From a virus: a stretch of 35,062 nucleotides of DNA. Shown here one piece after another: positions 1-35,062 of the stretch. The DNA lies in IMG/VR virus record IMGVR_UViG_3300007734_000617, positions 1 to 35,062 of that record. One strand, 5' to 3'. Positions within the stretch are counted from its first letter, which is position 1. Each line of letters starts with the position of its first letter. The position numbers and the translations under genes are program-made. A model generated the notes under the pieces. It saw only the letters and a list, made by a program, of their open reading frames with translations. It was not told the DNA's origin and searched no databases.

Positions 1-127
1 CCATTTTCTTCACCAGTCGGAGGCTTTCTTCATTCTCGCTTCCCACCGGCACTATAATCTTTTCAACTTGACAAGTATTGAACGGGTAATCAAATATTGC
101 CGCCAAATACTCAGGGGTTAAACGCCC
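1..127. repeat. Terminal direct repeat, left copy
   Basis: These 127 bases are identical to the last 127 bases of the window. The repeat lies inside the acetyltransferase gene, which is broken at both window ends and whole if the repeat is collapsed. The length equals a common maximum assembler k-mer, so it most likely reflects closure of a circular assembly rather than a true physical terminal repeat. A circular contig is expected from a headful-packaged, circularly permuted genome. The inference about assembly is mine; the identity is seen directly. Confidence 0.95.
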
Positions 128-307
128 ATCTATTGCTATGTGACACCAAATGCTTTTATGATTCCAGTTCTCATAAATGACACCAGCCACCAGTTCTCCA
201 TCCCGTTCTAATCCTATTGCCTCTGAGCGTCCTTCAAAGTAACCACCCCTAATCCTTTTTGCTACCCATTGGCCCACTTCGGAGCCTTTGGTTATATTCC
301 AGCCCAT
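1..307 (-). CDS. GNAT-like acetyltransferase, N-terminal part (cut by window edge)
   Basis: Only the N-terminal part of the gene lies here; it runs off the left edge and continues at the right end of the window. On the closed circle it is 142 codons. The ATG at 307 overlaps the end of the upstream tail gene by 16 nt. The middle of the protein (IWCHIAIDGRLTPEYLAAI) and the later stretch with V-P-V-G-S-E-N and KKMGFAEEARI resemble the acetyl-CoA-binding half of GNAT N-acetyltransferases, a family often found beside phage tail genes. The substrate is unknown. Position between tail and ejection genes suggests modification of a virion or host-envelope protein, but this is inference. Confidence 0.75.
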   Translation of the reverse strand, partial: MGWNITKGSEVGQWVAKRIRGGYFEGRSEAIGLERDGELVAGVIYENWNHKSIWCHIAIDGRLTPEYLAAIFDYPFNTCQVEKIIVPVGSENEESLRLVKKM

Positions 308-1842
308 CCGGTTTGATATACAACGTCTGTTGCCGCCCACTCCAATTGAATACCTGAACTGCTGCTTTTAAGTTGTATGCCGCCGCAGTAACCCAATCCT
401 GTAATGCCTTGCCAGTTGTTTGTGATCTGTAGCCCCGCGCCCCATAGCGCAGTATCCCAAACGCCTGTATCCCACAAACCTACGGTCGTAGGACTAAAGG
501 ACAGGCTTGCAGTCTGATCCGCTACGTTAAAGTCTGTATTCATGCCAACAAATACAGCAGGAGCGCCATCAGTAAAGATGCTAGGTCGTGCGCGGGTAAA
601 GTATTTTTTAACGCCGCGTGACTCGTAGTAGTTAAATGCTTGCAACACGTTTGTTTGGATGTTGCTTGTGCCATCTATATAGGTAGAGTCCCACGCCTTA
701 CAAACAACGCCATTGCCGCCAAAATACGGATCATCGTTAAATGTTTCCCAACAATTAGCAGCCCAACCAGTAAAGTTGCACCATGATTTTGTAATGTTGT
801 TCATCACCCATTGTTCTTGCTGGCCTTCGGCAACGGGTACATTTATCCACAAAGCGTTATTTTTAGCCGAATACAGTATTTCCCACCCAAAATTCGCGCC
901 GTAATTGGTAGTTGCGGTAGTAATTGCTCCTTGTATTTTGTTACTCAAAGCTACGCGAGGATCAAGCCTGGAGCTTTGCAAAGCAGAAGCCAACGGCAGC
1001 AACCCATCAAGCGTAATTAACAGCAAGTCACCGGAATACTTCAACATACAACGATTGCCTACTGGACTGCCTAGTTTCCAAACGCCAGCTAAAGCCCATG
1101 TTGCTTCGCTTGACGGGTCTGTACCGCGCCACACTATGACTTCGCCGTTAGAGGTAACAAACACAAGGTTATCGTCAGCGCCATACCCCGCATCCAACGT
1201 CCAAGTATCAAGATCAACTAATGACCCACCATATTTGGCAATTTGACTCATATCCAATACTTGAGCCACGCCGCCAACCGCACCAGTTGGCAAATACCAT
1301 GCTTTCAAGGTATCTTTTTGGATAAACCACACGCGGTTTTTAAACAATGAAATATTGCTAAGAGTTGTTGTAGTAACACCTGTGATAGCTATTGGCGAGG
1401 AAGAATCAGTAATGCTTGCCCACGTTGAATTATTGTAGAGCAACGGAGCATCTACCCCATTAACGCAATACAAGTAGCTTCCCGCGGCTGTGGTGACGTT
1501 TATATGCTCCCACTTGCTGTTAGTAAGCCCAGACTTAACAGCGGCTCCTACAGCGCCCTGTGTCGTTACGTCATATATAGAACCGCCAGCCCAAGCAAAC
1601 AACTTTTCAACCGTTCCTGTTGAGTAATTGATTAGCGTCTGAACTTGCCCTGAAATGCCCGTAACCCAATTAACAAACCCGCCGCGCAACACAATGTTAG
1701 AAACAGACGGAAAAAAGTTAGTTAACTGAACCGCATCCATCGGCTCCATGTTGGCAATGGAATCGCGTGCATTCCAACCCCCAACGGGAGAAGGAATAGA
1801 GGCAACCCTTGCGGCAGTACCTTGAACGAGAGGACGCGCCAC
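292..1842 (-). CDS. Tail protein, likely tail tubular/stabilising component
   Basis: A 516-residue protein with a typical phage tail start (SPVGGWNARDSIANMEP) followed by a beta-rich region without signal peptide or membrane segment. Near the C-terminus is a Trp-rich run, LWDTGVWDTALWGAG. The gene follows the 302-residue connector-like gene with a one-base stop/start overlap at 1842. Genes with this N-terminus and position in short-tailed phages usually encode the lower tail tube or a stabilising tail protein (T7 gp12 or P22 gp10 role). The family call is from recognition of the start motif and context. A needle or fibre role cannot be excluded. Confidence 0.65.
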   Translation of the reverse strand: MARPLVQGTAARVASIPSPVGGWNARDSIANMEPMDAVQLTNFFPSVSNIVLRGGFVNWVTGISGQVQTLINYSTGTVEKLFAWAGGSIYDVTTQGAVGAAVKSGLTNSKWEHINVTTAAGSYLYCVNGVDAPLLYNNSTWASITDSSSPIAITGVTTTTLSNISLFKNRVWFIQKDTLKAWYLPTGAVGGVAQVLDMSQIAKYGGSLVDLDTWTLDAGYGADDNLVFVTSNGEVIVWRGTDPSSEATWALAGVWKLGSPVGNRCMLKYSGDLLLITLDGLLPLASALQSSRLDPRVALSNKIQGAITTATTNYGANFGWEILYSAKNNALWINVPVAEGQQEQWVMNNITKSWCNFTGWAANCWETFNDDPYFGGNGVVCKAWDSTYIDGTSNIQTNVLQAFNYYESRGVKKYFTRARPSIFTDGAPAVFVGMNTDFNVADQTASLSFSPTTVGLWDTGVWDTALWGAGLQITNNWQGITGLGYCGGIQLKSSSSGIQLEWAATDVVYQTGWAGI

Positions 1843-2750
1843 TAGTTCGCTCCGTAACCAGAATCAGGAATGTTATCGTAGCCAATTAGGACAGTTCCCG
1901 GACGCGGTGCAAAGCTCAAGTTTGCCGAGGACATATCAAGCGCCATAGCCGCTTCAAGCTCGGAAGCGTAATTCCGGTACATTGCGGTCGTATCAAAGCC
2001 TTTGCCCTCAAAGTATTTTAGCTTTGTGAACAACACCATTAGGCGAGAAGGGTAAATGCAGGTGTCGGTATCTGCCGTAAAACTGGTCTTTACAGTACCC
2101 GTAGAGCTTAACGCCCACCCGTTAGAACGGTACTCGTAGCCTAGAAGTTCAGCGTTAGAAAAGCCAGGCCATATCTGGAAATACGAACCAAGCAAACGCC
2201 AACGGACGCGAGGGCCGGTAGAAATATAGCCTGAGAGCAGCCACTCCCATTGCTGCGCGTCCTCTGGCCCTAACATTTCCCAATGCTTCGATTTGTCCCA
2301 CATAGTACGAGGCACAAGGCTTTCGTAATCGCTAGGTAGGTCGTACTTCATCTTTTGGAAGTAAGCCGCAGCAGCAGTACCAGCCGCCGCAAAGTCTTGG
2401 TTTACCGTAACTTGGGTGGAGGAATCAACCGAGCTTATAAACGTATTCTGGTTGATGCCTGTGCCGGTCACCATGTATGTGGTGTCTAACCCTACGGTCG
2501 TAGGTATGCCGGTAATCGTCCTTGCCGCGGTAGTCCATGTTCCAGTTGTTGTCAGGAACTCGGTGCTAAACAACTTCTGTTTAGTCATCTCGCGCCAGTC
2601 AAACTTACGCAGCAGCTCGTATCCGCAAGCATTCATCAAAGCAAGAATTTGAATCACGTCCTGATTCGTGTTGCCTACTACCGAAGTAGGAGTAGAAACC
2701 CCTAATTCGTTTGTTACTTGCTGCACCAACTGGAGCATCGAACTCGACAT
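1842..2750 (-). CDS. Head-to-tail connector/tail adaptor protein
   Basis: A 302-residue protein. Its N-terminus (MLQLVQQVTNELGVSTP) and the motif LLRKFDWREMTKQ are characteristic of phage adaptor or tail tubular A-like proteins that dock below the portal. A Thr/Gly/Ala-rich insertion lies at roughly residues 65-130. The C-terminal part has helical segments with conserved Tyr and Trp (YEYRSNGWAL). It sits two bases downstream of the 175-residue gene and is followed by the tail tube gene, the order expected for connector then tail. Function is inferred from these motifs and the gene order. Confidence 0.65.
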   Translation of the reverse strand: MSSSMLQLVQQVTNELGVSTPTSVVGNTNQDVIQILALMNACGYELLRKFDWREMTKQKLFSTEFLTTTGTWTTAARTITGIPTTVGLDTTYMVTGTGINQNTFISSVDSSTQVTVNQDFAAAGTAAAAYFQKMKYDLPSDYESLVPRTMWDKSKHWEMLGPEDAQQWEWLLSGYISTGPRVRWRLLGSYFQIWPGFSNAELLGYEYRSNGWALSSTGTVKTSFTADTDTCIYPSRLMVLFTKLKYFEGKGFDTTAMYRNYASELEAAMALDMSSANLSFAPRPGTVLIGYDNIPDSGYGAN

Positions 2751-2752
2751 AA

Positions 2753-3280
2753 CTACACCTCTTTTTTGGGTCTGCCAGCCTTACGTTTTTCGCTCAACAG
2801 TTCTGCCATTTGAGCTTTTAATTCGTCTAGCTCGTTTCTAGTCTTAGCCAGCTCTGTAGAACTTTCCGTCTGATTCTTGCTGAGTAAGTAAGCCCTTGCT
2901 CTATCCCGCAAGCCCGTCCCGCCCATTCCAACCCTTTGCAATTGCCCGTCAGAAGCGGTAGCAACCTGCTCGACGGTCTGAAACTTGAGAATCTGCAATT
3001 CAGCCATCTGGTAATCGGTGAATTCCTCCGGCTGGTCTTTGTTCCAGTCTGGCAGGCTTGTACCTATTACGAGACCAGTATCAGACTTCATCTGGAAGTG
3101 CAGCCATTGACGCGGAAAACGCGCTTTATGATCTTCGCGGACAGGTTGATCTATCACGTTAGTTTTATCGCCAGGAACAATAATCCTTACAAAAGGCCGG
3201 TCTTTGTACGGGTCTTTTTCGTAGGTATAAAACTCAACGTGCAAGTGCTGATCTCCATTACCAACGTCGCTGTCTAGCAT
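2753..3280 (-). CDS. Conserved phage structural-region protein with basic C-terminal tail
   Basis: A 175-residue protein of a kind often found between capsid and connector genes in small uncultured phages. The conserved central part contains VRIIVPGDKTNVIDQPV and FPRQWLHFQM. A helical, charged stretch follows (about residues 140-165) and the last residues are RKAGRPKK, which looks like an AT-hook DNA-binding motif. The start is preceded by AGGAGAAGAAA. Function is unknown. A role in head completion or DNA contact is possible. Confidence 0.6.
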   Translation of the reverse strand: MLDSDVGNGDQHLHVEFYTYEKDPYKDRPFVRIIVPGDKTNVIDQPVREDHKARFPRQWLHFQMKSDTGLVIGTSLPDWNKDQPEEFTDYQMAELQILKFQTVEQVATASDGQLQRVGMGGTGLRDRARAYLLSKNQTESSTELAKTRNELDELKAQMAELLSEKRKAGRPKKEV

Positions 3281-3298
3281 TTTCTTCTCCTGTGGGGA

Positions 3299-3664
3299 TT
3301 AGGTTCGTGTACCGCTGAGGCTGTACCACTTTGTTGCAGATACCGCAAAAAATATGCTGCTGTAATTACTTGCAATTGAGGCCGACGTGGTTTGATTGAT
3401 CGTCGATCCTGTGTCATACGGATAAACCTTGATCGTGTTAGCGCCAGAATTAGCAATAAATATTGTTTCTCCCATTTGTGTAGGAGGAAGCAATACGCCA
3501 GTTCCAGAAGCGGCGGTGTCAACAGAGTTATAAATCCGCGTCAATTGCAACGCATCAGTCCTTGTTGAACCCACCGCAGTCAACCCATCAACACCATCGC
3601 CGCAAATGGCAACGGTCATCAGGGGGGTTGCCCCTGCGCCCATTACCCTTGACGGAATAGTCAT
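3299..3664 (-). CDS. Small beta-rich virion protein, paralogue 2
   Basis: A 121-residue protein starting at TIPSRVMGAGATPL. The ATG at 3664 overlaps the stop of the preceding gene as TAATG, which is why I prefer it to an upstream start at 3688. It is clearly paralogous to its neighbour: both begin PSRV-x-(A/G)-x-G and share ICGDG, ADALQL/TDALQL and GV(I/L)LPPT. The Thr/Ser-rich beta-like composition suggests a head decoration or head fibre. The function itself is unproven. Confidence 0.65.
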   Translation of the reverse strand: MTIPSRVMGAGATPLMTVAICGDGVDGLTAVGSTRTDALQLTRIYNSVDTAASGTGVLLPPTQMGETIFIANSGANTIKVYPYDTGSTINQTTSASIASNYSSIFFAVSATKWYSLSGTRT

Positions 3665-4023
3665 TACGCAGTCAGAACAGATGCCCAAGTTGTTGCACTA
3701 GTGGCAAACAAAATGACTGTTTTTGCCGTTGCTACAGTCAATGTTGACGCACCCGCGTTGATCGTTGAACCAGATTTTGGATAAATGGTAACCGTCTGAC
3801 CGGAATCGTTACGGATGCCAATCATTGCGCCCACTTCGGTCGGAGGCAGAATAACGCCGGTGGATGCCGAGCTGGTGGTGATCGTGTTCCAAACCGCCGA
3901 CAGTTGCAGCGCATCAGCAATCGTAGAACCAACAGCAACAAGGCCGGTTGCGCCATCGCCACAAATGCTTGTAGTCGAAAGCGGGGAGTTACCAGAAGCA
4001 AGAACGCGTGAGGGGATAGCCAT
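3664..4023 (-). CDS. Small beta-rich virion protein, paralogue 1
   Basis: A 119-residue protein beginning AIPSRVLASGNSPLS, with ICGDGATGLVAVGS, ADALQLSAVW and GVILPPTEVGA. It lies directly upstream of its paralogue and three bases after the DUF115 gene. No membrane segments or catalytic motif are visible. Tandem duplication next to the capsid gene suggests a decoration, spike or fibre protein on the head, by inference only. Confidence 0.65.
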   Translation of the reverse strand: MAIPSRVLASGNSPLSTTSICGDGATGLVAVGSTIADALQLSAVWNTITTSSASTGVILPPTEVGAMIGIRNDSGQTVTIYPKSGSTINAGASTLTVATAKTVILFATSATTWASVLTA

Positions 4024-4026
4024 TTT

Positions 4027-4821
4027 TTAAATCCTTTGTGTTAATGGAAAAGTCATGGCTTTCGCCATTGCGTACAACAAACCAGAACCGCAGACTTCTA
4101 TTACTACATCTTCCTCCGCGAATTCTCGCGCTATGTTTTGGAAGTCTTTTACTTGCTGACACATCCACGGAGCCGCTTGGAACTTTTGCTCGTGAATTGT
4201 AGCCGTTATTATATTCTCACCGTCATTAGATTCCTGCTTATAAACGTGGTGTTTATCGTCGGAATAACTGGAGTCCATGCCAAACAGGTAAATCCTACGA
4301 TGCCCCTTTAGCTTGGCAAGAATCATTGCCAGCATACCGACCGTGGTAAAACCGCCCATAAGGTGTACAGGACGGTCTTTCTCGTTCTCTAGGTACTCGT
4401 ACACCCCTTCCGTCTGAACGTGGACTAGATCGACTTTAAAGCCTTCTAGCGCGTCAAATATACAGGGGTCGCATTGCGAGGCGATATAGAACTGGGTTTC
4501 CTTGCGCGGATGCTGCAAAAACCTGACGTTTTCAGGTCTTGCGTCCAGCATTACATGACCGTCTGGGACTATGCCCCGTTCTATCAACCAATCATAAGTG
4601 CCGTTCATTGACCAAACCCGAGCGCCATTCTGATACCTTGCCTTTAACTGAGGAAAGGACTCATCAAGGCTAGGCGCACCGCCAACAATACAAATACTTT
4701 CTTCGTTTGACTCCGTATCAAAATCAAACCAAGAAAGCTGCCTTTTGCAAGACAGCTCCACATTCCCAAGCATTACGCTTGGGAGTGTGTTTCCTACTAC
4801 GTCTAATACTGCTTCAACCAT
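4027..4821 (-). CDS. DUF115/MptE-like domain protein (glycosyltransferase-like fold)
   Basis: A 264-residue protein. The motif ICIVGGAPSL (residues 43-52), then NGTYDWLIERGIVPD (73-87) and DARPENV (93-99) are the hallmarks of the DUF115/MptE-like family. This family is seen in Maf-type flagellin glycosylation proteins and in many phage genomes. A later LMGGFTTVGMLAMILAKL helix and IYLFGMDSSY fit the same fold. It sits inside the head gene cluster with a one-base overlap to the decoration gene. Together with a glycosyltransferase and a FkbM methyltransferase elsewhere in the operon it suggests glycan work on virion or host surface. The substrate is unknown. Confidence 0.65.
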   Translation of the reverse strand: MVEAVLDVVGNTLPSVMLGNVELSCKRQLSWFDFDTESNEESICIVGGAPSLDESFPQLKARYQNGARVWSMNGTYDWLIERGIVPDGHVMLDARPENVRFLQHPRKETQFYIASQCDPCIFDALEGFKVDLVHVQTEGVYEYLENEKDRPVHLMGGFTTVGMLAMILAKLKGHRRIYLFGMDSSYSDDKHHVYKQESNDGENIITATIHEQKFQAAPWMCQQVKDFQNIAREFAEEDVVIEVCGSGLLYAMAKAMTFPLTQRI

Positions 4822-5372
4822 TAGGTGATCTGGCCTTGCAGGTGAGGACGGTTAATCGTTACCGTAACCGTTGAAACGGTCGAGGCAATCGTGGTCAAGT
4901 TAGCCGAGCGAGCGCCAAGAATCTGGAGACCCGCAGAAGCAAGAACCTTGACCCGACCAGCAGTACCGGACAGGAACAAAGTAACTTGCGGCGTAACGGC
5001 AACTGCCGTTTTCTTGATCACCGCATTGCCGTCGATTTGATACCAGCCGAACGTGCCAGCCAGATTAGCCGACATAGCGACTGCTACGGGGCAAGCCTGA
5101 TTACCAGTATTCGGAACAAGTACCGTTTGGTAGGTCGTTGAATTATACGAAACCAACGAACCGACCACCGTCGAAGCAACGCCAACCAGCAGGATAAACT
5201 CACCCTCGCCATAGGTCGGATCGTCAGCACGCACGATCTTACCGAGGACGTTCGGAGGCGTAGGAATGACTGAAGTCGTGCCACTCGAAACGCCGCCAGG
5301 TGAAGTTACCCCGGTGTCGATGTTTGCAATCTGAAGCAGACCGCTTTGATTCTCTACAATAGTGTAAGCCAT
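4821..5372 (-). CDS. Putative head decoration (capsid cement) protein
   Basis: A 183-residue protein immediately downstream of the major capsid gene, preceded by a strong AAGGAG ribosome site. It is Thr/Val/Gly-rich and beta-like, with the motifs GTFGWYQIDGNAVIKKT, VTLFLSGTAGRV and ILGARSAN. These are typical of phage proteins encoded just after the coat gene. The position and composition match capsid-stabilising proteins. The assignment rests on context rather than a diagnostic catalytic motif. Confidence 0.65.
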   Translation of the reverse strand: MAYTIVENQSGLLQIANIDTGVTSPGGVSSGTTSVIPTPPNVLGKIVRADDPTYGEGEFILLVGVASTVVGSLVSYNSTTYQTVLVPNTGNQACPVAVAMSANLAGTFGWYQIDGNAVIKKTAVAVTPQVTLFLSGTAGRVKVLASAGLQILGARSANLTTIASTVSTVTVTINRPHLQGQIT

Positions 5373-5384
5373 GTTTTTTCTCCT

Positions 5385-7085
5385 TTAGGCGATCAACACG
5401 CCGCAGAATTGCGGCCCGCTGCTCGTCAAGTTACCGGCCCACCCGATGAGCTTCACGATTGCGTCCTGGTTCACCGCCTGACGCTCGCCACCAATCGGAA
5501 CGAAATTACGGTCTGCGTGCGGCCTGAACATCATGTACTTCGTGTTCAAGAACCACATATGACTTGCCGTAGCAGCCGAACCGATACCACCGTCCAACAC
5601 CACGTCAGAAGCCATCCCTGCGCCATAGTATTTCAGCGAGGCAAAACCAGCACCGGCAGTTGAATTACCGCTGTCAGAAATACGCTGGATCGACTGCAAG
5701 GACTGAAGATACAGACGGTAGAAAATATTGTCTGCAACGATCAAGTCTGGCTTATCGGTTCCGCGAATCAACTGCACAGCAAGCGAATCCATGTACTGCT
5801 GGATGTTGGAAGCAGTAACAGCAGCACCACCGTTCGTTACGCCCGAATAAGCTACGGACTGCCAGAACGTATATGTTGCGCGGTTAATACCACCGTAGGT
5901 TCCAGAGGTAGGCGCATCAGGAACGGCAGCGCCGAGGCCCGTGATGTTCTTTCCGCTGTTGCCGGTCCCGTCCAGATAAATATCCGAACCAATACGGTTA
6001 GCCAGTTGCGCTTCAGCCACATTCATACGACCGTCAAGCAGGTCAATGATGGCCTCTTTGCCGCTGTTTTGAATCATTTCCAGACCGCTAATCGAAACAG
6101 CCGATGCGTACTGGGTGATACCAAACTGCGCCGCCGAAATAGGGCTGTTTTGCGACACGTTAAGCACTTCATAGCCGCTATAGCTATTGGTGTTATTGGT
6201 CGTGCTGTCATTGTACATAATCTCTTGCAGGATTACGTTACCGCCGGAAAACGTCTTGACGTTCCCACGTTCCTTTAGCCTACGCAAGAGTGCGTTGTTA
6301 TTTGTCCTAGCGTTACGTTTCGGCTCTTTATCCGAAACCTGCACATTCCTTTTATGTGCAGAGCAGACTATCTCATCGCAAGTTTTTCGCTTGCTTGGTG
6401 GCACTAATCTTTGCGCCATGACCTTTCGGCTTTCCAAGCTGCGCCAATCTACGTTTCAAGTTGCTTTCAGGTGATTGCGTAAAAGTTCCCGCCCTCGCCT
6501 TTGTCGCTAATCGTCCTCTGGCAATAGCATAAGGTGTTGGTTGAAACGAAACTTCATTTTCGTTTAACAACAAGCCTTGCGCCCTGTAATGCTTCATCCA
6601 AGACAACTCGCGCTCGCGTTTCTCAATCACCGAAACTCCTACTGGCATTGTTTCAAGCACCCGCATCTGAAACTGTCCAGCGTGATCGTTCCACGCTTCT
6701 TGCAACTTTGTAGAATTATGCTTTCCCGCTTTCAGCAAACTTCTATGCTCTCGCATTCGTTTACCCGGCTTACCCGATGTGCAACCTATGTAAGCCGCGC
6801 CGGTACTTGCATCCTCTAATCCGTATATTGTCACCATTTGGGATACCCCTCTGTGGTTGATACTTACGCTTCGCGCTCGTGGGACTCAGCTTCCGCTTTG
6901 TCCTAGTCGTTACACCTTCAGCAACCTTTTAACTTTGCCGCTTGGCTCGGTGTTGGCATCGCAGCTTTTCACCGAATTCACGAAGTTTTTTAACGTCTAA
7001 ATTAAACGTTGTCCGCAAGCTCACCCGAGCGACTTTGAATGTTGGTCGCAATGATGTCACTAACAGAACTATTGGCAAATGCCAT
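5385..7085 (-). CDS. Major capsid protein, gene split by a group I intron (join of 7005-7085 and 5385-6305)
   Basis: Exon 1 (7085 down to 7005) encodes 27 residues, beginning MAFANSSVSDIIATNIQ and ending GELADNV. It is preceded by a strong TTAAGGAG site. Without splicing it meets TAA one base into the intron. Exon 2 (6305 to 5385) continues in phase with TNNNALLRRLKERGNVKTF. The spliced protein is 333 residues and reads as a typical phage coat protein: SGLEMIQNSG and LLDGRMNVAEAQLANRIG helix, YTFWQSVAYSG, and a C-terminal VNQDAIVKLIGWAGNLTSSGPQFCGVLIA-type end. The apparent start at 6437 is inside the intron and is an artefact. It lies between scaffold and decoration genes. Fold assignment (HK97-like) is inferred. 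Confidence 0.88.
6306..7004 (-). ncRNA. Group I self-splicing intron in the major capsid gene
   Basis: The 699-nt insert has a complete group I core on the minus strand. P1 pairs exon AACGTT (7010-7005) with guide GACGTT (6997-6992), giving the required U.G at the splice site. P3 is TTCGTG (6984-6979) with CACGAG (6881-6876). P4 is TCGGTG (6975-6970) with CACCGA (6952-6947). P6 is AGCGGC (6942-6937) with GTTGCT (6925-6920). P7 is GACTA (6908-6904) with TAGTC (6370-6366). P7.1 is GGAC with GTCC. P8 is CGTAAGT (6868-6862) with ACTTGCG (6383-6377). P9 is a perfect 7-bp hairpin at 6360-6340. The intron ends in G at 6306. P7.1 points to subgroup IA. The endonuclease ORF lies in the P8 loop. Confidence 0.9.
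6373..6837 (-). CDS. GIY-YIG homing endonuclease encoded in the capsid-gene intron
   Basis: A 154-residue protein. The N-terminus TIYGLEDASTGAAYIGCTSG carries the GIY-YIG pair (IYG at 4-6, YIG at 16-18), followed by KRMREHRS with the conserved arginine. The catalytic glutamate is probably in VIEKRERELSWMKHY. The C-terminal basic part, SPESNLKRRLAQLGKPKG, resembles the NUMOD-type DNA-binding segments common in intron endonucleases. The last codons run through the 3' strand of intron helix P8, so protein and ribozyme share sequence. The enzyme would cut intronless capsid alleles and spread the intron. Confidence 0.88.
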   Translation of the reverse strand: MVTIYGLEDASTGAAYIGCTSGKPGKRMREHRSLLKAGKHNSTKLQEAWNDHAGQFQMRVLETMPVGVSVIEKRERELSWMKHYRAQGLLLNENEVSFQPTPYAIARGRLATKARAGTFTQSPESNLKRRLAQLGKPKGHGAKISATKQAKNLR

Positions 7086-7107
7086 GATTTAGCTCCTTAA
7101 AAGTGAA

Positions 7108-8085
7108 TTAAAGCCGGTCACTCATGCTGTCAAATTGCTCAGCAAGTAATGCCCGACGATCTTGCGCTTTGGATTGGGTCGCTGCTCCGGGTGTGGAACC
7201 TCGCACACTCACCGCTGCCGCCCTTGCAGCTTTCGCTGCCCTATCGGCTACAGTTCTTTTCGCCGCGTCTGCCGTAGCTTGTTGGCTTTGGTGGACGGTT
7301 TCAAAAAGACCTGCATCAAGGCGTATAGCTTTCTCATAAGCATCTTGCAAATCGGTCGCCACGCCACTCTGTAGGAGTTGGATCATGACAGGCCGCGCTT
7401 CTTCAAAATGCTCTGCTTTTTGGGAAAATTGATTTATCTCTCCCAACAAAACTTGGTTCTGTTGTTGTTCCTGCTGCTGCTTCCAGTTTTGTACCTCGCC
7501 ACGAACCGAATTTAGCTCGTTTTGCAAAGCGTAAAACTGCGGATCAACAGGGGCTTGTTGTTGCAAGCCACCTACATCGCTTAAATTTATACCATAACTT
7601 TGCGCTAGTCTAGCAAAATATTGCTGCTTTTCATGGGGTTGGCTAGTTCGTAGGATATGGTCAGCCTCCATCAAAGCCTTAACCGCTTTAGGCGCGTCAA
7701 TCCCCAGGCCGGTAATCGTCTGCATATACGGAGCGATTACCTCTTGCATCTGGTCGGCGTACTGCGCTTTGGACTTTAGCGGCTCGATGCCTGCCTTCAT
7801 CTGTTCTTCGCGCTGGAAGGCGTATTCCTTTAGCCTATCGTCAGCACCTTGCCAGACTTCGTGATAATCCTTTTTCCAGCTTGCGGGGGGACGTTTCCAG
7901 ACAGGTTCCTCAACCGGCTCTGTGGCTGCTGGAGCCGCTTCAGGAGCGGGTTTCGCATACTTGCCCGTATCGTCGCGTGCGCGTGCCGGTTCAGGAGCCG
8001 CTTCTACCTCGTCAAACTGCTGTGCGAGCAAATCACGGCGTGCATCTGCATTATCTACCGGAACAATCTCATTTAGGTCTGCCAT
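7108..8085 (-). CDS. Capsid scaffolding protein
   Basis: A 325-residue acidic, Gln/Ala-rich, mostly helical protein directly upstream of the capsid gene, the usual scaffold position. A Pro/Ala-rich acidic segment follows the N-terminus (about residues 27-60), then WKKDYHEVWQGADDRLKEYAFQREEQM, and a Gln-rich coiled-coil-like stretch around residues 185-215. The motif RRDLLAQQFDEV (16-27) recurs near the C-terminus as RRALLAEQFDSM (310-321). Scaffold C-terminal helices bind coat in other phages. The repeat at both ends is unusual. Confidence 0.75.
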   Translation of the reverse strand: MADLNEIVPVDNADARRDLLAQQFDEVEAAPEPARARDDTGKYAKPAPEAAPAATEPVEEPVWKRPPASWKKDYHEVWQGADDRLKEYAFQREEQMKAGIEPLKSKAQYADQMQEVIAPYMQTITGLGIDAPKAVKALMEADHILRTSQPHEKQQYFARLAQSYGINLSDVGGLQQQAPVDPQFYALQNELNSVRGEVQNWKQQQEQQQNQVLLGEINQFSQKAEHFEEARPVMIQLLQSGVATDLQDAYEKAIRLDAGLFETVHQSQQATADAAKRTVADRAAKAARAAAVSVRGSTPGAATQSKAQDRRALLAEQFDSMSDRL

Positions 8086-8106
8086 TTTCCTACTCCCTGT
8101 GGGGGT

Positions 8107-8430
8107 TTAATTACGGGTAAAACGAATATCGTCGCGCAACTTGTTCAGTATCTTGTTTGCCTGCGAATGCGTCATGTTTGACAATTGCGCTTTCAATACG
8201 TCTTTACGGGTGTCCTGAACGGGTACAGGCTTGCTTTCCATACGCTCATTACCGACCTCAAAGCAGTTATGTTCCCTCAAATGCTCCCGGTGCTTGCTGC
8301 GGCTGGTAATCATGCTGCCATCAACCATAGACTGATACGGCTGAATGTCAGGCATAACGTAGTGGTGATCTGGCGTGTAATCACCCTTTTCTATCGCAAC
8401 GCCATCAACGTAAATCCAGCTTTTTCTCAT
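8107..8430 (-). CDS. Conserved phage protein between portal and scaffold genes
   Basis: A 107-residue protein that overlaps the 114-residue upstream gene by ATGA at its start. The conserved core is VMPDIQPYQSMVDGSMITSR followed by SKHREHLREHNCFEVGNE, a sequence I recognise as widespread between portal and scaffold in phages of this type. No enzymatic motif is evident. A role in head assembly is suggested by position only. Confidence 0.65.
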   Translation of the reverse strand: MRKSWIYVDGVAIEKGDYTPDHHYVMPDIQPYQSMVDGSMITSRSKHREHLREHNCFEVGNERMESKPVPVQDTRKDVLKAQLSNMTHSQANKILNKLRDDIRFTRN

Positions 8431-8771
8431 AGCAAGGCCAATACATCCTCGTCATCAAGTTCAATGTGCAATTCCATGATCCGTTGCACTCTGTCCAAAT
8501 CCTCTAACATCCGGTCGTAATCTATTGCCGGCAATGTCGCTGCTCTGGTTTCCATGAACGGCGCGGCTATCTCCTCCGCAACGTCTGGCCTACCCTCTAC
8601 AATCTTCTCAAACGCATAAACAATTTCTGCTTTACGGCGTGCCTTATCTGCAATTTCCTTTGCAAACTTCTTTTTAAGGTAATCTCCGTCATGGGTATCA
8701 AACTCAACGAGGGGCGTTACATAGTCCCAAGTCGCTTCTTCCCAAGTGCCGGTGTCCCAACCTCCATTCAT
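8427..8771 (-). CDS. Hypothetical head-region protein with Trp-rich start
   Basis: A 114-residue acidic protein whose start overlaps the portal stop as ATGA. The N-terminus GGWDTGTWEEATWD resembles the Trp repeat near the C-terminus of the tail protein. The rest is predicted to be helical and charged (DYLKKKFAKEIADKARRK). I do not recognise a named family. Its invariant place directly after the portal gene suggests a morphogenesis role. Confidence 0.6.
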   Translation of the reverse strand: MNGGWDTGTWEEATWDYVTPLVEFDTHDGDYLKKKFAKEIADKARRKAEIVYAFEKIVEGRPDVAEEIAAPFMETRAATLPAIDYDRMLEDLDRVQRIMELHIELDDEDVLALL

Positions 8772-11107
8772 TGCACAACTTCAACGCCGATAGCTTTACC
8801 GTCAGGGCCGCGAATAATCCGCTTCTTCGCAGTTGCGGCCGACATAACATTGTCCATTTTCTCCATCGTTGCGTTTTGCATATCGTTCATGTTTTGGTGC
8901 ATTGCTGCTATAGTTTGCAAAGCGTTTTGCACATTATCGCCAAGCTCCGAGGCTATACGGTCACTTGCTGCCGTAGCTGCTTCAACCAAAGGCACATCCA
9001 CGCCCGGATTTGCACCGATCCGCGCAACCAAGACCTTCGTCGCAGCCTCAAGTTCCGCTTTCCAACGGTTAAATTCATCTTCTTGCGCTGCGGTCTGCGC
9101 CTTCATCGCCATTTCGTGCTGCATTTTCTGATCTTCAATCTGAGCCTGCATCTGAGCCAGTTGCATCTCGGCCTGAATCTTGGACTGGTGCATTTGCCCA
9201 TCGAGCTGCGCTTTCATCTGCGCTGCCTGAGCGTCTGCCTGCACCCGCATCTGGTCGGATTGTGCTGCGGCTTGCATCTTGGCCTGCTCTAGCTGCTGTT
9301 GAGCCTGGAGCTTCATCATCTCGGGATCAGGGCGCTGTTGCGGGTTCTGTTGGCTTGCAGCGGCTTTCTGCTTGATCTGCTCCAGCGCCACGTCTAGCGT
9401 GCCTTCAATGGCTTTGGCTTGCTTGAACCCGCCCACGCCAAACTTCATCAGTTCCACAAGCATAGGCACGAGTTCTGGTGATTGCTGGCCTACAGGTAAA
9501 GCCTCACGCATGAACGAGCCAAACGCGGTCAGAAACTCCACGCGGTCTTTCTTGTTCTGTTGTTGGTCAAGTTGGACCAGGCTGTCCGCGTCCACCTCAA
9601 TTCGGAAGTTACGCAACGGACTATCTTGCAGCAGCATCAAGGCTTGCGGAACTAGAGCTTGATCTGCCTCGCTCATCTGTTCCGCAGCGGCGTATTCAAG
9701 AATTGTTTTAGGCTGGAACTTAGAGCAAATGACCTGCGCTTTTAGCCGAATAAGCTCGGAAGCAAACAGAGCTACTTCCTCCTGCATACTGCGAAGCCTC
9801 AGACCGGCATACTGACCTTTGATCTGCTGCGCGGTAGCGGTTTCGGAAGCGGCAGTCTGACCCCTAATAATGTCTGAAATGCCCGTAATCTCGTAAATCT
9901 GTCCTTTAATATCCTCTCGCGCCCGGTAGCATTGCAGCAAGGCGTTTGACAGTACATCTAGCGGCAGCAGGTCAATACTGCCCTTCAACCCGCCCTTTTC
10001 GCTAAACGCCATCCATTTGTCAACTGGGATTAATGCGTTATTCTCGCCTTCTGTCAACAGCCTTTGCAAGCTAGGTTGGCTGGCGTCATAAACACCTCTA
10101 ACCCGCAGCGCTTTAACCAGCCCGTCAATGCGATCTGAAAGGATGTCTAGTTCGTTTGCTTGGTCCTGGTACAGGATGAAGTCAGGAACCGGAACAAGCG
10201 TGTCCGATGTCATCGTCGCATACAAAGGCGTGGCGCAAGGGAAAAAACCTTCTAACTCTAGCGGATCGTCGCGCTCATCAATCAGGGTAGGATTGTTCTT
10301 GGACAGCCAGTAGACCTTGCCGGTTTCCTTGTCCCACAGCTCGCATATCTTGGCGCGGGTGCGTTCTTTCGTGCTTTGCCCGTAATTGGTAAGCGTTTCG
10401 GGGCCAGAATCCAGCGCAATAGTCTTGGCGGTTTTCTCGCCAAATCGCTCGATTAGAGCTTCTCGGCTCATGTACACCCACCGCCAGACGCAGGTTACTT
10501 CTTCCCAAGTTCGAGCGACAGAATGCCCAAAATCCTTCCAATGAACGTAGTCGGTAGGGGCGCACTCGTACTCAATTTCTTCCTGGGGTTCCTCGCCAGC
10601 GGTGTAGTCCTCGCTTTCCGGAGCACCTTCAGGGGTTTGACCTTCGGCTGCCTCATTCTCTACGTCCTCCGTAACCTGCAAACCATCTTCAGGAATGTCC
10701 TGCTGCCGAACGTGCGGCTCGTACCGTACCCAAGCAACCCCGCGACCGCCGAGAAACCTATCCTCGACCGCGTGTTTCATGGTCGCCCGAAAATCAGGGT
10801 AATGCTCAATCTCAAAGTCTAGGGCGCGTTCAATAAGCTGCCCTGCCACCCGTCCTACGGGGTCATTATCGCCAAAACGCCGTTCAGCCACCGCTTTAGG
10901 CAGCTTGGCATAAACAGCAGGGATAAGCGTCTGGACGTTAGACCAAAGGATATTAAACTTGGCGGTTTCGTTCGTGTGCTGGCTGCGGTTGTCGTCGCGG
11001 TAACGCTTAACAATCTTAGTTGTCCGCGCCTCCCACTTCTTAAACTCGTTGTCATAGCTTGAAATGACGTTAAGCCATTTCTGTACGCCGGTGCTGGTCG
11101 GTTCCAT
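8768..11107 (-). CDS. Portal protein
   Basis: A 779-residue protein, long like the portals of P22-type podoviruses. The N-terminal third contains RYRDDNRSQHTNETAKFNILWSNVQTL-like sequence typical of this portal family, followed by an acidic low-complexity insertion near residues 140-180. The middle carries YQDQANELDILSDRIDGL and GQIYEITGISDIIRGQ, typical of the portal stem and wing region. The C-terminal 150 or so residues are a Gln/Met/Ala-rich coiled coil with near-repeats such as MQAQIEDQKMQHEMAMKAQ, likely a barrel. Start overlaps the upstream stop as TAATG. Confidence 0.85.
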   Translation of the reverse strand: MEPTSTGVQKWLNVISSYDNEFKKWEARTTKIVKRYRDDNRSQHTNETAKFNILWSNVQTLIPAVYAKLPKAVAERRFGDNDPVGRVAGQLIERALDFEIEHYPDFRATMKHAVEDRFLGGRGVAWVRYEPHVRQQDIPEDGLQVTEDVENEAAEGQTPEGAPESEDYTAGEEPQEEIEYECAPTDYVHWKDFGHSVARTWEEVTCVWRWVYMSREALIERFGEKTAKTIALDSGPETLTNYGQSTKERTRAKICELWDKETGKVYWLSKNNPTLIDERDDPLELEGFFPCATPLYATMTSDTLVPVPDFILYQDQANELDILSDRIDGLVKALRVRGVYDASQPSLQRLLTEGENNALIPVDKWMAFSEKGGLKGSIDLLPLDVLSNALLQCYRAREDIKGQIYEITGISDIIRGQTAASETATAQQIKGQYAGLRLRSMQEEVALFASELIRLKAQVICSKFQPKTILEYAAAEQMSEADQALVPQALMLLQDSPLRNFRIEVDADSLVQLDQQQNKKDRVEFLTAFGSFMREALPVGQQSPELVPMLVELMKFGVGGFKQAKAIEGTLDVALEQIKQKAAASQQNPQQRPDPEMMKLQAQQQLEQAKMQAAAQSDQMRVQADAQAAQMKAQLDGQMHQSKIQAEMQLAQMQAQIEDQKMQHEMAMKAQTAAQEDEFNRWKAELEAATKVLVARIGANPGVDVPLVEAATAASDRIASELGDNVQNALQTIAAMHQNMNDMQNATMEKMDNVMSAATAKKRIIRGPDGKAIGVEVVQ

Positions 11108-12033
11108 TACTTTTCCTCTGCGAGTAGGTCAGGCGCGGCAACGCCGAGGGCTGCTGCTAATGCTGAGTTCCTGCGCCACGGATCGAAGGCGGCGAAGCGG
11201 GAACGAAAGTTGTCAGGATTGACAGATACATAATGCTGTCTTTCTGGGTACTCAGTAACGCCTTGTTTTAACAACCAATCGGGCGTTGGTTCTTGATTAG
11301 TAATAATTGCTGATTTATTTCTTTTAAATAATTCAGAAATTAACTCATCATCTGCTGAAACTTTTAATTCATCGTAAGGATTATTTAGTTTTGAAACTAA
11401 TGCTTCGTCTCTAAAAACAGCCAATGGATATGAAGTACCGCCCGTATCTTTTAATGATGAATACATATTAGTTTCTGGTAAATAATTTGTTGCATAAATT
11501 CCGGGGCCTTGAGCACCTGTTCTTGATGGTTTAAATGTTGTTATATTTGGATTATTGCTACCATGTCCCCATCCAAACTCTGCACCCATAGCCGCCGCCC
11601 TTTGCGCTGGCGTATTGTCAGCAGGCAATCCCAGGCCATGCTGCTCAACAGGCAGGGCAGCGCGTTGTTGGGCTAGGCGTAGGGCTTCGTCTTGCGGGGC
11701 GGCGTTTAATGTCATCCCCGTTCTGCCCATGTAGTTTTCCATTCCTTGCATTACTTTTGGCGTTGCATACCGTCCAGCAGCCATTGCCGCACCTTTAGCC
11801 AACGGTGCAAACGGCAAAGCGCCAGTCAATATATCAGCGCCAATCAGGAAGTTTTCCGTTTCCTTAGACCTGCGCTCATAGTCCCTTGAACGCGGATCCA
11901 TTACCGAAGTAGGGGGAGCCATGTTAGCTCTACCCTTTCTACCTTGTTCGGCAATGTTAGGGTTCATGGTTACCGGCCCTTCCATATCCTGCTGGTAGCG
12001 TAAAGCAGCGGCAAGTCGGTTAGCATCAGCCAT
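11107..12033 (-). CDS. Putative ADP-ribosyltransferase-like polyvalent protein
   Basis: A 308-residue protein directly upstream of the portal gene, TAATG-coupled at both ends. The N-terminal half is helical and Ala-rich. The segment FGWGHGSNNPNITTFKPS followed by GAQGPGIYATNYLPETNMY matches the pattern of phage ADP-ribosyltransferase-like (ART) domains, with an H-G-S/T start and a glycine-rich G-x-YAT strand. The end, RSRFAAFDPWRRNSA, is typical of phage polyvalent proteins. The region coding the ART-like domain is visibly more AT-rich than its flanks, suggesting transfer. It may be packaged and injected; that is inference. Confidence 0.6.
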   Translation of the reverse strand: MADANRLAAALRYQQDMEGPVTMNPNIAEQGRKGRANMAPPTSVMDPRSRDYERRSKETENFLIGADILTGALPFAPLAKGAAMAAGRYATPKVMQGMENYMGRTGMTLNAAPQDEALRLAQQRAALPVEQHGLGLPADNTPAQRAAAMGAEFGWGHGSNNPNITTFKPSRTGAQGPGIYATNYLPETNMYSSLKDTGGTSYPLAVFRDEALVSKLNNPYDELKVSADDELISELFKRNKSAIITNQEPTPDWLLKQGVTEYPERQHYVSVNPDNFRSRFAAFDPWRRNSALAAALGVAAPDLLAEEK

Positions 12034-12320
12034 TATTTATTCCGCGCCGAGATAGCACGCGCCTTTGCCTGTGCGTCCTCTTTACTTGAAGCGCCCCATG
12101 CCTTCAGAGCAAGCGCCAGACGGGTAGGATCGCCATTCTTTTCCATTGGCCCCGGCATATTACCCATCCTCGCAAGAAATGATGCTCTGCGCGGGTTATC
12201 GCCTGCCTTTACTGGTGCTTTAAGCGTCCCGCCTGTTTCAGCTTTATAACTAGCGCGACCAGCAGCATTCAGCCCGCCAGCAGGGTTCTTACCTTCTTTT
12301 CGTGTCCAGGCTGCGCTCAT
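12033..12320 (-). CDS. DUF6321-like conserved phage protein
   Basis: A 95-residue basic protein. KEGKNPAGGLNAAGRASY, then GDNPRRASFLARMGNM and LKAWGASSKEDAQAKARAIS form a recognisable conserved phage family that I associate with DUF6321. The ATG overlaps the FkbM stop as ATGA. Function is unknown; homologues are commonly near terminase and portal genes. Confidence 0.7.
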   Translation of the reverse strand: MSAAWTRKEGKNPAGGLNAAGRASYKAETGGTLKAPVKAGDNPRRASFLARMGNMPGPMEKNGDPTRLALALKAWGASSKEDAQAKARAISARNK

Positions 12321-12925
12321 CGTGTGAATATAACGTCCCTGTTAACTTGGTCGGCTATCTTGTAACCCATAAACTTTAACCAAGTGATAGTTTCATCGTC
12401 GGTGTATCCGTATCGCTCGCCGTGGCCTTTAAGCTCAAGCGTAATCACAGGCCAACCCGCTTCAATCGTGGCTATCGCGCCTAGTAACGCCTCATGCTCT
12501 GATCCCTCTACGTCCAGTTGTAGAAAGTCGCAATCGGTAACGCCTAAGCTATCAATTGGTATTACCGCAAACTCGTTGCCTTCCTTGACCTGATGAGCGC
12601 CGATGTTGTCAGGATAAACCCTATCAATCGCCGCCCTGCCATGTATTCGACCGAATGCTGCGCGTCTGCTTACAATATTTCTTGCGTTGCAAGTGTTAGC
12701 TTCCAGCGCTTCGTAGTTATCCACATCCGGCTCGACCGTATAGACAGTTTTAAACCTCTGCGACAACGCCAACGGATAAACGCCGATATTGCCGCCAGCT
12801 TGTATAACTGTGCGAAAGTCTTTACACAAATCCAAGCTAACGCCTAGATCACCTACCTCGTCCAACAAAGCACCCAAGCAATGTTCGTCTGCCTCTGGCA
12901 CAAAGTACCCTTTAGACGCACGCAT
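12317..12925 (-). CDS. FkbM-family SAM-dependent methyltransferase
   Basis: A 202-residue protein. The SAM-binding motif VIQAGGNIGVYPLAL is at residues 40-54, the acidic VEPD follows at about 64-67, and the FkbM hallmark DFLQLDVEGSEHEALLGA is near the middle of the second half. The ATG at 12925 (MRASKGYFV) overlaps the preceding glycosyltransferase by 14 nt and suits the family start better than the upstream ATG at 12973. FkbM enzymes O-methylate sugars and polyketides. Next to a glycosyltransferase it probably caps or modifies a glycan. The target is unknown. Confidence 0.8.
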   Translation of the reverse strand: MRASKGYFVPEADEHCLGALLDEVGDLGVSLDLCKDFRTVIQAGGNIGVYPLALSQRFKTVYTVEPDVDNYEALEANTCNARNIVSRRAAFGRIHGRAAIDRVYPDNIGAHQVKEGNEFAVIPIDSLGVTDCDFLQLDVEGSEHEALLGAIATIEAGWPVITLELKGHGERYGYTDDETITWLKFMGYKIADQVNRDVIFTR

Positions 12926-13508
12926 ACTGAACCCTCGTCTGCTCCCACGGTCTTGGTTTCCCGTGGAACACAATCACCTTGTCTTGTTCCCTAACGCCAT
13001 GCTCCAGCACGTCAGACTTGAAACTGCACACGCCGTCTGTAATGTCCTGCCAATAAGTAACGGGTTCATTGCGTAGTGCGTGTTCAAGGTAGATTTGGTC
13101 ACCTCCTTCGCAATACCGTTCGCCGGTCTTAAACTCATCGTAAAGGAACTCATGCGGCTTTGACCACCACATCAAACTAGATTGCATCGCCAAAGGGTTA
13201 CGCTTACCCCTGTATATGTCGCGCATAATCACAAAGTCATGCGGCCTTGCTGCCTCTAGCATCTCGCTGCAATCGCCCACCAGAACCGTATCCAAATCCA
13301 TGTACAACGCGCTTGGCAGCCTGAATAGCTCTAGCTTTGACCACCAGCCCTCCCATCCGTGAATTAGCGGGATAGTGGCGCAATCGAGCGTTAAATCGGT
13401 CAAACAAACAAAGTCCTCATTCGGCAAGTATTTAGCGCACATCGCCTGCAACGCATAAACATGAGCCGGTTTGAAGTCACCACCTGACTTTAGGACGCAA
13501 GCAATCAC
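12912..13508 (-). CDS. Glycosyltransferase, GT-A fold
   Basis: A 198-residue protein. The nucleotide-sugar and metal-binding motif is YMDLDTVLV (DLD at 71-73), preceded by GWEGWWSKLELFRLP, which is typical of small phage GT8-like enzymes. Later GGDQIYLEHAL and VIVFHGKPRPWE resemble the conserved acceptor side and metal-binding histidine of the family. Coupled by ATGA to the upstream 51-residue gene and overlapping the FkbM gene. It likely adds a sugar to a virion or host-surface molecule. Confidence 0.8.
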   Translation of the reverse strand: MIACVLKSGGDFKPAHVYALQAMCAKYLPNEDFVCLTDLTLDCATIPLIHGWEGWWSKLELFRLPSALYMDLDTVLVGDCSEMLEAARPHDFVIMRDIYRGKRNPLAMQSSLMWWSKPHEFLYDEFKTGERYCEGGDQIYLEHALRNEPVTYWQDITDGVCSFKSDVLEHGVREQDKVIVFHGKPRPWEQTRVQYACV

Positions 13509-13660
13509 TTATTCACAGGCTTTGCAGTCTTTGCTGACTCACGGAATGCTTCAGCAGTCGGTGCGCCGGGGGTTCCAGGCTTACGCATTTTCTCGTTCGA
13601 ACCCGCTTTTATGCGTTCCTGTTTAGCAAGAATGTTTGCATACAGTCCGGGCTTGTTCAT
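13505..13660 (-). CDS. Small conserved basic phage protein
   Basis: A 51-residue protein. It begins NKPGLYANILAKQERIKAG and continues EKMRKPGTPGAPTAEAF. This is a short family found repeatedly beside packaging and virion genes of uncultured phages. The start at 13660 overlaps the previous stop as ATGA; an upstream ATG at 13717 would overlap that gene by 61 nt and lacks support. The protein is Lys/Arg-rich without a recognised domain. Function unknown. Confidence 0.7.
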   Translation of the reverse strand: MNKPGLYANILAKQERIKAGSNEKMRKPGTPGAPTAEAFRESAKTAKPVNK

Positions 13661-13968
13661 ACGCTGAATATGCCAATGGCAACAACAGTTGCGCCTGCTC
13701 CGGTAGTCACCGACCACGGGCCAGACGCCGAGGCCATATTCAGTTCAACCGAGTAAATGCCCGGAACAACCGTAGCGCCTCCGGTAAGAATCACAATGGA
13801 AGTGCTGCCATCAATGATGGTTACGCCTGCCGTAGTTGCAGTCACCACAGAAATAATGAGCCGGTGCAGATAATCACCTTTTGCGCCTGCTGTGCCTAGA
13901 ACTTGCGCGGTAGTGCTGGCTGCTACGGTTTCATACGCATATCTATACGGATAACTGACGCCACTCAT
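13657..13968 (-). CDS. Small beta-rich phage protein after terminase
   Basis: A 103-residue protein, ATGA-coupled to the terminase stop. It is dominated by Thr, Val, Ala and Gly in a beta-like pattern (LIISVVTATTAGVTIIDGS, GATVVPGIYSVELNM), with no membrane or catalytic motif. It could be a minor virion component. I do not recognise a named family. Confidence 0.6.
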   Translation of the reverse strand: MSGVSYPYRYAYETVAASTTAQVLGTAGAKGDYLHRLIISVVTATTAGVTIIDGSTSIVILTGGATVVPGIYSVELNMASASGPWSVTTGAGATVVAIGIFSV

Positions 13969-15299
13969 AGTCTTTTCCTTTTGTTAAATTGCTCGTGGGT
14001 TGCCCACATATCGTCCAAAGTGACCTCGTTACCGGGGCCAACTATCAGGGGTTTTACCCTATCCGGTGGCTTAACTGCGGGTTCCTGCCGCCAGACTATA
14101 GCCAACATCCGCATGGCATCGGCTGGATGACTGCACCAGTCATGCCGGGGAGTCTGTCTAAACGCTTTCTTGTCTTCGTCATATTCCCGCTGATACTGGC
14201 GCAGCGCTTCCATGCCTTCGTCGCAACGTTCAGCGTCAAACCATGTATTTGGTAGCATTTGGCGCACCGCTTGTATCCCGTCCTGAACGCTTAGATCAGG
14301 CACAATAGCTAGGTTGTTTATACCTAGATACTCAGCCATTTGCTCGATTATCGACTTGCCTTGCGCCGCTAGGGTCTTGGCGCGAGCGTCATGTGGGAGG
14401 TAATGCTTGCCGTAGTTGTAAGGTTTGCTTGTAATAACCGTTGCCAGTTCCGCTATGTTTGCGCCGCTGACCGCGTAGTAGTCAATAACGTGAATCTCGC
14501 CTCTAATGACCTGATAGAACCAAATAGCCGTATCATCGCGGTATCCCAAGTCCCAGGCGGTATGAACGGGTACTGCCGGCTGGTAGTCAACACGGCATAT
14601 CCGACCTTGTTCTGCCGCCTCACGCATCTCAACCCCGTAAAACGCGCCGAGGATACTAGCCTCAAAGCTGCACTCATACTCTTGGTCGTACTGGTCTTTA
14701 CTTAGTTGAGCGCGAGCTGCCGCCAACTCGCCATCAGGAAGCAATCCAGACTTACTGGCTGGCAGCTCCAGCAGGAACCACTCATCCCTAAGCCTAGCCG
14801 CGGTCTGCTTTATGTCCCAAAACTGGTTTTTACCTTTTGGAGTGCCGCCAAACACCGCCCATCCTTGCCGGTCGCTCAGGGAAGGCCGGATCACGTTACC
14901 CCAGACGCTAGGCTTAAAATCTCCATATTCGTCCATAAAAATTCCGTCAAATCCCAAACCACGCATGGCATCTGCGTTATCAGCGCCAAACAGTCTAACT
15001 TTTGACCCGTTAATCATATCCACGGTCAACTCTGACTCATTGGTGCTGGCTGCCGCAGTAGCCGAGAAGTGTTTAAGGTAGTCCCACGCCACGGATTTAG
15101 CCTGTGAGCGAAAGGGGGCTATGTAGGCAAATTGGGGCATGGGACTTTTACTTGTGACCGCTGCCCGGATAAGGTCGTTAATCGCCGCTACGGTCTTACC
15201 TGCCCGCCTGTGAGCCACAAGGCATGACCACCGCTTAGTACGGTTATGGAACGGCAGGAACGCCGGTCTTGGCTTGTAGGGTATGACGTGCAGCGTCAC
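13965..15299 (-). CDS. Terminase large subunit
   Basis: A 444-residue protein. The ATPase Walker A is AHRRAGKT (residues 29-36), Walker B is IFMDE (120-124), and GGTPKGKNQFWD follows (151-162) as the coupling motif. The RNase H-like nuclease domain starts at AWDLGYRDDTAIWF with Asp250 and Asp255/256 as probable metal ligands. A C-terminal DWCSHPADAMRML gives the last acidic residue. The start is GTG at 15299, overlapping the small-subunit stop as GTGA. It packages DNA through the portal. Confidence 0.92.
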   Translation of the reverse strand: MTLHVIPYKPRPAFLPFHNRTKRWSCLVAHRRAGKTVAAINDLIRAAVTSKSPMPQFAYIAPFRSQAKSVAWDYLKHFSATAAASTNESELTVDMINGSKVRLFGADNADAMRGLGFDGIFMDEYGDFKPSVWGNVIRPSLSDRQGWAVFGGTPKGKNQFWDIKQTAARLRDEWFLLELPASKSGLLPDGELAAARAQLSKDQYDQEYECSFEASILGAFYGVEMREAAEQGRICRVDYQPAVPVHTAWDLGYRDDTAIWFYQVIRGEIHVIDYYAVSGANIAELATVITSKPYNYGKHYLPHDARAKTLAAQGKSIIEQMAEYLGINNLAIVPDLSVQDGIQAVRQMLPNTWFDAERCDEGMEALRQYQREYDEDKKAFRQTPRHDWCSHPADAMRMLAIVWRQEPAVKPPDRVKPLIVGPGNEVTLDDMWATHEQFNKRKRL

Positions 15300-15628
15300 T
15301 CAAGCCACCGAAAGGTATGTTCTTGCGGCCCGCCCTCTGGCCCTGAGTTCTCGTGCCTTTGGGTTTCAGCCCACCGCATCTGCGCTTTAGTCCACCAGAT
15401 CATGGCTGTGGTGTCCTGGCCCAATGTCGCTTTGTTGAACAATGATTTAGCCACCGCAGCTGAGGCTTGAGCTTTGCCTGTAGCAAGCTCAACCTCGTAA
15501 TGCTTTCTAAGCGTTTCAGCAGCTATACCAATCAGCGCAGCAATCTGGTCTTGAGGCAAGCCGAGTCCTGAAGCACTCTGAGCTTGCTGCCTTGTTTTTG
15601 CTGTTGGTTGGTGCGGTTTAAATCTCAT
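15296..15628 (-). CDS. Terminase small subunit
   Basis: A 110-residue protein. An N-terminal helix-turn-helix, GLGLPQDQIAALIGIAAETL, and the continuation RKHYEVELATGKAQASAAVA are the standard pattern of phage small terminase subunits that recognise packaging sites and oligomerise. Its stop is fused with the large subunit start as GTGA. It lies 19 nt after the ParB-methyltransferase gene, so the order is methyltransferase, small subunit, large subunit. Confidence 0.85.
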   Translation of the reverse strand: MRFKPHQPTAKTRQQAQSASGLGLPQDQIAALIGIAAETLRKHYEVELATGKAQASAAVAKSLFNKATLGQDTTAMIWWTKAQMRWAETQRHENSGPEGGPQEHTFRWLE

Positions 15629-15647
15629 TGTTTTTAAGGAAAAGGAA

Positions 15648-16853
15648 TTATGCCGCTTTCTTCAATGAAATGAAAGGCTTACCATTTGCTTCTAGCGTTG
15701 CTGTCTGTCCTGTGAATTCTTGCCACCTTTGGACGATTACATCGCAGTACTTGGGGTCTAGTTCCATGCTGCGGTTGATGCGGCCTGTTTTCTCGCAGGC
15801 TATTAGGGTAGAGCCGGAGCCACCGAATAGGTCGAGGACAATGCAATTAGCAACGCTGCTGTTTTCAATAGCCCTTTGACACAATTCAACGGGCTTCATT
15901 GTTGGGTGAGTCTTGGCGTCTTTTGTCCGATCACAGTTCCAAAGCGTTGTTTGCTTCCTGTCTTTTACTCTAACTCGACCGCTACCTTCCTTCCATCCAT
16001 AAAGACAAGGTTCATTTTGCGAATGATAATCCCCCTGCGACATGGTTAAGGTTGGTTTTACCCATTGAATAGTAGATGGACGGGCTTGATGAAAGCCAGC
16101 AGATCGAAAAGCACTAATAAACTCTAAAGCTGTTATGTCGGCGTGCCACACATAAACATTGCTTCCGGGGTGAAGAACAGAATAAGCGCAAACAAAAGCG
16201 TCATGCAAAAACTCTTGTAACTTTGCGTCTTTCAAATGATCGTTTGGAACACCCTCGTAATCCACGCCATAAGGCGGGTCTGTGTGAAGCATATTTGCTT
16301 GTTCCCCATCCATCAGCCTCTCAACCGCATCAATGCTTGTCGAGTCCCCGCACATCACCCGATGCTTGCCTAGCAGCCAAACGTCCCCCAAGACGGTCAC
16401 AGGGGCTTCAGGAACGTCCGGTACAGCATCCTCGTCTGTCAGCCCCTCCGTCCCTGTCGGAGCCAGCAACGCCTCAATCTCGTCGGTGCTGAAGCCCGTC
16501 AGGTCTAGATCGAAACCCATGTCCTTCAGATCGGTAAGCTCCACCGCCAGCATTTCATCGTCCCAACCCGCATTTAAAGCTAGCTTGTTATCTGCAATAA
16601 CGTAGGCTTTCTTTTGCGCTTCTGTCAGGTGAGTCAGTCTGATGCTAGGAACGTCAGTAATCGCTAACTTCCGCGCCGCCATTACCCGTCCATGCCCTGC
16701 AATGATGCTTCCGGTCTCGTCAATCAAAACGGGATTGGTGAAGCCAAATTCTTTAATGCTTGCGGCTATTTGCGCAATTTGATTTTCAGAGTGAGTGCGG
16801 CTATTCCTGGCATACGGAATCAGCTTGTCAATCTTAACTTGTTCAATGTTCAT
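15648..16853 (-). CDS. ParB/Srx nuclease-like domain fused to DNA N6-adenine/N4-cytosine methyltransferase
   Basis: A 401-residue fusion. Residues 1-100 form a ParB-like domain with LIPYARNSRTHSENQIAQIA and IIAGHGRVMAARKL (GHGR at 53-56). After an acidic linker (about 130-150) comes the methyltransferase: catalytic TDPPYG (191-196), then LDLFGGSGSTLIACE (339-353) as the SAM-binding loop. Catalytic-before-SAM order indicates a beta-class amino-methyltransferase. Such fusions are common next to phage terminase genes. It probably methylates phage DNA to avoid restriction; the recognition sequence is unknown. Start overlaps the 55-residue gene as ATGA. Confidence 0.88.
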   Translation of the reverse strand: MNIEQVKIDKLIPYARNSRTHSENQIAQIAASIKEFGFTNPVLIDETGSIIAGHGRVMAARKLAITDVPSIRLTHLTEAQKKAYVIADNKLALNAGWDDEMLAVELTDLKDMGFDLDLTGFSTDEIEALLAPTGTEGLTDEDAVPDVPEAPVTVLGDVWLLGKHRVMCGDSTSIDAVERLMDGEQANMLHTDPPYGVDYEGVPNDHLKDAKLQEFLHDAFVCAYSVLHPGSNVYVWHADITALEFISAFRSAGFHQARPSTIQWVKPTLTMSQGDYHSQNEPCLYGWKEGSGRVRVKDRKQTTLWNCDRTKDAKTHPTMKPVELCQRAIENSSVANCIVLDLFGGSGSTLIACEKTGRINRSMELDPKYCDVIVQRWQEFTGQTATLEANGKPFISLKKAA

Positions 16854-17017
16854 TTTTTATTTGGCATCTGCTGCATCGCCGCTGCCAACCGTTTACCTTT
16901 GTCAGCTTGGTTAAAGTCTTTGGCCACGTTTACAGGAACGCCAACCTTTTTTGCAAACTTGGGGTCATGTGCGGCTGCTGCCATCAATCTAGCTTGCGCT
17001 GGTGAAGTGGAAGGCAT
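16850..17017 (-). CDS. Small conserved phage protein (55 residues)
   Basis: The reading frame begins with ATG at 17017, overlapping the upstream stop as TAATG, and ends with TGA overlapping the methyltransferase ATG. The peptide starts MPSTSPAQARLMAAAAHDPK and contains FAKKVGVPVNVAKDFNQADK. This is a short family I recognise from many phage packaging regions (the usual form is MPS-x-S-x-x-Q...FAKK-x-GVP...DFN-x-ADKG). Function unknown. Confidence 0.75.
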   Translation of the reverse strand: MPSTSPAQARLMAAAAHDPKFAKKVGVPVNVAKDFNQADKGKRLAAAMQQMPNKK

Positions 17018-17379
17018 TATTTAAGATTCTTCAGCTTGTAGCAGGTCGAATCAAGCAATTCTGCTATCTCATCAATAATGTTCTGGAGCTGTGTATCTTC
17101 TGGCAGCACTTTGCGAATCTTCTCCACAAAGTCTTTGAGCTGCTCAATGTACGGCAAAGGCTTCTTAGCTATGTGGTAATCAGAAGGATAGTCAGCGATC
17201 ACTTCATAACACCCTTGATAGGCTTCAGCCCACCGATCTGTCAGGTCAATGATGTTTTCGTAATACCGCTGCAACGCCTTATGCTCGGAATAGCTCTTGG
17301 TTTGCAAATGCATAAAGTGAGCATTTGTCCCGCTATGGAACATCACCGCCACAAAGGTCGCTGCGTTTTTGCTATCCAT
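17017..17379 (-). CDS. Dps/ferritin-like helical phage protein (DUF5856-like)
   Basis: A 120-residue helical protein. FHSGTNAHFMHLQTKSYSEH followed by KALQRYYENIIDLTDRWAEA gives spaced His, Glu and Asp residues resembling the di-iron helices of Dps and ferritin-like proteins; I associate it with DUF5856. It is the first gene behind the late promoter at 17498-17526, with a leader of about 110 nt. An iron-binding or DNA-protecting role is possible but not shown. Confidence 0.6.
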   Translation of the reverse strand: MDSKNAATFVAVMFHSGTNAHFMHLQTKSYSEHKALQRYYENIIDLTDRWAEAYQGCYEVIADYPSDYHIAKKPLPYIEQLKDFVEKIRKVLPEDTQLQNIIDEIAELLDSTCYKLKNLK

Positions 17380-17491
17380 TAGAAGCTCCGAGGGCTAAAG
17401 GTATGCTGGCTGCTACCAGCCCCCGGCGCAAACGTGCGTTGGTCATCAACGTCACGGCCAGCACATTCACCGAAGGGGGAGGACGGTGAGT
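17380..17491 (-). promoter_or_regulatory. Structured 5' leader of the late transcript
   Basis: No gene is visible between the late promoter and the ATG at 17379. The transcript would contain at least three hairpins in a row: CACCG...CGGTG, then CGTTG-ATGAC-CAACG, then GCTGG-TAGCAG-CCAGC, followed by GGAGCTTCT ahead of the start codon. This could regulate translation or antitermination, or simply protect the 5' end. No known riboswitch class was recognised. Confidence 0.45.
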
Positions 17492-17497
17492 TCGAGA

Positions 17498-17526
17498 ATT
17501 ATACATTTTTTAAGATTAAACTTCAA
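17498..17526 (-). promoter_or_regulatory. Sigma70-like promoter for the late operon
   Basis: On the minus strand, TTGAAG (17526-17521) and a perfect TATAAT (17503-17498) are separated by exactly 17 bp. The expected start of transcription is near 17491. The -35 lies over the last codons of the 65-residue gene. It is the best promoter match on this strand that I noticed and sits at the switch from recombination genes to packaging and structural genes. Confidence 0.65.
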
Positions 17527-17713
17527 TTTTTTCAATGTCAATCGGTATTTTTTGCTTCCAAAGTCGTTTATATTCCGCTTCTAAGGTTTGGTAATGCAAC
17601 GCTAAAGTACCCGCCGCAATCATCGCCGCTTGAAAATCCTTCTTGTGATCGTTGTCCAACATGGCTTTGTTCCGGTTGTAAAGCAAACTAGTAATTTCTG
17701 CTCTATCAGTCAT
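17516..17713 (-). CDS. Small hypothetical protein (65 residues)
   Basis: Starts with ATG overlapping the previous stop as ATGA. The peptide is helical and charged: TDRAEITSLLYNRNKAMLD, then AAMIAAGTLALHYQTLEAEYK and a basic-acidic end. No domain was recognised. It is the last gene of the leftward early arm, and the late promoter overlaps its 3' end. Confidence 0.6.
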   Translation of the reverse strand: MTDRAEITSLLYNRNKAMLDNDHKKDFQAAMIAAGTLALHYQTLEAEYKRLWKQKIPIDIEKIEV

Positions 17714-18012
17714 ACCATCCCCCTTAATTGTTTAGATTGCGCCGCCATTGTTTTAACCGTAACGATAACCCCCTCGATATCCCGCACGACTGCCCTGCAA
17801 CCCAACCAGGAGCTAGCCCACGCGGTTTGCAGCGGGTTCTCCTTACCTCTACCTGCCTTGACCTCAACTAGCCAAGTAATACCCCCAAGCGAAACCATAA
17901 TGTCTGGAACGCCTTTGCCGAGGGCAGCTAGGGACTGGACAGAGCATCCCAACTTGCGGAATGCGTCTACTATTTCCGTCTGATTTGCGTCTATTTTGGC
18001 AGCGCGGCGCAT
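17710..18012 (-). CDS. VRR-NUC-like PD-(D/E)XK nuclease
   Basis: A 100-residue protein with the compact core of phage VRR-NUC or Holliday-junction-type nucleases: KIDANQTEIVDAFRKLGCSV at the start, GVPDIMV with Asp37, and WLVEVKAG with Glu50 and Lys52 as the EXK catalytic pair. It overlaps the Ref-like gene by 22 nt and sits in a run of nuclease genes. It probably resolves or trims recombination or replication intermediates. Confidence 0.8.
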   Translation of the reverse strand: MRRAAKIDANQTEIVDAFRKLGCSVQSLAALGKGVPDIMVSLGGITWLVEVKAGRGKENPLQTAWASSWLGCRAVVRDIEGVIVTVKTMAAQSKQLRGMV

Positions 18013-18281
18013 AGTTTTTTGACCTCCTCCAACAAGTAAAGTTCTGTCCCATATCTAGCCTCAAACCTCCGTTGCGATTGGTCACGGCTAACTACCTCAT
18101 CATTTCTTCCAGACCTGTGATGTTGCTGGCACAAAGGTAATACAAACATCTCACCCCGCCTACGCCCTCCTGAAAGCATATGGTGGATTTCGGCTGGACT
18201 ATTTATCTGTAAATCTAGTTTGCAAACAATACACCCAAAGTCACGGAGCTTTGCTTGCCAAGCCGCTTCTGCTTTGTTCAT
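17991..18281 (-). CDS. Ref-like RecA-dependent nuclease
   Basis: A 96-residue protein matching the C-terminal nuclease domain of phage P1 Ref. Features are WQAKLRDFGCIVCKLDLQ with a CxxC pair, AEIHHMLSGGRRRG with the His-His of the HNH fold, LPLCQQHHRSGRN, and the family end FEARYGTELYLLEEVKKL. Ref cuts DNA in RecA-coated displacement loops. The ribosome site AGGAGGG lies inside the overlapping 49-residue frame. Neighbours are recombination genes. Confidence 0.8.
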   Translation of the reverse strand: MNKAEAAWQAKLRDFGCIVCKLDLQINSPAEIHHMLSGGRRRGEMFVLPLCQQHHRSGRNDEVVSRDQSQRRFEARYGTELYLLEEVKKLCAALPK

Positions 18282-18390
18282 ACGCCTTTGCCCTCCTTTT
18301 AGCGTTTATCTCTGTTTTGTGCTTTTGCCGGTAACGCAAGTTTTGTTGCGCCACCTTGCGAGGGTTTGCGATGCGCCAAAGACGGATCAT
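18241..18390 (-). CDS. Small basic protein overlapping the Ref-like gene
   Basis: A 49-codon frame starts with ATG overlapping the upstream stop as ATGA and ends 41 nt inside the Ref-like gene. The peptide is very basic: RLWRIANPRKVAQQNLRYRQ, KHKTEINAKRRAKAY. The coupled start and R/K-rich N-P-R-K...RYRQKHK pattern resemble small phage DNA-binding peptides. The frame could also be a bridge that re-initiates ribosomes for the next gene. Confidence 0.5.
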   Translation of the reverse strand: MIRLWRIANPRKVAQQNLRYRQKHKTEINAKRRAKAYEQSRSGLASKAP

Positions 18391-18761
18391 GAGTGAGCTC
18401 CCCGCCGACTGCTCATTTCAGGAGTTACCAATTTATGCCACCGCAGATGGCACTTAACACAAAGCAGCGCAACAGGCCATTTGTCGGCTTCATCACCAAA
18501 AATATGAAATGGAGCCCAATGGTGAACTTCTGCCCCATCAGCGCCACAAACGCAGCATTGCCTATAATCTACAATTTTCGGGATATATTCGGGCAAATCC
18601 TCCCAGTCTTCTATCTCCGACCGTTTTATAAATCTGCCCATGCATTTATTGTCACAAACAGATTTAACGACCCAAGACCCACTAGCGGTTTTGAGCTTAA
18701 ATAACGTGATTGAGTGATTACATTGACTGCACCCACGAACTAAAATGTCGTGCTTGCTCAT
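18387..18761 (-). CDS. Zinc-finger/HNH-type putative nuclease
   Basis: A 124-residue protein with two Cys-rich parts. The N-terminal part has GCSQCNHSITLFKL and SVCDNKCMGRF. The C-terminal part has QCCVCGADGAEVHHWAPFH and ALLCVKCHLRWHKL, an HNH-like arrangement with structural zinc cysteines. It lies 10 nt after the CHC2 gene and couples to the 49-residue frame by ATGA. It is probably a DNase of the recombination or replication module rather than a homing enzyme. Confidence 0.65.
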   Translation of the reverse strand: MSKHDILVRGCSQCNHSITLFKLKTASGSWVVKSVCDNKCMGRFIKRSEIEDWEDLPEYIPKIVDYRQCCVCGADGAEVHHWAPFHIFGDEADKWPVALLCVKCHLRWHKLVTPEMSSRRGAHS

Positions 18762-18770
18762 GCTTGCATT

Positions 18771-18941
18771 TCAATTTGCATCTTGACCGCGCACAAACGC
18801 TGGTTTCCCATCTTCATCAACCACCACATTACCGGCAGCACCGCACGAAAAACAATGAAACGTCCTCGTTAAATTATTCACCACCATGCTCGGCGTTTTT
18901 TCTTTGTGAAACGGACAAAGCATTTTTATCTTTTCAAACAT
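18771..18941 (-). CDS. Stand-alone CHC2 zinc-finger protein (primase zinc domain-like)
   Basis: A 56-residue protein with the best ribosome site in the region, AGGAGG seven bases before the ATG at 18941. The sequence [16 protein letters not shown] followed by [15 protein letters not shown] is the CHC2 zinc finger that normally forms the N-terminus of DnaG-type primases, with ligands Cys9, His12, Cys30 and Cys33. No primase catalytic (TOPRIM) domain follows. It could work in trans with a host primase or act as a single-stranded DNA binder. Confidence 0.8.
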
Positions 18942-18968
18942 ATTGACCTCCTTTTAAGAAAACGTGTT

Positions 18969-19319
18969 TCATGTTGTTACTCCTTTTTGTGCCGGTATTT
19001 TTATACCCGCGTGATGACTCGCTGCATTCAACCATTCCAGCCACTCCGAAAACCGCTTTTTACCGTACCTGCTCGTCCTTCTGCCTAACATCACTACCCC
19101 GCCCTCAAGCCCTGGCGCAAGTCTGGGTGCTGTTTCGCCCTCAAAGGTCGCAGTCAGTACATTTTTCCAATCTTCGTCGGTTAGCCAGCACATAACCCCG
19201 TTAACAGGCCATTGCTTTTGTTCAGCCCAAGCTCGCAAAATAGGCCATTGCAAAGCGTTTTGCCCTGCGTTTCTCCGTTCCTCGCAAACTGGGCATAAAG
19301 TTACAAAGGCGATTGTCAT
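18969..19319 (-). CDS. ninB: NinB-like recombination protein
   Basis: A 116-residue protein. NALQWPILRAWAEQKQWP, then LTDEDWKNVLTATFEGE, then LAPGLEGGVVMLGRRTS, and the helix RFSEWLEWLNAASHHAGI match NinB (lambda Orf), a recombination mediator that binds single-stranded DNA and helps load recombinase. The N-terminus has an unusual CPVCEERRN. I chose the ATG at 19319 because it overlaps the upstream TGA as ATGA; an ATG at 19334 is possible. Confidence 0.8.
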   Translation of the reverse strand: MTIAFVTLCPVCEERRNAGQNALQWPILRAWAEQKQWPVNGVMCWLTDEDWKNVLTATFEGETAPRLAPGLEGGVVMLGRRTSRYGKKRFSEWLEWLNAASHHAGIKIPAQKGVTT

Positions 19320-20686
19320 TTCAATAATCTCCATGCTGTTTCTGCCACTCTTGGAACTTGTCCGTTTCCAATGGCTTTAAGTCTGTCCATTCTAGCGGCC
19401 ACCCCATTAGCTACACGAGGAACGGCATCTTCCCAGCTACCATTTTTCCAAGCCGTTTTGCCGTAGTGTGCCAAAAGTCGTGACAATGCTTGCATAGTGT
19501 CTGAATATTCTCGGGTTTGTTGTAAGTCTTGTTTTGGTCTATGTGGTGCGCTTGTAATGCTTTCACATAACCGCACGCCTCGCATTTCTTCTTCAAGTGC
19601 TTTCGCGCACGCCATGAATAACCGTGCTTCGTCAAATCGATGCGCGTGTTCGCACAATTTAGCGAGCAAAATCGCCGCCTCTGAAATGCCGACAAATCTT
19701 CCAATCTCCCGTTGAATCTCTTGCGCTGCATGACCGTACCGCAACACTCGCATAACTTCGTTTTTTCTGCCTTGCGCTCCATTATTCATCCCCATAAACC
19801 AAAAACACATTTTAACATGGCTTATGGGTTGTATGGAACTCCATTCATCAGGCCAGCCCATCATTTTTTCAACCCACGTTGGGTTCAGTTGGCCAGAGTT
19901 TTGATCCACCGATTGACTCAGCATTATTTGTTTCCCTATTGCAATCCGGCGTTGAATTGAAGGATTGCTCATATTCCCCCGATCCCGATTGTCGGATGCT
20001 GTAGGTGTTGGAAACCTCCGCAGCGCCACCGTTGCTGCTAATGTTGGCGTGTTTCTGAGGAATTTCGATGGAGATGCTGCTTCCTTTGCATTGTGTGCTG
20101 TTGGCGTTGGCCAATTTTCCATGCGTTTCTTGAGTGCCTTCCGACTGTTGCTCCCTCCGTCTAATCCCCCTGTCGTTGGCGTGTGGAAAAAAGTTTCGTC
20201 GTTCGGCTCTGATCCAAATTCGCTCTCTAAGATGGGGCGCACCAACGTCTGCCGCTGATACAACTCCCCACTTTGCATCAAACCCCAGCGCGGCAAGGTC
20301 ACAGAGGACGGTTTCAAGTCCTCGAATAGTGAGCATTGCGCTGTTTTCAATGAATGCGTACTGGGGTCGTACCTCCCCAATAATCCTTGCCATGTGTTTC
20401 CACATTCCTGATTTGCTTCCGGTAATGCCTGCGCCTCTACCTGCTGAGCTGATGTCCTGGCAAGGAAAACCTCCCGATACGACTTGCACAATTCCTCGCC
20501 ACGGCTTTCCGTCAAAAGTTTGAACGTCATCCCAAATCGGAAAAGGCGGGAGAATGCCGTCATTTTGTCTTGCGACAAGTACGCTTGCGGGATAGGGTTC
20601 CCACTCAACTGCACAGACGGTTCGCCAACCGAGCAGTTTTCCCCCGAGTATGCCTCCTCCAGCGCCCGCGAAAAGAGCCAGCTCAT
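19316..20686 (-). CDS. Overlapping-frame partner of the cytosine methyltransferase, carrying its C-terminal motif X
   Basis: A 456-codon frame starting four bases after the methyltransferase ATG (ATGAATGAG). Over 820 bp it is read in a second frame of the same DNA. It looks genuine: SYREVFLARTSAQ, THSLKTAQCSLFEDL, LPRWGLMQSGELY, NWPTPTAHNAKEAASPSKFL and LNPTWVEKMMGWPDEW form a conserved pattern seen in phage methyltransferase loci. Residues 301-425 are the shadow of the HNH gene. The last residues, RLKAIGNGQVPRVAETAW, are methyltransferase motif X, normally in the other frame. It may form a split enzyme with the 273-residue protein. Whether the full 456-residue product is made is unknown. Confidence 0.65.
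   Translation of the reverse strand: MSWLFSRALEEAYSGENCSVGEPSVQLSGNPIPQAYLSQDKMTAFSRLFRFGMTFKLLTESRGEELCKSYREVFLARTSAQQVEAQALPEANQECGNTWQGLLGRYDPSTHSLKTAQCSLFEDLKPSSVTLPRWGLMQSGELYQRQTLVRPILESEFGSEPNDETFFHTPTTGGLDGGSNSRKALKKRMENWPTPTAHNAKEAASPSKFLRNTPTLAATVALRRFPTPTASDNRDRGNMSNPSIQRRIAIGKQIMLSQSVDQNSGQLNPTWVEKMMGWPDEWSSIQPISHVKMCFWFMGMNNGAQGRKNEVMRVLRYGHAAQEIQREIGRFVGISEAAILLAKLCEHAHRFDEARLFMACAKALEEEMRGVRLCESITSAPHRPKQDLQQTREYSDTMQALSRLLAHYGKTAWKNGSWEDAVPRVANGVAARMDRLKAIGNGQVPRVAETAWRLLK
19411..19782 (-). CDS. HNH endonuclease nested in the methyltransferase locus
   Basis: A 123-residue protein in a third frame. The N-terminal zinc finger is LCECCGTVMQRKRF with RRFCSLNC. The catalytic part is KKCEACGYVKALQAHHIDQN followed by NIQTLCKHCHDFWH, the HNH signature. 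It lies in a roughly 454-nt insertion just where the methyltransferase frame ends. Directly after its TAG, the same frame reads LMGWPLEWTDLKPLETDK, a second copy of the motif found before the gene. A selfish homing endonuclease is the likeliest role. Confidence 0.8.
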   Translation of the reverse strand: MERKAEKTKLCECCGTVMQRKRFNGRLEDLSAFQRRRFCSLNCANTRIDLTKHGYSWRARKHLKKKCEACGYVKALQAHHIDQNKTYNKPENIQTLCKHCHDFWHTTAKRLGKMVAGKMPFLV

Positions 20687-20690
20687 TCAT
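19869..20690 (-). CDS. dcm: C5-cytosine DNA methyltransferase, truncated before motif X
   Basis: A 273-residue protein. Motif I is LFAGAGGGILGG (6-17), motif IV is GGFPCQDISSAG with catalytic Cys77, motif VI is ENS (115-117), and motif VIII is HLRERIWI (153-160). The frame stops at KLWPTEPNVG, exactly where relatives continue with GRVADGVA and motif X. That motif X lies 454 nt further on in another frame, behind the HNH gene. The protein alone lacks part of the SAM site, so it may need the overlapping-frame product, as in two-subunit C5 enzymes, or be inactive. Start overlaps the upstream stop as ATGA. Confidence 0.85.
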   Translation of the reverse strand: MNELALFAGAGGGILGGKLLGWRTVCAVEWEPYPASVLVARQNDGILPPFPIWDDVQTFDGKPWRGIVQVVSGGFPCQDISSAGRGAGITGSKSGMWKHMARIIGEVRPQYAFIENSAMLTIRGLETVLCDLAALGFDAKWGVVSAADVGAPHLRERIWIRAERRNFFPHANDRGIRRREQQSEGTQETHGKLANANSTQCKGSSISIEIPQKHANISSNGGAAEVSNTYSIRQSGSGEYEQSFNSTPDCNRETNNAESIGGSKLWPTEPNVG

Positions 20691-20911
20691 ACCCCCTCAA
20701 ACATTTCTTGTTGACCCTGCGGAATTGAATACTTCGCAACCCGCTTACCAGACGGTACGGTAATCATTTCAACCCTGACCGGATGTCCCTGTTTAATCAA
20801 TTCCCCGCACCTTTGACTTAGCGCATACACCCCATAACGGCTCAAAGCATCTGCAACTGTCAGACTTTCGCCACGCCTCATTGCCTCCAAAAGCTGCTCG
20901 CATTGGTTCAT
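20687..20911 (-). CDS. Small helix-turn-helix protein
   Basis: A 74-residue protein. CEQLLEAMRRGESLTVADAL, then SRYGVYALSQRCGELIKQGH and PSGKRVAKYSIP form a winged helix-turn-helix of a type common in phage (HTH domain with a K-R-V-A-x-Y strand). ATGA overlaps join it to both neighbours. It may regulate transcription or act with the replication or methylation module. Confidence 0.75.
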   Translation of the reverse strand: MNQCEQLLEAMRRGESLTVADALSRYGVYALSQRCGELIKQGHPVRVEMITVPSGKRVAKYSIPQGQQEMFEGV

Positions 20912-21090
20912 TTTTCTTCCCCCAAAAAGTTAACAACGTCTAAAGCTGTGGATAACTTTAACGATTTCAAAACGCTTGGCAGTAACTTAGGTTCTGTTTT
21001 TTTAATGCCGACCAACGTCATTGCTTTTGACTGCACACCACAATTCTCCAAACACCTAACCCAATCTTCAACCCTGTTGGCGGGGTTCAT
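20908..21090 (-). CDS. Small hypothetical protein (60 residues)
   Basis: Starts with NPANRVEDWVRCLENCGVQS at the ATG at 21090, which overlaps the replication gene stop as ATGA. An upstream ATG at 21168 is also open but would overlap the zinc-cysteine end of the replication gene. The peptide ends LSTALDVVNFLGEEK and looks helical. No family recognised. Confidence 0.6.
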   Translation of the reverse strand: MNPANRVEDWVRCLENCGVQSKAMTLVGIKKTEPKLLPSVLKSLKLSTALDVVNFLGEEK

Positions 21091-21935
21091 CGCTTGTCCC
21101 AACACGTTCCGCACATCTTTCCCTGATTTGTTTCCGTAAAGCCGCGCAGGATACCCCCGCAAACGCAACAGGACAGCTTTGGCGGGGTGAACGAGGGCTT
21201 CCCTTGCCCTACCCCTTGCTTAACCTCGAAAAGCCCGCTCCAACCGTTTTCGACGCTTTGCGTGATTATTGCGGCAATGTCTTTTCCTTCAGCTTTCCAG
21301 CGTTCGAGTTTATTGATGGCGGCGGTTTGAGCTGTTGCGGTTAAAGGTTTGCGCGATTCTTTCCGGTGCTGCGTGTAGGTTTGCCAGCTTGGAGGAAGCC
21401 AATCCGGTGCTTCAGCACCTGCGGGTTTGACTTTAGGTTTATCTTGGTTATTGGTTATTGGTTGTTGGTTAATGGTTATTGGTTGGTTGCACGTCTGTTG
21501 AACGTCTGTTGAACGGACGTTGAACGTCTGTTGAACGGACGTATTGAGTGGCAATAGGGGGGCAATAGGGAGGGTATTACCTTTCAAGTCCACTTGAAGT
21601 CCACTTGAAGTACCGTTGCTTCTACGTTCAGCCGAAACTTTACCGGCCTTAGAAGCCTTATCAACTTTGCCTTTAAAATGGGCTATTTCTTTATCCGCAC
21701 GTTTGTTAATAAACCCTGCTTCTGTGCGGGTAAAAAATTCATTGATAACAATTTCAACTTCTTTTTCGTAATCGCGCATCCCGATTAAACGGGCAGCAGC
21801 AGATAAATCCAACGGGATCGGCAGCTCGGACAAGTAATACTTGTCAAGCAATCGCCTGTAGGCGCAATCTTCAACTGGGTTCAGGTGGCTGGCGTGACTT
21901 GAATAGTCGCCAATATGAAACGTGTAATAGTGCAT
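21087..21935 (-). CDS. DUF1376-type replication protein
   Basis: A 282-residue protein. The start HYYTFHIGDYSSHASHLNPV followed by EDCAYRRLLDKYYLSELPIP is the conserved DUF1376 domain, seen in phage replication modules in the position of lambda O. The ATG at 21935 has GAGGAG six bases upstream. A low-complexity linker (about residues 115-165) is encoded by tandem DNA repeats that may be the origin. Near the C-terminus are AINKLERWKAEGKDIAAIIT and a zinc-like CCVCGGILRG...CGTCW. It probably binds the origin and recruits host helicase. Confidence 0.75.
   Translation of the reverse strand: MHYYTFHIGDYSSHASHLNPVEDCAYRRLLDKYYLSELPIPLDLSAAARLIGMRDYEKEVEIVINEFFTRTEAGFINKRADKEIAHFKGKVDKASKAGKVSAERRSNGTSSGLQVDLKGNTLPIAPLLPLNTSVQQTFNVRSTDVQQTCNQPITINQQPITNNQDKPKVKPAGAEAPDWLPPSWQTYTQHRKESRKPLTATAQTAAINKLERWKAEGKDIAAIITQSVENGWSGLFEVKQGVGQGKPSFTPPKLSCCVCGGILRGFTETNQGKMCGTCWDKR
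21444..21485. repeat. Heptamer tandem repeats (TTGGTTR), candidate origin element
   Basis: Six consecutive 7-bp units on the plus strand: TTGGTTA, TTGGTTA, TTGGTTG, TTGGTTA, ATGGTTA, TTGGTTG. Seven is not a multiple of three, so the repeat is a DNA-level pattern rather than a peptide repeat. It lies in the linker-coding part of the replication gene, next to the 11-bp repeats. Confidence 0.8.
21491..21545. repeat. 11-bp tandem repeats, candidate origin iterons
   Basis: Five consecutive 11-bp units: ACGTCTGTTGA twice, ACGGACGTTGA, ACGTCTGTTGA, and a diverged ACGGACGTATT. Adjacent units also make a near-palindrome, ACGTCTGTTGAACGGACGT. The period is one DNA turn and not a codon multiple, as expected of protein-binding iterons. 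Confidence 0.8.
21550..21571. repeat. 11-bp direct repeat pair (GGCAATAGGGR)
   Basis: Two adjacent 11-bp units, GGCAATAGGGG and GGCAATAGGGA. Part of the same repeat block inside the replication gene. Confidence 0.75.
21586..21607. repeat. 11-bp direct repeat pair (AAGTCCACTTG)
   Basis: Two identical adjacent units AAGTCCACTTG. Each with its flanking C or G forms CAAGTCCACTTG, a palindrome except at its two central bases. Third 11-bp family of the block. Confidence 0.75.
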
Positions 21936-22043
21936 TTTTCGCTCCTCTATAAGCATTATCTGGTCGGGTAGCCTTGATAGAGCAAGGCAGGCGCGATCAA
22001 CGCCGTTCCCCGGTTGCAGCCGCATTTCTGCGGTAAAAACAGT
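21936..22043 (-). other. Spacer between regulator and replication genes, with GAAA hairpin
   Basis: No coding sequence is convincing here. On the minus strand CCGCA-GAAA-TGCGG (22031-22018) forms a perfect hairpin with a GNRA tetraloop shortly after the regulator stop. No U-run follows, so it is not a standard terminator. It could be a processing or protein-binding site. Confidence 0.4.
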
Positions 22044-22229
22044 CTACGTCTTGTACACGGATGAATCAACCAATAGTTTTTGCTCTGTCAGCACCTGAAG
22101 CCGGTAAGCCTGTCCTCTAGGGACAGCTCCTTTCTTGACCCAGTACGCCACGGCCTGGACCGAGATATTAAGAGCCTGCGCCAATTGACGCCGGCCACCG
22201 AAGAAATCTACCGCTGTTTGTGTTTTCAT
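22044..22229 (-). CDS. Cro-like helix-turn-helix regulator
   Basis: A 61-residue protein starting MKTQTAVDFFGGRRQLAQAL, followed by NISVQAVAYWVKKGAVPRGQ and AYRLQVLTEQKL. This is a Cro/DicC-type helix-turn-helix with the typical P-R-G-x-A-Y end. I chose the ATG at 22229 because the frame's earlier ATG at 22250 lies within the promoter. The -10 ends seven bases before the ATG, so the transcript may be leaderless, as is cI from the lambda maintenance promoter. It should control the divergent promoters beside it. Confidence 0.8.
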   Translation of the reverse strand: MKTQTAVDFFGGRRQLAQALNISVQAVAYWVKKGAVPRGQAYRLQVLTEQKLLVDSSVYKT

Positions 22230-22235
22230 GTTGTC

Positions 22236-22263
22236 AATATAGCATAACAAAATATATTTGCAA
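22236..22263 (-). promoter_or_regulatory. Promoter of the Cro-like gene (possibly leaderless)
   Basis: On the minus strand TTGCAA (22263-22258) and TATATT (22241-22236) are 16 bp apart. Transcription would begin at or next to the ATG at 22229. Between the two boxes lies the palindrome AAATATATTT (22250-22259), a plausible operator. Confidence 0.55.
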
Positions 22264-22279
22264 ATACTTTAAATAACGC

Positions 22280-22308
22280 TTGACAAAGTAATTGACAAAT
22301 AATATTGT
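22280..22308 (+). promoter_or_regulatory. Early promoter for the plus-strand operon
   Basis: A consensus TTGACA (22280-22285) is followed after 17 bp by TATTGT (22303-22308). A second TTGACA lies 12 bp downstream at 22292-22297. A reverse copy, TTGTCAA, lies at 22231-22237 by the regulator gene. The three copies may be operator half-sites as well as -35 boxes. The first gene starts at 22349 behind AGGAGA. Confidence 0.55.
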
Positions 22309-22348
22309 GGTTTCAGACGCACCGCCGGTGTGGAAACAGGAGATAAAC

Positions 22349-22654
22349 ATGAGTACACAGAACGAAGCCCACGGTGATGAAGATTGGAAAAAACCCGCTG
22401 ACGAAACAGCGGTTGCCGAATGTGTGACCGAGATTGTTGAAGATGCCAATCTTCTTGCGGAATACATCATTCCCGAACACGCGTTCATAGCGGAGGATTT
22501 GGCAAACTTGATGCAAGCGGTGGACGGTGCTTGTGTCGGAAATCCTTTGTACATTGCCAAACTGATCCGCGCCGCCAGCGACTTGCAAAAAACGCTTAAG
22601 CGTGAAGCGCAAGACTACGCGCAGGATATGGCCGACGAAAGGATGGACGCATGA
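22349..22654 (+). CDS. Early acidic hypothetical protein
   Basis: A 101-residue acidic protein, first of the rightward early operon. The ATG at 22349 has AGGAGA upstream; an earlier in-frame start would lie in the promoter region. Sequence features are STQNEAHGDEDWKKPADE then AAEDLANL-like helices and a charged end DYAQDMADERMDA. No family recognised. Its first place behind the early promoter suggests an early host-interaction or regulatory role. Confidence 0.65.
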   Translation: MSTQNEAHGDEDWKKPADETAVAECVTEIVEDANLLAEYIIPEHAFIAEDLANLMQAVDGACVGNPLYIAKLIRAASDLQKTLKREAQDYAQDMADERMDA

Positions 22655-22728
22655 GTGACATCATTAGTTATGCCTGCGCCATTGGTGCAGTTATCTGTTG
22701 GTCAATCTTAATTTGGGGGAGCAAATGA
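22651..22728 (+). CDS. 25-residue single-membrane-span microprotein
   Basis: The ATG overlaps the preceding stop as ATGA, and the TGA overlaps the ERF gene start as ATGA, so it fills the gap exactly. The peptide starts MSDIISYACAIGAVICW and ends SILIWGSK, a single hydrophobic span with a basic end. The double coupling supports translation. Confidence 0.55.
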   Translation: MSDIISYACAIGAVICWSILIWGSK

Positions 22729-23348
22729 ATAAATCAGAAAGCATTAAGGAGTTGGCAACAGCTCTGGCAAAAGCGCAGGGGGAAATGAAAAACCCTTCCT
22801 TTGACTCTACAAACCCGCATTTCAAATCGCAGTATGCAAGCCTTGCGGCAGTCCGCAATGCAACCGTACCCATTTTGGCTAAGTTTGGCATCAGCGTTAT
22901 CCAACCTCTCACGGCTACTGAACGCGGCGTGTCCTGCGCCGTTATCCTTTTGCACTCCAGCGGCGAATGGATAGAGTTTGCTGGCCTTGAAATACCCGTT
23001 AGCAAAGGTGACGCGCAAGGCATGGTTTCTGCCGCCACTTACGCCAAACGCACGACTTTGCAAGCCTGCTTGGTAGTGGTTGGCGATGCGGATGACGATG
23101 GCAACGCGGCTACCGTTGCAAAGCCGAGTTTGGTTAAAAAAATGGACGGGGTTGAAAAAACCCTGCTGGTAATTGGGGTTGCGCCTACCTTAAAAGACCT
23201 GCAAACGGTTTTTACGGACGCTTACAAGGCAGCGCAGGCCGCAGATGACAAAGCAGCCATGACCATCATTACTGCTGCCAAAAACAAACGCAAGGAACAG
23301 CTCCAGCCAAAAGACGCATTTGTTGCGGAAATGGAGGCAAACCAATGA
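22725..23348 (+). CDS. erf: ERF-family single-strand annealing protein
   Basis: A 207-residue protein starting MNKSESIKELATALAKAQG at an ATG preceded by GGGGGAG. The ERF core is visible: NPHFKSQYASLAAVRNATVP, then FGISVIQPL and SAATYAKRTTLQACLVV. The C-terminal third is Lys/Ala-rich. ERF proteins anneal complementary single strands, working with the exonuclease encoded next door for phage recombination and genome circularisation. The stop overlaps the next ATG. Confidence 0.87.
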   Translation: MNKSESIKELATALAKAQGEMKNPSFDSTNPHFKSQYASLAAVRNATVPILAKFGISVIQPLTATERGVSCAVILLHSSGEWIEFAGLEIPVSKGDAQGMVSAATYAKRTTLQACLVVVGDADDDGNAATVAKPSLVKKMDGVEKTLLVIGVAPTLKDLQTVFTDAYKAAQAADDKAAMTIITAAKNKRKEQLQPKDAFVAEMEANQ

Positions 23349-23962
23349 AGGTTATTACCGCAGAGCAGGGTAGTCCTGAATGGCTTGCAGCTCGCGCAGG
23401 AAAGGTGACCGCCAGCATGATCTCAAATGTATTGGCAAAGCCTGAAACCGCGGCTTACAGGGATTATCAAGCGCAGATCGTCGCGGAATTGCTTACCGGC
23501 AAACCACAAGGCAGCGATTTTACCAACGCCGCTATGGAGTTTGGGACAGAGCAAGAACCGTTCGCCAGAAGCGCCTACGAGGTTTCTAGAGGCATCATGG
23601 TCGATGAGGTGGGCTTAGTCCTACACCCGACTATTGACCGCGCTGGAGCCAGTCCTGACGGGCTGGTGGGTAGCGATGGGCTGGTAGAAATTAAATGCCC
23701 AAAGGTTGCTACGCACTTGTCCTATATCTGCGCCGGTGTAGTCCCAACAAAGTACAAAAACCAAATGCTTTGGCAAATGGCTTGTACGGAACGGCAATTC
23801 TGCGATTTTGTTAGCTTTAGACCTGACTTGCCCGAACATTTGCAATTGTTTGTAGTTGAATTCAAACGTGACGAAGCAAAAATTAAAGAACTTACTACCG
23901 CCGTCAATTCGTTTTTGGCACAAGTTGATGAAATGCTCACTAAATTAAAAGGAATTAAATAA
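23345..23962 (+). CDS. YqaJ/lambda-exonuclease-type recombination nuclease
   Basis: A 205-residue protein. EQGSPEWLAARAGKVTASMI at the start, then FGTEQEPFARSAYEVSRG, the catalytic SPDGLVGSDGLVEIKCPK (Asp and EIK), and YKNQMLWQMACTERQFCDFV. This is the YqaJ viral recombinase fold, which digests one strand of double-stranded DNA. It overlaps ERF by ATGA, giving a classic exonuclease-annealase pair. Confidence 0.87.
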   Translation: MKVITAEQGSPEWLAARAGKVTASMISNVLAKPETAAYRDYQAQIVAELLTGKPQGSDFTNAAMEFGTEQEPFARSAYEVSRGIMVDEVGLVLHPTIDRAGASPDGLVGSDGLVEIKCPKVATHLSYICAGVVPTKYKNQMLWQMACTERQFCDFVSFRPDLPEHLQLFVVEFKRDEAKIKELTTAVNSFLAQVDEMLTKLKGIK

Positions 23963-24195
23963 TGGATTACAAAAAACCGTTTGAAATACGCGAGCTGTCC
24001 GGTTCTTTGTTTAAGAACCCAAAACAAACTAATGAAAAAGCACCGCAGATGACCGGTTCCTGCCTTATTGGCGGGGTTGAATACTGGGTTTCGGCCTGGA
24101 CGCGGGAGGGCGAAAAAGGGCGCTGGCAATCTTTGGCTTTTACCAAAAAAGATGAGAAACCCCAAACGCAAAAAGACGAAAGCATACCGTTTTGA
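23962..24195 (+). CDS. Conserved small early phage protein
   Basis: A 77-residue protein. KPFEIRELSGSLFKNPK followed by GGVEYWVSAWTREGEKGRW and QSLAFTKK is a short family often found beside phage exonuclease and annealing genes. The stop of the exonuclease (TAATG) overlaps its start. Function not known; a DNA- or protein-binding beta fold is plausible. Confidence 0.7.
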   Translation: MDYKKPFEIRELSGSLFKNPKQTNEKAPQMTGSCLIGGVEYWVSAWTREGEKGRWQSLAFTKKDEKPQTQKDESIPF

Positions 24196-24362
24196 GCATC
24201 AAAGAGTACGCAGTCCTACACAAAGTGTCCGAATCCACCGCCCGTAATCGTCTTGAGGCTTTAGTCAAGGAGGGCAAGATGACGCGGGTGGAAGGTGTGC
24301 GGATGCTACCTAACGGCGGTCGGACTAAGACCATCAATTATCAGGAGGTGGAAAGTGTCTAG
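24192..24362 (+). CDS. Small winged-helix protein with TTG start
   Basis: A 56-residue frame beginning with TTG, which overlaps the previous TGA as TTGA. The peptide (M)SIKEYAVLHKVSESTARN, then RLEALVKEGKMTRVEGV and TINYQEVES has a clear helix-turn-helix plus wing. No in-frame ATG occurs near the start, so the TTG is needed. It overlaps the next gene by 8 nt. Confidence 0.7.
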   Translation: MSIKEYAVLHKVSESTARNRLEALVKEGKMTRVEGVRMLPNGGRTKTINYQEVESV

Positions 24363-24522
24363 CGAATACAACAAGCGCAAAAGAGAAGCGGCTATTCAGT
24401 ATTTAAAAGATAGAAATAAACACTTATTAACTACTGGTTACGTTCCTACCGATTCGGCACATACCAACGTCCTAGAAACCATGAAAAAGTATGTGGAGGA
24501 AATGAAGGAAGAAGGGAAATGA
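24355..24522 (+). CDS. Small basic hypothetical protein with GTG start
   Basis: A 55-residue frame. The GTG at 24355 has AGGAGG six bases upstream, a much better choice than the distant upstream ATG. The peptide contains SSEYNKRKREAAIQYLKDRN and ends EEMKEEGK. It is helical and charged. No family recognised. Confidence 0.65.
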   Translation: MSSEYNKRKREAAIQYLKDRNKHLLTTGYVPTDSAHTNVLETMKKYVEEMKEEGK

Positions 24523-24878
24523 GTAATTTAGACAAAGTGTTTGAACGAAACAGAGTTACAAAGCTAGGTATTGACGCAATGATCACTAATTATTTGCGGC
24601 TTGAGCGCGAGAACGCCGCCCTGCGGGAGGAGTTGAAAGATTGTTCCGCTGCATTTGACAAGCAGCAAGAAATGTTAGACAGGAACGCGGAGCAAATCGC
24701 CACCCTGCGGGATGCTCTGTCGCAGTTGATTGAGGTGCATGACTCTATGGGTGGGATGTGCAGCCCAGAGCGCATTCTCGCAGAGGAAGCACTCTTGGGG
24801 AAAACGCAATCAGAGTACATCTGCACTTGCGGCATAAGAGTGACACCCCACAAGTGTTCTACAAATAATGGTTTTTAG
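24519..24878 (+). CDS. Coiled-coil early protein with C-terminal Cys motif
   Basis: A 119-residue protein coupled by ATGA. Residues 20-80 are a heptad-like coiled coil (LRLERENAALREELKDCSAA). The C-terminus CTCGIRVTPHKC may bind zinc. Function unknown. Confidence 0.65.
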   Translation: MSNLDKVFERNRVTKLGIDAMITNYLRLERENAALREELKDCSAAFDKQQEMLDRNAEQIATLRDALSQLIEVHDSMGGMCSPERILAEEALLGKTQSEYICTCGIRVTPHKCSTNNGF

Positions 24879-24890
24879 GGAGGAAAATAA

Positions 24891-25106
24891 ATGGAATACG
24901 AAAACATTGAAAAAGTAAAACGGCTAGATTTTGACCGGCTTGATATGCTTGTTAGTGAGCGTATCGGTGCGCTTAAACTTTTAGCGCAAGGCATGACGGA
25001 GCGTGAAGTAAACGACGCTATTTGCCGTGACCTGATATTGCCTTGCGTGTACATCTTGGCACAGTTTCTTGAATCTGTGAAGATTGGGGAAAACAACGAT
25101 GAATAA
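24891..25106 (+). CDS. Small hypothetical early protein (71 residues)
   Basis: The ATG follows GGGAGGAAAATAA. The peptide is helical: NIEKVKRLDFDRLDMLVSE, then EREVNDAICRDLILPCVYIL. No signal peptide or recognised domain. It overlaps the following membrane protein gene by 8 nt. Confidence 0.6.
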   Translation: MEYENIEKVKRLDFDRLDMLVSERIGALKLLAQGMTEREVNDAICRDLILPCVYILAQFLESVKIGENNDE

Positions 25107-25284
25107 AGACGAAACAGACGCAATGGTGGAGGCGCACCGTGAGGCATCATGGCGGCATGGGTTCCTATGCGGGTTCGCGTGGGCTGCGCTGGCGGTGATC
25201 CTTGCTGCGGGTATCTGTGCAGTATGGGTGACAGCGCATCAACCTGCGAAGGTAGACATCCTCAAACTGGAGAAGAAGAAATGA
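25099..25284 (+). CDS. Small single-span membrane protein
   Basis: A 61-residue protein starting MNKDETDAMVEAHREASW. One membrane span, FAWAALAVILAAGICAVWV, sits in the middle, followed by a short basic end. The ATG at 25099 overlaps the previous gene by 8 nt. It is not placed with the lysis genes and may act on the host envelope early in infection. Confidence 0.6.
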   Translation: MNKDETDAMVEAHREASWRHGFLCGFAWAALAVILAAGICAVWVTAHQPAKVDILKLEKKK

Positions 25285-25829
25285 TGCTGCTAGGCGAAAC
25301 ACCGTACACACCTTGTTACGTTCGCAACGAGTTTTTGTTTAACGAGCAAAAAGGTTTTGGTGCATTTACGCCAGCAGTAGTCTTTGCATTTCGCGCTGAA
25401 CCTGCTCGTGTCCCCATGTTCCAGGTCATGCTTGAGTCAGGGGCGCAATGGGCTAGAGTACCCATACACATGATTTGCAGCAAACCTTGCGAGTCTTTGC
25501 CTATTGAACAAGTTTGCTGGTGGGATAGCTACGGCTATGAATTCTCCGTAGTTGCTCTGCCGTTCCTCAAAAACCATGCCGTTACAGCTCTAGGCCGGGA
25601 TAAGGTTATCCGCAAAGGAAACTATCTGTTTACCGTGGATTGGATGAAAACAGGCTACAGCGAGATATCTGACCAGCACAAAAACCACCATATTATTGCG
25701 CTGGAATCAGGACAATGGATTGCTTACCCGAACAACCGCTTAATTTGGCACGACGAGTCTTGGATAACACCCGCGCCCAATAAAGAATGGCAAACGCCTA
25801 CGCATAATTATTTTGTTGAAGGCCGTTAG
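25281..25829 (+). CDS. Conserved phage protein of unknown function
   Basis: A 182-residue protein starting MMLLGETPYTPCYVRNEFLF. The ATG at 25281 overlaps the upstream stop as ATGA. Highly conserved-looking segments include GAQWARVPIHMICSKPCE, VCWWDSYGYEFSVV, VIRKGNYLFTVDWM and HKNHHIIALESGQWIAYPNN. I recognise it as a recurrent early phage protein without assigned function. Its stop shares the bases TTAG with the oppositely directed endolysin stop. Confidence 0.75.
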   Translation: MMLLGETPYTPCYVRNEFLFNEQKGFGAFTPAVVFAFRAEPARVPMFQVMLESGAQWARVPIHMICSKPCESLPIEQVCWWDSYGYEFSVVALPFLKNHAVTALGRDKVIRKGNYLFTVDWMKTGYSEISDQHKNHHIIALESGQWIAYPNNRLIWHDESWITPAPNKEWQTPTHNYFVEGR

Positions 25830-26251
25830 GCGTAAGGTCTTGTCCCAGTTTTGTCAATAATTAACGCAGTCTTGCGGGGGGTAACACCCTCAGACGGTAT
25901 TGAAAGATGCGTCCAGCGATTATGCTCGCGTATCACTTGGTCGTAATCTAGATCACTTGCAATGATTGCTTTAACCACTTCATCCGGTGTCATGCCAGGA
26001 ACCCGTATGTCAGCGGCGCATCCAGTCCGGTGCTGGCTAGAGTCCTTACTACCCACGGCATCATTGACCGCTTTTGACCTAAAAGCTGAGTTTATAAGGA
26101 TATTACGGTCATCTAGTACCGACCTTACAACCTCCAAAAACTCAGCTAACCGAACAAGATTAGCCAACTCCTTATCCGTAGGCGTGTTGTCAAACTCACG
26201 ATGGTCTGTATGGGTAAGTTCCTCTAGGGAGAAATGCTCACTTAACTGCAT
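25826..26251 (-). CDS. Endolysin, M15-type D-Ala-D-Ala carboxypeptidase/L-Ala-D-Glu peptidase
   Basis: A 141-residue protein. [18 protein letters not shown] at the start, [15 protein letters not shown], then the zinc motif [10 protein letters not shown] (His74 and Asp81) and WTHLSI with the third ligand His115; Glu109 is the likely catalytic base. This is the M15_3 peptidase fold of many phage endolysins. No signal peptide, so it needs the holin two genes upstream. It overlaps the HNH gene by 14 nt and ends the late operon. Confidence 0.88.
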
Positions 26252-26681
26252 TTTTCTTCTCCATCATTTTCTTTCTTGCAGGATGGTTATCACCAGACAG
26301 TCGTTTCCTGTCATGGTTATATCGGCCTTTCTGCATCATGTCATTAGAGTTGTCTTTGGGCGTACCGAGGAAAAGATGGTTAGGATTAAAACATTTTCTA
26401 ACATCGCAGGTATGGCAAACAAACATTCCTTTAGGTACTTGCCCACGAAACAATTGGTAAGAGTATTTGTGCGCCGTGAATACACCGCTTTTAACTGAGC
26501 CAAATTGACCGTATCCAGTTTGTTTGAATATAGCGCCATCCCATATCCAACAATCATTTGGTTTTGCATCTTTATCTAAATGAGCAAGAAAACGGCAATC
26601 ATTGCTACACCACTTCCCCATAGAACCAGTTGGGGTAAATGATTTTTTGCATGACTGGCATAGCCGTTCTTTGTAGATCAT
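26238..26681 (-). CDS. HNH homing endonuclease in the lysis cassette
   Basis: A 147-residue protein with an N-terminal zinc finger ([22 protein letters not shown]) and an HNH_3-type nuclease: [55 protein letters not shown]. It separates holin and endolysin and overlaps both. Likely a free-standing selfish nuclease. Confidence 0.85.
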
Positions 26682-27106
26682 CGACTTGCTTCCCCGCCTT
26701 TTACCTTTTCAACAGACCGCATTGCACCAAGACCAAGCAACCCCATTAAAATCTGCATGGTTAAATTGGTGTCAATAACAGGAAATTCTCCGCTATACCC
26801 AACAAAAACTTTTGCAACAAATCTGATTATTGGTTCAATGACTGCAACATAACCCAACGCGGCAGCGCAAACCCAACCAACAAACGGCCTCCATCCAGCT
26901 ACAAACCAATTTGTTGATTTTGCTTCTTCAATGTTAGTTTGAATTTGCAGCTTTGCTATATCCGTTGCCGCAGCAAGTTGAGCAAGTTCACCGTTCTGCT
27001 GCATCTCTAATAGTTTTAACTTGGCAGACTCAGCAGCCGCTGGGTCGGGGAAGAACTTGTCGATCATCTTGCTACCGATGTCTAGCAACGCACCTATAGG
27101 AAACAT
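26678..27106 (-). CDS. Holin of the 3TM gene-transfer-agent type
   Basis: A 142-residue protein. [20 protein letters not shown] and a helical [13 protein letters not shown] stretch precede [15 protein letters not shown] and two hydrophobic spans ([34 protein letters not shown]). This fits the GTA_holin_3TM family. It would permeabilise the inner membrane to release the endolysin. TAATG overlap with the preceding gene. Confidence 0.8.
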
Positions 27107-27381
27107 TATTTCTTCCTTCCTAACAAAGTTTCAACCAGCACATCAATTTCTGTTGTATCCGCAGTACCCATCCAATTCGCCCTATTGTTGCGGATGATGA
27201 TTAGTTTTTCCAAAGAGCAGGAAGGGCCGACTTTCTTTAGCCACGTTAGTGCTGCTCTTTCCCGTTCTACTGAGTTGTTGGTGGATAGTGCAATTAGCTT
27301 GAAGTCTGAAACCAAACAGGGCTGCTCCGCACTTCCAGCACAAAGACTCAGGAGGAAGATAAGAAGCCATGTCCGTTTCAC
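27106..27381 (-). CDS. Exported small protein of the lysis cassette
   Basis: A 91-residue protein with a signal peptide MKRTWLLIFLLSLCAGSA and a likely cut after GSA. The mature part has RAALTWLKKVGPSCSLEKL and IRNNRANWMGTADT, a pattern I recognise in phage late regions. The start is GTG, overlapping the previous stop as GTGA. It may be a periplasmic lysis accessory such as a spanin partner, but the family function is unknown. Confidence 0.65.
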   Translation of the reverse strand: MKRTWLLIFLLSLCAGSAEQPCLVSDFKLIALSTNNSVERERAALTWLKKVGPSCSLEKLIIIRNNRANWMGTADTTEIDVLVETLLGRKK

Positions 27382-28040
27382 TTCGCCATTTCGGTACTTG
27401 CGGCATTAAGACGAACTTTGATTGCATTGACATCTTCAGGTTGCACTTTGAAACCAGCGGTTATGTACCCGGCAAACGCGCCTACTTCGGGCGGTATAGA
27501 CCCACGGCACACATACGTTGCACCTTGCTTGGCTTCCCACTCCGTAGTCTTGCCTGACACTTCCAGTTTGCCGCACATTACCTCGCCATTCAACATGGCT
27601 ACCATAGCCGCGTTGCGCTCAGAACTAGCTGAAAACAGACTGCTCATACTGCCATCAATACTCTTATCTCTACCCTCTTTGCCAATAGCCAGAACGGTCA
27701 CACGGCTATTAACGACAAGGTTCGCTTTATAGACAACCACACTTACTGCATCCGTGTCTTTCTGAAGCGCAGCGGCAATGGGCAGTAGCTTCTCCTGTTC
27801 TTTCAGGGTCGGCATATGCTCTGCCGTAGTAATAGCGTGGAGGATGACCTGCCTTGAGTCCCATGCAAAGTACCCAAGAAAAAACAGACTAGCTAGGATT
27901 ACCACTGCAACAAGTTTAAACGGCGTGTCTACCCACTTGATGAGTTCGATACCTTTGTCTAGGTACGTCCCATCTTTGGGGTTGATCGTCCCCTTTCTGG
28001 GGGTGACCTTTTTAACCACCCGTTTCTTGGCGGTAGCCAT
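27378..28040 (-). CDS. Single-span membrane protein of the lysis region
   Basis: A 220-residue protein starting MATAKKRVVKKVTPRKG at 28040, where ATG overlaps the upstream TGA as TGATG. A basic cytoplasmic start is followed by a span FKLVAVVILASLFFLGYFAW (41-60) and a large outer part with HAITTAEHMPTLKEQEK and GKTTEWEAKQGATYVC. The Nin/Cout topology is inferred. A role in lysis control or virion attachment is open. Confidence 0.65.
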   Translation of the reverse strand: MATAKKRVVKKVTPRKGTINPKDGTYLDKGIELIKWVDTPFKLVAVVILASLFFLGYFAWDSRQVILHAITTAEHMPTLKEQEKLLPIAAALQKDTDAVSVVVYKANLVVNSRVTVLAIGKEGRDKSIDGSMSSLFSASSERNAAMVAMLNGEVMCGKLEVSGKTTEWEAKQGATYVCRGSIPPEVGAFAGYITAGFKVQPEDVNAIKVRLNAASTEMAK

Positions 28041-28198
28041 CAATGCACCTTCAATACCAGCGATACGAGCAGCATGATGATTGCACCCGCAACACCTAAA
28101 AAGATGTGTTCCATCCGCTTGATACGCAAAATAGTCTCTTTCCACCGTTCGGCACAGACGGCTTCGTGAGACATAAACCTAGCCTCTAACTCAGTCAC
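28040..28198 (-). CDS. Small XhlA-like membrane protein
   Basis: A 52-residue frame starting with GTG, overlapping the previous stop as GTGA. MTELEARFMSHEAVCAERWK and ETILRIKRMEHI form a heptad-like amphipathic helix; FLGVAGAIIMLLVSLVLKV is a C-terminal span. This matches the plan of XhlA/haemolysin-like phage proteins that assist lysis. It sits at the head of the lysis cassette. Confidence 0.65.
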   Translation of the reverse strand: MTELEARFMSHEAVCAERWKETILRIKRMEHIFLGVAGAIIMLLVSLVLKVH

Positions 28199-28554
28199 GG
28201 CATCTCAACCCAAGCCAGCGTTGCTTCATCCCATGTGTAGCGTTTATCGTCCACAGGCATTGGAGTCGGCGCAGTCCACTGGCAAGTCTCTTCGACTAAA
28301 GTCCAGCTTGGGAAAGGTTGTGGCGGGATAAAGGCATCGCGTCCAGCATCGTAAGTAAAACCGATACCGGCGTAGTTTTTACGCAAAGGTACACCGCCAT
28401 CAGGTTGACCGTCTTTGCCGTAGTGGACTCCACCATTTGTGTTATAGGAGGTCTGCACCCAACCTGACCCAAACATACCGGAGTCGATTACGTCCTGATC
28501 CGCAACGATGACTTGGGTAACTACGCCGCCTTCAACTTTAGCAAAGTGACTCAA
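28195..28554 (-). CDS. Tail-fibre-associated conserved protein with TTG start
   Basis: A 119-residue protein. The family normally begins M-SHFAKV; here SHFAKVEGGVVTQVIVADQD follows TTG at 28554, which overlaps the adhesin stop as TTGA. GGVHYGKDGQPDGGVPLRKN, YAGIGFTYDAGRDAFIPP and PFPSWTLVEETCQW complete the pattern known from many phage tail-fibre regions. An in-frame ATG at 28581 exists but would overlap the adhesin gene by 31 nt. Confidence 0.75.
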   Translation of the reverse strand: MSHFAKVEGGVVTQVIVADQDVIDSGMFGSGWVQTSYNTNGGVHYGKDGQPDGGVPLRKNYAGIGFTYDAGRDAFIPPQPFPSWTLVEETCQWTAPTPMPVDDKRYTWDEATLAWVEMP

Positions 28555-29432
28555 AATGTGATGCTCCCTGATCCTGTCCATTTATAAACACGATACCCAC
28601 CGGCTACCGTAATTGTTGGTGAACCAGTCGTAGAAGATGCAGCTCCAAATGTATCAACATAACGTAATATTACTATGCCTGAACCACCCGCCCCTGCCGA
28701 AGCAGAAATTCCGCTGCCGCCGCCACCGCCGCCTGTGTTGGCAGTTCCAGCCGCGCCAATAGTTACGCTTCCATCTCCAGCACCGCCTATTAAACCAGAT
28801 GCAGTCGGATACGTTCCTCCAGTTGTAGCCCCGCCGCCATTAGCCTCTCCTGAGCCACCACCACCAGAATACGATGTGCTAGTGCCAGAAATACTTGAAA
28901 GACTCCCATTTGCTCCTTTCCCACTAGCACTAGTCGTTCCATCTTGGCCTACTGATCCTGCGCCACCGCCACCGCCCGTACCATAAACACCGCCGCTGCC
29001 ATAGCTTGATCCACCAGCATTACCTTGACCAGCAGGGGAGGCTGCGCCACCAGCAGAAACAGAAGCTACGTTACCGCCGCCACCACCTCCGGAGCCGCCA
29101 TCTCGTCCTGGATTCAACGCTGAACTTGGCGCAGTCTGGCCCGTACCACCACCACCACCGCCAGCAGAAGTAATAGATGAAAAAACTGAATCACTACCAT
29201 TAACGCCTCTAGTTCCTATTGTTCCTCCAGAACCACCTGCGCCTATTGTTACTGTCAGCGGTGTACCAGAAGAAACTGAAAATCCTGTTGCCGTTCTAAA
29301 TCCACCACCACCACCGCCGCCGCCACTAGCAACGCCACCACCACCACCGCCCGCTACAACAAGGTATTCGACGGCTGTTGGAGCAGCAAGAGCAGCAGTA
29401 CCAGCTAAAAAGAAGTTCTTAGCGGCAAACAT
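28551..29432 (-). CDS. Glycine-rich tail adhesin
   Basis: A 293-residue protein. A short start (FAAKNFFLAGTAALAAPTAV) and EYLVVAGGGGGG lead into long polyglycine repeats broken by Ser, Thr and Ala. It ends ILRYVDTFGAASSTTGSP and GGYRVYKWTGSGSITF, the typical end of phage glycine-rich receptor-binding proteins. Polyglycine-II sandwich folds present variable loops to the host surface. TAATG-coupled to the tail fibre gene. It probably sets host range. Confidence 0.8.
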   Translation of the reverse strand: MFAAKNFFLAGTAALAAPTAVEYLVVAGGGGGGVASGGGGGGGGFRTATGFSVSSGTPLTVTIGAGGSGGTIGTRGVNGSDSVFSSITSAGGGGGGTGQTAPSSALNPGRDGGSGGGGGGNVASVSAGGAASPAGQGNAGGSSYGSGGVYGTGGGGGAGSVGQDGTTSASGKGANGSLSSISGTSTSYSGGGGSGEANGGGATTGGTYPTASGLIGGAGDGSVTIGAAGTANTGGGGGGSGISASAGAGGSGIVILRYVDTFGAASSTTGSPTITVAGGYRVYKWTGSGSITF

Positions 29433-30403
29433 TACGGTGTGTACCCTTGAGCAATGCTACCGTACCAGTTAGTACCGTCAGCAATAAAGGTAAGAATATC
29501 CATCTTGCCAGCGGTTGCAGTAATAGTCGGCGCACCAGCAGTACCCCATTTCACAGAGGTAAATGTCGCTGTCCCGTTGCCTGTAGCTGCCGCTTGTTTG
29601 AGCAGCAAAACAAAAGACTTGCCAGCAGTTGCAGTCGGCATGGTAAACGTGCAGGCCGTAGAAGCGGTCAGGGTTGCGGTTTGGACTGTTCCATTTGTAA
29701 GCGCAAGAGTAGAGGAACTTGTTACCGTTCCAACAGCCACTACTGATTCAACATAGTTTGTAACGGTAGGATTATTAACTGTTGGACTAGTATCCAGCAC
29801 CATCTTTCCTGTGCCGGTAACTGCGTTTGTAAGCGTTACGCCGCCGTAGGTCAAAGCGCCAGAAATGAGAAGATCGGTAAAGGCGTTAGGATCGAGCAGT
29901 TGGAACCTAGTGCCGTCATACTCAACAAGAGCGACTTGTCCTGTAACCATGCCGCCAGCCACCAAAGCTATTGCACCCGTTCGAGTTACTGCTTTAGCAC
30001 CCAGGCCATCAATGTTAAGCGTGACAGCGCCGGTGTTGGTAGTGCCTACAACAAACGAGAATATCTGCCCCGCCGTGTAAGCCGTGAGGCTAGGTGATAC
30101 GGTTCCTGTGATCGTGTCAGTCCCTGCAACCGTTATAAGCGTGCTGGTGCTGAAGTTCTGAAGCTGGCTTACCCTAGCCGCATCTGTTGCCGCCGTACCA
30201 ACGCCCAAGTTTGTAATTTTGTACGTTCCAAGCGATATATTGGCGGTAGGCGTGGTCTGCCCGTCTTTGGTCAAGGCGGTAGAAAGCCCAGTCCCAAGGT
30301 CAGCCGTCAGCGCGTTAAACGCGGTTGAGCTAATGACTGTGCCGCTGACAACGGGTTGCCCCGCGCTGTTTATGTTGAATGTGCCGCTTCCGTTGTAGCT
30401 CAA
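29432..30403 (-). CDS. Tail fibre protein, TTG start
   Basis: A 323-residue protein. (M)SYNGSGTFNINSAGQPVVSG, then FNALTADLGTGLSTALTKDG and YKITNLGVGTAATDAARVSQ are the usual start of phage tail fibres. The rest is Thr/Ala/Gly-rich and beta-like, ending GTNWYGSIAQGYTP. The start codon is TTG overlapping the stop of a 14-codon leader as TTGA. No chaperone or peptidase domain is visible. Confidence 0.82.
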   Translation of the reverse strand: MSYNGSGTFNINSAGQPVVSGTVISSTAFNALTADLGTGLSTALTKDGQTTPTANISLGTYKITNLGVGTAATDAARVSQLQNFSTSTLITVAGTDTITGTVSPSLTAYTAGQIFSFVVGTTNTGAVTLNIDGLGAKAVTRTGAIALVAGGMVTGQVALVEYDGTRFQLLDPNAFTDLLISGALTYGGVTLTNAVTGTGKMVLDTSPTVNNPTVTNYVESVVAVGTVTSSSTLALTNGTVQTATLTASTACTFTMPTATAGKSFVLLLKQAAATGNGTATFTSVKWGTAGAPTITATAGKMDILTFIADGTNWYGSIAQGYTP

Positions 30404-30444
30404 TTTACCACCTCCATGGATAAGGCATATACGTTATAGCTCAT
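30400..30444 (-). CDS. 14-residue leader frame before the tail fibre gene
   Basis: The frame encodes MSYNVYALSMEVVN and stops in the TTGA that starts the tail fibre. Its first four residues repeat the first four of the fibre protein. It may couple translation to a weak TTG start, or be a relic of a small duplication. Existence as a peptide is uncertain. Confidence 0.35.
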   Translation of the reverse strand: MSYNVYALSMEVVN

Positions 30445-30448
30445 TGTT

Positions 30449-32083
30449 TTACCTTTCGTTTCTTGTTGGCTGTTGTTCTGCCAATACTCTAGCCAATTGA
30501 GCGTTTATCATTGCACTTTGTTCCGGTGTATTTTCTGGAATAGTAGCCAACATTTTAGCCATTTGTCCGGGTTCATAATTGGGTTGAGCCATTAAACGCT
30601 GATATGGTTTTGACAAAACAAGCGAACGAGTAGGCCCACTAAGAAGCGGTAATGCAGCCCCAATTGCTCCGGCTACAGGGCCACCAGCAAGCAATCCACC
30701 GCCGCCAAGTAACGTAGCAGCAAGAGCTTCGCTTTTACTTACGCCTGGAGAAGGAACTTGTGTTGCTTCCCTTGTATATGGAGAAAATGCTTCTGAAAAT
30801 TTTGCTACAGTTGATAAATCACCCGTAAGAGGCGCACCCTTATCTAAAGCAGACCCTAAAACCCTAGCATCAACATTGCCATTTGCTACATTTAACGCAT
30901 CTTCTACGTTATAAGATTTAGCAATCAACATTCTTGCTTCTTTAAGTTTATCAACCAATTCTGGTTTATTAGCTTTTGCAGCTTGGTTTTCTATAACTGT
31001 TTCCAACATATCAGCTTTATTTTTTAACTGATTAGCCGCCTCTAAAATTTTAGGATCACCTTGCATATTGTAATGTTTCATTGTCGTTCTTGCGTCAAAC
31101 CTAGCTTGTTTTAGCTTTTCTAATGCTTGTTCCGCAATGGGCGACAAATTGGCTATATTTTGATAAGCGGTTCCTGCTTTAGCCCTAACATTGTTTAATT
31201 CTTTTATAGATATTGCTGTATTTTCTGGAATGCCTAAATCAGAACGAACCAATGCGTTTGTAGCTTCTTGATTTCTTATTTGAGATTCTTGCGTTGTGGC
31301 TGCTTTCCCGCCAATGCTTTCTAATCGTTTATTTATAAATGATGGATTTATGATTGAAGGAGGAACTACATACCCCGCTTTTTGTCCGGCATTTAATACT
31401 TCATCACGCAAAGCATTTCTTGATTGCTGGTCTTGTAAAGATTGGATATTTTGCCTGCTCATTGCACCTAATTTTGATGCAGCCATTGGCGTTGCTAATC
31501 CAGCAGCCATAGACCCTACATCACTTCCTGTTAGCTCTTTTACACCGCCAGCAGCGGAACCAGAAGCACCACCAATAGCTAATGCTTTTATAAGATTTGA
31601 TACGGATGATTGCGGATTTATCGCAGCTCCTGTTGCTCCTTGCACCCCAATATCTAATATGCGCTGCCCTGTTGTTACAGGTTCAAATTGCGGTTTAATA
31701 AACCCCATTGCAGACATTGCTTTGCGAGCATAGTCAGGGTTTTCAGTTAGTTCTGGCGCTAAATCTGACCGACCTAAAGCAGTTGCCGCAGTTCCGTAAG
31801 CAGCCTTACTAAGATTTATTAAACTATTAGGTGTGTTTAACAAAAAATCAGGAACACCTGCTATACCTTTGTTTGCCGCGTTTATGCCAACTTGCAAATT
31901 AGATGGAATTGGTTTTACTTCTTCTTTTGGTAAAGATTTTCCACCATCAACATTTGAAATTGTTTGATTTGGAAATTCTTGCGTAGCACGTTTAATTATT
32001 TCATCAGCCGTTACGGTATCAGGTGCATTTTGATAAACATGATTTGTTCCATCTCCAAAAGTAATTGTAATATTTTTTGACAT
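30449..32083 (-). CDS. Internal virion (DNA ejection) protein
   Basis: A 544-residue protein from the ATG at 32083, which overlaps the upstream stop as TAATG; a TTG at 32089 is less likely. The N-terminal ITITFGDGTNHVYQNAPDTV recurs in phage ejection proteins. Helical and Ala/Gly-rich segments follow (AIGGASGSAAGGVKEL, LLGGGGLLAGGPVAGAIGAA), with long central helices. It is unusually AT-rich for this genome. Likely one of three proteins that form a channel across the envelope. Confidence 0.7.
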   Translation of the reverse strand: MSKNITITFGDGTNHVYQNAPDTVTADEIIKRATQEFPNQTISNVDGGKSLPKEEVKPIPSNLQVGINAANKGIAGVPDFLLNTPNSLINLSKAAYGTAATALGRSDLAPELTENPDYARKAMSAMGFIKPQFEPVTTGQRILDIGVQGATGAAINPQSSVSNLIKALAIGGASGSAAGGVKELTGSDVGSMAAGLATPMAASKLGAMSRQNIQSLQDQQSRNALRDEVLNAGQKAGYVVPPSIINPSFINKRLESIGGKAATTQESQIRNQEATNALVRSDLGIPENTAISIKELNNVRAKAGTAYQNIANLSPIAEQALEKLKQARFDARTTMKHYNMQGDPKILEAANQLKNKADMLETVIENQAAKANKPELVDKLKEARMLIAKSYNVEDALNVANGNVDARVLGSALDKGAPLTGDLSTVAKFSEAFSPYTREATQVPSPGVSKSEALAATLLGGGGLLAGGPVAGAIGAALPLLSGPTRSLVLSKPYQRLMAQPNYEPGQMAKMLATIPENTPEQSAMINAQLARVLAEQQPTRNER

Positions 32084-33639
32084 TACCAATTACTCCTTCC
32101 TGGAGTGACTGTAGTATTCAATTTAATAATTGGACTATATGGAAATTTAACACCTCTTTGAACAGCTCCTTGTACTTCATCATTATGCAATGATATTTTT
32201 TGCCTCATTGAATCTGCATACGCATCAAGAATTTTAGGCAAAGCGTTAGGATCGGTTCCAAGATTACCAAGCGATTCTTGCATAATAGCTTGTTGACTTT
32301 GGCTAGGCGAAGCATCCATTTTCTTTAAATTATCCATAATATTAAAGAAAATTCTAGTTCTCAAAGTTTCTGCGTCCGTTACTCCGGTTGTTGCTATATT
32401 TGTTCCCAATCTGTTGTTTAACAATTTAGCGGCGTTTAACAATGGTTCGCCTCCAGGCCCCATAAATTGTTTAGCATTAGGAATAAGTTTTTTAGCTTCT
32501 TCAATATTTGCAAGTAAAGTTGGAGCTTGTTTTAATTGATCATACGTTGCTCTTGTACTCTTCATAAAATCTTTTTGCGCTTCTTCACTTGCAGGAAGGT
32601 AAGCGGCAACATTAGTTATATTTTTGTTTGCTTCTGGATGCGAAACTAATTTTGCAATTTGAGCATTAAATATTGCTTTACCTTGTGGGCTATTTGGATC
32701 AATACCAGCACCTGAAATAGCAGAATTTAACGCCCTTGTTTGTTCTGGAAGCTCTGGTGGTTTTTCGTAGGGCTTATTTCCTTCTCCCATTGGTCTTATT
32801 ATTTCACGACCAGAAGAATCTCTAATTACTTTCACAAATGAACCATCTTTTAATTGTTGTATTTCTGCATGACCAGTTCCGAATGTTGGTTTATTTATTT
32901 CAGAATAATCTTTTGCTAATTGTTCTGTATAAGATTTGCCAGTTGGATCAGAAGCTAACCATACATTCATCGGTTGACCACCTGCTGGCCCACCAAATAA
33001 TGAAGTAGCACTAGCAGTAGTTAAAGGCGCATTAGAAGCAGTAGGGACATTAGGCTTAATAGGACTTGTTGCGGCAGGAGGCATTGCCGGCATTGATGCG
33101 GCAGGTTGATTTGCGGCAGGTGCAACGCCTAATCCACCGGCTGTTTTAAACGCGTTTATTTGTGCTTCGCGTTGTAGTTGTTGCATTCCCATTGGAGCAA
33201 GTGCCGGATGTTTAAAATATTCCATTGCGCCAGCTTGAGGATTGGGAGCAACAGCAGGCGTAGCAGCCACAACAGGCATTGGATAGCCTTCATCATCAAC
33301 CCGCGTAACTGGTTGTTGTTCTGCAACAGCAGGTTTACCTGCCGTTAATTCCGCAGATCGTCCGAGCGTTGATATAAGGTCGGATTGATATTTATCACCC
33401 AACGCCTTTTCTTCCTCCAGCCCTTTCTTTTGCATCATCATGCCGGTGAAACCTTGCAGCATTTTAGCAAGCCCTGCCGTAGCGGGAATGCGAGCCTCTA
33501 TGCCGTTATAACTGAACCGTTCGTTTGGCTGCATAGATTGCGCTTGGAGCATTTCAGCCATCTTCTGCTGCTGCTCAATGCGCCGCTGCTCCGTCTGGTA
33601 CGGACTGGGGACGTTAAAAGCGACCGTGGTATTTGCCAT
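32083..33639 (-). CDS. Internal virion (DNA ejection) protein, large
   Basis: A 518-residue protein. SPYQTEQRRIEQQQKMAEML and GLAKMLQGFTGMMMQKKGLE near the start are typical of phage internal core proteins. The middle is Pro/Ala-rich and low in complexity, and the C-terminal half is helical (FFNIMDNLKKMDASPSQSQQ). The first third has ordinary base composition; the rest is AT-rich, suggesting a recombination join inside the gene. Confidence 0.68.
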   Translation of the reverse strand: MANTTVAFNVPSPYQTEQRRIEQQQKMAEMLQAQSMQPNERFSYNGIEARIPATAGLAKMLQGFTGMMMQKKGLEEEKALGDKYQSDLISTLGRSAELTAGKPAVAEQQPVTRVDDEGYPMPVVAATPAVAPNPQAGAMEYFKHPALAPMGMQQLQREAQINAFKTAGGLGVAPAANQPAASMPAMPPAATSPIKPNVPTASNAPLTTASATSLFGGPAGGQPMNVWLASDPTGKSYTEQLAKDYSEINKPTFGTGHAEIQQLKDGSFVKVIRDSSGREIIRPMGEGNKPYEKPPELPEQTRALNSAISGAGIDPNSPQGKAIFNAQIAKLVSHPEANKNITNVAAYLPASEEAQKDFMKSTRATYDQLKQAPTLLANIEEAKKLIPNAKQFMGPGGEPLLNAAKLLNNRLGTNIATTGVTDAETLRTRIFFNIMDNLKKMDASPSQSQQAIMQESLGNLGTDPNALPKILDAYADSMRQKISLHNDEVQGAVQRGVKFPYSPIIKLNTTVTPGRSNW

Positions 33640-33642
33640 GAT

Positions 33643-33900
33643 TTATCCCGGAGAGTAACCGCTGTTTAAGTAATCCGCATTGCCAACGGGGGAGGTTTGA
33701 CCTTCAAATACCGGCGCGGGTGCTTGCGAAAATGGGTCTTTCTTTTTCATCATTTTAACCATATCCATCAAACCCATGCCCATACCGGCAGGTGTCCCAG
33801 GCATCTTAAAAGTATCCTGCGGCATTTGCTCAGGATTTTGCAGCAGAGCAGCCAATGCCATGCGCTTTTCATCAGGGTTGAAGTTGTGGTATTGGTTCAT
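33643..33900 (-). CDS. Small virion-region protein, Met-rich
   Basis: An 85-residue protein coupled to the upstream gene by ATGA. NFNPDEKRMALAALLQNPEQ, then GMGMGLMDMVKMMKKKDPF, and a Gly/Ser/Pro end. Often seen between ejection protein genes in related phages. Function unknown, perhaps a minor head protein. Confidence 0.6.
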   Translation of the reverse strand: MNQYHNFNPDEKRMALAALLQNPEQMPQDTFKMPGTPAGMGMGLMDMVKMMKKKDPFSQAPAPVFEGQTSPVGNADYLNSGYSPG

Positions 33901-34811
33901 GCGAAACCAAACAGTTTAGGATTGTAAGCAGCAGCCCCCAAACCAGCTCCGGCAAGACCATACAACCCCGCATTTTGTGCGTTTGCGTTAGCAGATTGAA
34001 TGCCGTAATTTTGCATATTAGCTTGGCCTTGAGCCAAAGCACCTTGCATGATGGGAGATGGAGCTGCTGGGGATGGTTGATAACCTGCAAATTGCGGCAT
34101 TTGAATCTGACTGCCAGACATCAACCCTGTTATTTCGTTTAACGGTTGACCGCGCAAAGCAAGGCGGCGTTGCAGTTCAGCTTGTTCTGCCGCATTTTGC
34201 ACGCCCATTTGGTTAGTTGCCTGCCCGAAACCTTGTGCTTGAGAACCTATGTCAAGATTAAGACCTTGCAAAGCGGCTTGTGACATCAGGTCGTTCTTTT
34301 GCTGGTTCACGTCCAACATTGCATTTTTATACGCTTCGCCGCCAGGTACTAGACCTTGATTTGCAAGCCTAGTCCGCGTTTGTGCATCCATCCGTTCAAT
34401 CTGCGGTTGCAGACGAGCCATGATAGCTTCTTGCCCCGTAGTGCCAGCATTAACCGGCATTTTTGCAACATTGGACAAATCCAATCTGGTTTGCAACGGC
34501 GCACCGCTTGAATCAAAAGGTGTACCTAAAACGCCACTTGCAGTAGCCGCGCCACGCTCTCCAAGACTTGCCAATGCCCCTTGAACCCGTTGCTGCGCCT
34601 CTAGTGTCGATTGCGCGGTAGGGGTTAGGGTTTGCGTTATAGTAGGTTGATCGCCTTCAAAAGAAACCATTTGCGAACCAAGCGGCCCTTTGATATTGGG
34701 ATTGGCATTTCGCGCGTTTATGCGAGCAGTTGCTTCATTAGCTGCGCCTTGCGCTGCGGCCATTCCAGGATAATCTACCGCTGGTGGTGGCGCTGGACTA
34801 TCTTTTCCCAT
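33897..34811 (-). CDS. Internal virion/ejection protein, N-terminal of the set
   Basis: A 304-residue protein rich in Ala, Gln, Asn and Gly. PPPAVDYPGMAAAQGAANEA at the start, ERMDAQTRTRLANQGLVPGG and NQMGVQNAAEQAELQRRLAL in the middle, and GLYGLAGAGLGAAAYNP at the end. This composition and order are characteristic of phage internal core or tail-needle-associated proteins. It directly follows the acetyltransferase gene. Confidence 0.7.
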   Translation of the reverse strand: MGKDSPAPPPAVDYPGMAAAQGAANEATARINARNANPNIKGPLGSQMVSFEGDQPTITQTLTPTAQSTLEAQQRVQGALASLGERGAATASGVLGTPFDSSGAPLQTRLDLSNVAKMPVNAGTTGQEAIMARLQPQIERMDAQTRTRLANQGLVPGGEAYKNAMLDVNQQKNDLMSQAALQGLNLDIGSQAQGFGQATNQMGVQNAAEQAELQRRLALRGQPLNEITGLMSGSQIQMPQFAGYQPSPAAPSPIMQGALAQGQANMQNYGIQSANANAQNAGLYGLAGAGLGAAAYNPKLFGFA

Positions 34812-34813
34812 TG

Positions 34814-35062
34814 CTATCTCCTAAGTCGTGCAGCATATCGTTCTCCGATATACCGGCAGTTTTTATGTGCCAGCGTCAAAAATACAATGTCACCATCCGG
34901 GCGACCGTCTTTAATTCGAGCTTCCTCTGCAAAGCCCATTTTCTTCACCAGTCGGAGGCTTTCTTCATTCTCGCTTCCCACCGGCACTATAATCTTTTCA
35001 ACTTGACAAGTATTGAACGGGTAATCAAATATTGCCGCCAAATACTCAGGGGTTAAACGCCC
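34814..35062 (-). CDS. GNAT-like acetyltransferase, C-terminal part (cut by window edge)
   Basis: The C-terminal 82 residues of the gene whose start is at 307 at the other end. Stop at 34814. IIVPVGSENEESLRLVKKMG and GFAEEARIKDGRPDGDIVFL are the GNAT-like V-P-x-x-S-x-x-x-x-x-L-x-x-K-x-GF pattern. The apparent start at 35041 is a TTG inside the gene, not its true beginning. Confidence 0.75.
   Translation of the reverse strand, partial: GRLTPEYLAAIFDYPFNTCQVEKIIVPVGSENEESLRLVKKMGFAEEARIKDGRPDGDIVFLTLAHKNCRYIGERYAARLRR
34936..35062. repeat. Terminal direct repeat, right copy
   Basis: Exact copy of the first 127 bases of the window. Collapsing the two copies gives a circle of 34,935 bp and restores one 142-residue reading frame across the join. 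Confidence 0.95.

Follow-up and report, generated by a model that had tools for sequence, protein, structure and literature searches.

Can a single stretch of DNA, read in two frames of the same strand, encode two proteins that are both kept by selection, and might these proteins be parts of one enzyme? The question is raised by a cytosine methyltransferase gene of a tailed phage, whose 35,062-nucleotide genome record (IMG/VR IMGVR_UViG_3300007734_000617; here called the window) also encodes a terminase, a portal, a major head protein and an amidase. Few prokaryotic examples of long same-strand dual coding with selection on both frames have been documented, to our knowledge. The initial annotation of the locus had claimed that about 820 bp of the gene (19869-20686) carries methyltransferase motifs I, IV, VI and VIII in one frame and conserved peptides in a second, that both frames are under selection, and that the products may be two subunits of one enzyme, or an enzyme and an inhibitor or partner. 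Both open reading frames are indeed found there, four nucleotides apart, and the four motifs could all be located in the first frame, whose product we call alpha (Table 1). Every one of the second-frame peptides (TAQCSLFEDL, LPRWGLMQSGE, PTPTAHNAKEA and others) is present in the product of the other frame, beta, and the double reading of the same DNA as NVGRVADGVA and TWVEWLMGWP recurs in relatives. The overlap has the extent described, but beta runs 553 bp further, to position 19316, and an HNH insert and a displaced motif X had been missed. From the findings below, we regard it as very probable that alpha and beta are two subunits of one C5-cytosine methyltransferase encoded in overlapping frames, alpha providing SAM binding and catalysis and beta a target-recognition-like region and motif IX, and that entry of an HNH gene has shifted motif X.

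Table 1. Features of the dual-coded methyltransferase locus in the window
Feature	Position	Strand	Size or motif	Remarks
Shared translation start	20686-20698	-	GAGGGGG	Shine-Dalgarno-like motif 20698-20692; alpha ATG 20690; beta ATG 20686
Alpha ORF	20690-19869	-	273 aa	C5-cytosine methyltransferase catalytic part; PF00145, E=5.4e-28
Alpha motif I	20678-20652	-	ALFAGAGGG
Alpha motif IV	20474-20454	-	GGFPCQD
Alpha motif VI	20351-20340	-	ENS
Alpha motif VIII	20240-20211	-	APHLRERIWI
Beta ORF	20686-19316	-	456 aa	Frame 2, +1 relative to alpha; ATGAATGAGC; target-recognition-like region with PTPTA repeats, motif IX, spacer through HNH gene, motif X
Beta motif IX equivalent	19850-19888	-	LNPTWVEKMMGWP	Assigned by profile comparison
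Displaced methyltransferase tail with motif X	19352-19423	-	VPRVANGVAARMDRLKAIGNGQVP	Beta frame
Insert	19418-19871	-	454 bp	Absent from nearest relative L001 (90% identical)
HNH endonuclease ORF	19411-19782	-	123 aa	Third frame; beta reads through

In alpha, motifs I, IV (PCQ), VI (ENV/ENS) and VIII follow one another in the order characteristic of C5-methyltransferases (PF00145), and the alpha family profile matches residues 16-174 of M.HhaI. Motifs IX and X are both absent from alpha in the window. Beta overlaps all of alpha except its first 4 nt; it matches phrog_1008 over residues 61-285 (1.6e-30), a family labelled 'DNA methyltransferase', and its last 60 residues match C-terminal families of methyltransferases. 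The beta start codon follows that of alpha by 4 nt in the window and in 138 of 139 relatives, and a Shine-Dalgarno-like motif lies upstream in 119 of the 139. Alpha and beta are probably started from the same Shine-Dalgarno region.

How widely is this arrangement kept? At least 596 IMG/VR stretches were confirmed as relatives, and a further 116 phage records and 68 bacterial genome loci were found, the latter by a profile search, the window protein itself having given no match in bacterial genome contigs. The two-frame arrangement appears, from these sequences, to be common to hundreds of viruses. All 176 loci that match both profiles have beta in the +1 frame relative to alpha. Internal stops in frame 2 are absent from all 139 complete non-redundant loci, which share ancestry and are not to be counted as independent events. 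With the frame-1 proteins held fixed and codons shuffled synonymously according to each gene's own codon usage, 4.9 stops per locus and about 1.7 open loci would be expected by chance; the third frame averages 15.9 stops in the same loci. This set had been filtered for a second frame of 200 aa or more, but 80 loci chosen solely by the methyltransferase frame likewise contain no stop within frame 2; the one 'stop' marked in 72 of these loci is the TGA directly preceding the ATG of frame 2. Many loci come from metagenome assemblies, and most of the 18 left out of the set of 139 are truncated or frameshifted; among the 18, a stop interrupts alpha but not beta in four and beta but not alpha in one.

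The geometry of the overlap places each third position of alpha codons at the second position of beta codons. At 70-75% amino acid identity, four-fold degenerate sites of the methyltransferase are identical in 0.71 of cases versus 0.44 in flanking genes from those loci; identity-matched pairs give 0.73 versus 0.40 for neighbouring genes, and 25 of 26 disjoint pairs show higher conservation in the methyltransferase (Wilcoxon p ~9e-8). Constraint peaks at 0.95 in the motif IX overlap. Parts of the N-terminal half reach 0.62-0.69, and alpha residues 76-105 and 151-165 differ little from background; over motifs VI-VIII, some of the frame-2 pattern may simply follow from conserved codons of frame 1. 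Changes that do occur at four-fold sites lead to beta replacements that are milder than random. Because frame 2 is open in relatives and synonymous constraint is strong, dual coding is taken to be real, with selection acting on both frames. The two checks proposed along with the initial annotation, on frame-2 stops in homologues and on synonymous constraint, both left its claim standing.

What, then, is beta? A Pfam search of 127 beta proteins returned no consistent family, beta belonging to none in Pfam, and PDB sequence searches with beta or with the isolated motif IX-X segment gave chance-level matches only. A profile comparison of the same 127 proteins with single-chain and split methyltransferases of actinophages (97.8% probability, E=8.7e-13) aligned the PTPxA repeats and the LNPxWVEWLMGWPxGWT segment of beta with the stretch lying ahead of motif X in the single-chain enzymes. 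Alpha aligns with the same actinophage set over motifs I-VIII only. A single-chain relative with the LNPxWVEWLMGWPxGWT segment is modelled as the full M.HhaI fold from first to last residue (Z 21.3), and the aligned segment resembles motif IX of HhaI, LHPRECARVMGYP. The C-terminus of beta is thus homologous to motif IX, which alpha lacks, an assignment that builds on the profile comparison within phage methyltransferases and on the HhaI-like model. AlphaFold2 predicts beta alone poorly (pLDDT 55), with confidence confined to the helix of motif IX. Motif X ends alpha in relatives without the insert, and a complete C5-methyltransferase fold with both IX and X is obtained only from alpha and beta together, IX being in beta and X in the beta frame (window) or in alpha (uninserted relatives). 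Actinophages have one-chain forms (Cornucopia, JKSyngboy) as well as two-gene forms that partially overlap by a +1 shift (Peaches, Catdawg, ArV1). On account of these profile alignments and of the single-chain and split forms, we assign motifs I-VIII and X to alpha and the target-recognition-like region and motif IX to beta. The role of beta in recognition is a tentative assignment, because the middle of beta is variable apart from PTPxA.

In the window, the junction of motifs IX and X has been invaded. The 454-bp insert holds most of an HNH gene (PF01844, 6.9e-05, above the gathering score) and brings a substitute end for beta motif IX, KMMGWPDEWSS replacing WLMGWPLEWTD. Nearly all of 32 relatives of the HNH protein are found at the same place in such methyltransferases, and the gene occupies this site in L269-L293, L298 and L299 and is absent in L001, a presence/absence polymorphism. 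The invaded loci fall into two classes: in class I (n=19; L269-L286 together with the window) it is the beta frame that crosses the HNH gene and reaches motif X, and in class II (L287-L293, L298, L299) it is the alpha frame. This host frame, be it beta or alpha, has no stop in any of the 28 HNH-bearing methyltransferases examined, whereas the other frame is stopped in 27 of them. Amino acid identity of the spacer is no higher in the host frame than in the unused frame (0.605 versus 0.594; 0.281 versus 0.288) and the HNH protein is conserved across inserts (0.81 and 0.47), implying that HNH is the constrained protein and that the host frame is conserved in its openness alone. The insert moves motif X onto beta in the window, and we infer that the HNH gene is mobile and of the homing type; no Rfam match to a group I intron was found in 18900-20900. 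A clearly distinct HNH-like reading frame occupies this site in L003, and beta is again open through it. In Gordonia phage Ailee, the annotation of a related methyltransferase gene (L266:2001-3875) joins two pieces around a LAGLIDADG endonuclease, a mobile element of a different type within this gene family.

How might the two frames make one enzyme? We envision a scenario whereby frame 1 supplies, as alpha, the SAM-binding and catalytic motifs I-VIII, and frame 2 supplies, as beta, a target-recognition-like region and motif IX. In uninserted relatives motif X closes alpha; in the window phage the HNH gene would have entered the motif IX/X junction, so that motif X now follows beta through a frame that is kept open. 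The scenario builds on features that can be read from the sequence itself: the overlap, selection on both frames, the placement of motifs, the homology of beta motif IX and the open host frame. Alpha and beta would then assemble as a heterodimer, with beta as its putative recognition subunit and with predicted methylation activity. The probable role of such an enzyme, the usual one of phage methyltransferases, is to protect phage DNA from host restriction by methylation. From a broader perspective, we are slightly inclined to the view that some 270 codons encode both subunits across many phage lineages, that HNH genes have repeatedly entered yet another frame, leaving the host frame open and moving motif X between subunits with the enzyme unbroken, and that in some lineages slippage at a poly-G tract after motif IV could switch both subunits simultaneously.

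Alternatively, frame 2 might be an open frame without a protein product, arising from conserved alpha codons and base composition. Consistent with this, conserved motifs of many methyltransferases yield similar-looking peptides when read in the +1 frame, such as TLPTSGMTRNG over motif VIII of Cornucopia, and beta finds no Pfam match. Yet the synonymous sites of alpha are constrained beyond those of neighbouring genes, most strongly at motif IX, the motif IX of beta is homologous to one read in the methyltransferase frame elsewhere, and the beta frame stays open through all 19 class I inserts. Given the four-fold constraint and the HNH-invaded loci, we rejected this reading and consider it barely credible.

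If beta does encode a protein, it could be reached mainly by programmed frameshifting from alpha, yielding an alpha-beta fusion, rather than from its own start. A +1 shift after motif VIII would indeed produce one chain with I-VIII, the recognition-like region and IX (and X in the window), like the single-chain actinophage enzymes. This is improbable, however, given the conserved beta ATG and the constraint in the N-terminal part of beta, and because a fusion would be without motif X in relatives lacking the insert. Another conceivable role for beta is that of an inhibitor or regulator of alpha, or of an unrelated phage protein that happens to overlap it: beta is not catalytic, and regulators are often encoded by overlapping genes. 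Beta nevertheless has the motif IX that alpha lacks, along with motif X in invaded relatives, and the split actinophage genes divide the motifs in the same way, so we consider a regulatory or unrelated beta very improbable. Of the two functions initially suggested, the inhibitor is thus unsupported and two subunits of one enzyme is the reading that the motif distribution favours.

Two overlapping subunits of one methyltransferase would be a variant of known two-polypeptide C5-methyltransferases, differing in the near-full overlap and the HNH gene. The beta gene of M.EcoHK31I is probably nested in its alpha gene in another frame, and we know of no full overlap of the two M.AquI genes. Both enzymes are natural two-polypeptide C5-methyltransferases (PMC3404938). 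In M.EcoHK31I (YGGCCR), the large polypeptide has motifs I-VIII and X as well as the recognition domain, and the small one has IX (PMC3404938). Compared by motif layout, the uninserted relatives share this I-VIII plus X versus IX division, whereas the window has X on beta; moreover, the recognition-like repeats here lie in beta, and the two frames cover almost the same DNA from starts separated by 4 nt, the window having an HNH gene in addition. In M.AquI (CYCGRG), alpha contains I-VIII and beta the end of the variable region with IX-X (PMC3404938), a division also found in the window, Catdawg and ArV1, although M.AquI has no HNH insert. The actinophage methyltransferases (Mycobacterium phages Cornucopia, Peaches and Catdawg; Arthrobacter phage ArV1) have homologous catalytic and motif IX halves and their two-gene forms also overlap by a +1 shift, but they are single chains or overlap only partly. 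Finally, insertion of mobE splits nrdA of phage Aeh1 into pieces that still form the enzyme (PMC2988022). There, too, an HNH endonuclease lies inside a phage enzyme gene, but in the present loci the endonuclease gene does not interrupt the host frame, which stays open across it.

If this explanation is correct, a subunit is missing from the annotation of many phage and prophage 'DNA cytosine methyltransferases', and clones that express only alpha are predicted to be inactive. The HNH-invaded versions would provide a test of how a mobile gene enters coding sequence without breaking the frame.

Several observations concern individual loci. Prophage copies with the dual frame occur in E. coli PT62 (L267) and E. 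coli PCP07014 (L268), where the RefSeq annotation is limited to alpha; stops close together break both frames in PCP07014. In a Neisseriaceae locus (L171:2936-3146) the dual-coded gene is reduced to its start and its motif IX/X end, apparently by internal deletion. A poly-G tract of 9-15 G, absent from the window, recurs just after motif IV, always at one site, in 14 loci. Its length is out of frame in six of them (L001:3227, L005:3227, L020, L024, L168, L271), alpha and beta being shifted into each other's frame; it is in frame in L003, L056/L191, L218/L223, L238, L242 and L259. The tract could be phase-variable or an assembly artefact. Elsewhere in the window, 15648-16853 (-) encodes another DNA methyltransferase, which is fused to a ParB-like domain (phrog_498); a ferredoxin-family protein (phrog_3704) is encoded at 25149-25829 (+) and a further HNH endonuclease at 26238-26681 (-).

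Follow-up and report, generated by a model that had tools for sequence, protein, structure and literature searches.

An HNH endonuclease element in a two-frame phage C5-cytosine methyltransferase appears to have moved motif X between overlapping chains

The methyltransferase locus and its overlapping frames

The DNA considered here (the window) is an IMG/VR virus record of 35,062 bases, the minus strand of which carries a C5-cytosine methyltransferase locus composed of an alpha chain (frame A), an overlapping beta chain (frame B) and, within an insert, a gene for an HNH endonuclease (Table 1). Frame A is recognised by both Pfam (PF00145, 5.4e-28) and PHROG (phrog_363, 1.4e-56), terminates with EPNVG followed by TGA at 19871–19869, and lacks motif X. 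Frame B starts 4 bases downstream of the A start and wholly overlaps A, with an overlap of 816 nt, and contains a motif IX-like segment (LNPTWVEKMMGWPDEW), a spacer encoded over the HNH gene and a C-terminal motif X. The phage also possesses a second methyltransferase, encoded by a ParB-N6/N4 methyltransferase fusion gene at 15648–16853 (phrog_498, 2.6e-162).

Table 1. Features of the methyltransferase locus, in positions of the window
Feature	Positions	Strand	Basis
Frame A: C5-cytosine methyltransferase alpha chain, 273 aa, motifs I-VIII	19869–20690	minus	Pfam, PHROG, relatives
Frame B: overlapping beta chain, 456 aa, +1 relative to A	19316–20686	minus	phrog_1008 (1.6e-30), stop-free
Inserted element, 454 nt (3n+1)	19415–19868	minus	Alignment with L006 and L009; ends uncertain by a few nt
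Motif IX-like copy carried by the insert, KMMGWPDEWSSIQP, read in frame B	19826–19867	minus	Common to other HNH-bearing loci
B residues ~268–370 (motif IX-like segment and part over HNH): predicted helical bundle	19577–19885	minus	AlphaFold block means of 78–95 pLDDT
HNH endonuclease gene, 123 aa, third frame (B is HNH frame +2)	19411–19782	minus	Pfam, PHROG, alignment
Relic of the native motif IX segment, (TAG)LMGWPLEWTDLKP, in the HNH frame past its stop	19372–19413	minus	Sequence comparison
Motif X segment RVANGVAARMDRLKAIGNGQVPRVAETAWRLLK, formerly frame A, now B C-terminus	19319–19417	minus	Sequence comparison

Frame B is a real gene with an overlapping reading frame of its own. In the window it is free of stops over A, where 3.3 are expected, and remains open through the HNH gene against an expectation of 6.5. 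Across 70 distinct genes, the B frame over A holds 0 stops versus the 375.9 expected from synonymous-codon shuffling of A, with the third frame serving as control (1230 stops versus 1032.6 expected), and a first set of ten genes gave 0 versus 48 (L017, with a wrong start, was disregarded in that count). A frame held open by chance is ruled out by these codon shuffles. Were B not a protein, and its open frame a by-product of the codon usage of A with only A and HNH of consequence, the absence of a Pfam family for B would be explained; this is hard to square with the stop counts over the 70 genes, a third frame that lies above expectation, membership of the phrog_1008 family and HNH genes that start 0–9 nt past the B stop, and is considered scarcely tenable.

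A profile of B found no match in Pfam and no meaningful match among the solved structures of the PDB, so the assignment of motif IX rests on position and on likeness to single-chain relatives. We infer that the WLMGWPxGW segment of B is motif IX because the single-chain gp70 of phage ShiLan carries RLAPAFSEWMMGWPAGW directly before motif X, in one frame; the WVEWLMGWPxGW of B and gp70 agree in position, with a weak BLASTP match (E 0.005). ShiLan gp70 (L123:4221-5510) is a C5 methyltransferase with a beta-like C-terminal half, and it retains a remnant of an overlapping beta frame (4570–4986), giving it the look of a two-frame fusion brought about by a frame change.

The insert and its HNH gene

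The insert was delimited by alignment with L006, a relative whose methyltransferase core is 92% identical to that of the window and which lacks the insert. A single gap of exactly 454 nt results, running from right after GTGGGTYGA to GTRGCTAATGGGG, past which RVANGVAARMDRLKAIGN is read in frame B. This bears out the preliminary description, of which all letters and positions proved correct, and in which the first frame was held to end at NVG, with its continuation lying 454 nt on and one frame off, and the inserted DNA was held to contain an HNH gene; the HNH open reading frame is matched by Pfam (PF01844, 6.9e-05) and by PHROG (HNH, 2.3e-11). The insert is missing from L006, L009, L010 and L013, of which L006 and L009 have the nearest cores. 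L006 was used solely for the insert boundary because of a slip in its upstream G tract. Runs of 9 to 11 G occur at one and the same place, just past motif IV of A, at L006:3245-3254, L007:1446-1456, L009:3245-3254, L021:3246-3254 and L025:1864-1872; 10 or 9 G (L006, L009, L025) shift A into the B frame, and the 11 of L007 leave it in frame. These length differences may reflect phase variation or assembly error.

The insert consists of a replacement motif IX for B, followed by the HNH gene. Of the two MGWP segments at the locus, the upstream copy came with the insert and reads KLMGWPDDWTSLQP in HNH-bearing relatives. The downstream copy is native: the HNH frame stops with TAG at 19413–19411 and continues with LMGWPLEWTDLKPLETDKFQEWQKQHGDY, and the 95-nt end segment is 94.7% identical to L006. 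The motif duplication proposed earlier is thus correct as regards a second MGWP segment past the HNH stop, but not as regards its origin. The two segments share 25 of 42 nt, which rules out a simple tandem duplication and therefore indicates replacement by a diverged copy in place of a local duplication. Similarly, the three frames said to be used in one 550-bp stretch do all carry genes, but within the insert frame A has stops and only B and HNH are open. The inserts are 79–85% identical between phages with methyltransferase cores 73–81% identical, and this divergence of element versus host, along with the presence or absence of the insert, agrees with what is expected of a mobile element.

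Alignment of the HNH proteins reveals the invariant residues C11, C14, C67, C70, H79, H80, N92, C97, C100 and H101, and the catalytic and zinc residues of the window's copy are intact. No stop adjoins this HNH gene upstream, that of alpha being 86 nt off; its translation would need either a start of its own or re-initiation from the A stop at that distance. A search for the HNH gene in plasmids returned none. Further nuclease-like genes lie elsewhere in the window, namely a GIY-YIG-like endonuclease (6373–6837, by eye), a member of the RecA-dependent nuclease family (17991–18281, Pfam 1.3e-14), a weak HNH match (18387–18761) and an HNH-like open reading frame (26238–26681, by eye).

Group I introns commonly carry HNH genes, and taking out 454 nt would put A back in frame; both points would suit a self-splicing intron (or intein) harbouring the HNH gene, with splicing restoring an A chain that includes motif X. 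A search of the window against Rfam at the gathering threshold gave no match, and a relaxed search (E up to 10) of the insert region gave no intron match. This absence of an Rfam match speaks against a group I or II intron. In addition, only ~82 nt of the insert lie outside the HNH open reading frame, the insert carries a beta C-terminus, and introns need not keep a host frame open, yet this insert does. The analogous ShiLan insert is likewise without intron or intein signal (PMC11855218). A spliced RNA restoring the first frame is hence unsupported, the host frame over HNH being selectively open, and splicing is regarded as very unlikely.

Relatives of the locus and the frame that keeps motif X

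The survey covered 80 loci, with both frames found in 76. In 71 of these 76, B lies in the +1 frame and has >400 nt in common with A, motif X resides in A and HNH is absent. In such uninterrupted relatives A runs on into motif X (GRVADGVAARVDRLKAIGNGQVP) and B ends with LNPTWVEWLMGWPLGWTDLKPLETDK, the same bases serving both. The intact two-frame state is displayed by L010, L013, L015, L016, L019 and L020; in L010, L013 and others, A unites motifs I-VIII and X on one chain (Pfam 4.7e-34) and ends with RVDRLKAIGNGQVP. Throughout the survey, motif X in B was seen only together with an HNH insert. The earlier proposal that an HNH insertion moved motif X to the other frame is supported by the relatives, since X lies in A without the insert and in B with it. 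The accompanying view of B as a second frame that had caught this tail is correct in that B ends in X, but incomplete, B being a gene in its own right with its IX-like segment present even in uninterrupted relatives.

The same element occupies the same place in ~20 other viral contigs and in one Burkholderiales contig. Chance is excluded because the order of the window is kept in the ~20 viral contigs, where the B frame over HNH is without exception free of stops; no relative was found to have the same order without the insertion. The window's group, with 21 distinct HNH proteins, has a 3n+1 insert and HNH in the third frame; A reaches its stop within a few residues of the insertion site, and it is B, not A, that continues through HNH into motif X. 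Relatives of the HNH protein down to ~40% identity likewise lie inside C5-methyltransferase genes, and in most HNH-bearing relatives it is alpha whose frame extends without a stop across B and HNH alike and which retains X. In 44 of 56 such alpha-type loci the HNH open reading frame opens at the stop of the IX-bearing beta, with the start codon 0–9 nt past that stop in 41 of the 44, which is, judged by its arrangement, a layout of termination and putative re-initiation.

At nested loci motif X lies in the host frame, and in none of them in another frame. Given also that X in B was seen only with an HNH insert, X ends up joined to one or other of the two chains in every case. On the HNH tree, parsimony counts 5 changes of host frame, of which well supported branches force only 1, so repeated exchange of the host frame is suggested. 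A different HNH-like open reading frame stands at the same site and in the same frame relation in L007 (1163–2419), where B again reaches motif X, and this suggests that the IX/X site may have been invaded by more than one HNH family.

Two isolated phages are among the nested cases. In Komagataeibacter phage phiKX1 (L119, LC644975), alpha spans 1348–2994, beta 1358–2482 and HNH 2486–3004; in Staphylococcus phage CUB-EPI_14 (L118, ON325435; G+C 0.35), HNH lies at 2501–2983 inside an annotated methyltransferase, with 0 stops in the host frame over HNH versus 11.1 expected. The nested HNH is without annotation in both, as is the 548-aa methyltransferase of phiKX1. L097 and L110 have an in-frame stop in the nested HNH with the methyltransferase frame open, which probably marks HNH copies in decay that leave the host gene intact.

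Across HNH, the host frame of 83 nested copies contains 0 stops versus 358.6 expected, and a control frame 296 versus 258.9. The free-standing members of this HNH family have 35 stops versus 42.5 expected, all of them in five clear copies and none in L050, whose context is unclear. These counts bear on the possibility that the insertion killed the methyltransferase, leaving A as a truncated remnant, B open by chance and HNH persisting as a selfish gene. An A without motif X could indeed mean an inactive alpha in a decaying locus. Against such decay, ~20 relatives retain the order and the open frames, B is open over HNH in every relative and reaches motif X, the free-standing copies do have stops in that frame, and the host-frame peptide is conserved more strongly than the control frame; loss of the enzyme is accordingly judged unlikely.

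Conservation of the peptide encoded over HNH was assessed against a null in which synonymous substitutions were re-placed at random. In the window's group the host-frame peptide is conserved beyond expectation in 134 of 134 pairs (mean z 2.93), and in some other groups it is similarly conserved. The control frame also exceeds the null (mean z 1.21), so that selection at the peptide level over HNH is moderately supported. AlphaFold predicts the helical bundle listed in Table 1, with block means <50 for most of the remainder of B, and for the alpha-type chain L060 a good core with a low-confidence spacer over HNH. A fold search with the B model returned generic helical repeats only (Foldseek E 0.29 or worse; best Z 7.4, a helical bundle), and no relative is claimed. 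A functional spacer over HNH is possible. It is a rather doubtful extension, put forward tentatively, that the HNH stretch, read in the methyltransferase frame, might encode a helical module, folded and selected in its own right, that links IX to X; the alternative frame of a selfish gene would then have turned into a structural component of the host enzyme, with X able to pass between overlapping subunits.

Proposed mechanism and comparison with known systems

From what is directly observed, namely the anatomy, the insert boundaries, the conservation, the open frames and the presence or absence of the element, we infer a course of events in which all three proteins would be translated. In the uninterrupted state, one and the same DNA would encode beta's motif IX and alpha's motif X. 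An HNH endonuclease element would enter this doubly constrained IX/X site and bring a replacement motif IX, by which beta is proposed to survive. In the usual version the event would be frame-neutral, with alpha reading through HNH and retaining X, beta stopping, and HNH being re-initiated at the beta stop. In the window's group, with its 3n+1 insert, alpha would stop right past motif VIII, and beta would read through HNH and gain X. The two proteins could then assemble as I-VIII plus IX-X and methylate DNA. By cutting empty alleles at the IX/X site, and being copied in with the replacement IX, the HNH element would spread by homing. A two-chain C5 methyltransferase with an HNH element at a doubly constrained site, and with X handed to beta, is probably the best explanation of the locus overall; the insertion of HNH appears to have moved an essential motif between overlapping proteins without breaking the enzyme.

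The proposed course has counterparts among split genes and two-chain methyltransferases. The nrdA gene of phage Aeh1 is reportedly split by mobE into genes in pieces, with function kept. A free-standing HNH-type insertion would there, as here, split an enzyme gene with function maintained; at the window's locus, one piece would additionally have been re-joined to an overlapping partner gene via a frame change. For M.EcoHK31I, Lee et al. are said to have reported in 1995 that the two chains overlap in different frames. Its large chain carries motifs I-VIII and X, together with the predicted target-recognition domain, and its small chain carries motif IX (PMC3404938). The uninterrupted relatives resemble it, with I-VIII and X on one chain and a putative IX on the other; M.EcoHK31I differs in having no HNH insert, whereas in the window X has shifted to the second chain. 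M.AquI divides its motifs between a chain with I-VIII and a chain with IX-X, and complementation by fragments is on record for several C5 enzymes (PMC3404938). In its anatomy the window after insertion resembles M.AquI (I-VIII / IX-X, with the presumptive IX), but its chains share 816 nt in different frames, with HNH inside the second.

The closest parallel of the insert itself is the ShiLan domain, first described in PMC9957025, an HNH concealed out of frame within the DNA methylase of a mycobacteriophage (Arsenault, Gosselin, Gogarten 2025; PMC11855218). Its host frame is stop-free, it gives no intron or intein signal and its distribution is disjunct (PMC11855218), all of which it shares with the window's insert, the signals there being those sought in Rfam, as it does the likeness of the first insert residues to those past the insertion site. 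The host of the ShiLan insert, gp65, is however an N6/N4 methylase (PF01555) with HNH_3, as opposed to PF00145 with PF01844 in the window; the two HNH proteins resemble one another weakly (pairwise BLASTP E 7e-04, 23% identity), and the host frame is HNH+1 in ShiLan versus HNH+2 in the window. Furthermore, no second overlapping subunit or motif transfer is described for ShiLan, and the text of PMC11855218 mentions neither subunits nor EcoHK31I nor motif IX. On sequence grounds, the two inserts would be of the same kind and of different lineage. The mode of HNH translation is left open in the ShiLan paper (PMC11855218), and for this question the C5 lineage may offer an answer in re-initiation of HNH at the small-subunit stop.

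A homing-type endonuclease could thus settle in a gene with no need of splicing because its DNA can be read in two frames, and where the gene encodes two overlapping subunits of an enzyme, its entry could also transfer an essential motif between them. The nested HNH genes missed in phiKX1 and CUB-EPI_14 are a warning to annotators. Transfer of a motif between two overlapping genes found no description in the literature searched. Phage methylases that conceal an HNH gene out of frame are already known from ShiLan; what is new in the present case is the two-frame recipient and the motif transfer.

Follow-up and report, generated by a model that had tools for sequence, protein, structure and literature searches.

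The 170-bp cluster of repeats described here is very probably (roughly 85%, in our estimate) a phage replication origin that lies within the gene for its own initiator, a reading for which we saw no binding, unwinding or replication data. The cluster lies in a 35,062-nucleotide viral record (IMG/VR IMGVR_UViG_3300007734_000617), the whole of which we refer to as 'the window'. An array of short inverted half-sites with a period of 11 bp is followed by an easily melted, strand-asymmetric array with a period of 7 bp. Both arrays exceed what the protein sequence imposes, and both sit in the linker that separates the predicted winged-helix domain from the C-terminal one. As sequence anatomy, this meets the criterion for an iteron origin, namely several direct repeats plus an unwinding element. 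A preliminary description of this DNA had reported four repeat families here, within a DUF1376 gene, and had proposed the 7-bp and 11-bp repeats as a candidate origin. The families are present where it placed them, and the proposal stands, with the refinements that the gene is on the minus strand and that the repeats make up two different elements, probable iterons and a probable unwinding element. The features are as follows.

21087..21935, minus strand: DUF1376 (YdaU-family) gene, 282 aa; relatives' matches begin at the same start
21681..21932, minus strand: N-terminal domain, predicted winged helix (PF07120 match, AlphaFold model and PDB structure rows)
21621..21659, minus strand: basic motif KASKAGKVSAERR, spanning residues 93-105 where helix 78-108 ends; proposed specificity determinant
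21486..21606, minus strand: eleven contiguous 11-bp units in a single register; probable iterons
21585..21606, minus strand: units 1-2, AAGTGGACTTS, with 4+2+4 inverted half-sites; also present in the relative L002
21552..21573, minus strand: units 4-5, CCCTATTG type (GGCAATAGGG on the plus strand)
21486..21540, minus strand: units 7-11, class A (AACGnnCGTT type), adjoining the 7-bp array
21444..21485, minus strand: six 7-bp units, TAACCAA/CAACCAA on the coding strand (TTGGTTR on the plus strand); probable DNA unwinding element
21090..21437, minus strand: C-terminal part, residues 167-282, terminating in CxxC...CxxC

The window protein matches Pfam PF07120 over residues 2-85 (E 9e-21; 74.4 bits, cut-off 30.1); a repeat of the match gave 77 bits, and the criterion for DUF1376/YdaU membership is met. 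DUF1376 is its sole Pfam family at E <= 0.01—the RepA_N profile, PF06970, does not match—and in PHROGs it belongs to 'primosomal protein' families. An in-frame ATG upstream, at 22025, is a possible alternative start. In the AlphaFold model, residues 11-90 have pLDDT values of 92-98, and the predicted elements of the N-domain are helices 20-36, 44-50 and 54-67, a wing (69-76) and a long helix (78-108); pLDDT drops from 88 to 73 across the basic motif. The linker is of low model confidence and rich in Q, N, T and P. Winged-helix DNA-binding domains make up most of the PDB structure rows for the model, with Z up to 5.4; initiator chains are absent from these rows, and all Z are under 8. Foldseek gave no PDB match at E <= 0.001, and comparison by sequence gave a single, chance-level PDB match (E 0.59). 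No helicase or loader gene was recognized among the window ORFs scanned, including those beside the DUF1376 gene, in what was an incomplete ORF scan. A Cro-like gene lies near the DUF1376 gene.

What had been described as a mix of three separate 11-bp families proves to be one phased array: the units keep one unbroken register between 21606 and 21486, and the very next base, 21485, opens the 7-bp array. Tandem Repeats Finder (TRF) reports period 7 (5.9 copies, 21444-21484), period 11 (4.7 copies, 21486-21537), a 22-bp super-unit with 100% matches (21497-21542), GGCAATAGGGG (1.9 copies, 21550-21570) and AAGTCCACTTG (2.4 copies, 21586-21611). The earlier unit counts need small corrections: five of the six supposed TTGGTTR heptamers are exact and the other is ATGGTTA, while three of the five 'ACGTCTGTTGA' 11-mers have that form and two are ACGGACGTTGA. 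As a control, we shuffled synonymous codons 2000 times, leaving the protein unchanged. None of the shuffles reached the best local score at lag 11 (20; shuffle maximum 16) or lag 22 (24; maximum 15), and one reached that at lag 7 (22). Total matches over the 170 bp were likewise out of reach of all 2000 shuffles at lag 11 (97 versus a mean of 62.7) and lag 22 (77 versus 52.6). The total at lag 7 is ordinary (58 versus 55.5; reached by 698 of 2000) because the 7-bp array occupies just 42 bp. The pattern TTGGTTNTTGGTT, with one mismatch allowed, matches six times in the window, five of these within the repeat region, and no shuffle of 100 reached six. Exact AACGnnCGTT occurs once in the array and again at 17431; it is the array, therefore, that is rare and not the unit itself.

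The layout recurs across the family. From 178 genes, 129 remained after removal of four under 150 aa and of near-copies; addition of 12 named phage genes, not re-screened for near-copies, gave a set of 141, and one locus comprising only the C-terminal part (L013) was excluded. Lag 7 passes in 80 of the 129 genes (synonymous-shuffle mean 6.9, maximum 12) and lag 11 in 29 (mean 0.55, maximum 3). Lags 14, 21, 22 and 28 are also raised, lag 6 and its multiples only slightly, and lags 8-10 not at all. Pairs of 5-mers form a comb at 11, 22, 33 and 44 bp (617 versus 171 at 11). No neighbouring ORF (0/380) passes at either lag. The earlier inference that selection acts on the DNA is supported by periods of 7 and 11 that are independent of reading frame across 129-141 genes and absent from 380 neighbours. 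At a strict cut, 92 of the 141 genes have one period or the other; the 49 that have neither include chromosomal homologues, which may have lost the function. Relatives in which the linker is conserved and the repeats are lost, an outcome that had been named as a refutation, were not seen among the seven closest, which represent three other repeat types: in these, the linker protein is unconserved, and a period of 11 followed by one of 7 (6 in L002) is kept with other sequences.

Of the 141 genes, 95 have the 7-bp array, located 48% of the way along the gene. It is, on average, a stability minimum with a strong strand bias: GC content is 0.34 versus 0.47 for the gene (lower in 91 of 95), and A+C is 0.85 versus 0.53 (higher in all 95). 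The window array is similar, at 0.32 versus 0.48 and 0.88 versus 0.53, respectively. When the 7-bp pattern was sought in DNA alone, 114 of 119 new loci, among the matches listed, lay in an ORF matching the DUF1376 profile; three of the others were cut by a contig edge and two were unrelated. Such pattern scans counted newly fetched loci only (A, 103 of 120 stretches; E, 62 of 64; B, 119 of 120; 7-bp, 119 of 120), and the A, B and 7-bp sets are samples. Some lineages have a soft array of period 5 or 6 instead of 7, and heptamer-like arrays occur outside the family in L222 and L278. We considered, and discarded, G-quadruplexes on the T/G-rich strand: G runs are not conserved, since the units of some relatives are AAACAAT and lack CC pairs. 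Cumulative GC skew, which had been suggested as a check, lends no support; the minimum near 21-22 kb is local, not global, and is uninformative as an origin marker because it coincides with a change of gene strand. PF07120 was reported in none of 14 control genomes; whether E. coli K-12 belongs to that set is unestablished, and we draw no inference. Among plasmids, a DUF1376 gene occurs in two circular records that list no replicon type and resemble phage-plasmids, and in a third, pSWBY1, that also has repM; plasmid carriage is therefore merely consistent with an origin, and no proof of one.

The 11-mers contain 4-bp inverted half-sites, the class of which tracks the short basic motif that follows the predicted winged-helix domain. 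AGKASAxxR goes with AACGnnCGTT (class A), SAxxRW with TGCGnnCGCA (class B) and GGRP with AACCCA/TGGGTT. AACGnnCGTT was found in 61 of 78 GKASA genes (10.2 in shuffles) and in none of 27 GGR genes; AACCN5GGTT was found in 20 of the 27 GGR genes (3.3 in shuffles) and in none of the 78. The hexamer pattern is not above shuffles in GKASA genes (7/78 versus 6.3). Palindromes of the AACGnnCGTT type recur mainly in two codon phases, encoding NxRS or STxV. The motif categories and iteron classes were originally defined on this protein-selected survey, in which there are exceptions: two GKASA genes are class B only, one is both A and B, and two 'other' genes carry class A. By another tally, four motif-less genes have a class (three A, one B) and 29 motif-bearing genes have none. 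In the window itself, two of the three 11-bp families differ from the class predicted by its motif.

Motif type also goes with iteron class in loci chosen by DNA alone, although the outcome varies with the motif pattern used. Among the matches listed, the 65 class B DUF1376 ORFs comprised 18 GKASA and 46 RW under a crude pattern (SA allowed first), and 61 RW, three both and one none under a stricter one; the final count scores 'both' as RW. Class A or B arrays lay in ORFs of neither family at 15 of the loci listed, six of them motif-less and one class A with RW; with one class E locus included, these become 16 and seven. Arrays with no ORF of at least 60 aa across them on the matched strand (5/103 class A and 1/119 class B, again among the matches listed) were left out of the tables. 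L334 and L364 have a DUF1376 ORF on the opposite strand at the array, and three class A arrays (L319, L378 and L396) and one of class B (L569) were not placed in a DUF1376 or Lin1244 gene.

The class A and B pairings hold, too, in proteins of the Lin1244/Lin1753 type (PF14297), the N-domain of which aligns with DUF1376 profile to profile (hhalign probability 92, E 6e-7) and has the same predicted topology. We defined this group by a profile built from ORFs with a GYG-like motif; Pfam confirmed three fragments only. Of 18 Lin1244 loci, among the matches listed, 10 were tested for the following gene, which is DnaB in six; the second array differs from that of DUF1376 in having a period of 5 (AAAGT type) in 17 of 21, among the matches listed. 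A Lin1244 model aligns with 4pql, 4pt7 and 5kbj (Z 5.9-6.5; rmsd 2.2-2.3 over 73-74 residues), which are titled 'initiator', 'DNA binding protein' and 'Rep-DNA complex' and which we take to be Rep of the pSK41 type. The match is below Z 8, and is shared with CRP and Zalpha domains.

Close relatives exchange the N-domain together with the repeats, and the joint falls just past the 7-bp array. L002-L008 are 49-53% identical to the window protein in the N-domain and 90-99% identical in the C-part, the first 65-70 aligned residues of which are common, at 90-99%, to relatives with other N-domains and other iterons. L003-L007 have one repeat type in common. Among 18 named phages, eight have a gene for a helicase, primase-helicase or loader next: by Pfam, DnaB in L302 and L303 and a DnaC/IstB-like ATPase in L310, and, by annotation, primase/helicase, DnaB-like, IstB-like or protein P in L301, L309, L304, L015 and L019. 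In the other 10, the next gene could not be recognized as a helicase or loader gene.

By way of background, pAD1 has 8-bp intragenic repeats, and P1 oriR has heptamers. Among the closest parallels is lambda O, the one drawn in the preliminary description; an intragenic origin of this kind remains the best-supported reading, with origin activity and binding inferred. As proposed for the DUF1376 genes, ori-lambda combines a position in the middle of the initiator gene, imperfect inverted-repeat iterons and an AT-rich strand-asymmetric tract, as described in the passages available from PMC7466680 and PMC5043065; its helicase-loader gene next door has a recognizable counterpart in some of the DUF1376 phages only. 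Run as a control, lambda O showed its iterons between 0.39 and 0.48 of gene length, with a soft, purine-rich tract after them and P beyond that. The window agrees with lambda, in repeat anatomy only, in having iterons between the N- and C-terminal domains, and also in the AT-rich, strand-asymmetric tract directly beside the putative iterons. It does not have imperfect inverted-repeat iterons of ~19 bp (lambda's are 19-bp inverted repeats in the passages of PMC7466680); its period is 11 and its half-sites 4+2+4. Lambda's four iterons, annotated as 18 bp, are spaced 20-24 bp, whereas the DUF1376 units are contiguous 11-mers with 4-bp half-sites, and the DUF1376 soft element, unlike lambda's, is a tandem array of 7, 6 or 5 bp. 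The pSK41 Rep protein, according to the part of PMC5703833 available, has a winged-helix N-domain, four Rep boxes central in the rep gene and a separate C-domain, and in the chimeric Rep of pPR9 the N-domain and origin have been swapped against a >97% identical C-domain, much as in L002-L008. RepA_N proteins differ from DUF1376 in Pfam family and repeat unit, and DUF1376 often has a helicase or loader gene alongside.

How such an origin might work can be inferred. The DUF1376 domain, together with the basic end of its helix, would occupy the 11-bp units at a spacing of roughly one helical turn, building up an ordered nucleoprotein array along a single face of the DNA and so straining or opening the adjoining 7-bp array. 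One strand of the latter, A/C-rich or T/G-rich, would be captured, and theta replication would then be started by the C-terminal part in concert with the product of a neighbouring loader or helicase gene or with host DnaB. An origin placed in the linker would couple the specificity of the initiator with its site, and the two could therefore be swapped between phages as a single module; the exchange of N-domain against C-part may be a consequence.

Alternatively, the repeats might be mere by-products of slippage in a flexible, low-complexity spacer rich in Q, N, P and T. The linker is indeed unconserved, of low model confidence and of that composition, and such linkers tolerate repeats. We nevertheless consider slippage highly improbable: shuffles that keep the protein lose both periods, no periods occur other than 7 and 11, apart from 5 or 6 in certain lineages, the palindrome occupies mainly two codon phases (NxRS or STxV), none of 380 other ORFs passes, and half-site class is tied to a protein motif outside the repeats. 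That the repeats are a recombination hot spot for swapping the N- and C-terminal halves of replication genes would account for relatives that combine a different N-domain and different repeats with a 90-99% identical C-part, joined right after the 7-bp array. This we find scarcely credible, given that most of the relatives involved have different 11-bp sequences, which offer little homology there, that the joint falls past the arrays and not within them, and that half-site palindromes, helical-turn spacing and the link between motif and class would go unexplained.

It is also very unlikely, in our view, that the 11-bp units are an autoregulatory operator or RNA-level element without an origin, bound by the DUF1376 protein or another phage regulator to control the operon. 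The Cro-like gene nearby speaks for such an operator, and the link between class and motif would suit any protein that binds its own gene. The arrays, however, are in mid-gene and not at a promoter; an easily melted, strand-biased array often comes next, and helicase genes often lie downstream. The same plan is found in lambda O and pSK41 Rep, where it belongs to an origin.

Returning to the origin as the preferred reading, we found none described in the open-licence literature on DUF1376, YdaU and Lin1244/DUF4373, which does not establish its absence from print; passages of PMC5795418, PMC7760358, PMC10044804 and PMC8312247 refer to DUF1376/YdaU as a family without known function or list it in tables. 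If correct, the reading supplies a function for two Pfam families (DUF1376/YdaU and the Lin1244 N-domain) that we found described merely as being without known function or by domain name, and makes the origin locatable from sequence in a large class of phages and prophages. The naturally paired motifs and sites would be material for studying how initiators choose their origins and how phages change that choice.

More speculatively, and with the chances evenly balanced in our judgement, the basic motif in which the fourth helix ends may be a portable reading head, common to DUF1376/YdaU and Lin1244 and moving with its sites, that follows a simple amino-acid-to-DNA code. As proposed, AGKASAxxR would read AACGnnCGTT, (K/R)xSAxxRW would read TGCGnnCGCA and GGRPxK would read AACCCA/TGGGTT, each class of site being laid out every 11 bp within the gene. 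The shared SA would correspond to the shared inner CG, and RR/RK versus RW to outer AA versus TG. Were such a code true, sequence alone could suffice to tell the origins and compatibility groups of phages by the hundreds or more. Further classes may be represented by a GCCTATAGGC type in L008 and by a GGCATGCC-like type in betaproteobacterial prophages.

The origin reading would also provide a candidate site for oriJ, the active origin of the Rac prophage (in the passages of PMC3945230). The position of oriJ within Rac was not found in the cited passages, including those of PMC3945230 and PMC11014345, and its link to ydaU is our inference. The E. coli K-12 ydaU gene, annotated DUF1376, lies in Rac and is followed by ydaV, which encodes a putative ATP-binding protein. 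Although it differs from the phage genes in its weak 11-bp signal (score 8) and lack of a 7-bp array, its linker, like theirs, contains inverted half-sites, in the form of two AACAnnTGTT units 12 bp apart.

The window record (35,062 bp, an IMG/VR virus) carries portal, terminase, tail and lysis genes and, on its minus strand, a gene of the DUF1376 (YdaU) family. The elements that concern us, in coding-strand order, are:

21087-21935, minus strand: the DUF1376 gene, with the domain at residues 2-85 and matches to PHROG families named primosomal protein
Residues 93-105, minus strand: basic stretch KASKAGKVSAERR, after the domain
21606 to 21486, minus strand: eleven contiguous 11-bp units, after the basic stretch
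21485 to 21444, minus strand: six 7-bp units, after the 11-bp units
From residue 167, minus strand: the C-terminal part of the protein, last in order

The preliminary description had reported 7-bp and 11-bp repeats in this gene; they are confirmed, and the observation now extends to a phased array and to many relatives. It had also seen three distinct 11-bp families. All three belong to one phased array. In 2000 synonymous shuffles of the gene, none reached the best local self-match scores observed at offsets ('lags') of 11 and 22 bp, and the best score at lag 7 was equalled once; when matches are totalled over the whole repeat stretch, lags 11 and 22 are exceptional and lag 7 is not.

Domain-alignment scans supplied the best 80 of at least 594 confirmed viral loci and the best 80 of 85 confirmed genomic loci; with earlier loci, the survey set came to 178 genes, or 129 after removal of four short ones and of near-copies. 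Lag 7 passed the cut in the linkers of 80 of the 129 genes, against a mean of 6.9 in synonymous shuffles, and lag 11 in 29, against 0.55. Linker lags 14, 21, 22 and 28 were also elevated, lags 8-10 stood at zero, and lags 6, 12, 18 and 24 were slightly up (16, 15, 8 and 7 versus 11.6, 9.2, 5.0 and 2.5). In the domain-coding part there was hardly any signal (lag 11, 2; lag 21, 1), and 380 neighbouring ORFs of 150 amino acids or more in the same loci yielded no pass at lag 7 or 11. Upstream of the 7-bp array, identical 5-mer pairs spaced by 11, 22, 33 and 44 bp numbered 617, 263, 208 and 101 (versus 171, 82, 105 and 40). Since periods of 7 and 11 are both out of step with the codon triplet, the constraint acts on the DNA; the earlier claim of selection on DNA is supported by the excess of both periods over synonymous shuffles and by the absence of any passing neighbour. 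A reverse search, in which viral contigs were scanned with nothing but the 7-bp array, gave at least 119 new loci. Among the 119 listed, 114 have the array in an ORF that fits our own DUF1376 profile, three have an ORF truncated at the end of the contig, and two (L222:5971 and L278) have 7-bp AACCANN arrays inside ORFs unrelated to DUF1376.

The 11-bp units hold inverted half-sites of 4 bp. AACGnnCGTT (class A) occurs in 61 of the 78 genes with a GKASAxxR-type motif after the domain (10.2 in shuffles), in none of 27 GGR or 14 RW (SAxxRW) genes, and in one of 22 others. AACCN5GGTT is found in 20 of the 27 GGR genes (shuffles 3.3) and in none of the remainder, and ATGCN4GCAT in 8 of the 14 RW genes (shuffles 2.4) and 3 of the 78 GKASA-type genes. 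By codon phase, the class A palindrome divides into 42, 3 and 57 sites; the two dominant phases encode NxRS or STxV. When the cut is relaxed, the 7-bp array is detected in 95 of 141 genes, 48% of the way along the gene. The array has a GC content of 0.34 (whole gene, 0.47; lower in 91 of 95), and its A+C content on the coding strand is 85%, versus 53% elsewhere (above the rest of the gene in all 95). The mean stability profile, 150 nt to each side, has its minimum at this array (-1.20, versus about -1.46 in the preceding iteron stretch). Such a profile marks a probable DNA unwinding element. The period of this second array shifts with lineage—7, 6 in some, and 5 in 17 of 21 loci of the Lin1244-like family—a sign that sequence matters less here than softness and strand bias.

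Repeat anatomy, surveyed periods and the parallel with lambda O together support the preliminary reading, an intragenic replication origin, as the best explanation; in the absence of binding or replication data, we put its probability at roughly 85%. The lambda origin lies in the middle of the O gene, where inverted-repeat iterons are followed by an AT-rich, strand-asymmetric tract (PMC7466680, PMC5043065). Our own profile of lambda scores 12 at a lag of 20 bp and 10 at a lag of 23 bp, followed by a tract at -1.14 with 95% purine; the unit length differs from that of the window. The pSK41 Rep protein combines a winged-helix N-domain with a host-linked C-domain, and four Rep boxes lie mid-gene; in pPR9 the N-domain and origin are replaced while the C-domain is almost identical (PMC5703833). 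The window protein falls outside the RepA_N Pfam family. By analogy, and without bench data, the window system is predicted to work as lambda O and pSK41 Rep do; with its 11-bp units it would be a new variant on their plan. The predicted system is widespread and directly testable, and hence of interest. In the Rac prophage of Escherichia coli K-12, the DUF1376 gene ydaU is followed by ydaV. Rac has an active origin, oriJ (PMC3945230); that oriJ lies in ydaU is our inference. The linker of ydaU (gene at L316:2620-3477) contains AACAGGTGTTCAAACAGATGTTG, an AACAnnTGTT variant of class A. Four further papers call DUF1376/YdaU function unknown or mention the name in a table; one table of Acinetobacter prophages places a YdaU family protein immediately ahead of a replicative helicase (PMC7760358).

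Twelve viral loci match the window DUF1376 protein. Seven of these relatives (L002-L008) show 90-99% identity to the window over the C-terminal part's first 65-70 aligned residues (62/69 to 69/70), versus only 49-53% over the N-domain. Their repeats follow the window's plan with different sequences: 11-mers of AACCCACCGCT type and 7-mers of GTTAACC type in L003-L007, which are mutually close; GCCTATAGG-type 11-mers and ACCAAGA-type 7-mers in L008; and AAGTGGACTTG 11-mers with ACCAGA 6-mers in L002. The post-domain motif varies along with them (GGRPK, GAETRW and SAESR, respectively). The exchange is of the same kind as that described for pPR9. A conserved protein linker without repeats, which would have refuted the origin reading, was not encountered among these seven.

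Motif categories were defined on the protein-selected survey, after which viral contigs were scanned by DNA alone, for two class A units, a class E array (AACCCA/TGGGTT type) or two class B units (TGCGnnCGCA), and newly fetched loci were counted. For class E, 58 of 62 loci lie in DUF1376 ORFs, all 58 with GGR; for class A, 67 of the 103 listed (56 SAxxR, 1 RW, 10 without motif); for class B, 65 of the 119 listed (64 RW, three of which also fit SAxxR, and 1 none). A cruder pattern that ranked SA first labelled 18 of these 65 class B ORFs GKASA. Most other class A and B loci match a Lin1244-like N-domain profile (PF14297) built here; 3 of 10 scanned fragments were above the Pfam cut-off. Among the matches listed, SAxxR accompanies class A in 17 of 19 Lin1244-like loci and RW accompanies class B in 44 of 44; ORFs of neither family comprise, for class A, 5 SAxxR, 1 RW and 5 none, for class B, 3 RW and 1 none, and for class E, 1 none; and nine loci cut by contig edges comprise 1 SAxxR (A), 4 RW and 1 none (B) and 3 GGR (E). 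Six more listed loci (five class A, one class B) lack any ORF of 60 amino acids that spans the array on its matched strand. Two of them (L334, L364) have a DUF1376 ORF at that place on the opposite strand; the other four (L319:9142, L378, L396 and L569) are unplaced, and their class A or B pairs are possibly second binding sites or due to chance; L319 also carries a Lin1244-like gene several kb from its pair.

Removal of near-copies left 134 DNA-selected loci. Among the matches listed, and with motif-less loci excluded (10 DUF1376, 2 Lin1244), DUF1376 ORFs give 37 SAxxR and 1 RW for class A and 0 SAxxR and 39 RW for class B; Lin1244-like ORFs give 4 and 0, and 0 and 15. The loose RW pattern has a background of 61 in 456 C-terminal and 21 in 423 N-terminal segments, and SAxxR of none in either. 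Under one assignment of classes, no gene of the protein-selected survey paired a motif with another motif's class; no class could be called despite a motif in 12 of 18 RW, 10 of 77 SAxxR and 7 of 27 GGR genes, and four genes had a class without a motif. The cruder categories contained two GKASA genes with a class B palindrome only. Fisher values for the link ignore common descent and are descriptive only. That the basic motif is a reading head, with a code to iteron class, is a proposal without binding data that we judge as apt to fail as to hold. The window families AAGTGGACTT and CCCTATTG are off the class predicted by the window's motif, yet in phase; possible readings are weaker sites, remnants of an old specificity, or helical-phase spacers. 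The CCCTATTG pair at 21552-21573 is related to GCCTAT/ATAGGC-type 11-bp units near the GAETRW motif of L008, possibly a further iteron class. Another class is probable in four betaproteobacterial genomes (L110, L111, L120, L127), where GGCATGCC-like units come after an NKRW motif and, in some, 6-bp ACCAAC arrays follow.

In the model of the window protein, the N-domain has winged-helix order, with pLDDT 92-98 over residues 11-90. Its long helix (78-108) terminates in the basic motif, and pLDDT drops there from 88 to 73. The model of a Lin1244-like protein (L503) has the same order, with a helix (88-114) ending in SAKKRW. Comparison of the two family profiles gives a probability of 92 and an E of 6e-7 with the motifs aligned, so the families are, on this sequence evidence, probably distant relatives rather than independent inventions. 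PDB matches to the models are mostly winged helices, every Z below 8; among those to the Lin1244 model are chains of plasmid initiators, aligned over 73-74 residues at 2.2-2.3 A. These chains we take to be of the pSK41 type (titles: 'initiator', 'DNA binding protein', 'Rep-DNA complex').

Around the window gene lie:

20908-21090, minus strand: 60-aa ORF (MNPANRVEDWVRCLENCGVQSKAMTLVGIKKTEPKLLP...), its ATG overlapping the DUF1376 stop
22044-22250, minus strand: P22 Cro-like gene
22698-23962, plus strand: Erf-like annealing protein and YqaJ exonuclease genes, divergent from the Cro-like gene
15648-16853, minus strand: ParB-like/DNA methyltransferase protein
19316-20686, minus strand: second methyltransferase-like protein
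25149-25829, plus strand: match to a PHROG named ferredoxin (moron/auxiliary category)

No helicase or loader gene was recognised beside the DUF1376 gene, although not every window ORF was scanned, and the 60-aa ORF has no Pfam match; by eye, similar sequence comes next, in another frame, in L002-L007. Of 18 named phages (L014-L019, L300-L311), eight have as their next gene one that can be recognised as a helicase, primase-helicase, loader or protein P, by Pfam (DnaB in L302 and L303, a DnaC/IstB-like ATPase in L310) or by annotation (L301, L309, L304, L015, L019); in the other ten it is hypothetical or something else. Pfam found nothing for the next genes of L300, L014 and L016, nor for the annotated protein P of L019; it gave DUF6475 in L306 and a sub-threshold match in L017. 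Beside Lin1244-like genes, 6 of 10 next ORFs tested (18 listed) have DnaB_C. In Thalassomonas phage BA3 and Vibrio phage 1.184.A, the recombination genes and the DUF1376 gene are arranged in a similarly divergent order. Window positions 30500-33000 have a GC content of 0.36-0.40, clearly below the remainder, and a 546-aa ORF there has no PHROG match. Two circular plasmid records with a YdaU-family gene and no replicon type listed, L314 (Pseudomonas aeruginosa, 52.8 kb) and L315 (Acinetobacter, 60.7 kb), are probably phage-plasmids; in L314, a primase/helicase gene adjoins the YdaU-family gene.
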